From Chromatiales bacterium (GTDB lineage: Bacteria; Pseudomonadota; Gammaproteobacteria; JAGRGH01), in NCBI GenBank assembly GCA_020445605.1, contig JAGRGH010000038.1:1-38905 (forward strand): a stretch of DNA of 38,905 nt. Direction: 5' to 3'. Positions 1-38,905 of this stretch are shown here, piece by piece; positions within the stretch are counted from its first letter, which is position 1, and every line of letters begins with the position of its first letter. The translations under genes were made by a program, and so were the position numbers. The notes under the pieces are model-generated. The model searched no databases. It had not been told where the DNA came from and saw nothing but the letters and a program-made list of their open reading frames with translations.

Positions 1-16
1 ACTGAGCTACGCCAGC
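1..16 (-). tRNA. possible 5' end of a tRNA gene cut by the window edge
   Basis: The minus strand reads GCTGGCGTAGCTCAGT into the left edge: a 7-base acceptor strand, TA, then the start of the D arm. In many gammaproteobacteria birA-coaX-SPOR is followed by a tRNA cluster (Thr/Tyr/Gly/Thr) and tufB, which would fit a tRNA-Thr here. Only 16 bases are visible, so identity and integrity cannot be judged. Confidence 0.4.
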
Positions 17-129
17 GTTCTTCGCAACACCGCAGTGCTGGTTTACGTCCCTGTAGCTTTGCCCAGCCTTTCATCCCTGAAAGGCGTTCGCGGCTTCGGA
101 AGCCATCTATATGGCTTCCGATGGCCTGC

Positions 130-164
130 GGCCAGCGCCACTCACCCAACTGAGCTACGCCAGC
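130..164 (-). pseudogene. tRNA 5' fragment in the internal repeat copy
   Basis: The minus strand from 164 begins GCTGGCGTAGCTCAGTTGG and could form a D stem (GCTC with GAGT). No matching 3' acceptor strand (CGCCAGC) or T arm follows before the next repeat copy. I read it as a truncated duplicate of the tRNA that seems to begin at the window edge, although a repeat that merely resembles a tRNA start is possible. Confidence 0.4.
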
Positions 165-293
165 GTTCTTCGCAACACCGCAGTGCTGGTTTACGTCCCT
201 GTAGCTTTGCCCAGCCCTTCGTCCTGAACGGCCGGTTGACCCTGAGGGATTGCGCGGCCGCGACATTTTCCCTGATCGCGGTCGTTCGTGCAG

Positions 294-992
294 TTACGGT
301 CTGGAAGCCACGAGGTCGTCGGCGCAGGCCTCGGTGCTGATGGCCACGTTGCCGGGCACGCCGTCGACCCCGGAAGCGAGCGGCCGCAGGTCGAAGTCGG
401 GATCGTTCAGGCGTACGCGAACCCACTGGCGTTCGCGGTCGCTGTAGCGCGGGCGAATCTCGGCACGAAACCCGCGGTTGGCGATGGCGTCGCGGCGCTT
501 TTCGGCATTTTCCATGCGCGCGTACAGGCCGAGCGAGATGGCATTTTCGAGCTCACCGCTGCGGAACAGCCAGACGTCCTGAATACCGCTCTGGCGCACC
601 TGCTGCAGGGTGCGCTCGGCGGATTCGCGCGTGGAGCGCGGCGGAATCAGCACCCAGAAGCCCACGCGCTCGCGTTCGGGATCGGCCTCGATGCGCGTTG
701 CGCTTGCGACCTTGTCCAGCGCGGCCACCAGCTTCAGGGCCGCCGCACGATCGGGCAGCACGCCGATGCGCCGGCAGGCCGAGGCCGCAACCAGGGCGCG
801 ACCGGAGGTCAGCGGCGAGGCGACGACCGTCGAAGGCGTGGACACCGGCTCGGCGCGCTCGCCCACGAGGCGGATCGGCACCAGCCCGGGCGAGTTGCCG
901 GTCAGCGGCAGCTGCGGCGGCGGTGTGCGCAGGCCGAGCCAGCTCGCGAGCGCGAGGTTCGCGACCAGAAGCAGCAGGAACAGGTTCCTCAT
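294..992 (-). CDS. SPOR-domain membrane protein
   Basis: A protein of 232 residues with one N-terminal membrane helix (about residues 3-20), a Pro-rich linker, and a C-terminal region of about 70 residues (110-182) with the pattern of a SPOR peptidoglycan-binding domain (GFWVLIPP, then SLGLYARMENAEKR). SPOR domains bind denuded glycan strands at the septum, so a periplasmic, membrane-anchored role in the cell envelope is expected. The ATG at 992 overlaps the coaX stop as ATGA, like the other junctions in this operon; an ATG two codons upstream (998) is the alternative. A short SPOR gene after coaX is a common gammaproteobacterial order. The domain call rests on pattern, and its exact function is unknown. 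Confidence 0.8.
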   Translation of the reverse strand: MRNLFLLLLVANLALASWLGLRTPPPQLPLTGNSPGLVPIRLVGERAEPVSTPSTVVASPLTSGRALVAASACRRIGVLPDRAAALKLVAALDKVASATRIEADPERERVGFWVLIPPRSTRESAERTLQQVRQSGIQDVWLFRSGELENAISLGLYARMENAEKRRDAIANRGFRAEIRPRYSDRERQWVRVRLNDPDFDLRPLASGVDGVPGNVAISTEACADDLVASRP

Positions 993-1741
993 GGACATGC
1001 CGCGGCGTAGCGTAGCAGCCCGCGCAACACCAGCGCCGGCTCGATGACGACCGATTCGCCCGGACAGACGGTGAACTGCGCGGCATCGCCGCCGGTACAG
1101 ACGACGCGCGGCCTGAGCCCGAGCAGGGCCTCGGCGCGTTCGAGTGCCAGCGCGAGGGTGCCGCAGTAGGCAAACGCGCGGCCGACGGCGATGGCCCCCG
1201 GCGTGGAATCGGCGAAATCCGCGCCCGGGGTTGCGGCCGGGTCCGCGTGCAGGGTGGTGCTGTTGCCAATCGCTGCCACCATCGCCGAGCGCCCGGGCAG
1301 GATCGCGCCGCCGTGGTGAATGCCGTCGGCAGCCAGCAGATCGATGGTCACGGCACTGCCGGCATCAATGATCAGACAGGGCGCGAGCCCCGCGCCGAAC
1401 GCGCCGATCATCGCCGCGAATCGATCGGCGCCGAGGTCGCCGGGCCGCGCATACGCGTTCGTGACGCCACAGGCCGATACCGGGGAGACGAACCGATCGA
1501 GCCGAACGCCGCACGTTTCGGCCCAGGCCCGGATCGCCACCCAGAGCGCCTCTGCGCCGACACAGCTCGCGACCATGCGGTCGGGAACGCCGCCACGCAT
1601 ATCCAGCCAGGCCACGAGTCCCTCGGGATCGCGTCCGTGCGCATGCGTGTCGATGGCGCCGAGCGTTCCCGCCGCGACATCCGCGGCCGCCACGCGCACG
1701 CGCGTGTTGCCGCAGTCCACGAGCCAGAGCGCACCGTTCAT
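989..1741 (-). CDS. coaX: type III pantothenate kinase
   Basis: CoaX phosphorylates pantothenate, the first step of coenzyme A synthesis, in the cytosol. The 250-residue length fits the family. Visible motifs are the N-terminal phosphate loop DCGNTR (9-14), PGDLGADR (100-107) of the pantothenate site, DAGSAVTID (126-134) and HHGGAILPG (142-150), in the order expected of the ASKHA fold. The start at 1741 is chosen because its ATG overlaps the birA stop as ATGA; a longer frame would run back into birA. Type III kinases typically use a monovalent cation and resist CoA feedback; this is family knowledge, not visible here. Confidence 0.95.
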   Translation of the reverse strand: MNGALWLVDCGNTRVRVAAADVAAGTLGAIDTHAHGRDPEGLVAWLDMRGGVPDRMVASCVGAEALWVAIRAWAETCGVRLDRFVSPVSACGVTNAYARPGDLGADRFAAMIGAFGAGLAPCLIIDAGSAVTIDLLAADGIHHGGAILPGRSAMVAAIGNSTTLHADPAATPGADFADSTPGAIAVGRAFAYCGTLALALERAEALLGLRPRVVCTGGDAAQFTVCPGESVVIEPALVLRGLLRYAAACP

Positions 1742-2721
1742 TTGCGCCTGCGCACGCTGACTTCGCCAGCGGCGTAGGTTTCGATCATGCCGTCGCGCCA
1801 CAGCCGCAGCGCGCCGTTTGGTTCGATGCCGGCGGCGCGACCATGCGTTTCGCGGCGGCCCTGATGAATCACCACCTCACGCCCGTCCAGCACATCGAAT
1901 GCGGGCCAGCGCGTGATCGACGCGGACAGTCCCTCCTTCGCGTAATGCTCGAGCGCCTGCCGCCAGCGCCACAGCAGCTGTGCAGCCAGCGCGTTGCGCG
2001 ATGGCGGAACGGGACACTGCCGGGCGAGGTCCGTAACCGGCTGGTCGATCGAGCTTGCAATGCGGTCGGGCAGGGACAGATTCACGCCAATGCCGGCGAC
2101 GACCTCGCACGGACCGTAGGCCTCGCCGACGAGTTCGATCAGCATGCCGCCGAGCTTGCGTCCGCCCGCGACGAGATCGTTCGGCCACTTGATGCCAATG
2201 CCCTGCGCGCCCATGGCAACCAGCGCCTCGGCCGCCGCGATGCCGAGCGCGATGCCGAGCCCGGCGAGTTCCGCCGGCGCACGCTCGAATCGCCAGCGAT
2301 ACGACAGATACACGCTCGCGCCGAACGGCGAATGCCAGCTGCGGCCGTGCCGGCCGCGACCGTGCGACTGCCACTCGGCCAGCACCGCCGCACCATGCGC
2401 GAGTTCACGCGCCCGGGCGTTCGTGGAGTCCGTCAGCGCGAGCAGGGAATAGCGCGGCCGCGGCACCGCGCCGATTGCGGCGAGCGCGGCATCGATGCGC
2501 CCGGCGTCGAGCAGTTCAACCGGCGTCAGCAGGTGATAGCCGCGCCCTTTCAGCGCACGGAAATCCACACCGAGTTCCGGCAGGTGCTGGATGCGTTTCC
2601 ACAACGCCGCACGGGTGATGCCGAGTTCGGCGCAGAGCGACTCGCCGGAGCGCACGGCGCCGTCGGCCAGCTGCGCGATCACGGGCAGGCAGCGTTCCGC
2701 CCAGTCCGGTGTCTCGCTCAT
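1738..2721 (-). CDS. birA: bifunctional biotin ligase / biotin operon repressor
   Basis: BirA makes biotinyl-5'-AMP and attaches biotin to the carrier subunit of acetyl-CoA carboxylase; with its DNA-binding domain it can also repress biotin genes. The 327 residues match the two-function form: a winged helix at about 1-65 (LCAELGITRAALWKRI), then the ligase core with GRGRHGRSW (121-129), KWPND (178-182) and KLGGMLIE (189-196), and a small C-terminal domain. The start codon overlaps the stop of the upstream acyltransferase gene as ATGA, and the stop overlaps coaX in the same way, implying translational coupling. No biotin operator or bio genes are seen in the window. Confidence 0.96.
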   Translation of the reverse strand: MSETPDWAERCLPVIAQLADGAVRSGESLCAELGITRAALWKRIQHLPELGVDFRALKGRGYHLLTPVELLDAGRIDAALAAIGAVPRPRYSLLALTDSTNARARELAHGAAVLAEWQSHGRGRHGRSWHSPFGASVYLSYRWRFERAPAELAGLGIALGIAAAEALVAMGAQGIGIKWPNDLVAGGRKLGGMLIELVGEAYGPCEVVAGIGVNLSLPDRIASSIDQPVTDLARQCPVPPSRNALAAQLLWRWRQALEHYAKEGLSASITRWPAFDVLDGREVVIHQGRRETHGRAAGIEPNGALRLWRDGMIETYAAGEVSVRRRK

Positions 2722-4064
2722 GTTCCCGGCGCCCGGTCCAGACGCCGCGCCAGACGCGCGAGCGCGGCGATCTGCCGCTCCACGGCCCCACGCTCGCGAC
2801 GCAGGGCACCGCGCAAACCACGCTGTCGCCAGAACAGGAAGAACACCCGCACATTGTCGACGATCCGCCGCCGCGCGCGAACCACGGCCGCCGCCGCGAT
2901 GGTCGCCGGCAGCAGCGTCGCGGCGTAGGCGATGCCCCAGCCCGCGCCGAACCCGCGCGTCACCAGCCAGGTCTGCACGCCCCAGAACGCGCCGTAGGCG
3001 GCAAACCCGGTCGCGATGCGGGCGCTGTCGTACTGATCGTCGCTGCGGGCGATCCGTCGACTCGCCCAGCGTGTGAGCAGAAACGGCAGCGCGGAATTCA
3101 GCGCGCCCCAGGCCGCAACCGGCACCAGCACCAGCACCACGAACAAGGTATGCAGCACGAAACGCCGCACGCTGGCCGAGTCGTAGCGCAGGTCAAGCTG
3201 ATAGTCGTTCAGGCCGAGCCATGCGCAGCGCTGCTGAAACCGCACGAGTTCGTCACGCGCCTGCGCCAGCCGCCGCGGGGCGCGTTGTTCGAGCAACCGC
3301 AGTGCGCCGATCAGGCGACGCTGCACGCGATAGCGTCGCGCCAGGGCCGCGCGCCGGTAACGCCCCGCCCGTCGGGTGAAGAAACGTTCCAGCCGTGCGG
3401 CAAAGTCGCGCTGTTCCCAGCTCTCCGCGTTGACGGTGACCGCGGCGAGCGCTTCGGCGATGGCATCGGTCAGGGCGTGTACGGCCTGCGGATCGCGTTC
3501 GTCACCCGCGGGCAGCACGAGCGGCGGTCCGAGTTCGACCGAGATCGTCGGTCGAAACTCGCCGAGCCCCGCAAACGTCAATCCCAACGGCACGACGGCG
3601 GGCGCGGTCGCGTTGCGCGCACGGGCGCCCAGTGCAATCCGCGCGGCACCGGTTTTCAGATCGCGCAGACGCGGATCGCCGTGACTCTGACCTTCGGGAA
3701 AGATCAGCAGCACCGCATCGCGCGCAAGCATTTCAAAGCAACGATCGAAACTCGCGAGGTTGCGTGACGGATCGCTGCCGGCGTCCTGGGCGCGCTCCAC
3801 GGGCACGGCCTGAACCAGCGCGAGAAACGGCCGCAGCAGCGGATTGCGAAACAGACCACTGCGTGCGATCGGATGCACGGGGCGTGCGACCGCCGCCTGG
3901 ACGACGAGTCCGTCGGCAAGCGCGCTGGCGTGATTCGCGCACAGCACGACGGGCCCCTGCAACGGCAGATGTTCGAGACCGTGCACCTCGAAGCGTCGGT
4001 AGAACACACGCACGATGAATACGCAGAAGCGTCGCCACAGGCGCTGCGCCGCGTGCGTGTTCAT
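2718..4064 (-). CDS. PlsC-type membrane acyltransferase
   Basis: A predicted phospholipid-synthesis acyltransferase of 448 residues. The acyltransferase block lies at about 25-230, with the catalytic His/Asp motif NHASALAD (44-51, spacing HX5D) and FPEGQS (122-127). This spacing and the FPEGxS motif resemble the Gpt2/Sct1-like glycerol-3-phosphate or dihydroxyacetone-phosphate acyltransferase branch more than short PlsC. The C-terminal third has hydrophobic segments (about 302-333 and 350-395) followed by an Arg-rich amphipathic tail, so it is an inner-membrane protein. The ATG at 4064 lies 2 nt after the M61 peptidase stop; the open frame continues upstream, but only as antisense-free overlap with that gene. 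Substrate cannot be told from sequence. Confidence 0.85.
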   Translation of the reverse strand: MNTHAAQRLWRRFCVFIVRVFYRRFEVHGLEHLPLQGPVVLCANHASALADGLVVQAAVARPVHPIARSGLFRNPLLRPFLALVQAVPVERAQDAGSDPSRNLASFDRCFEMLARDAVLLIFPEGQSHGDPRLRDLKTGAARIALGARARNATAPAVVPLGLTFAGLGEFRPTISVELGPPLVLPAGDERDPQAVHALTDAIAEALAAVTVNAESWEQRDFAARLERFFTRRAGRYRRAALARRYRVQRRLIGALRLLEQRAPRRLAQARDELVRFQQRCAWLGLNDYQLDLRYDSASVRRFVLHTLFVVLVLVPVAAWGALNSALPFLLTRWASRRIARSDDQYDSARIATGFAAYGAFWGVQTWLVTRGFGAGWGIAYAATLLPATIAAAAVVRARRRIVDNVRVFFLFWRQRGLRGALRRERGAVERQIAALARLARRLDRAPGT

Positions 4065-4066
4065 GC

Positions 4067-5884
4067 TCAGCCGTTCGCGCGGCGCCGGACGGTTTCCGCC
4101 TGCGGGGTTGCGACCAACCATGCCGCGCGCCGGCGCAGGCAATCGGCGTCGGCGTTCGAAGCGAGGCCGAGCGCGCAGACGGAATCGGCAGCGGCCGGCA
4201 GCGCGAGTTCGAACACGTTCAGCTCGTCGCGGCGGAACGCATGCACGCTCAACGTTCGTCCGGGCGCGATGCGGGCGATGCGGGCATCCAGACCGGCCGC
4301 GTCGCAACGCACGCCGTCGATCGCGACGATTTCATCACCTGCCGCAAGACCCGCCGCCTGTGCGGCCCCGCCATCGAACACCGAACCCAGGCGCACGACA
4401 CTGCCAGAAGCGAGCTTGACGCCCAGCCGGGCGGCGGCGGATTTCTCCGGCTCCGGCGCGCGCAGTCTGTATTCCACACCGACGTCCACGAGCAGTTCCG
4501 CGAGCGGCGGGTCTTCGGTGCCGTGCACGTAGCGCGCGAAGAAGGTCGAGAGGTCTTCTCCTGCAAGCCCGGACGCGAGTTGCTCCACCGTGCCTTCAGG
4601 CACCCCGCCGCTGCCCGGGCCGAAGTCGCGCCAGAGCACGCGCATGAGGTCATCGAGACTCGCCCTGCCATCGCTTGCACGGCGCAGTGCGAGATCGAGC
4701 GCTAGCGCGACCAGTGCGCCCTTCTGGTAATAGCTGACGATCGCGTTCGGTGCGTTCTCGTCCTGCTTGTAGAAGCGCGTCCAGGCATCGAAGCTCGATT
4801 CCGCAACGCTCTGGCGCAGACGCCCGCTGCCGCCGAGCACGCGGGTGATCGTCTCGGCCACCAGCCCCAGATAGGCATCCGTCGTGATCAGCCCCGCGCG
4901 CACCAGTGCGAGATCGTCGTAGTACGACGTGAAGCCCTCGAATATCCACAACTGGCGCGTATACACCTCGGCATCCAGCGCGGCATTCACGAATGCCGCC
5001 GGCTGGATACGTTTGACATTCCACAGATGAAAGTACTCGTGGCTTGCGAGCCCGAGCAGCCTGCGATACTCGGCGTCCGCTGCATCCAGCCCGGCGCGTG
5101 GCAGGGTGTTGCGCCCGGCGATCAGGCTGGTCGAGTCACAGTGTTCGAGACCACCATAGCCGTCGCCCACCACGGTGAGCAGGAACAGGTATTCATTCGG
5201 CGGCAGTTCACCGAACAGATCCGCATGGGTCGCGCAGATGCGTTGGAGATCGCCGGCAAGGCGATCCAGATCGCCATCGTGCCGGCCCGTGACCACCAGC
5301 CGATGCACAACCCCGCGCACGGGAAATTCGCGTGCATCGAATCGACCCATCTCGATCGGATGATCGATCAGCGTGTCGTAGTTCGAAGCCCGATAACGGC
5401 CGAACCCCCACGGCGCGGCGCCCGAGCGCGGCATGGAAGTCGCGACACGCCAGTCCGCACCGATCGGCACGGGCGGCGGTTCGACCTCAAGCTCACACGG
5501 CGCTGTGTCCTGACCGGCAACGCGCAGGAACACCGCCGCTCCGTTCGCATACGCATGCGTGGTATCGAGATGCGCGCCGCGCACGCTCATGTCCCAGGCA
5601 TAGACCTCGTATTCAACCGTGACCGGTCCCGCGCCCGCGGCGATCCGCCAGCTGTGTTTGTCGAGCTTGTCGAGCGCGAGCGGGCCACCCGGACCGCGTG
5701 CCGAGATCGACACGAGGTTTCGCGCAAAGTCGCGAATCATGTAGGAGCCGGGAATCCATGCCGGCATCGTCAGGCGCTGGCCGCCGGGAGCCGGATTCGG
5801 AATCGTCAGCGTGACATGAAAGCGATGCGCCTGTGGCGCGGCCGGACGCAGCCGGTAGAGCAACGGCTCGGCGACCGTGGTCAT
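4067..5884 (-). CDS. M61-family metallopeptidase with PDZ domain
   Basis: A 605-residue member of the M61 (glycyl aminopeptidase-like) family. The zinc site is HEYFH (282-286), with the third ligand probably Glu316 in the EGFTSYYDDL segment. GGLEH (244-248) and the WNVKRI segment after the zinc motif are also typical. A PDZ domain sits near residues 480-570 (VFDGGAAQAAGLAAGDEIVAIDG). I see no signal peptide, so it appears cytoplasmic. The start overlaps the stop of the upstream membrane-protein gene as ATGA. M61 members tend to cleave N-terminal Gly or Ala; the substrate here is unknown. Confidence 0.93.
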   Translation of the reverse strand: MTTVAEPLLYRLRPAAPQAHRFHVTLTIPNPAPGGQRLTMPAWIPGSYMIRDFARNLVSISARGPGGPLALDKLDKHSWRIAAGAGPVTVEYEVYAWDMSVRGAHLDTTHAYANGAAVFLRVAGQDTAPCELEVEPPPVPIGADWRVATSMPRSGAAPWGFGRYRASNYDTLIDHPIEMGRFDAREFPVRGVVHRLVVTGRHDGDLDRLAGDLQRICATHADLFGELPPNEYLFLLTVVGDGYGGLEHCDSTSLIAGRNTLPRAGLDAADAEYRRLLGLASHEYFHLWNVKRIQPAAFVNAALDAEVYTRQLWIFEGFTSYYDDLALVRAGLITTDAYLGLVAETITRVLGGSGRLRQSVAESSFDAWTRFYKQDENAPNAIVSYYQKGALVALALDLALRRASDGRASLDDLMRVLWRDFGPGSGGVPEGTVEQLASGLAGEDLSTFFARYVHGTEDPPLAELLVDVGVEYRLRAPEPEKSAAARLGVKLASGSVVRLGSVFDGGAAQAAGLAAGDEIVAIDGVRCDAAGLDARIARIAPGRTLSVHAFRRDELNVFELALPAAADSVCALGLASNADADCLRRRAAWLVATPQAETVRRRANG

Positions 5885-6540
5885 TTCCAGTTCTGCACGG
5901 CGCGTTCGGCAACGTCGTTGTCCGCACGCGCGATGAGCCCGCTCGTGCTGATCGACACCTTGTAACGCGCCATGTCGACCATGGGCAGATAGGTTGCGCT
6001 GCCGTATTGCGCATCCAGCCAGCCGAGCCAGCGCGGGTGCTCACGAACCAGGCTCCACAGATCCAGCGTCTCACTGGCGTTGAGGTCGTGCACCTCGCGT
6101 GGTCCGCTGCGTTCGCGGCTGATGTCACGGAACCGTCCGGCGATGCGATCGAGGCGATAGAGCGTGTCGAACCCGGCAAGAATGGCCGGTCCCCGCCACT
6201 TGAGCACGCGCGCATCGAGCTGCCATTCGTCGCCCGCGAGGTTGAACATCTCGATGGGCCGCTCGTCATCGGCACGATCGAGACGCGCGACGAAACGCTG
6301 CGGTGACACCTGCACCAGTTCCAGTGTCGCAACCGGCCGTTCGTGCGTGAGGCGATGATAGGTATGCAGATCGAGCCCGGCCAGGCCGAGCACGGCGGCA
6401 AGCACGCCCAGCACCGTTGCATTGCCCACGCGCCAGGTCGCGCTGAATGCCCGCCCGCTGCGCAGACGTCGCGCACCGGAGACCAGCAGAAGCGCGGCGC
6501 CGAATGCGCACAGTCCGACCGCGAGCCACAGCAGGTTCAT
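5881..6540 (-). CDS. conserved-looking membrane protein of unknown function
   Basis: 219 residues with two N-terminal membrane helices (about 3-21 and 40-58), then a soluble domain of about 150 residues rich in Trp and Arg (LKWRGP, WSLVREHPRWLGWLD) that should sit on one face of the membrane. I do not recognise a named domain. It starts 34 bp after lpdA and its stop overlaps the M61 gene start as ATGA, so it bridges the pyruvate dehydrogenase genes and the M61/birA genes in one probable transcript. The overlap suggests co-expression with the peptidase; a functional link is only a guess. Confidence 0.8.
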   Translation of the reverse strand: MNLLWLAVGLCAFGAALLLVSGARRLRSGRAFSATWRVGNATVLGVLAAVLGLAGLDLHTYHRLTHERPVATLELVQVSPQRFVARLDRADDERPIEMFNLAGDEWQLDARVLKWRGPAILAGFDTLYRLDRIAGRFRDISRERSGPREVHDLNASETLDLWSLVREHPRWLGWLDAQYGSATYLPMVDMARYKVSISTSGLIARADNDVAERAVQNWK

Positions 6541-6574
6541 CGTGGTGCTGCCCGGAACGCGCTACACACCGGCC

Positions 6575-8344
6575 TCAGGACTTGCGCTCGCGTTTCGGCA
6601 CGTACAGGTCCGTGATCGTGCCGGCGGCCATCTCGGCGCCGAAACAAACGGTTTCAGCCAGCGTCGGGTGCGGATGAATCGTGAGCCCCAGATCGTCCAT
6701 GTCCGCGCCCATCTCGAGTGCCAGCACCGTTTCGGCAATCAGTTCGCCGGCGTTGCGCCCAACGATGCCGGCACCGAGCAGGCGGCGGGTTTCCTTCTCA
6801 AACACCAGCTTCGTCACGCCATCGGTCGCACCGATGCCGAGTGCGCGACCGCTCGCGGCCCATGGAAACTTTGCAACGTCGACCTCGATGTCTTTTGCCT
6901 TCGCCTCGGCCTCGGACAGGCCCATCCATGCGACCTCGGGATTCGTGTAGGCAACGGATGGAATCGTCAATGGCTCGAACGCGACCTTGTGCCCGGCAAT
7001 CGATTCCGCCGCGACCTTCGCCTCGTGCGTGGCCTTGTGCGCGAGCATCGGCTGACCGCAGATGTCACCGATCGCATAGATGTGCGGAACATTCGTGCGC
7101 CGTTCGGCATCGACCGCGATGAAGCCGCGCGCATCGACCTCGACGCCCGCGGCCTGCGCATCGATGCGATCGCCGTTCGGCCGTCGACCGATCGCGACCA
7201 GCACGCGATCGAAGGTCGCGCTTGCCGGCGCCTTGCCGCCTTCGAACGAAACATGCATGCCATCGTCCGCGGCTTCGATCGCAGTCACCCTGGTGCCGAG
7301 GTAGATCGCCTCGTAGCGCTTCTTCACGACACCCGTAAACGCGCGCACGAGATCGGCGTCCGCGCCGGGCATGAGCTGGTCGGTCAGCTCGACGACAGTG
7401 ACCTTCGACCCCAGCGCCTGGTAGACCGTCGCCATCTCCAGACCGATGATCCCGCCGCCGACGACGAGCAGTCGTTCGGGGATGTCGGCCAGTTCCAGCG
7501 CGCCGGTCGAATCGAGCATGCGCGGATCTTCGTTCGGCCAAGCGTCGATCTTCGTGACGCGCGAGCCGGCGGCGATGATGCAATGCTCAAAGCCGACGGT
7601 CTTCTTCACACCGTCGTTGTCGACTTCGATCGTGTTCGGGCTCATGAATCGGCCGACCCCGGTCACGACCTCGACCTTGCGCCGTTTCGCGAGCCCGGCA
7701 AGTCCGTCGGTGAGTTTCGCGACGACACCGGCCTTGTGCCTGCGCATCTGCTCGATGTCGATCTCGGGCGCACCGAAGCGCACGCCGCGCTCGGCGCAAT
7801 GCGCGACGTCATGCAGGATCTCCGCGGTATGCAGCAGGGCCTTTGACGGGATGCAGCCCACATTCAGGCAGACCCCGCCGAGTTGCGGAAACCGTTCGAT
7901 CAGAACGACACGCTTGCCAAGATCGGCGGCACGAAACGCCGCCGTATAGCCGCCCGGACCTGCGCCGAGGACGACGACTTCGGTCGTAATGTCCACGCTG
8001 TCCGGTGCCGTGCCGGCAGCTGCCACCGGCACCGACGCCGCTTTCGCCTCTTCCGCGGGCTTCTGTTCGGGCGCGGCTGGCGCAACTGCCGCAGCGGCGC
8101 CACCGGCCGCCTCGATCTCGACAATCGCGGCACCCTCGCCGACCTTGTCGCCGACCGCAACGAGCACCTTTCGGACCTTGCCGGCGGCGGTCGACGGGAT
8201 CTCCATCGTCGCCTTGTCGCTTTCCAGCGTGATGAGCGACTGCTCGACGGCGACCTCGTCGCCGGGCTTTACGAGCACCTCGATGACATCGACCTGGTCG
8301 AAATCGCCGATATCCGGAACCTTGATCGCAATCGTCTCAGTCAT
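6575..8344 (-). CDS. lpdA: dihydrolipoyl dehydrogenase (E3) with N-terminal lipoyl domain
   Basis: E3 reoxidises the dihydrolipoyl groups of the pyruvate dehydrogenase complex, passing electrons through a disulfide and FAD to NAD+. The 589 residues start with a lipoyl domain (about 3-78, lipoyl Lys44 in ESDKATMEI), then an Ala/Pro linker, then the flavoprotein: FAD loop GAGPGG (127-132), redox pair Cys159/Cys164 in CLNVGC, and near the C-terminus HPHPTLAE with the catalytic His-Glu. An E3 carrying its own lipoyl domain is known in proteobacterial PDH clusters. The ATG at 8344 is preferred to an in-frame GTG directly before it. It is the third gene after aceE and aceF, 105 bp downstream of aceF. 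Confidence 0.96.
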   Translation of the reverse strand: MTETIAIKVPDIGDFDQVDVIEVLVKPGDEVAVEQSLITLESDKATMEIPSTAAGKVRKVLVAVGDKVGEGAAIVEIEAAGGAAAAVAPAAPEQKPAEEAKAASVPVAAAGTAPDSVDITTEVVVLGAGPGGYTAAFRAADLGKRVVLIERFPQLGGVCLNVGCIPSKALLHTAEILHDVAHCAERGVRFGAPEIDIEQMRRHKAGVVAKLTDGLAGLAKRRKVEVVTGVGRFMSPNTIEVDNDGVKKTVGFEHCIIAAGSRVTKIDAWPNEDPRMLDSTGALELADIPERLLVVGGGIIGLEMATVYQALGSKVTVVELTDQLMPGADADLVRAFTGVVKKRYEAIYLGTRVTAIEAADDGMHVSFEGGKAPASATFDRVLVAIGRRPNGDRIDAQAAGVEVDARGFIAVDAERRTNVPHIYAIGDICGQPMLAHKATHEAKVAAESIAGHKVAFEPLTIPSVAYTNPEVAWMGLSEAEAKAKDIEVDVAKFPWAASGRALGIGATDGVTKLVFEKETRRLLGAGIVGRNAGELIAETVLALEMGADMDDLGLTIHPHPTLAETVCFGAEMAAGTITDLYVPKRERKS

Positions 8345-8449
8345 CACGACACCCGTTCTTGTTCACACACTCCAGCCGTTGTTCGCAATGACCACGGCCT
8401 CTTGTCATTGTTGAGTTCGGACAGTCCTGGCGAACCGACCGAACTGCAA

Positions 8450-9781
8450 TCAAAGCAGCGAGCGACGTATATCCGACAACACCGCCGCCAGATAGGTCGT
8501 AAACCGTGCGCCGAGCGCGCCATCCACGACCCGATGATCATAGGAAAGCGAAAACGGCATCATCAGCCGCGGCTCGAATTCCGAACCGTTCCAGACCGGT
8601 TTCATGCTCGCACGCGCCACGCCCAGGATCGCGACTTCCGGCGCATTGACGATCGGCGTGAAATTCGTGCCGCCGATGCCGCCCAGGCTGGAGATCGTGA
8701 AGCTCGCACCCTGCAGATCGCGTGGCGTGAGCTTGCCGGCACGCACGCGCTCGCTGACGTCGGCCACTTCCCGCGCAAGTTCATACAGGCCCTTGCGATC
8801 GACATCGCGCACCACGGGCACGACCAGTCCGTCCGGCGTATCGACCGCGATGCCGAGGTGAATGTATTTCTTCAGGATCAGGTGTTCGCCATCCGCCGAC
8901 AGCGACGCATTCACGGCCGGATACTTGCGCAGTGCCGACACACAGGCCTTCATCAGGAACGGCAGAAAGGTGAGCTTGACGCCGGTGGTCTCGGCGTCCT
9001 TCTTGCTCTTCTGACGGAATTCCTCGAGTTCGGTGATGTCCGCCTCGTCGAACTGCGTGACATGCGGCACGCTGACCCAGCTGCGGTGCAGGTGCGGGCC
9101 GGATTTCTTCTGAATGCGACTGAGTTCGACCGTGTCGATCGGACCGAACTTCGAGAAGTCGATCTCGGGCGGCGGTTCGATCGCCAGTGCCGTGGCACCG
9201 CTCGCCGCAGGCTGTGCAAGCGTGGTCTTGACCCAGTTCTGCACATCGTCTTTCAGGATGCGGCCCTTCGGTCCGCTGCCTTCCACGCGTGACAGATCGA
9301 CTCCGAGTTCACGCGCGAATCGCCGCACGGCGGGCCCGGCATGGGACTTTCCGGGATTGCCGACCGGTGTGTAGGCGGGCATCGGCGCGGGCTTGCGCGG
9401 CGCATCACCCGGCGCCGGCGTTTTCGGCGCGGCCTGAGACGCAGGCGCAGGCGCAGGCGGCGGTGCCGAAACCGGCTCGCTTTTCTGCGGCGCGGGCTTT
9501 TTGGCTGCCGGCGCCGGGTCGGCTTCTCCGGCGCCCGCCTCGTCGGCATCCAGCGCGAGAATCACGGCGCCCTCGCCGATCTTGTCGCCGACGGCGACAC
9601 GCAGTTCGCGCACGACGCCGGCGGCCGGTGACGGAATCTCCATGGTCGCCTTGTCGCTTTCGAGCGTGATCAGCGACTGCTCCATCTCGACGCGATCACC
9701 CGCGGCGACGAGCACCTCGATGACATCGACCTTGTCGAAGTCGCCGATGTCCGGCACGCGGACCTCTGTCATGCGGCCCAT
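8450..9781 (-). CDS. aceF: dihydrolipoamide acetyltransferase (E2) of pyruvate dehydrogenase
   Basis: The E2 core transfers acetyl groups from lipoyl-lysine to CoA. The 443-residue protein has a single lipoyl domain (about 5-78, Lys44 in ESDKATMEI), a long Ala/Pro linker, a peripheral subunit-binding domain (149-185, RRFARELGVDLSRVEGSG), and the catalytic domain ending with HRVVDG (His416, Asp420). Many gammaproteobacterial AceF proteins carry two or three lipoyl domains; here one is on E2 and one on LpdA. The ATG at 9781 has GGAAGAG five bases upstream; an ATG at 9772 is the alternative. It follows aceE after one base. Confidence 0.96.
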   Translation of the reverse strand: MGRMTEVRVPDIGDFDKVDVIEVLVAAGDRVEMEQSLITLESDKATMEIPSPAAGVVRELRVAVGDKIGEGAVILALDADEAGAGEADPAPAAKKPAPQKSEPVSAPPPAPAPASQAAPKTPAPGDAPRKPAPMPAYTPVGNPGKSHAGPAVRRFARELGVDLSRVEGSGPKGRILKDDVQNWVKTTLAQPAASGATALAIEPPPEIDFSKFGPIDTVELSRIQKKSGPHLHRSWVSVPHVTQFDEADITELEEFRQKSKKDAETTGVKLTFLPFLMKACVSALRKYPAVNASLSADGEHLILKKYIHLGIAVDTPDGLVVPVVRDVDRKGLYELAREVADVSERVRAGKLTPRDLQGASFTISSLGGIGGTNFTPIVNAPEVAILGVARASMKPVWNGSEFEPRLMMPFSLSYDHRVVDGALGARFTTYLAAVLSDIRRSLL

Positions 9782-9782
9782 G

Positions 9783-12437
<2,655 letters not shown>

Positions 12438-12469
12438 CAAAGCAATCCGGGAATGGATGAAACGAGAGG

Positions 12470-12520
12470 CGATCCGCGTGCGGATCGACGGACCGCATTA
12501 TGGCATGCGTGGTCGCGACC
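12470..12520 (-). promoter_or_regulatory. candidate aceE promoter with two dyad operators
   Basis: On the minus strand an extended -10 element (TGC then CATAAT) lies at 12505-12497. No good -35 is visible, which fits an extended -10 promoter. A perfect 10-bp palindrome GGTCGCGACC (12511-12520) lies just upstream of the -10. A second perfect dyad, CGATCCGC-GT-GCGGATCG (12470-12487), lies just downstream, near the expected transcription start. Either could bind a repressor of the PDH operon. Neither matches an operator I can name. Confidence 0.5.
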
Positions 12521-12554
12521 AACAGCACAGCTTCCGTGCGGGTTTCCGCCGCAC

Positions 12555-12586
12555 AAAAAAAAGGCGTGCACCGAAGTGCACGCCTT
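12555..12586 (-). terminator. rho-independent terminator of the sulfur-globule-like gene
   Basis: Minus strand: the stem GGCGTGCAC/GTGCACGCC (12584-12576 with 12571-12563) closes a TTCG tetraloop and is followed by eight T residues (12562-12555). It lies about 48 bp after the stop at 12634. Confidence 0.93.
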
Positions 12587-12595
12587 CTTTGGCGT

Positions 12596-12617
12596 ACCCG
12601 GGCGCGAACGCCCGGGT
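12596..12617 (-). terminator. second TTCG-tetraloop hairpin after the same gene
   Basis: A perfect 9-bp stem (ACCCGGGCG/CGCCCGGGT) closes TTCG when read on the minus strand, 16 bp after the stop codon and just before the true terminator. It has no T-run of its own. It could protect the 3' end of an abundant mRNA or act as a backup stop. Confidence 0.6.
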
Positions 12618-12633
12618 CAGGTCGCGAAGTGGA

Positions 12634-12993
12634 TTACTTCGCTTCCGGAGCCGGCGGGGCCGGCGGGGCCGGCGGGGCGCCGTAGCCGTACGGGGCGCCG
12701 TAGCCGTAGCCCGGATAGCCGTACGGGCCGTAGCCGTAGCCCGGGTAGCCGTAGCCACTGCCGTAGCCGTAGCCTTCGCCCTGACCGTAGCCGCGACCGT
12801 AGCCACGCATGTTCGAGCGACCGCTCATGTTGAAGTCGAAGTCGCCGGTGCCGTCACCAAGACCCCAACCGTCGAACGGACCACCGTTCCAGCCGTTGTA
12901 GCCACCGTTGTTCCACGGGCCCCACCACGCATTCGCGGAGGCGGTAACACCCAGCAGGCCGGCAACCGCCAGCACTTTCACGAGTTTCTTCAT
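12634..12993 (-). CDS. secreted Gly/Tyr-rich sulfur-globule-family protein
   Basis: 119 residues. A signal peptide ([12 protein letters not shown]..., AxA cleavage after residue 22 before WWGPW) is followed by Trp/Asn/Gly-rich sequence, a DFDFNMSGR segment, then GYG repeats (about 64-108) and a Pro/Ala tail. This composition and the FDFNMSGR-like core resemble the sulfur globule proteins (SgpA/SgpB, CV1/CV2) that coat periplasmic sulfur globules in purple sulfur bacteria. The ATG at 12993 has GAGGA nine bases upstream. It has its own promoter and a strong terminator, as expected for a highly expressed structural protein. Related proteins also occur in bacteria not known to make globules, so the role is inferred. 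Confidence 0.72.
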
Positions 12994-13069
12994 GTCTCAA
13001 AATCCTCAAAAGATGGATACTGTCTGACACTGCCAACGTGGACCGGAATCGATCCAACTGGTGCAAAAG

Positions 13070-13096
13070 TTTATAAGCAAATGCTGATGAAGTCAA
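13070..13096 (-). promoter_or_regulatory. candidate sigma-70 promoter of the sulfur-globule-like gene
   Basis: Minus strand: TTGACT (13096-13091) and TATAAA (13075-13070) are separated by 15 bp, in a locally AT-rich stretch of an otherwise GC-rich region, about 77 bp upstream of the ATG. The spacing is shorter than the optimal 17, so the assignment is tentative. Confidence 0.5.
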
Positions 13097-13127
13097 GCCC
13101 CTGCCCCACGCCGGCCGCACTACGGTA

Positions 13128-14165
13128 ATGCAAACCCTGACCTTATTGCAGCCGGACGACTGGCATCTGCACCTGCGCGACGGCGCGCGCCTGCCCGATG
13201 TCGTTCCCGCGACCGCCGAACGCTTCGCGCGCGCGCTGGTGATGCCGAATCTCACGCCACCAGTGACCACCGTCGCGCAGGCGCTGGCCTATCGCGAGCG
13301 CATCCGTGCCGCGCGGCCCGCCGGCAGCCGCTTCGAACCCCTAATGACGCTGTACCTGACCGATCGCACCGATCCGGACGAAATCGACCGCGCCGCCGCC
13401 GAACCTGCCGTGCTGGCCGCGAAGCTCTACCCCGCCGGCGCCACGACCAACAGCGATTCGGGCGTGACCGACATCCGCAACATCGAGGCGGTTCTGGCCC
13501 GCATGGCCGCGACCGGCCTGGTGCTGTGCGTGCATGGCGAGGTCACCGACCCCGCGATCGATATCTTCGATCGCGAGCGGGTTTTCATTGATACGACCCT
13601 GAAGCCTGCGCTGGATCGCCACCCGGGCCTGCGCGTGGTGTTCGAGCACGCGACGACGGCCGAGGCCGTCCGCTTCGTCGACCAGGCCGGACCCGGCGTC
13701 GGCGCCACCATCACGGCCCACCATCTGCTGCTGAACCGCAACGCCATGTTCGCCGGCGGCATGCGCCCGCATCACTACTGCCTGCCCGTGCTCAAGCGCG
13801 AACACCACCGCGAGGCCCTGCTGGAGGCCGCCACGCGTGGCGATCCGCGCTATTTCGCGGGCACGGACTCCGCGCCGCACGCCCGCGGCGCGAAGGAATC
13901 GGCCTGTGGCTGCGCGGGCTGCTACACGGCACCCGCCGCACTGGAACTCTACGCCGAGGCCTTCGAGCAGGCCGGCGCGCTCGACCGCCTCGAGGGCTTC
14001 TGCTCCGTTCACGGCGCAGCGTTCTACGGACTGCCGCCGAATACGCGGCGAGTCACGCTGGTGCGCGAGGCGTGGACCCTGCCGGAACACTACCCGTTCG
14101 GCGCCGAGCAGATCGTGCCCCTGCGGGCCGGCGGCAGCGTCGCCTGGCGTATGGCGCGGTCGTAG
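13128..14165 (+). CDS. pyrC: dihydroorotase
   Basis: PyrC cyclises carbamoyl-aspartate to dihydroorotate in pyrimidine synthesis. The 345 residues match the short, class II (E. coli-type) enzyme. Zinc ligands appear as HLHLRDG (His13, His15), the carbamylated lysine is probably Lys99 in AAKLYPAG, and further ligands lie in CVHGE (His136) and FEHATT (His174), with the catalytic Asp in GTDSAPH. It is transcribed away from the sulfur-globule-like gene, 134 bp apart. The ribosome site is weak. No other pyr gene is adjacent. Confidence 0.96.
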
Positions 14166-14238
14166 CAGGCCTGCCGTCAGCGGCCTGCGCGGCGCCAATC
14201 CCGTACACTGCGCGTCCCGTTCGCAGGCCGATTCCAGC

Positions 14239-15735
14239 ATGTCCGTCAAACTCTCCGTCACGACCCAATCCGCCGCCGCGCTGCGCTGCGATCTTGTCAT
14301 TGCCGGCATCCATGCCGGACAGCAACTGTCACCGACCGCAGCGACCATCGACCAAGCAAGCGGCGGTGCGCTCAAGCGCCTGCTCAAGCGTGGCGATCTG
14401 GACGAGGACGCCGGCTCGACCCTGCTGATCCCGGAACTCGCCGGGGTGCAGGCAGGGCGTGTGCTGCTGGTCGCGGCCGGCGATCCGACCGCGCGTGACG
14501 AACGCAAATACCTGTCGCTGCTGCGTTCGGCGCTCGGCGCCGCCGCGCGTTCGGGCCAGACCAGCATCGCCGCGGGGCTGATCGAACTGCGCCCGACCGG
14601 GCGCGATGCCGACTGGGCGGCGCGCAGGATCGCGGCCGCTGCGGGCGATGCGAGCTACCGCTTCGACCAGATGCGCGGCAAGCCGCCGAAACGCCGTGGA
14701 CGCCTCGCACGCGTGCAATTGATCGCGACGGCCGACGAGCGCGCCGCCGCGCGCCGGGGCGCGGCCCAGGGCCAGGCGCTGACCGAGGCCATGGACGTGG
14801 TCAAGGACCTGGCGAACCTGCCCGGCAACATCTGCACGCCGAGCTATCTCGCCGACCAGGCGCGCGCGCTGGGCAAGGCCAGCGAGTCGATCAAGACCAC
14901 GGTCCTCGACGAGGCGCGCATGCAGCGACTGGGCATGGGCGCACTGCTGTCGGTCTCGCGCGGTTCGCGCCAGCCGGCAAAGCTGATCGTCATGGAGTAC
15001 CACGGCGGCCGCAAAGGCCGGGCGCCCATCGTGCTGGTCGGCAAGGGCCTGACGTTTGATGCCGGCGGCATCTCCATCAAACCGGCCGAACACATGGACG
15101 AGATGAAATACGACATGTGCGGAGGCGCAACGGTGATCGGCGCGCTGAAACTCTGTGCCGAACTGAAACTGCCACTGAACGTCGTCGGCGTCGTGCCGGC
15201 CTCCGAGAACCTGCCGGACGGCGACGCGAACAAGCCCGGCGACATTGTCACCAGCATGGCCGGGATCACGATCGAGATCCTGAACACGGACGCCGAGGGC
15301 CGGCTGATCCTCGCCGATGCCCTGACCTACGCGCGGCGCTTCAAGCCCGAGGTCGTCATCGACATGGCGACGCTGACCGGCGCCTGCATCATCGCGCTCG
15401 GCCATCAGGCCTCGGCCGTGCTCGGCAACGACCAGCCGCTGATCGATGCGCTGCGCGAGGCCGGCGAGACCAGCGGCGACCGCGCCTGGCAGCTGCCGCT
15501 GTGGGACGAATACCAGCGCCAGATCGAATCGCCGTTCGCGGACCTGCAGAACATCGGCGGGCGCCCGGCCGGCACCATCACGGCGGCCTGTTTCCTGGGG
15601 CGCTTCACCGAGTCGCTGCGCTGGGCGCACCTCGACATCGCCGGTGTGGCCTGGAAGAGCGGCGAGGACAAGGGTGCGACCGCCCGCCCGCTGCCGCTGC
15701 TGGCGGAATACCTGATCTCGCGTGCCGCAGGTTGA
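14239..15735 (+). CDS. pepA: leucyl aminopeptidase (M17)
   Basis: A 498-residue cytosolic dizinc aminopeptidase that forms hexamers in known members. The metal and catalytic residues are visible: VGKGLTFDAGG (Lys269, Asp274), SIKPAEHMDEMKYDM (Lys281, Asp292) and NTDAEGRL (349-356, with Asp351, Glu353 and Arg355). The ATG at 14239 matches the family N-terminus; the frame is open 134 codons further upstream, but that part overlaps pyrC. Its 3' end overlaps holC by 14 nt, the conserved pepA-holC order of Gammaproteobacteria. In E. coli PepA also binds DNA; nothing here tests that. Confidence 0.97.
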   Translation: MSVKLSVTTQSAAALRCDLVIAGIHAGQQLSPTAATIDQASGGALKRLLKRGDLDEDAGSTLLIPELAGVQAGRVLLVAAGDPTARDERKYLSLLRSALGAAARSGQTSIAAGLIELRPTGRDADWAARRIAAAAGDASYRFDQMRGKPPKRRGRLARVQLIATADERAAARRGAAQGQALTEAMDVVKDLANLPGNICTPSYLADQARALGKASESIKTTVLDEARMQRLGMGALLSVSRGSRQPAKLIVMEYHGGRKGRAPIVLVGKGLTFDAGGISIKPAEHMDEMKYDMCGGATVIGALKLCAELKLPLNVVGVVPASENLPDGDANKPGDIVTSMAGITIEILNTDAEGRLILADALTYARRFKPEVVIDMATLTGACIIALGHQASAVLGNDQPLIDALREAGETSGDRAWQLPLWDEYQRQIESPFADLQNIGGRPAGTITAACFLGRFTESLRWAHLDIAGVAWKSGEDKGATARPLPLLAEYLISRAAG

Positions 15736-16147
15736 TTTCTACATCCTGCCCGACGGTGGCGTGGACGCCGTCGAGACCTACGCCTGCCGCCTGACGGAGA
15801 AGGTCGCAGGGCTCGGGCATCGCGTGCTGGTCGTGGCGGCCGACCCGGCCGCCAGCGCGCGCATGGACGAGCGGCTGTGGACCTTCCGGCCCGGCAGTTT
15901 CGTCGCTCACGCAGCGTGGAGCGCTGAGATCGATCCGCTGACACCGGTCGTGATCCACACGGGCGCAGACTGCCAATGGCCGCACGCCGTCGCGATCAAC
16001 CTCGCGGGGGTGACACCCGAGGCGCTGAGCGAGATCGAGCGGGTCGCCGAGATCGTCGGCGCCGATCCGGCCGAACGCGAGGCCGGCCGTGCGCGCTTCA
16101 GCGCCTGGCGCAGACTGGGCGTCGAACCCACCGTTCACAACATCTGA
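15722..16147 (+). CDS. holC: DNA polymerase III chi subunit
   Basis: 141 residues starting with GTG inside the end of pepA. The N-terminus ([10 protein letters not shown]), the VLVVAAD strand and the closing segment with RLWTF and [11 protein letters not shown] follow the chi pattern. Chi links the clamp loader to single-strand binding protein at the replication fork. The overlap with pepA implies translational coupling. In many relatives valS follows; here proS follows after 20 bp. Confidence 0.9.
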
Positions 16148-16167
16148 TCAACCAAGAATCCATCATC

Positions 16168-17886
16168 ATGCGCTGTTCCGAATTCCCGCTCTGGACTGTC
16201 AAGGAAACCCCGGCCGACGCCGAGGTCATCAGTCATCGCCTGATGCTGCGCGCGGGGCTGATCCGCAAGCTCGCCGCGGGTCTGTACACCTGGACGCCAC
16301 TGGGCTTGCGCGTACTGCGCAAGGTCGAGGCGATCGTTCGCGAGGAGATGAACCGCGCCGGCGCGCTCGAGGTGCTGATGCCGGCCGTGCAGCCGGCAGA
16401 ACTGTGGCAGGAATCCGGCCGCTGGGAGCACTACGGACCGGAGCTGCTGCGACTCGTCGACCGACATGACCGCTCGTTCTGTTTCGGCCCCACGCACGAG
16501 GAAATCATCACCGACCTCGCGCGCAACGAACTCAAGAGCTATCGCCAGCTGCCGGTGAATTTCTACCAGATCCAGACCAAGTTCCGTGACGAGATCCGCC
16601 CGCGTTTCGGCGTGATGCGCGCGCGCGAGTTCCTGATGAAGGACGCCTACTCGTTCCATCTGACACAGGACTCGCTGCAGGAGACCTACGACCGGATGTA
16701 CGCGACCTACAGCGCGATCTTCCGCCGCTGCGGGCTGGACTTCCGTGCCGTGGCCGCGGACACCGGCTCGATCGGCGGTTCGAGTTCGCACGAGTTTCAC
16801 GTGCTGGCCGCCTCCGGCGAGGACGCGATCGCGTTCTCCGACAGCGGGCCGTATGCCGCGAACGTCGAACTCGCCGAGGCGCTCGCGCCCGCGGCGCAGC
16901 CCCCGACCGACGCCCCCATGCGCACCGTGGACACCCCGGATGCGAAGACCATCGCGGAACTCGTCGCGGGCTATGGCGTGCCGATCGAGCGCACGGTCAA
17001 GACGCTGGTCGTGCAGGCATCCGAGGACGTCGAAGGCGGCCTGGTCGCCCTGCTCGTGCGCGGCGATCACGAACTCAATGCCGTGAAGGCCATGAAGCTG
17101 GCGCAGGTCGCCGAGCCCCTGCGCATGGCGAGTGAGGCAGAGATCCGCGCGGCGGTCGGCGCCGGGCCCGGCTCGCTCGGCCCGGTCGGCCTGCCGATCC
17201 CCTGCGTGGTCGATCGAACGGTCGCGGCCAGCGCCGGTTTCAGCGCCGGCGCGAATGTCGACGGCAAGCACCTGTTCGACATCCACTGGGGTCGCGATGT
17301 CGCGCTGCCCGAGGTCGCCGACCTGCGCAACGTCGTCGACGGCGACCCGAGCCCGGACGGCAACGGCAGCCTGGTGATCCGCCGCGGCATTGAGGTCGGA
17401 CACATCTTCCAGCTCGGCCAGAAATATTCACGGGCGATGAACGCGACCGTGCTCGACGAAAACGGCCGCGGCGCGGTCATGACCATGGGCTGTTACGGCA
17501 TCGGCGTGTCGCGCGTGGTCGCCGCCGCGATCGAACAGAACTACGACGAGGCCGGCATCGTCTGGCCCGAACCGATCGCACCGTTCACCGTCGCACTGTG
17601 CCCGATCGGCCGCGACCGCTCCGCGGCCGTGCGCGAGGCCGCGGACGCCCTGTACGCGGAGCTGACCGCGGCCGGCGTCGAAGTGCTGTTCGATGACCGC
17701 GGCCTGCGTCCCGGTCAGATGTTCGCGGACATCGAACTCATCGGCATCCCGCACCGGCTGGTCGTCAGCGACCGGCTGCTCGCCGAGGGTCAGCTCGAGT
17801 ACCGCGCCCGTCGTGCCGAGGCCGCCGAAACCCTGCCACGCGCCGAGGCGCTCGCCCGCGTGCTGAACTCGAAACACGCCGACTGA
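16168..17886 (+). CDS. proS: prolyl-tRNA synthetase, bacterial type
   Basis: A 572-residue class II synthetase that charges tRNA-Pro. The N-terminus ([13 protein letters not shown]), motif 2 region ([21 protein letters not shown]), an inserted editing domain of the YbaK type between motifs 2 and 3 (about 220-400), motif 3 ([13 protein letters not shown]) and an anticodon-binding C-terminal domain are all present, as in ProS of the E. coli type. The ATG at 16168 is chosen because homologous N-termini begin there; the open frame runs back into holC. The ribosome-binding site is poor. Confidence 0.96.
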
Positions 17887-17906
17887 TCGGCATGGATCAT
17901 CTGCCA

Positions 17907-17926
17907 CGTACGGTTGCGTACGGTTG
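17907..17926. repeat. perfect 10-bp tandem repeat
   Basis: CGTACGGTTG occurs twice head to tail in the 107-bp gap between proS and the TraB/GumN gene. I see no clear promoter or terminator in the rest of this gap. Confidence 0.85.
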
Positions 17927-17993
17927 GCGATCGGTAGACGGTGCGCAATACGCTGCCAACGCGGCCGAACACGCGCTGTCGTAGACTCGCGCC

Positions 17994-18917
17994 ATGAGTC
18001 CGATTCGCTGGATGCGGGCGGCACGCCGCCTGCGGAAGCTCGCTGCCGTCACGCTCGCCGCCGCCCTGGCGCCGGCCTGTTCGGCGGTCAGTGTCAGCGA
18101 GCTTCCGCCGGCGCCGAATCCGGCCCAGGCAATCCACTGGGAGATTCAGCGCGGCGGCCGGCTGGTCGGCGAGCTGTTCGGCACGATCCACAGCGAAGAC
18201 CCGCGGGTGCTGAACCTGCCCGCGCGCGTGCGCCGCGGCTTCGACGCGGCCGATACCGTCGTGCTGGAACTCGACCTGTCTCGCGCGGATGTGTTCCTGA
18301 CGCTTTCGGGCATGCTCTACGGCGACGAGGGTCAGCTGCGCGCGATCGCGGGCCATGCGCTCGCGCGCCGGGCCATCGCGGCGCTGGCCGAGTACGGCAT
18401 ACCCGAGCTGCTCGCGAGCCGCATGAAGCCCTGGGCCGTGGCGACCACGCTGAGCCTGCCGCCGGCCAAAACGGGCCGTTTTCTGGATCAGGACCTGGCC
18501 GCGCGCGCCGCGGCCGCGGGCAAGACGGTCGTGGGACTGGAGTCGGTCGCCGAGCAGCTCGGCGCGATGAATGCGCTTGCCGACGCCGACCAGACCGAAC
18601 TGCTGCGCGAGACCCTGGACGACATCGCCGAAGTCCGGCGCCTGCACGAGGCGATGGTCGAGGTCTGGCTCGCCGGCGATCTGGACCGACTGCACGCGAT
18701 TCAGGCCGAATCCATCGGCGAGGACCCGAGCGGGGCCGGCGGACGCTTCATCGAACATCTGCTCGACCGTCGCAACGTCCTGATGCTCGAACGCCTGCTG
18801 CCGTTGCTGAACAGCGGCCGCGTGTTCGTGGCCGTTGGTGCGCTGCACCTGCCGGGGCCGACCGGCCTGCTGCAGGGCTTGCGCGAACGCGGCTACGATC
18901 TGCACCCCGCGCGCTGA
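17994..18917 (+). CDS. TraB/GumN-family exported protein
   Basis: 307 residues: a basic N-terminus and hydrophobic segment ending LAPAC (about 16-29), which may be a signal peptide or a poor lipobox, followed by a TraB/GumN/PrgY domain. Its two hallmark blocks are visible, GTIHSEDPR near residue 63 and GALHLPGPTGLLQGLRERGY near the C-terminus; the His residues in both are thought to form the metal-dependent protease-like site. Function in bacteria is poorly defined. The MDR oxidoreductase gene follows 19 bp downstream, so the two are probably cotranscribed. Confidence 0.85.
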   Translation: MSPIRWMRAARRLRKLAAVTLAAALAPACSAVSVSELPPAPNPAQAIHWEIQRGGRLVGELFGTIHSEDPRVLNLPARVRRGFDAADTVVLELDLSRADVFLTLSGMLYGDEGQLRAIAGHALARRAIAALAEYGIPELLASRMKPWAVATTLSLPPAKTGRFLDQDLAARAAAAGKTVVGLESVAEQLGAMNALADADQTELLRETLDDIAEVRRLHEAMVEVWLAGDLDRLHAIQAESIGEDPSGAGGRFIEHLLDRRNVLMLERLLPLLNSGRVFVAVGALHLPGPTGLLQGLRERGYDLHPAR

Positions 18918-18936
18918 CCCACACGGAGAAGACCCC

Positions 18937-19941
18937 ATGCGCTGCATCCAGATGACCGCGGCCGGTGAGCCGGAGGTCCTCCAGCCCGCCGAACTCGAAG
19001 CACCCGTGCTGCCCGCCGACAGCCTGCGCGTGGCCCTGCATGGCGCGGGCGTGAACCCCGTCGACACCAAGCTGCGCGCGCGCGGGCTGTACGGCCCTGC
19101 GCCGCTGCCGGCGATCCTCGGCTGCGACGGCGCCGGTGAAGTGCTCAAGCGCGGCTCGTCGGTGACGGGTTTCAGCACCGGCACCCGCGTGTGGTACTGC
19201 TACGGCGGTATCGGCGTGACGCCCGGCAACTATGCGGAACAGAACGTCGTGCCGGCGATCGCCTGCGCGCGGGCACCGCGCACGCTCGATCTCACGCTCG
19301 CCGCGGCCGGCCCGCTGGTGCTGATCACGGCCTGGGAGGCGCTCTACGACCGCGCGCGCCTGACCGCCGGCCAGACGTTGCTGATTCACGCCGCGGCCGG
19401 TGGCGTCGGCCATGTCGCCGTACAGCTGGCGAAGCTGCGTGGCGCGCGCGTGATCGCGACGGTCAGCACGGCGGAAAAGGACGCGTTCGTCCGCGCGCTC
19501 GGCGCCGACGAGGTCGTCCGCTACACGCAGACGAATGTCGTCGAAGCGACCCGGTCGCTGACCGCGGGCCGCGGCGCGGATGTCGTCTTCGACACGATCG
19601 GCGGCAAGGTCTTTTTGCAGAGCCTCGAGGCCTGCGCGCCGTATGGCGATGTCGTGACGATCCTCGAACCACCGCCCGAAGTGAGCTGGAAGGCCGTACG
19701 GCCGAAGAACCTGCGCATCGGCTTTGAACTGATGCTGACCCCGATGATGACGAACGATCCCGCCGGGCTGGCGCGCCACGCGGCGATCCTGCAGCGCTGC
19801 GCGGAGTGGATCGACATGGGTCAGTTACGGATCGAGGTCGAAGCCGTACTGCCGCTCAGGGATGCCGCCGAGGCGCATCGCCGGGTCGAATCCGGCCACA
19901 CGCGCGGCAAGATCGTGCTGGATACGCGCGCCGCCGGATGA
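18937..19941 (+). CDS. MDR-superfamily NAD(P)H oxidoreductase, quinone reductase-like
   Basis: 334 residues with the two-domain layout of medium-chain reductases: an N-terminal GroES-like half (GVNPVDTKLRARG) and a Rossmann half with AAAGGVGHVAVQLAK. The zinc-binding cysteines of alcohol dehydrogenases are missing, which places it with the zinc-independent quinone oxidoreductases. The substrate is unknown. The ATG at 18937 has GGAGAA a few bases upstream; an earlier in-frame start lies inside the TraB gene. Its stop is 3 bp from the end of the convergent reductase gene. Confidence 0.88.
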   Translation: MRCIQMTAAGEPEVLQPAELEAPVLPADSLRVALHGAGVNPVDTKLRARGLYGPAPLPAILGCDGAGEVLKRGSSVTGFSTGTRVWYCYGGIGVTPGNYAEQNVVPAIACARAPRTLDLTLAAAGPLVLITAWEALYDRARLTAGQTLLIHAAAGGVGHVAVQLAKLRGARVIATVSTAEKDAFVRALGADEVVRYTQTNVVEATRSLTAGRGADVVFDTIGGKVFLQSLEACAPYGDVVTILEPPPEVSWKAVRPKNLRIGFELMLTPMMTNDPAGLARHAAILQRCAEWIDMGQLRIEVEAVLPLRDAAEAHRRVESGHTRGKIVLDTRAAG

Positions 19942-19944
19942 GTA

Positions 19945-20757
19945 TCAGACGCGGTCGAGCACGCTGAAGGTCTGCTCCGGCGCACCGTCTGCGCCGCGAT
20001 CCAGGAAGCTTGCGGCAAGCCGGAAATCGACCGGCGGCACCAGCGCCGCGCCGTCGGCGAAGGTCGCGAATTCATCGCCGCCCAACACGCGATTGACGGT
20101 GGTCAGATACAGCCGGTCCAGACATCCCTCGCCCAGGAAGGTGTTCAGAACGACTGGGCCGGCCACCACGTAGAGATTGCGCAGCCCGCGTTCGGCCAGC
20201 TGCGCGATCAGCTCGCGTGCCACCACGCGCTGGCCGCCACCGCAGGTCAGCACCGTGAATCCGGCCTGCCTCAGTGCATCCGACCGCGCCGGATCGGCAG
20301 CGGCGCCAGTCGCGACAAACCGCTCGCGCGCATCCGCGCACAGCGCGTCGCTGAGCGGCAGGTCCAGCGAACCGCTGACGACGACCACCGCCGGCTGCGG
20401 CGCGAGACCGTGTTCGACCCGGAACGCGCGCAGGTCATCGAAACCGGCCTCGCTGACCGGCAGCCCGGCCTGTGCGCTGCCCTCGGCAAGTTCGCGCACG
20501 TAGCGGCCCGACACGACGATCGCATCGGCCTGCGCGGCCAGTTCCTGATACAGGCGCCAGTCGCGGGCGTTCGCGATGGTACGCGGCACTCCGAAGCGAC
20601 CCGAAACGGGGTCGCGCAGCGCGATGCGGCCGTCCAGGCTGGTGACGAAATTCGAGTAGACGCGCGCGCCGTCGACGGTGCGTGCGACGGGATGGCTCAG
20701 GTAGAGCCCCGCAAGTGCATGTTCGCGACCCGGATCGGGCCAGAGTTCGGTAACCAC
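19945..20757 (-). CDS. RibD C-terminal/dihydrofolate reductase-fold reductase
   Basis: 270 residues with the RibD_C pattern: NFVTSLDGRIAL near the N-terminus, DAIVVSGRYV, a central VVVVSG strand and a C-terminal NLYVVAGPVVLNTFLGEG segment. The family reduces the ribosyl group of the riboflavin precursor or related substrates with NADPH. There is no deaminase half and no riboflavin genes are nearby, so it may be a standalone enzyme with another substrate. The GTG start at 20757 is the first available after the pilU stop; no better one is visible. Confidence 0.82.
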   Translation of the reverse strand: MVTELWPDPGREHALAGLYLSHPVARTVDGARVYSNFVTSLDGRIALRDPVSGRFGVPRTIANARDWRLYQELAAQADAIVVSGRYVRELAEGSAQAGLPVSEAGFDDLRAFRVEHGLAPQPAVVVVSGSLDLPLSDALCADARERFVATGAAADPARSDALRQAGFTVLTCGGGQRVVARELIAQLAERGLRNLYVVAGPVVLNTFLGEGCLDRLYLTTVNRVLGGDEFATFADGAALVPPVDFRLAASFLDRGADGAPEQTFSVLDRV

Positions 20758-20776
20758 CAGTCGCGGTGTTGCCCGA

Positions 20777-21865
20777 TCAGCCCGCGCCGAACTGCGCCGG
20801 ACCGGCGCCGGTCAGGCGGATGCGCAGCGCGAGGTCCGAGCCGCTGTCGGCGTTGCGCAGTGCCTCTTCCTCGGTGATCAGTCCGCGGCGGAACATCGCG
20901 TACAGCGACTGGTCCATGGTCTGCACCTGGGCGTTGCGCTCCTCTTCCATCGCGCGCGGAATGGCTTCGATGTCGCCCTGCTCGACGAGCTTGCGCAGGC
21001 GCGGCGTCGGCGTCATGACCTCGATCGCCGGGATGCGCCCGCCACCGCGGTGCGGGATCAGTCGCTGGGCGATCAGCGCCACCATGGTCGTCGACAGATC
21101 GCGCAGCACGCGCTCGTGCGCCTCCTCGGGATAGAAGCTGACGATGCGCTGCAGGGCCTGCGCGACGTTGGATGCGTGCAGCGTCGACAACACCAGGTGG
21201 CCGGTCTGCGCGAACGACAGCACGGTCTGCATGGTTTCGGAATCGCGGATCTCGCCGACCAGGATCACGTCCGGCGACTCGCGCATGGCGTTCTTCAGCG
21301 CGTTCGCATACGACAGCGTGTCGAAGCCGATCTCACGCTGGTCGACGACGCTGCGCTTGTGGTCGTGCACGTACTCGATCGGGTCCTCGACGGTGAGGAT
21401 ATGGCTGCACGCACTGGCCGCGCGATGATCGAGCATCGATGCCAGCGTCGTGGACTTGCCGCAGCCCGTCGAGCCGATCACGAGAATCAGCCCGCGCGGC
21501 GCCAACACCAGCTGGTGAAAATACGCCGGCAGATTGAGTTGCTGCACGCTCGGGATGTGGTCGCGCACATGCCGGATCACGATGCTGACCTGGCCGCGCT
21601 GCAGGAATACGTTCACGCGAAAACGGCCGATGCCCGCGCGTTCGAGCGCCAGGTTCATTTCCAGATCGCGCTCGAAGCGCTCGATCTGACGCACGTCCAT
21701 CAGGGACTCGGCAAGTTCGCGAATCCGCTCGGAATCGAACGGCGCATCACCAACCGGCTCCATGCCCTCGTCGCCCTTCAGATGCGGCGCGGCGCCGGCC
21801 GAGAAGAACAGGTCCGCGGCCCCGCGATCGACCATGAGCTTCAGATAGAAATCGAGATTCAGCAT
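20777..21865 (-). CDS. pilU: type IV pilus retraction ATPase, PilU-like
   Basis: A 362-residue secretion-superfamily ATPase. The Walker A motif is GSTGCGKSTT (131-140), an Asp box begins DPIEY (161), the Walker B-like segment is ILVGEIRD (201-208), and the His box is TGHLVLSTLH (221-230). The N-terminus (LKLMVDRGAADLFFSAG) and a C-terminal tail longer than that of PilT favour PilU. In the cytoplasm it works with PilT to depolymerise pili for twitching. No pilT or other pilus gene is adjacent. ATG 21865 is preferred to an in-frame TTG three codons earlier. Confidence 0.92.
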   Translation of the reverse strand: MLNLDFYLKLMVDRGAADLFFSAGAAPHLKGDEGMEPVGDAPFDSERIRELAESLMDVRQIERFERDLEMNLALERAGIGRFRVNVFLQRGQVSIVIRHVRDHIPSVQQLNLPAYFHQLVLAPRGLILVIGSTGCGKSTTLASMLDHRAASACSHILTVEDPIEYVHDHKRSVVDQREIGFDTLSYANALKNAMRESPDVILVGEIRDSETMQTVLSFAQTGHLVLSTLHASNVAQALQRIVSFYPEEAHERVLRDLSTTMVALIAQRLIPHRGGGRIPAIEVMTPTPRLRKLVEQGDIEAIPRAMEEERNAQVQTMDQSLYAMFRRGLITEEEALRNADSGSDLALRIRLTGAGPAQFGAG

Positions 21866-22002
21866 GTCCCCCAACGCTCCCGACAGTCTTCTGCCCGATA
21901 GTAGCAGGACGCCACGAGTTTCACCGTCCCGACCAGCCCCGATGCAGAAGGCTTCGGCAGTCGACGGTCATTCCGGCACGATCCGGTAGACTTGCGCGCC
22001 AC

Positions 22003-22079
22003 GCCCCGATAGCTCAGATGGATAGAGCATCCCCCTCCTAAGGGGAAGGTCGGAGGTTCGAATCCTCCTCGGGGCACCA
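22003..22079 (+). tRNA. tRNA-Arg (anticodon CCT)
   Basis: The full cloverleaf can be drawn: acceptor GCCCCGA with TCGGGGC, D stem GCTC/GAGC, anticodon stem TCCCC/GGGGA with loop CTCCTAA (anticodon CCT at 22037-22039, reading AGG), T stem GGAGG/CCTCC with TTCGAAT, and an encoded CCA end. A TAGACT box followed by a GC-rich discriminator (21987 onward) may be its -10 element, but no convincing -35 is seen. Confidence 0.97.
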
Positions 22080-22103
22080 CCGCCCTGCGCGGCGGCGGCG
22101 GAC

Positions 22104-22868
22104 TCAGCCCACACCCGGCTGCTGCCGCTCGCGCCGACGCCGGCGCAACTGGATGGCGGTCCCGATCGGGCCGGATGCCGCATAGGCTACCGCGACCAGA
22201 AACAGCATCGCCGCCGGCTTGAATGCCACCGCGAAGAACGCCAGTGCGACGACCACCGCGAACACGAACGGCACGCGATCGCGGAAATCGAAATCCTTGA
22301 AGCTGCGATAGCGCAGGCGACTGACCATCAGCAGCGCGGCGATGACCGTGACCACCATCGCGACCCAGCGCATGTCCAGCGGCGCCAGTTCGTACTCCGT
22401 CGCGAACCAGATCAGACCGGCAACCGTCGCTGCCGCGGCCGGGCTCGCCAGGCCCTGGAAATAGCGCTTGTCCGCGACGCCGAGCTGGGTGTTGAACCGC
22501 GCCAGACGCAGGGCCGCGCAGGCCGTGTACAGAAACGCGGGCGGCCAGCCGAACTTGCCGAAGCTCGACAGCGACCAGACATAGACCACCATCGCCGGCG
22601 CGATGCCGAACGAGACCATGTCGGCAAGGCTGTCGTACTCGGCGCCGAAGTCACTCTGCGTGCCGGTCAGGCGCGCGATGCGTCCGTCCAGCCCGTCGAG
22701 CACCATCGCGATGAAAATCGCGATCGCGGCCTCCTCGAACCGGTGGTTGATCGCGCTGACCACGGCGAAAAAACCCGCGAACAGGGCCGCGGTGGTGAAA
22801 AGGTTGGGCAGCAGGTAGATACCGCGCCGGCGGCGGCGTTTCGGGGAATTGTCGGCTTCAGTGGCCAT
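22104..22868 (-). CDS. pssA: CDP-diacylglycerol-serine O-phosphatidyltransferase
   Basis: A 254-residue integral membrane protein with about seven hydrophobic segments. The CDP-alcohol phosphatidyltransferase signature is complete: Asp61-Gly62, Ala65-Arg66, Gly75, Asp79 and Asp83. The sequence start (YLLPNLFTTAALFAGF) is typical of type II (Bacillus-like) PssA. It makes phosphatidylserine. It lies downstream of the PSD-family gene and the ilv genes, a common order in beta- and gammaproteobacteria. The neighbouring PSD homologue looks inactive, so conversion to phosphatidylethanolamine may rely on another gene. Confidence 0.94.
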   Translation of the reverse strand: MATEADNSPKRRRRRGIYLLPNLFTTAALFAGFFAVVSAINHRFEEAAIAIFIAMVLDGLDGRIARLTGTQSDFGAEYDSLADMVSFGIAPAMVVYVWSLSSFGKFGWPPAFLYTACAALRLARFNTQLGVADKRYFQGLASPAAAATVAGLIWFATEYELAPLDMRWVAMVVTVIAALLMVSRLRYRSFKDFDFRDRVPFVFAVVVALAFFAVAFKPAAMLFLVAVAYAASGPIGTAIQLRRRRRERQQPGVG

Positions 22869-22933
22869 CGGGCATTGTCACCGTGCTGACGCGACGCGGG
22901 CGTTGATCTTATCCCATGGCGCCGGCGCGCGGC

Positions 22934-23566
22934 TCAGCGGTCACTGAAGGTCGCCAGCAAGGTGCTGCCGGCATGCACCCGCGCGCGCGGCCCGACGCGC
23001 AGCTTTGCGCTTGTCGGCACCACCACTTCGATGCACGCGCCGACCCCGGGGTGCCCGCAGCGCTGCCCCTGACCGATCCGGTCGCCGACACTGAACGGAA
23101 AATCACCGCTGAAGTTCGCGAAACCGCGATGAATCACGAGCAGGCAGTCGTCGCCCTCGTCGGTGCGCATGCGCAGGGCGACGGCATCGGTGCAGTCCGG
23201 GCCGGTCCGGTCGCCCTTCTGCGACCAAACATCGACAAGCTGTCCCTCCACGGGGCTGCGCAGGGTATAGGCGCCGAGTATCCGGCGATGCATGACCATG
23301 CGCGTGACATTCGTCTCGAGGTGGGCATTCTGCTCACTGACGATGTTGGTCACCCGGCCGTCGACCGGGGCGACCACGCCCAGCGGTTCCGGGGGAACCT
23401 CGCGGTTCGGGTCGCGAAAAACCCATGCGCCCAGCGTGCCGAGCGCCAGCGCCGCGGCGACGATCCACCACGCGTGCCAGTAGAACGCGCCGATGGCCAC
23501 GGCGAGGCCAAGCGAAAACAGCCAGCGCCCGGGCGGGGCGACGAACTGCCGCATGCCTCCGACCAC
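22934..23566 (-). CDS. phosphatidylserine decarboxylase-family protein, catalytic residues missing
   Basis: 210 residues of the short PSD type: two hydrophobic N-terminal segments (about 14-48), then VFRDPNREVP and VVAPVDGRV. Short PSDs cleave themselves at a Gly-Ser in a motif like FGSRVDVYLP to form a pyruvoyl group; the aligned segment here is VGACIEVVVP, with Ala178 replacing the serine. The histidine of the VHxxRSP motif is also replaced (AYTLRSP, Tyr100). These losses, read directly from the codons, suggest that it cannot act as a normal decarboxylase. The GTG at 23566 has CGGAG eight bases upstream; ATG 23554 is the alternative. It sits between ilvC and pssA, where an active psd usually lies. 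Confidence 0.8.
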   Translation of the reverse strand: MVGGMRQFVAPPGRWLFSLGLAVAIGAFYWHAWWIVAAALALGTLGAWVFRDPNREVPPEPLGVVAPVDGRVTNIVSEQNAHLETNVTRMVMHRRILGAYTLRSPVEGQLVDVWSQKGDRTGPDCTDAVALRMRTDEGDDCLLVIHRGFANFSGDFPFSVGDRIGQGQRCGHPGVGACIEVVVPTSAKLRVGPRARVHAGSTLLATFSDR

Positions 23567-23603
23567 GCGACGGCTCCGGCTGCCGCGACCGTTCCTGAGG
23601 AAA

Positions 23604-24641
<1,038 letters not shown>

Positions 24642-24655
24642 TCAGAAACAGGGCC

Positions 24656-24673
24656 GGCGACCACCCGGTCGCC
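24656..24673 (-). promoter_or_regulatory. hairpin between ilvH and ilvC
   Basis: GGCGACC/GGTCGCC form a perfect 7-bp stem with a 4-base loop in the 77-bp gap. There is no T-run, so it is more likely an mRNA processing or stability element than a terminator. Confidence 0.5.
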
Positions 24674-24697
24674 AGCGGGAAGGTGTGCCCGGGCAGT

Positions 24698-25189
24698 TCA
24701 GTCGGACAGGGCCCCGGGTCCGCGACCGATGGCGGACGGCCCCGAGCGGACGACCTCGACGATCAGCTTCGTGTCGACCGCCTCGATGAAGGCATCGAGC
24801 TTGTCGGAGGTGCCGGTCAGTTCGATCGTGTAGCTCGAATCGGTCACGTCGATGATGCGCGCGCGGAAGATGTCCGCAAGGCGTTTGAGTTCCTCGCGCT
24901 GCTCGCCGCTCGCCCGGACCTTGATCAGCAGCATCTCGCGTTCAAGGTGCGGGCCTTCGGAGAGGTCCTTGACCTTGACCACATCGATGAGCTTGTTGGT
25001 CTGCTTGATGATCTGCTCGATGACCTCGTCGCTGCCGGTCGTGACCAGGGTCATGCGCGAGAGCGTGCGGTCCTCGGTCGGCGCGACGGCCAGAGACTCA
25101 ATGTTGTAGCCGCGCGCGGAAAACAGGCTCGCGACACGCGACAGCGCGCCGGACTCGTTCTCGAGCAGGATCGAGATGATGTGACGCAT
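24698..25189 (-). CDS. ilvH: acetolactate synthase small (regulatory) subunit
   Basis: 163 residues with an N-terminal ACT domain (MRHIISILLENESGALSRV, then ARGYNIESLAV) and the C-terminal ALS_ss region. It binds IlvB and gives valine feedback inhibition in known homologues. The ATG overlaps the ilvB stop by one base (TGATG), which points to coupled translation and equal subunit output. A much longer open frame exists on this strand, but only because it continues as a shadow inside ilvB. Confidence 0.97.
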   Translation of the reverse strand: MRHIISILLENESGALSRVASLFSARGYNIESLAVAPTEDRTLSRMTLVTTGSDEVIEQIIKQTNKLIDVVKVKDLSEGPHLEREMLLIKVRASGEQREELKRLADIFRARIIDVTDSSYTIELTGTSDKLDAFIEAVDTKLIVEVVRSGPSAIGRGPGALSD

Positions 25190-26919
25190 CAGGCAAGCTC
25201 CCGATCGGTCGAAATATACGGGGACATGCGCATTTCGTGGTGGCTCTTGCCGGCCTCGATCATCGGGTAGACATTTTCGGCCGCGTCGGTCACGACATCC
25301 AGAAACACCAGTTCCTTCTTGCGCGCGAAGGTCTCGGCGATCGCGGCATCCAGATCGCCGGGCTTCTCCACGCGCAGACCGACATGCCCAAACGAACGCG
25401 CGAGCTCCGCAAAGTCCGGCAACGCGTCCATGTAGGAGTGCGAATAGCGGCCCTCGTAGATGAACTCCTGCCACTGCCGCACCATGCCCATGTAGCGGTT
25501 GTTCAGCATGACGATTTTGATCGGCAGGCCGTACTGGCGACAGGTCGAAAGTTCCTGGATGCACATCAGGATCGACGCCTCGCCGGTCACACACGCAACC
25601 GTTGCATCGGGATGCGCAAGCTGCACGCCCATGGCCGCCGGCAGCCCAAAGCCCATCGTGCCCAGCCCGCCGGAGTTGATCCAGCGACGCGGCTTGTCGA
25701 ACGGATAGAACTGCGCGGCCCACATCTGGTGCTGACCGACGTCGGAGGTCACGAACGCATCGCCATTGGTCGCGCGATACAGCGCCTGGATCGCCGCCTG
25801 TGGCTTGATCTTCGACGCGCTGCGGTCGTAGGCGAGACAGTCGATCGCACGCCAGTCCTCGATCTGCTTCCACCACTTGCGCAGCGCGATCTCGTTCGGC
25901 TTGCGGCCGGAGTCGGCGAGCTTCTTGAGCAGCGCCTTGAGCACCTCGTCGACCTCGCCGACGATCGGCACGTCCACGCGCACGTTCTTGGAGATCGACG
26001 CCGGGTCGACGTCCACGTGAATGATCTTCGCGTGCGGACAGAACGTGGCAACCTTGCCGGTCACGCGATCGTCGAAGCGCGCGCCGATGGCGACCAGCAC
26101 GTCGCACTCGTGCATCGCCATGTTCGCCTCATAGGTGCCGTGCATGCCGAGCATGCCGAGGTTCAGTGCATCGGTGCCCGGATACGCGCCGAGCCCCATG
26201 AGGGTCTGCGTGATCGGGTAGCCGAGCCCGCGCACGAGTTCGCGCAGCCGCGCCGAGCCATCGCCCAGCACAACGCCGCCGCCGGTGTAGATCACCGGCC
26301 GTTCGGCAGCCAGGATCAGCTCGATTGCGTGATCAACCGCGTCCGCATCGGGCCTCGACGGCGGCTGGTAGGAGCGCATCTTCAGGCGCTTCGGGTACTT
26401 GTATTCGATCTTGACGTTCGGATCGGTCACGTCCTTCGGGATGTCCACGACCACCGGGCCCGGCCGACCGGTCGTGGCGATGAAGAACGCCTTGCGCAGG
26501 GTCTCGGCGAGGTCTTCCACCCGCTTGACCAGAAAATTGTGCTTCACGCAGGGGCGCGTGATGCCGACCGTGTCGACCTCCTGGAAGGCATCGGAGCCGA
26601 CCATGGGCAGGGGCACCTGGCCGGTGATGACCACCATCGGGATGGAGTCCAGATGGGCCGTCGCGATGCCGGTCACGGCATTGGTCGCGCCCGGCCCGGA
26701 GGTCACCAGGACCACGCCGGGCTTGCCGGTCGCGCGCGCGTAGCCGTCGGCCGCATGCGTGGCCCCCTGCTCGTGACGCACCAGGATGTGCTGGACCTTG
26801 TCCTGGCTGAACAGCGCATCGTAGATGTGCAGGACTGCCCCGCCGGGATAGCCGAACACATACTCGACGCCTTCGTCTTTAAGCGCCTGAACGAGGATTT
26901 CACCGCCGCTGAGCTTCAT
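25189..26919 (-). CDS. ilvB: acetolactate synthase large (catalytic) subunit
   Basis: A 576-residue thiamine diphosphate and FAD enzyme condensing pyruvate to acetolactate or acetohydroxybutyrate. The catalytic glutamate is Glu50 in VRHEQGATHAADGYAR. The diphosphate motif runs from TGEASILM to LNNRYMGM, with Glu where the motif usually has Asp; related enzymes with GEGS are known, so activity is likely. The ATG at 26919 has AGGTG upstream. It is the first gene of ilvB-ilvH-ilvC. No leader peptide or attenuator is evident in the 161-bp divergent gap, and no convincing promoter was found there for this strand. Confidence 0.97.
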   Translation of the reverse strand: MKLSGGEILVQALKDEGVEYVFGYPGGAVLHIYDALFSQDKVQHILVRHEQGATHAADGYARATGKPGVVLVTSGPGATNAVTGIATAHLDSIPMVVITGQVPLPMVGSDAFQEVDTVGITRPCVKHNFLVKRVEDLAETLRKAFFIATTGRPGPVVVDIPKDVTDPNVKIEYKYPKRLKMRSYQPPSRPDADAVDHAIELILAAERPVIYTGGGVVLGDGSARLRELVRGLGYPITQTLMGLGAYPGTDALNLGMLGMHGTYEANMAMHECDVLVAIGARFDDRVTGKVATFCPHAKIIHVDVDPASISKNVRVDVPIVGEVDEVLKALLKKLADSGRKPNEIALRKWWKQIEDWRAIDCLAYDRSASKIKPQAAIQALYRATNGDAFVTSDVGQHQMWAAQFYPFDKPRRWINSGGLGTMGFGLPAAMGVQLAHPDATVACVTGEASILMCIQELSTCRQYGLPIKIVMLNNRYMGMVRQWQEFIYEGRYSHSYMDALPDFAELARSFGHVGLRVEKPGDLDAAIAETFARKKELVFLDVVTDAAENVYPMIEAGKSHHEMRMSPYISTDRELA

Positions 26920-27023
26920 TTCGCACCTGTCCCGCGGGCCACCGATGGCCGTCGCTGCACTGCAATATCAGAACAGGCTAAAGTACTGAGCCGCATGACC
27001 AAAAGCAACAGCCTGCGCGCAGG

Positions 27024-27053
27024 TTGGCGCTTCCCGGGGCGTTTTCCCATAAT
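27024..27053 (+). promoter_or_regulatory. candidate sigma-70 promoter of the DUF4124 gene
   Basis: TTGGCG (27024-27029) and CATAAT (27048-27053) are 18 bp apart, and the ATG follows 27 bp later. A 12-bp palindrome CCTGCGCGCAGG (27012-27023) abuts the -35 box and could be an operator. Confidence 0.55.
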
Positions 27054-27080
27054 GAGAGCCCGTTCAATTGCCTGAAGACC

Positions 27081-27536
27081 ATGATGTCGCGCCTACTCGT
27101 CGCCGTTGCGCTGGCCGCCGCGCTGAACCCCGCCGCGCTGGCCAGGACCTATAAATACCTCGACGAGCAGGGTCGAACCGTGTATTCGCAGGTGCCCCCG
27201 GCCCACGGCACCGCCCCGGCGGAGGTCGTCGCGCCCCCGCCGCCGCCGGCCGTGGACCCGGATGAGGCGCGCGCCCGGCTCGATGCCATGCGCCAGCGCC
27301 TCGACGACGCGGCCGAGGACCGGGAACTGGCGAAGCAGAAGGCCGACGACGAACGCCGCCAGGCCGAACTCGAGGCAAACAACTGCCGCATCGCCCGCTC
27401 GAACCTCGCGAACCTGAACGCGCTCGGCGCGCGGCGGGTGCGCGACGCCGACGGCAGCTACCGGCGCCTGACCGAACCCGAACGCATCGAGCGCATCGCG
27501 AAGGCCGAGGCCGAGGTCGCGAACTACTGCAAATGA
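27081..27536 (+). CDS. DUF4124-domain exported protein
   Basis: 151 residues: a signal peptide (about 1-21, ending PAALA before RTYKY), then the DUF4124 core (YKYLDEQGRTVYSQVPP), a Pro stretch, and an Ala/Glu/Arg-rich helix likely to be a coiled coil (about 70-110), ending with two Cys-containing segments. DUF4124 proteins are common small periplasmic proteins of unknown function in Proteobacteria. The start at 27081 is the first ATG of a tandem pair. It is divergent from ilvB. Confidence 0.85.
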   Translation: MMSRLLVAVALAAALNPAALARTYKYLDEQGRTVYSQVPPAHGTAPAEVVAPPPPPAVDPDEARARLDAMRQRLDDAAEDRELAKQKADDERRQAELEANNCRIARSNLANLNALGARRVRDADGSYRRLTEPERIERIAKAEAEVANYCK

Positions 27537-27556
27537 GCTGCGCGGCGCGTTGACTT

Positions 27557-27817
27557 GTGGGCCAAGTGGAAAGCTCTGTGACACTCAGCCGCACCACAAG
27601 CATTGTGGGCGAGGCGCAGTCCGCCGGGAATGGCAGGCCCTTTCCAAGGACTGCAACACCGCCCACAATGCTTGTGGTGCGGCCCTTCGGGAGCCACTGT
27701 GCGAGCGCGGCTCTGTGTTGCGCTTCTTGCCAAGGGCGGGCCATTGCCTGCGAAACGCGCCTTGATTCGCACTCGCACTGGGGCTCTGAGTGTTACAGAA
27801 CTTTCCACTTGGCCCAC
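27557..27817. mobile_element. MITE-like element with 32-bp terminal inverted repeats
   Basis: The ends 27557-27588 and 27786-27817 are inverted copies matching at 30 of 32 bases; they begin GTGGGCCAAGTGGAAAG. Just inside the left end lies a perfect 23-bp inverted repeat pair (27589-27611 and 27660-27682). A 48-bp segment (27612-27659) has an inverted, diverged copy at 27715-27762 (36 of 48 by my count, no gaps). No coding frame of a transposase is present. No clear target-site duplication is visible. It fills most of the 335 bp between the DUF4124 and tautomerase genes. Confidence 0.75.
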
Positions 27818-27871
27818 CAGGCGCGCCCGCCCACCGTCCGGCTGACCACTGACCACGGAGCCCCCTGAACC

Positions 27872-28216
27872 ATGCCGCTGCTGACCATCCTGACCAACGT
27901 CGATCTTCCGGCCGAACGCCGCCAGGACATTGCCGATGAGGCAAGCAAACTCGTCGCCGAACTCCTCGGCAAACCCGAGAGCTACGTCATGATCGCCCTC
28001 TCGCACAACCCGGACATGCGCTTCGCCGGCAGCAACGACGCACTCGCCTACCTGGAACTCAAGAGCATCGACCTGCCGCAGCAGGACACCACGCGACTGT
28101 CCGATGAACTGTGCACCTTCATCGAAAACCGCATGGACGTCGATCCCTCACGCGTGTACATCGAGTTCGCCGACGCCGAACGTCATATGTGGGGCTGGTC
28201 GAACGCAACGTTCTAG
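27872..28216 (+). CDS. MIF-like tautomerase
   Basis: 114 residues of the macrophage migration inhibitory factor/phenylpyruvate tautomerase family. The catalytic N-terminal proline follows the initiator Met (MPLLTI), the middle has YVMIALSHNPDMRFAG, and the C-terminus keeps RVYIEFADAERHMWGW. The length is standard for the trimeric fold. The physiological substrate in bacteria is unknown. The sequence GAACGCAACGTTC at the end of the gene forms a small hairpin, the first of the series that follows. Confidence 0.88.
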   Translation: MPLLTILTNVDLPAERRQDIADEASKLVAELLGKPESYVMIALSHNPDMRFAGSNDALAYLELKSIDLPQQDTTRLSDELCTFIENRMDVDPSRVYIEFADAERHMWGWSNATF

Positions 28217-28222
28217 CGCGCT

Positions 28223-28372
28223 GTTGAAATTCTCTTTTCAACCGCCGAATGCCGCGAGACAGGGAGGTCTCGCCCGAAAATCGAACACACAAGTGTTTAA
28301 TTTTCGTGAGCAACCGAAAACCGCGCTTATCGGTTGCGATGTTGAAAACGCCATGGAGGGGCCTTTTTCAAC
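28223..28372. repeat. cluster of five consecutive hairpins
   Basis: Five dyads stand in a row: GTTGAAA/TTTCAAC (28223-28242), GCGAGAC/GTCTCGC (28254-28273), a nested CGAAAAT + AACAC stem (28275-28306), GCAACCG/CGGTTGC (28310-28337) and GTTGAAAA/TTTTCAAC (28341-28372). The first and last share the GTTGAAA arm, so they could also pair with each other and bracket the whole segment. It lies in the 316-bp gap between the tautomerase gene and the small membrane protein. The rest of that gap (28373-28532) shows nothing clear beyond a small CCCCG/CGGGG dyad. Confidence 0.8.
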
Positions 28373-28532
28373 GATCTGCCAGGGCATTGGTCGGTGGGCG
28401 ACACCCGGCCCCGACGCGGGGAGCGCACCCCGCACTGATATGAATTGACCGAACGATTGCGTGACGCGGTCGTGCGAATTCTCAAGCAGCCTCCGCCAAA
28501 CTGATGGCTCCGGCAGACAACCCGAAGGTCTC

Positions 28533-28745
28533 ATGAGCGGTTGGCTCAAGCTGTTTGTTCTCGCCGCGGTGTTCGCCGCGATCCTTTGGTTCCTGCTCAG
28601 CATGAGCAGTGACAAGCCCGCTTCCGTTCGGCCGGACGCACGGCCGCAGGCGTCATCGGAAACGACCGACGCCGACCACGACGCCTGGTCGAAGGAAGAC
28701 CGCGCGATCTGGCGCGACAAGATCAACCAGCGTCTCGCGCGCTGA
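28533..28745 (+). CDS. small single-pass membrane protein
   Basis: 70 residues: MSGWLKLFVLAAVFAAILWF is a membrane helix at the N-terminus, followed by a polar tail rich in Asp, Ala and Arg (WSKEDRAIWRDKINQRLAR). I do not recognise a family. The ATG at 28533 has CGAAGG upstream at a short but workable distance and begins right at the helix; a longer open frame upstream lacks a good start. It converges on the metallo-beta-lactamase gene. Confidence 0.6.
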   Translation: MSGWLKLFVLAAVFAAILWFLLSMSSDKPASVRPDARPQASSETTDADHDAWSKEDRAIWRDKINQRLAR

Positions 28746-28786
28746 ACCGGCGACGGCGGGACCGCCGGCACAGTGCGCAGCGCCAA

Positions 28787-29743
28787 TCAAAAGGCGGCGG
28801 CTTCGACCTCCAGATACACTCGACTGACATGCGCACCGAGGCGCAGGTCAAACCCGACCCAGTCGCGAAACCTGTCGACCGCCATCTCAACCTGCGGTTT
28901 CATCTCGAAATCCTCCGCACCCTCCTCATACAGACGCGCGACAGTCGAACGCACGCCATGTAGATAGTCACGGTACACGAGCGCAGTTTCGGCGCCGCCC
29001 GCGCGGCCGTGGCCCGGGATGTAGTGACGAAATCCACGCGCGACGATCTGGTCTATGGCCTCGATGTTGCCGGCGAAATCACTGTCCCCTTCCATGATGC
29101 CGAGCATGCCGTTGCGTACCACATCGCCCATGAACAGCACGTCCTCACCGACGATCTCGATCATGAGGTCGTTGTCGGTATGCGCCGAGCCGGTGTGCAG
29201 GATGCGAAACTGCACATCGCCAATCGTGAGCTCGTCCCCGTCACCGACCGCTTGATCCGGCGGTGTCAGGTTTCTGCCGTCCGCGGCGCCATCGGTCACA
29301 CGGTTGATCGTCGCGAGCCAGGCGTGGCCGTCATTGCCGGCGGCCTTCTCCAGCATGCGTGGATGTGCATGGATCGGCACGCCCGGATAGTGTCGACGCA
29401 CACCTTCGTTGCCGAGCCAGTGATCGCCGTGGGCATGTGAATTGAAGACCGCGACGATTGGCTCGCCCGGATAGCTTTGCGCACACACCCGCACGACCAT
29501 CTCGCCGGCCCAGGCACTGCCGCCAGGATCGAAGACCACCAGGCCGCCTGCGGTCCGCGTAATCACGACGTTGTTTCTAAATCCGCGATTGTTGCGATCC
29601 GGCAGGTCGAACGGCCCGTAGATCACTCCGACGCGATCGGTCACCGGTTCGACCTTCGGGAGCGGCCCGGCGACCGCAACGCCCGTTGCCGCCAGAGTCA
29701 CCCCGCAGACTGCAAGGAAAGCGGATGCCCTGACGCGGTTCAT
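28787..29743 (-). CDS. exported metallo-beta-lactamase-fold hydrolase, SoxH-like
   Basis: 318 residues with a signal peptide (about 1-26, ending VAVAG) and a complete MBL metal site: HAHGDH (His103, His105, Asp107, His108), His188, Asp207 and His245. The ATG overlaps the soxZ stop as ATGA, so it is the third gene of a soxY-like/soxZ/MBL operon. Periplasmic MBL proteins called SoxH occur at the end of some sox clusters, and related ones accompany PQQ dehydrogenase systems with SoxYZ-like carriers. Either setting fits; the substrate is unknown and no dehydrogenase or other sox gene is in the window. Confidence 0.85.
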   Translation of the reverse strand: MNRVRASAFLAVCGVTLAATGVAVAGPLPKVEPVTDRVGVIYGPFDLPDRNNRGFRNNVVITRTAGGLVVFDPGGSAWAGEMVVRVCAQSYPGEPIVAVFNSHAHGDHWLGNEGVRRHYPGVPIHAHPRMLEKAAGNDGHAWLATINRVTDGAADGRNLTPPDQAVGDGDELTIGDVQFRILHTGSAHTDNDLMIEIVGEDVLFMGDVVRNGMLGIMEGDSDFAGNIEAIDQIVARGFRHYIPGHGRAGGAETALVYRDYLHGVRSTVARLYEEGAEDFEMKPQVEMAVDRFRDWVGFDLRLGAHVSRVYLEVEAAAF

Positions 29744-30027
29744 GGCAGAACGGACTCGGCCGACCCGCTGTTGCCCGCGCTGTCGCGCCAATGCACGACC
29801 ACGCGCTGGCCGGAGCGGACCGGGCTCAGCACGACGCCGGTGATCGGATTGGCGGCAACGCCCGGACCCATGTAGGCCTCGGCCGAAACTTGGCCGTCGA
29901 CTTCGAAGCGCATGTGCTCGATGAACGCGGCCTTCGCATCTGCGCCGCCCATGGGATGGCGCACAAGCACGGTCACGCGGGCCTGTTCGCCACTCTTACG
30001 AACGCGCATCCTGGTATCGATTTTCAT
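29740..30027 (-). CDS. soxZ: SoxZ-family carrier subunit
   Basis: 95 residues of immunoglobulin-like beta structure with the SoxZ pattern: RVRKSGEQARVTVLVRHPM near the start, FEVDGQVSAEAYMGPGVAANP in the middle and VHWRDSAGNSGSAE near the end. It is slightly shorter than typical SoxZ. In thiosulfate oxidation SoxZ pairs with SoxY in the periplasm; lacking a signal peptide, it would be exported with a Tat-borne SoxY partner. GGAGGA lies seven bases before the ATG, the best ribosome site in this region. The gene is 27 bp after the soxY-like gene. Confidence 0.85.
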   Translation of the reverse strand: MKIDTRMRVRKSGEQARVTVLVRHPMGGADAKAAFIEHMRFEVDGQVSAEAYMGPGVAANPITGVVLSPVRSGQRVVVHWRDSAGNSGSAESVLP

Positions 30028-30054
30028 GTTCGTGTCCTCCGCTTGCGATCCGAT

Positions 30055-30513
30055 TCAGGAACCGAAACCGCTGACCGCCAGCTTTACGAGCCGGCGTCGC
30101 ACGAACACCTGCCCCCGCGAGCGCACATAGGCCGTCACCGCCGAGGTCTGGCGCAGCCGCACGGCGGTTTCAAAGACGCTGGCCGCGTCACGCATCGGCC
30201 GGTAGAACGCGCATAGCGGGCGTTCGTTGCCGGGCACCGTGATGGCAATGGCGTCCACATCGGCGAGTTCGGTGTGCACCTTCACGGTCACCTTCTGGCC
30301 GTTCGCGACCATCGGAAGGTCCAGTTCGATCTGGTCGGTGTTCTGTGGCTGCGCATCGCCGAACAGCGCACGCACGATATCCGGCTCCGTCGCGGCGCCG
30401 AATGCGGATTTCAGGTCAATGCCGCCGGTGCCGGCGATGCTCAGCACAGGGCGACTCGCCAGCAGGCAGGCCCCCGTGGCGAGCGATCCGAAAACAAAGG
30501 CTCTGCGATTCAT
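30055..30513 (-). CDS. SoxY-like protein lacking the substrate-binding cysteine
   Basis: 152 residues. A twin-arginine-like leader (MNRRAFVFGSLATGACLLA) is followed by the SoxY fold: IVRALFGDAQPQ, NGQKVTVKVHTEL and SAVTAYVRSRGQVFV. SoxY carries sulfur intermediates on a cysteine in a C-terminal GGCGG swinging arm. Here the protein ends SGFGS: codon 150 is TTC (Phe), read directly from 30064-30066. The flexible arm length is kept but the carrier thiol is gone; the only cysteines are in the leader and at 101. The ATG at 30513 has GGGGA seven bases upstream. It is the first gene of the operon and faces the regulator gene. Confidence 0.85.
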   Translation of the reverse strand: MNRRAFVFGSLATGACLLASRPVLSIAGTGGIDLKSAFGAATEPDIVRALFGDAQPQNTDQIELDLPMVANGQKVTVKVHTELADVDAIAITVPGNERPLCAFYRPMRDAASVFETAVRLRQTSAVTAYVRSRGQVFVRRRLVKLAVSGFGS

Positions 30514-30564
30514 GATGGTGTCCCCGAGTTGCCCGTCCACCGCGGACCGGGCTTGCGAATGACA

Positions 30565-30584
30565 CTAGCCAGCCGCTGGCCTAG
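30565..30584. promoter_or_regulatory. palindrome between soxY-like operon and regulator
   Basis: CTAGCCAGC-C-GCTGGC(C)TAG is a perfect GCCAGC/GCTGGC dyad extended by CTA/TAG arms with one bulged base. It lies 52 bp upstream of the soxY-like ATG, in the 151-bp divergent region, where an operator for the adjacent winged-helix regulator would be expected. No clear -35/-10 pair was identified for either direction. Confidence 0.5.
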
Positions 30585-30664
30585 ACTTGTCGAGAAACCC
30601 CGAAGGATTGCCGAAGAATTTATTGCGTCTTTTTAATCAGGGAGTTAGCAACCCGATTCTCCAC

Positions 30665-32386
30665 GTGGGCAGATCGAACGAACAATCCGGCGCAACCGCG
30701 AACGCAGATCAACGCGATCTCGCGGATGCCCTGCGCATTGCGGGCTGGGACGTCCACCCGGCCAGCAGCGAGCTGATCCGGGGCAGCAAGTGCCTGCGGC
30801 TTGAACCCAAGGTCATGGACGTTCTGGTGCTGCTCGCTCGCCATCCCGGTCAGGTGCTCACGCGCACCGAGATCGAGGCGCAGGTCTGGCCCAATGTCGT
30901 CGTCGGCTACGACACCGTCACCGGAGCGGTGCAGAAGCTGCGCAAGGCCCTGGGCGACAACCCGCGTGAACCGGCCATCATCGAGACGCTGCCCAAGCGG
31001 GGTTATCGCCTGATCGCCATGCCGGAGCCGATTGCACGGCAGACACCGGCCACGGCAACGGCACGACCAGAAAGTGCAGCGCCTTCACGCCCCCGCCCCG
31101 GACATGCGTGGCTGGCCACCGCGGTCGCCGTGATCGTTGCGGCGCTCGTGTGGTGGCAACTGCGGCCGGATCACACGCCCCCCGGCCCGCCGCCGCACGA
31201 ACCTGCCACTGCGTCCATTGCAGTGCTGCCGTTCGACAACCTCAGCGACGATCCGAAACAGAACTACTTTGCCGACGGGCTGACCGATGATCTGATCACG
31301 CTGCTGGCCAAGCAGCCACGGCTGCTGGTCATTGCACGCGATTCCTCCTTCATCTACCGCGGCCAGATCGACAACATCACCGAGGTGGCCGAACGACTCG
31401 GCGTGCGCTACCTGCTGCGCGGCAGCGTACGCCGGGTGGCCGATGAGCTGCGTGTGAACGCGCAGATGATCGACAGTCAGGATCGCGGACATGTGTGGGC
31501 CGAGCAGTACCAGCGAACGACCAATGACCTGTTCCGGATTCAGGATGCCATTGCCTCGAGTGTGGTCGCGGCCCTGTTGCCGAACGCCGACGAAACGATC
31601 AGCGCGGCCGTAACGCGCAGCGACGAACCCGCCGCCTACGATCAGTTTCTATATGGCCGACAGAGTTTTTATCTGTACGCGAACCGTAACGAGAATCGCG
31701 CGGCGCGCGAATTCTTCACCAAGGCGGTCGAGATCGACCCGGGTTTTGCCGGGGCCTGGGCCATGCTGGCGTGGACCCATGCATTTGATGCCATGAACGG
31801 CTGGGCGGACGATCGCATCCAGTCACTGACGAGCGCCTATGATCTGGCCACCCGTGCCATCGGGTTGCAGCCGGATCTTCCGGTCGCCTATTTCGTACGC
31901 GGTCTCAGTCACCGCGAGCGCGGCGACTACGTCAAGGCGCTGGTCGAGGCCGAGAAGGCGATCGAATACGATCCGAACTATGCGAACGGACACCTGCTGA
32001 CCGCGACGCTGCTGTATTACGCGGGGCGTCCCGAGGAAGGTCTGAAACGCATCCAGCAGGCGATGCGCATCAATCCGCACCACCCGTACAACTATCCGTT
32101 CCATCTCGGCCAGGCCTATTTCGTGCTGCACCGCTATGCCGAGGCGATCCAGGCGTTCAGGGACGGGCTGGTTTCCAATCCGGCCTCGGAACGCCTGCAC
32201 CTGTGGCTGGCGGCGGCCTATGCGCGTGCAGGCGCGATTGAAGACGCGAAGTGGGAGGCCGAACAGGTTCGCACGCTCAATCCCGAGTTCTCGCTGGAGC
32301 GCATCCGCACGGCCTTTCCATTCAAGGACCCGGCCGAACTCGAGCACTTCACCGGCGCCCTGGCCCTCGCGGGACTGGATGGCTAG
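30665..32386 (+). CDS. membrane one-component regulator: winged helix, TolB/FlgO-like domain, TPRs
   Basis: With the GTG at 30665, 573 residues: an OmpR/CadC-type winged helix at about 24-116 (LEPKVMDVLVLLARHPGQVLTR, then LRKALGD and LPKRGYRL), a Pro/Ala linker, one membrane helix (147-164), a TolB/FlgO-like N-domain (about 184-305, IAVLPFDNLSDDP and YLLRGSVRR) and TPR repeats (about 350-570). This is the CadC-like layout in which a periplasmic sensor controls a cytoplasmic DNA-binding domain through the membrane. The start is uncertain: the frame opens at TTG 30587 and has no ATG before the domain. It is divergent from the soxY-like operon and is its likely regulator, which is inference from position. 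Confidence 0.85.
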   Translation: MGRSNEQSGATANADQRDLADALRIAGWDVHPASSELIRGSKCLRLEPKVMDVLVLLARHPGQVLTRTEIEAQVWPNVVVGYDTVTGAVQKLRKALGDNPREPAIIETLPKRGYRLIAMPEPIARQTPATATARPESAAPSRPRPGHAWLATAVAVIVAALVWWQLRPDHTPPGPPPHEPATASIAVLPFDNLSDDPKQNYFADGLTDDLITLLAKQPRLLVIARDSSFIYRGQIDNITEVAERLGVRYLLRGSVRRVADELRVNAQMIDSQDRGHVWAEQYQRTTNDLFRIQDAIASSVVAALLPNADETISAAVTRSDEPAAYDQFLYGRQSFYLYANRNENRAAREFFTKAVEIDPGFAGAWAMLAWTHAFDAMNGWADDRIQSLTSAYDLATRAIGLQPDLPVAYFVRGLSHRERGDYVKALVEAEKAIEYDPNYANGHLLTATLLYYAGRPEEGLKRIQQAMRINPHHPYNYPFHLGQAYFVLHRYAEAIQAFRDGLVSNPASERLHLWLAAAYARAGAIEDAKWEAEQVRTLNPEFSLERIRTAFPFKDPAELEHFTGALALAGLDG

Positions 32387-32387
32387 C

Positions 32388-32404
32388 GGGCCGCTGGGCG
32401 GCCC
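32388..32404. terminator. weak hairpin between convergent genes
   Basis: GGGCCG/CGGCCC with a 5-base loop lies in the 48-bp gap between the regulator stop and the convergent surface-protein stop. Without a T-run on either strand it is a doubtful terminator. Confidence 0.35.
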
Positions 32405-32434
32405 TCCCCTGCCACGCGCTCGCAATCGTGTCAG

Positions 32435-33250
32435 TCAGAATTGATGGCGCAGCGCGCGCAGACCGCTTGCGCCGAGCAGACCCAGCAGTCCGAGCAGCCC
32501 GACCCATCCGATCACCGGTACCAGCTGCGGAGGGAAGAAGTAGCCATCCTGACCCGCGTCGGTCAGCTGGCCGCCGGTAGCCAGCACACCGTTGGGATCA
32601 ATGCCCGCTGTCAGCACTACGCCGGCAGGCAGAGTCGCATCGTCCGTATCCACGGTCACTGGACCCTCGAGAATCAGCACGCCCCAGCGCCCGTCCTGAT
32701 CCGTGGTGGTGCTGGCATTGGACCCACCGTTGGTGAGGTCTACCGTCACGCCCTCGAGTCCCGGTTCGCCGTCGTCGCGGATGCCATTGCGATTGCGGTC
32801 GAGAAAGACCTCACCCTCGATCGAGGCCTGGAAATTCTCGCCGTCCGGGCAGCTGCCGGGCGTGGAGTAGACATCGGCCTTCGCGAGCTCGCAGCCGGGC
32901 GCAACCAGGACGGAAACATCCACCGGCTGCGAACGAAGGGGCAGACTCGCAACGCAGAAAACTTGAAACGCCCCGTCCGTAAAAATGCTTTCGATCGGTG
33001 CCGCGACCCCATCGAATGCAAACGAGGGTGACGCGGGGACCAGATCGGTGCCCGAGATGTAGATGCAATTCCGGTACGCACCATCGAGGAACGCGCCGCT
33101 AAGCCCGTTGTTGCACACGGGGCCTACGAACGCATCGCCCGGCCCACCGCCCGGTCGGATATCCGAGACCGAGCAAACGGCAAACGCGGACGGCGACAGC
33201 AACACGGCAACAAGCGAAAGCACTGCTGCGAAACGCACTGGACGCGACAC
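32435..33250 (-). CDS. exported surface protein with SdrD_B-like domain and C-terminal anchor
   Basis: 271 residues: a signal peptide (about 1-24, ending SAFA), a Cys-containing N-terminal domain (24-140), an SdrD_B-like beta domain (about 144-238) with the calcium-loop pattern DRNRNGIRDDGEPGLEGV, and a C-terminal hydrophobic helix flanked by VPVIGW and a basic tail (RALRHQF, 244-271). The tail resembles IPTL-CTERM/PEP-CTERM-type sorting signals of Gram-negative bacteria but is not a canonical match (VPVIGW where IPTL-CTERM proteins usually have IPTLSEWG). The start is GTG at 33250 with GGGGG upstream. The function is unknown; adhesion or envelope display is a guess. Confidence 0.75.
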   Translation of the reverse strand: MSRPVRFAAVLSLVAVLLSPSAFAVCSVSDIRPGGGPGDAFVGPVCNNGLSGAFLDGAYRNCIYISGTDLVPASPSFAFDGVAAPIESIFTDGAFQVFCVASLPLRSQPVDVSVLVAPGCELAKADVYSTPGSCPDGENFQASIEGEVFLDRNRNGIRDDGEPGLEGVTVDLTNGGSNASTTTDQDGRWGVLILEGPVTVDTDDATLPAGVVLTAGIDPNGVLATGGQLTDAGQDGYFFPPQLVPVIGWVGLLGLLGLLGASGLRALRHQF

Positions 33251-33353
33251 GGACGACCCCCGAAGTCAGTACGCTCCGCCCCCCGGAGCACTTTGATGTT
33301 AGTGCCGCACCCGAAATTGCACAACAGAAATCTGCTCTCTCACAGACGTCCGG

Positions 33354-33725
33354 CTACATGAACCCTCTTGCCAGATAGAACACCAGGGCCAGACCAAGCG
33401 CCCCGGTGACGCCGTTGACCACAACGCCGGTGGAAAGGCTGTAACCCGGCGGGAACTCGCCCGGTCCGAGCGTTTTCAGCACGCGCCGGAATTGCCGGAT
33501 TGAGAACACGGCCATGAATACCGCCAGCAACACGAACGACTCGCCAACAAAAAACGAGATATGCCGCTGAAAGAGCTTGATCTCCTCGCGGCCCGCGATC
33601 TGCAGAAACAGGCCAAAGCGTTCGACCAGAAACCCGAACGCCATGAGCGAAATGCTCGTCCGGTTCCAGGCGAGCAGGGTGCGCTCGGCGGCGAACAGTA
33701 CCCGCGGATCGTTCAGATCCGACAT
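33354..33725 (-). CDS. DUF202 membrane protein
   Basis: 123 residues with three membrane helices and the DUF202 (YidH-like) N-terminus, LFAAERTLLAWNRTSISLMAFGF. Members are small inner-membrane proteins of unknown function. It lies 9 bp downstream of fcl and may be cotranscribed with gmd-fcl. The 103-bp gap before the surface-protein gene shows no clear signal on this strand. Confidence 0.88.
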   Translation of the reverse strand: MSDLNDPRVLFAAERTLLAWNRTSISLMAFGFLVERFGLFLQIAGREEIKLFQRHISFFVGESFVLLAVFMAVFSIRQFRRVLKTLGPGEFPPGYSLSTGVVVNGVTGALGLALVFYLARGFM

Positions 33726-33734
33726 GAACGCCGG

Positions 33735-34712
33735 CTAGTCACGACGTTCCGCGGCATGCGCGCGGTACCAGGCACAGGTTTCGGCGAGGCCGTCTTCGAG
33801 CGAAACCTTCGCCCTCCAGCCCAGCGTGTGGATGCGCGAGACGTCGAGCAGTTTGCGCGGCGTGCCGTCGGGCTTGCTCGCATCGAAGGCAATCTCGCCA
33901 TTGAATCCCGTGACTTTCGCCATCGTGCGTGCAAGCTCGGCGATGGTGACATCCTCGCCGGTGCCGACATTGAGATGCGAACACATCGGTTGGGTGTTCG
34001 CCGCCCAGGTCGCATCGTCGAGTTCCAGCACATGCAGACAGGCCGCGGCCATGTCGTCGACGTGCAGAAACTCGCGCATCGGTCGTCCGCTGCCCCAGAC
34101 CGTCACGACCGAATCACCACGCCGCGCCGCTTCGTCGAAGCGCCGCATCAGGGCCGGAATCACATGACTGTTGGTCGGGTGAAAGTTGTCGCCGGGCCCA
34201 TAGAGATTCGTCGGCATCACGGAACGGTACTGCGTGCCGTACTGCCGGTTGTAGGACTCGCACAGCTTGATGCCGGCGATCTTCGCGACCGCGTAGGGCT
34301 CGTTGGTGGGTTCCAGCGTTCCAGTCAGCAATGCATCCTCGGCCATGGGCTGGGCGGCCATGCGCGGGTAGATGCAGGAACTGCCGAGAAACAGCAAACG
34401 CTGAATGCCGGCCCGGTAGGCGGCATCGATGACGTTCGCCTCCATCATCAGGTTCTGCCAGATGAATTCGGCGGGATAGGTATTGTTCGCGTGAATGCCA
34501 CCGACCTTCGCCGCGGCAAGGATCACGGCGTCGGGCCGTTCCTGCGCAAAAAAATCCCGAACCGCGGCCTGATCGGTCAGATCGAGCTCGGCATGGGTTC
34601 GCGCGATCGGCGCCGGATAGCCAGCGCTGGCAAGCGCTCGCAGGATCGCCGAGCCCACCATGCCGCGATGACCCGCGACATGGATGCGCGCATCGCGCGC
34701 GAGCGCGCTCAC
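33735..34712 (-). CDS. fcl: GDP-L-fucose synthase
   Basis: A 325-residue short-chain dehydrogenase/epimerase that converts GDP-4-keto-6-deoxymannose to GDP-L-fucose. Visible are the cofactor loop [10 protein letters not shown], the [15 protein letters not shown] segment, the catalytic serine block SSCIYP and the YAVAK Tyr/Lys pair. The GTG at 34712 is chosen because it overlaps the gmd stop as GTGA; the frame also opens at an earlier codon inside gmd. With gmd it supplies fucose for surface polysaccharide. Confidence 0.94.
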
Positions 34713-35827
34713 TCGTGGCGTTCCGGCGTGGCGAAACCGGCCTGCAGACACAGCTCGTCGCGGCGCGCGGCCTCCAGATCGGCATCGACCATTTCATGCA
34801 CGAGTTCGTCGAACTTCACGCGCGGCTGCCAGCCGAGTTCTTCGCGTGCGAGCGCGGCATCGCCGAGCAGGGTCTCGACCTCGGTCGGCCGGAAGTAGCG
34901 CGGGTCGACGCGCACGATGACCTGACCGGGTTTCAGCACCTTCGCCGCATCGCCGGTCACGGATTCGACACGCCCCTGTTCGTCCACACCGCTGCCTTCC
35001 CAAGCGACGGCAATACCCAGTCGCGCCGCGGCGCGCTCGACGAACTCGCGCACCGAATGCTGCTCACCGGAGGCGATGACGAAATCACGCGGCTTCTCCT
35101 GCTGGAGCATGAGCCACTGCATCTCGACGTAATCGCGTGCATGGCCCCAGTCGCGCAATGCGTTCAGGTTGCCAAGCCACAGCGTGTTCTGCAGGCCGAG
35201 CGCAATGCGCGCCAGCGCGCGCGTGATCTTGCGCGTGACGAAGGTCTCGCCCCGCAGCGGCGACTCGTGATTGAACAGGATGCCGTTGCAGGCATACAGC
35301 CCGTAGGCCTCGCGGTAGTTCACCGTGATCCAGTAGGCATAGAGCTTCGCGACCGCATATGGCGAGCGCGGGTAGAACGGTGTCGTCTCGCGCTGTGGCG
35401 TTTCAACGACCTTGCCGAACAGCTCGGAGGTCGATGCCTGGTAATAGCGCGCCCGATCGCCGAACCCGAGCATGCGGATCGCCTCGAGCAGGCGCAGCGC
35501 GCCAAGTGCGTCGGCGTTCGCCGTGTACTCCGGCTCCTCGAACGAAACGGCCACATGGCTCTGTGCGGCAAGGTTGTAGACCTCGTCGGGCTGCACCTGT
35601 TGCAGGATGCGCACGAGGCTCGATCCATCGGTCATGTCGCCGTAGTGCAGAAAGAAGCGCCGGTCGCTTTCGTGCGGATCCTGATACAAATGGTCGATCC
35701 GGTCGGTATTGAACAGCGAGGCACGACGCTTGATGCCGTGCACCTCGTAGCCCTTGCCAAGCAGAAACTCGGCAAGATAGGCGCCATCCTGGCCGGTAAT
35801 CCCGGTAATCAACGCGATCTTTGACAT
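34709..35827 (-). CDS. gmd: GDP-mannose 4,6-dehydratase
   Basis: A 372-residue NADP-dependent dehydratase acting on GDP-mannose. The N-terminal loop is [21 protein letters not shown]-like (8 onward), [16 protein letters not shown] contacts cofactor, the catalytic threonine lies in ASTSELFG, and Tyr/Lys in YAVAK. The length matches the family. It is first in gmd-fcl (and perhaps DUF202). No glycosyltransferase is in the window, so the fucose acceptor is unknown. Confidence 0.97.
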
Positions 35828-35839
35828 GCCTTGGCCTTG

Positions 35840-35886
35840 TAGAATGCAGTGCGCCGCCCTGTCGGGCGGATAACCGCGGCATTCTA
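35840..35886. promoter_or_regulatory. nested hairpin between gmd and the ABC transporter
   Basis: The outer arms TAGAATGC (35840-35847) and GCATTCTA (35879-35886) are perfect complements. They enclose a second perfect stem, CCGCCC/GGGCGG (35854-35869), with a 4-base loop. The structure fills the 71-bp divergent gap and could be an operator, or a 5'-UTR hairpin of the transporter mRNA. Confidence 0.6.
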
Positions 35887-35898
35887 TCAGGCGCTTTC

Positions 35899-37572
35899 AT
35901 GGCCACGCGCTCGTCTTCACTGCTCGCCGAACACTGGCGCGCGCATCGCGCGGGCGTGTCGCTGCTGGCGGTATTCGCGGCGCTCGAGTCGGTCGCGACA
36001 CTCGCCCTGCCATTGCTCGCGGCCGGCGCCGCGGCGCTCGCGCTCGACACGGCCGAAAGCGGGTCGATGGCCTCCCTGATCACCATCGCCATCGGCATCC
36101 TGACGGCTCAGGCACTGACGCGTTTTGCCGCTGGCTGGTTCGGCGGCCGACTGGCGATCGACGTCGCGACCGAACTGCGCGTGCGCGTGTTCGATCACCT
36201 GCAGGCGCTGCCACTGGACGCGCACCTCGGCCGGCGCCGTGGCGACCTGCTGACGCTGCTCGGCACCGACAGCGACCGGGTCTCCGCGCTGATCGCCATG
36301 ACCGGCGGCACGCTCGCCGGCATCGTGATCACCGCGCTCGGCGCGGTCGTCATGATCGCGCGCACGGACCCATGGCTGGCGCTGGCCGCGGCCATCTGTG
36401 TACCACCGATCGCGATCGCCTCGCGCCTGTTCGCGCGCCGGCTGCGGCCGCTCGCGCGCCAGGCCGCCGACAGCGGCGCCGAACTGACCGCACACGCCGA
36501 GGACTCGCTCGCCGCGATCACCGCCGTGAAGGCCTTCGCGCGCGAACCCGAGCAGAGCGCGCGGTTTACGGCGCTGGCGCGCCATTCGGCCGGCCTCTAC
36601 AGGAGGCTCGCGGCGATCAGCGCCGGCGTCGGACCGGCCGTGCAGTGGCTGGTCGCGCTGGCCGTGCTGGCCCTGGTCGCGCTGGGGGTCGCGCGCGCCA
36701 GCAGCGGACAGTTCAACGCCGGCGGCCTGACGGCCGTGACCCTGTACGCCCTGCTGCTGGCGCGGCCGGCCGGCGTGTTCGCACAGTTCTGGGGCCAGTG
36801 GCAGCAGGCACGCGGCGCGGCGGCACGCATCGCCGAACTGCTGGCGACCGAGCCCGAATCGCCGGCCCACTCGCTGCCGGACCTGCGTGTCCATGGCGGC
36901 GCGATTGCGCTGGCTGGCGTGCGCTATGCCTATCCCGGTCGCGCGGCGGTGCTCGCGGGCCTTGATCTCGTCATCCGCGCGGGCGAAACCCTGGCCGTGA
37001 CCGGCGACAACGGCGCCGGCAAGACCACGCTGGCGCATCTGATCCTGCGCCTGCACGACCCGGACGCGGGCCACATCCGGATCGACGGGCAGGACCTGCG
37101 CGAGGTCTCGCTCGCAAGCCTGCGCCGGGCGATCGGTTACGTGCCGCAGCAGGTGCTGCTGGTCGAAGGAACGATCGCCGAGAACATCGCCTGGGGCGAT
37201 CCGTCCGCCGACCGGACGCGCATCGAACAGGCCGCCGAACACGCACTTGCGCGCGGATTCATCGACGCATTGCCCGCGGGCTTCGAGACCCGCATCGGGG
37301 ATCAGGGCGTGCGCCTGTCTGGCGGGCAGCGCCAGCGCATCGCGCTGGCACGCGCGCTGCTCAAGGACCCGCGTATTCTGATTCTCGACGAGGCGACGGC
37401 GATGTTCGACCCGGGGGCGGAACTCGAGCTCGTCGGCGGACTCCGGCCCGTCTTTGCCGGGCGCACCGTGGTGTGGATCACCCACCGACCCGCGGCGCTG
37501 GAACTCGCCCATCGGGTCGTGCGAATGCATGCGGGGCGCGTCGTCGACGTGCGCCCCGGTGTTCAGGCGTAG
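35899..37572 (+). CDS. ABC exporter, fused membrane and ATPase domains
   Basis: 557 residues of the MsbA/CydCD-like half-transporter type. About six membrane helices occupy residues 20-300. The ATPase domain has Walker A GDNGAGKTT (369-377), the Q-loop in GYVPQQ, signature LSGGQ (473-477), Walker B ILILDE (493-498) and a switch His (His529). Half-transporters dimerise in the inner membrane. The substrate is unknown; the gmd-fcl neighbours hint at a sugar or lipid link, but MsbA itself is longer-featured and essential elsewhere. The ATG at 35899 is preferred; the open frame before it crosses the hairpin region. The 3' end overlaps the convergent trxC by 10 bp. Confidence 0.92.
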   Translation: MATRSSSLLAEHWRAHRAGVSLLAVFAALESVATLALPLLAAGAAALALDTAESGSMASLITIAIGILTAQALTRFAAGWFGGRLAIDVATELRVRVFDHLQALPLDAHLGRRRGDLLTLLGTDSDRVSALIAMTGGTLAGIVITALGAVVMIARTDPWLALAAAICVPPIAIASRLFARRLRPLARQAADSGAELTAHAEDSLAAITAVKAFAREPEQSARFTALARHSAGLYRRLAAISAGVGPAVQWLVALAVLALVALGVARASSGQFNAGGLTAVTLYALLLARPAGVFAQFWGQWQQARGAAARIAELLATEPESPAHSLPDLRVHGGAIALAGVRYAYPGRAAVLAGLDLVIRAGETLAVTGDNGAGKTTLAHLILRLHDPDAGHIRIDGQDLREVSLASLRRAIGYVPQQVLLVEGTIAENIAWGDPSADRTRIEQAAEHALARGFIDALPAGFETRIGDQGVRLSGGQRQRIALARALLKDPRILILDEATAMFDPGAELELVGGLRPVFAGRTVVWITHRPAALELAHRVVRMHAGRVVDVRPGVQA

Positions 37573-37997
37573 GAACGAACCCAGCGTTCCAGCGTGCCGG
37601 CGTCCATCGCCCCGGCCTGCCGGGCCGCCTCGCGACCGTCGCGGAACACGATCAGGGTCGGGATGCTGCGGATGCCGTAACGCCCGGCGACGTCCTGCGC
37701 CACCTCCGTGTTGACCTTCGCGAACCGCACGCGCGGCTCAAGCCGCGCAGCCACGGCCGCGAATGCCGGCGCCATCATGTGACACGGCCCGCACCAGTCG
37801 GCCCAGAAGTCCACGACCACGGGCACATCGTTGCGCGTGACGTAGCGATCGAACGTCGCGCCGGCAAGTTCGGCCGGATGATCCGGCACCAGAGACGCCT
37901 TGCACTTGCCACAGCGCCCGCTGGAATCCAGGCGCTCCGCGGGCAGGCGGTTGACCGCGCCGCAGCCGGCGCAGACGATATGTACAGGTTCCGACAT
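37563..37997 (-). CDS. trxC: thioredoxin 2, zinc-binding
   Basis: A 144-residue cytosolic thioredoxin. An N-terminal zinc motif has two CxxC pairs (Cys9/Cys12 and Cys29/Cys32), followed by the thioredoxin fold with WCGPC (68-72) and the cis-proline in RSIPTL. This is the TrxC layout, known in E. coli for an oxidative-stress role under OxyR; no OxyR site was identified here. It overlaps the ABC transporter gene tail to tail and is divergent from the EVE gene, 58 bp apart. Confidence 0.95.
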   Translation of the reverse strand: MSEPVHIVCAGCGAVNRLPAERLDSSGRCGKCKASLVPDHPAELAGATFDRYVTRNDVPVVVDFWADWCGPCHMMAPAFAAVAARLEPRVRFAKVNTEVAQDVAGRYGIRSIPTLIVFRDGREAARQAGAMDAGTLERWVRSYA

Positions 37998-38055
37998 GGG
38001 AGGCTCCAGAGCTCGATGCCGTGCAGATGGGCACGTGCTCGAGCCAATTCAATCC

Positions 38056-38535
38056 ATGCAGTACTGGCTGTTCAAGACCGAGCCCGAGACCTTTGGCCTC
38101 GACGACCTCGCCGCGCGTACCCGACGCACCGAGCACTGGGACGGCGTGCGCAACTACCAGGCCCGCAACATGATGCGCGATGAAATGCGCAAGGGTGACC
38201 TGGGATTTTTCTATCACTCCAACTGTGCGGAGCCCGGCATTGTCGGCATCGTGGAGATCGTCCGCGAAGGCTACCCGGACCACACCGCGCACGACCCGGA
38301 TTCGAAATACCACGACCCGAAGAGCACGCCGGACGCGCCGCGCTGGTACATGGTGGACGTGCGCCTGAAACGGCGCCTGAAACGCAACATCACGCTGGCG
38401 GAACTCAAGGCCCACGCGGACGCACCGGCGTTGAAGGACTTCGCACTTCTGCGACGCGGCAACCGGCTTTCCGTCATGCCGGTTTCGGCCGATGCCTGGA
38501 ACTACGTGCTGGCGCTGGAAAACTCCGCTGTTTGA
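38056..38535 (+). CDS. EVE-domain protein
   Basis: 159 residues, almost all one EVE domain: YWLFKTEPETFGLDDLA at the start, WDGVRNYQARNMM, then GDLGFFYHSN and the closing RLSVMPVSADAWNYV. EVE domains have the PUA-like fold and bind modified bases such as 5-methylcytosine in nucleic acids. The short single-domain form is widespread in Proteobacteria and has no settled role. A perfect GTTTGAAC/GTTCAAAC hairpin (38530-38550) spans its stop codon. Confidence 0.93.
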   Translation: MQYWLFKTEPETFGLDDLAARTRRTEHWDGVRNYQARNMMRDEMRKGDLGFFYHSNCAEPGIVGIVEIVREGYPDHTAHDPDSKYHDPKSTPDAPRWYMVDVRLKRRLKRNITLAELKAHADAPALKDFALLRRGNRLSVMPVSADAWNYVLALENSAV

Positions 38536-38550
38536 ACCGCCTGTTCAAAC
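38530..38550 (+). terminator. hairpin across the EVE gene stop codon
   Basis: GTTTGAAC (38530-38537) and GTTCAAAC (38543-38550) form a perfect 8-bp stem with loop CGCCT, and the TGA stop lies within the left arm. There is no T-run; it may be an mRNA 3' end element or a small dispersed dyad. Confidence 0.45.
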
Positions 38551-38639
38551 TCGCGCAGCAGAGTGACAGGGGCAGCCAGAGCGCTTGATATTCGCCCCCC
38601 AACCCGTGGCAGGAGGGGAATCGTAACCTGCGGAAGGCT

Positions 38640-38905
38640 AATTAAAGGGCTCTGACCCCACTGCTGTCCCACAAAAGGGGAACAAAAAAGGCTTAAACCG
38701 CTGCTGGTTGATACAATGAATGTTCCACCAAACGTTGTAAAAACCAGAGGATTTAAGCCTTGGCGCATACTAGCACAGTTCTCAGCCAGCTCCTTCGGCT
38801 GGTGTCCAGACATGATTTTGAATCGCTCGCCCGCGAGCACCACTGCGGCCAGCGCCTGCGCAAGATCAGCCGCTGGGATCAGTTCGTCTCCTTGCTCATG
38901 GCGCA
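38640..38905 (+). mobile_element. left end of an IS4-family insertion sequence, cut by the window
   Basis: The transposase start at 38760 and the AT-rich leader before it (AAAAGG repeats near 38675-38695) mark the left end of an IS element. The left boundary is uncertain; the TTAAAGGGCTCTGACCCC stretch at 38643-38660 may be the terminal repeat or older flanking sequence. The right end is outside the window, so terminal repeats and target duplication cannot be checked. From 38551 to about 38640 I see no gene or clear signal. Confidence 0.65.
38760..38905 (+). CDS. IS4-family transposase, N-terminal part
   Basis: Translation from TTG at 38760 reads MAHTSTVLSQLLRLVSRHDF, then LAREHHCGQRLRKISRWDQFVSLLMAQ, to the window edge (48 codons). 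This is the characteristic N-terminal DUF4372-type region of IS4-family transposases (homologues begin MAHTNTxLSQLLxLxPRHxFExLA, followed by a conserved SRWDQF). AGAGGA lies nine bases before the TTG, which supports that start. The DDE catalytic part lies outside the window. Confidence 0.85.
   Translation, partial: MAHTSTVLSQLLRLVSRHDFESLAREHHCGQRLRKISRWDQFVSLLMA

Follow-up and report, generated by a model that had tools for sequence, protein, structure and literature searches.

A SoxYZ-like pair lacking the sulfur-carrying cysteine is encoded in one operon with a secreted MBL-fold hydrolase

The stretch of DNA considered here (the window, 38,905 nucleotides from a Chromatiales bacterium) carries on its minus strand, from 30513 to 28787, an operon in which a soxY-like gene is followed by a soxZ-like gene and by a gene for a secreted MBL hydrolase, with a regulator gene reading away from it on the other strand. 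SoxYZ is the textbook example of sulfur carriage by a single cysteine, and it is this residue that the SoxY of the window lacks. The features are as follows:

30055..30513, minus strand: soxY-like gene, 152 residues, with the Tat signal NRRAFVFG, a SoxY fold and the C-terminus KLAVSGFGS
30064..30066, minus strand: TTC codon of Phe150, at the position of the sulfur-carrying cysteine in a gapless arm alignment
29740..30027, minus strand: soxZ-like gene, 95 residues, without signal peptide and without cysteine
29926..29955, minus strand: site of the missing ExTGxRKD...IPAH loop in soxZ, reading HPMGGADAK-AAFIEH
28787..29743, minus strand: secreted MBL-fold hydrolase, 318 residues, metal ligands complete
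30514..30586, no strand: intergenic spacer separating the operon from the divergent regulator gene
30587..32386, plus strand: CadC-type winged-helix/TPR regulator, divergent from the operon and paralogous to the one next to the genome's second SoxYZ

All three products pass their Pfam gathering scores, with 60.1 against 28.4 for SoxY (PF13501), 47.7 against 25 for SoxZ and 69.4 against 22.7 for Lactamase_B. A ribosome site, GGAGGA, lies upstream of the soxZ-like gene, the soxZ stop and the MBL start overlap as ATGA, and the in-frame codon adaptation of the three genes (0.62, 0.64 and 0.58, respectively) is like that of their neighbours, as opposed to 0.33-0.36 for soxY read out of frame. At this level the operon genes show signs of continuing constraint on their proteins. 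The hydrolase presents the complete superfamily motif HxHxDH, H, D, H, and its ligands (H103, H105, D107, H108, H188, D207 and H245) are invariant across 19 homologues, which bears out an earlier sequence-only reading of a periplasmic MBL with every metal ligand, coupled to soxZ.

The same reading had described a SoxY that keeps its Tat leader, fold and C-terminal arm but ends in SGFGS, with TTC as codon 150, and both parts hold. The phenylalanine sits on the cysteine column when the arm is aligned without gaps to other SoxY proteins, and the last 50 residues hold no cysteine at all. Counted from the preceding residue on, the arm VTIGGC is replaced by LAVSGF; the R of TRIK, 92% conserved, has become A, and AENG has lost its conserved E by deletion. 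Among the positions conserved to at least 85%, nine of 12 are kept outside the arm and one of four within it. The AlphaFold2 model of the single chain (mean pLDDT 84) has a confident core and a low-scoring arm, as expected for a mobile one, and its top Foldseek matches are the SoxY of Chlorobium, Paracoccus and Thermus (2nnc, 2ox5; TMt 0.86). The family search and C-terminal alignment that had been proposed place the protein in Pfam SoxY, without the cysteine: it stays below the canonical family TIGR04488 (73.9 bits against a cut-off of 125, with the arm AVSGFGS instead of GGCGG), it does not match TIGR04487, whose arm is AACIE, and the fused family TIGR04557 is likewise not matched (29 bits against 140 for the window SoxZ).

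The partner subunit had been called intact, and this is true of its full-length frame and Pfam match, but not of a conserved loop. A piece of nine residues is absent from the HPMETGxRKDxxTGxxIPAH region, and the P and H that follow it (94% and 77% conserved) are also replaced. Loss of the whole loop is unique to this protein among 178 SoxZ, with shorter loops in L025 and L184. The window SoxZ nevertheless retains most fold positions, and its predicted fold has a confident core (mean pLDDT 92); with the HPMETGxRKD...IPAH loop deleted, it reaches 51.9 bits against the 76 of the canonical SoxZ family TIGR04490. Judged from the protein sequences, then, the pair cannot carry sulfur on an arm thiol, as had been predicted, with F on the cysteine column and both subunits under the canonical equivalog cut-offs. 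Two simple ways around this conclusion can be considered. TGC and TTC differ by a single base, and a sequencing error could in principle have removed the cysteine; however, the changes extend to other arm residues, to the R of TRIK and E of AENG, and to the SoxZ loop, so that correcting one base would not make this SoxYZ canonical, and we regard an error as the least credible explanation of all. Alternatively, sulfur might be carried by Cys102 in RPLCAFY, the single cysteine that the mature SoxY retains; at this position A, T, V or I predominate in other SoxY. Such carriage is highly improbable, given that Cys102 falls in a predicted beta strand (100-104), off the mobile arm, at a position that is small or hydrophobic in relatives, suggesting burial.

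The rarity of such an arm was gauged on 191 distinct SoxY matches drawn from whole-genome searches of the class and the phylum and from named loci; two were fragments without the arm and were left out. In this non-random sample, where most loci had been picked for resemblance to the window SoxY or to the fused family, 186 of the 189 proteins compared have the arm cysteine, mostly as GGCGG and also as GGCS, GGCD, GGCA, NGCGG, GECI, GACG or AACA. It is absent from the window protein and from two others, found in G002:C10 and G001:C217. The former (L067:6207-7015) resembles the window in having lost the cysteine (to aspartate, in VVIGGDA) beside a SoxZ gene, and differs from it in its largely kept SoxZ loop, in its tree position and in the fact that no MBL was found adjoining. 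Two of the three cysteine-less SoxY thus adjoin a SoxZ; flanks read around the SoxY loci were mostly 1.5-3.5 kb, and within these an MBL lies next door to separate Y and Z genes only in the window. The third (L069:1192-1704) is a lone SoxY-like protein with an N-terminal hydrophobic segment and the arm ISVENNR, without an adjoining SoxZ. Another contig of the same genome (G001:C13, L068:7401-8440) has tandem SoxY genes, both with GGCGG, one of which extends C-terminally past the cysteine.

Further searches gave no close counterpart. In 369 genomes of the class and 398 of the phylum there was no orthologue of the window SoxY to show that the thiol-less form is conserved; nor was a second SGFGS-type protein found in these class and phylum searches. 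Plasmids held no SoxY relatives, a contig collection gave a single protein with an AACIE arm, and searches at the order level, centred on the carriers of the nearest MBL, gave no SoxY that lacks the cysteine. Among the openly licensed papers searched, none was found to describe a SoxYZ without the thiol. One survey built its phylogeny after filtering out every SoxY that lacked GGC (PMC11237559), and thiol-less forms are therefore absent from it by design.

A tree built on Y and Z combined groups the window pair, with a support of 99, with SoxYZ of families f110, f57 and f123, among whose loci several can be read as soxXYZA clusters, yet the placement is not firm owing to the length of the window branch. 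The long branch of the window protein, at 2.1-2.9 changes per column, also fits relaxed constraint. The main rival to the interpretation given below is decay: the SoxYZ pair would be a duplicate in the course of being lost, jobless without its cysteine, with the MBL as the only product of the operon that matters. That several near-invariant residues have gone together from both subunits speaks for decay, as does the long branch with no orthologue in the class and phylum genomes. On the other hand, the frames are full-length, the Tat signal and ribosome sites are in place and codon usage follows that of the neighbours; fold positions are kept, both predicted folds are confident, the losses cluster in the sulfur machinery, and genes in decay do not usually reach such a branch length free of stops and frameshifts. 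We consider decay unlikely, although it ranks next after the reading that we prefer.

With regard to the rest of the genome, it had been expected that soxAX and soxB would be missing, which proved wrong. A separate and complete Sox set is present: contig C50 encodes a canonical SoxX-SoxY-SoxZ-SoxA series with the GGCGG arm, SoxX and SoxA being named from cytochrome-like neighbours, and two SoxB score over the cut-off on separate contigs, C24 (L230) and C6 (L231). These enzymes make room for another explanation, in which the thiol-less SoxYZ acts as a decoy or brake by docking unloaded on SoxB or SoxAX. Binding of SoxYZ to SoxB in vitro survives the SoxY substitution C151S (PMC5336275), so that the SoxYZ body needs no loaded thiol to dock on a partner enzyme, and both SoxXA and two SoxB are encoded here to be docked on. 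Nevertheless, the arm has also changed on either side of the cysteine position, as has the SoxZ loop, and the operon pairs SoxYZ with an MBL instead of a Sox enzyme, which leaves this role improbable.

The genome also has a second unusual SoxYZ, on C40 (L066:17187-19819), with the arm SGGCS. It is divergent from a CadC-type winged-helix/TPR regulator 40% identical to that of the window, so that the control arrangement appears to be common to both loci. The third such regulator, on C63 (L229:5786-9913), is divergent from two genes typed by sequence reading as nitrilase/amidohydrolase; two of the three regulators of this kind in the genome therefore sit divergently beside a SoxYZ. A sister relation between the two pairs, suggested by these paralogous regulators, is left undecided by the trees, which neither support nor reject it (p-AU 0.42 for SoxY and 0.24 for Y and Z together). 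About 9 kb from the C40 SoxYZ lies an MBL 41% identical to that of the window.

As for the window MBL itself, its best NCBIfam matches, TIGR04558/4559, reach 103 bits against cut-offs of 300 and 280. The closest relatives, 59% and 55% identical, are found in G152 and G213, and no SoxYZ adjoins either of them. A conserved MBL-SoxYZ cluster among the relatives of this hydrolase was hence rejected, none being found.

Taken together, we tentatively prefer, at somewhat less than even confidence, an old extra SoxYZ that has lost its thiol chemistry and now serves as a non-covalent partner of the co-encoded hydrolase. The long-diverged pair would still fold and assemble, with SoxZ presumably exported through the Tat system as a hitchhiker on SoxY; covalent sulfur carriage would have been given up with the arm thiol and the SoxZ loop; and SoxYZ may instead contact the MBL made from the same transcript as its scaffold, stabiliser or substrate-presenting subunit, the operon probably being activated by the membrane-bound regulator of CadC type that is encoded divergently. 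Docking of the C151S form on SoxB favours this partnership, and so does the fact that the one chemistry on offer does not fit: in work on a Sulfurimonas strain, as cited by PMC11237559, SoxH may release sulfate from SoxY, a reaction that needs the arm thiol and cannot apply as such to the window. Support also comes from the coupled full-length frames with their Shine-Dalgarno sites and neighbour-like codon adaptation, from the confident subunit folds with losses concentrated on the sulfur machinery, from the other SoxYZ, SoxXA and SoxB available for thiosulfate, from the two regulators placed beside a SoxYZ and from the recurrence of an MBL beside SoxYZ in the quinoprotein-associated group. 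Against it stand the lack of a SoxY orthologue among the class and phylum genomes, the closest MBL relatives, which lack an adjoining SoxYZ, and the relaxed constraint that the long branch would equally fit. It is less probable, and on balance unlikely, that the window represents a whole class of thiol-less SoxYZ complexes that work without covalent sulfur, each being exported to serve its own dedicated periplasmic hydrolase as scaffold or ligand-binding subunit. If such a class exists, surveys that drop SoxY without a GGC motif, as PMC11237559 did, can miss it. A thiol-less SoxYZ-hydrolase operon in a genome that encodes a Sox set elsewhere makes it possible to tell partner binding by the fold apart from the role of the thiol.

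When compared with known systems, the window pair shares with canonical SoxYZ (TIGR04488/TIGR04490; PDB 2ox5, 2nnc, 4uwq) the Pfam family, the fold, a Tat-exported SoxY with a leaderless SoxZ and the soxYZ gene order, and differs in lacking the arm cysteine and the SoxZ loop, in falling under both equivalog cut-offs and in lying outside any soxXYZA cluster. The SoxY-related proteins with the AACIE arm (TIGR04487, e.g. L004) are also divergent SoxY with an altered arm, but retain the cysteine. Closest in arrangement is the quinoprotein-associated SoxYZ-like carrier (TIGR04557 with TIGR04558/9), which corresponds to SoxYZ-S2/S4 of PMC11237559 and PP_2677-2678 of PMC12997753; there too a carrier stands beside a periplasmic MBL, which often adjoins the fused genes, and both studies place these genes near PQQ dehydrogenases. 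Whether these carriers might also be cysteine-less had been asked, and the answer is negative, since all 20 fused carriers read keep the residue as GGCS. They are moreover one fused Y-Z chain, in contrast to the two cysteine-less genes of the window, and the MBLs beside them are only 21-25% identical to the one described here. A search of the genome with TIGR03075 as the quinoprotein family gave no PQQ alcohol dehydrogenase that reaches the cut-off; membership in a quinoprotein relay was rejected on this ground and on that of the cysteine kept there. With Y and Z separate, a distant MBL, no PQQ alcohol dehydrogenase above the cut-off and nearest MBLs without SoxYZ, the pairing in the window looks, from sequence comparison, independent of the quinoprotein one. 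The thiol-less operon bears on the role of the SoxYZ-like/MBL pairs near quinoprotein dehydrogenases.
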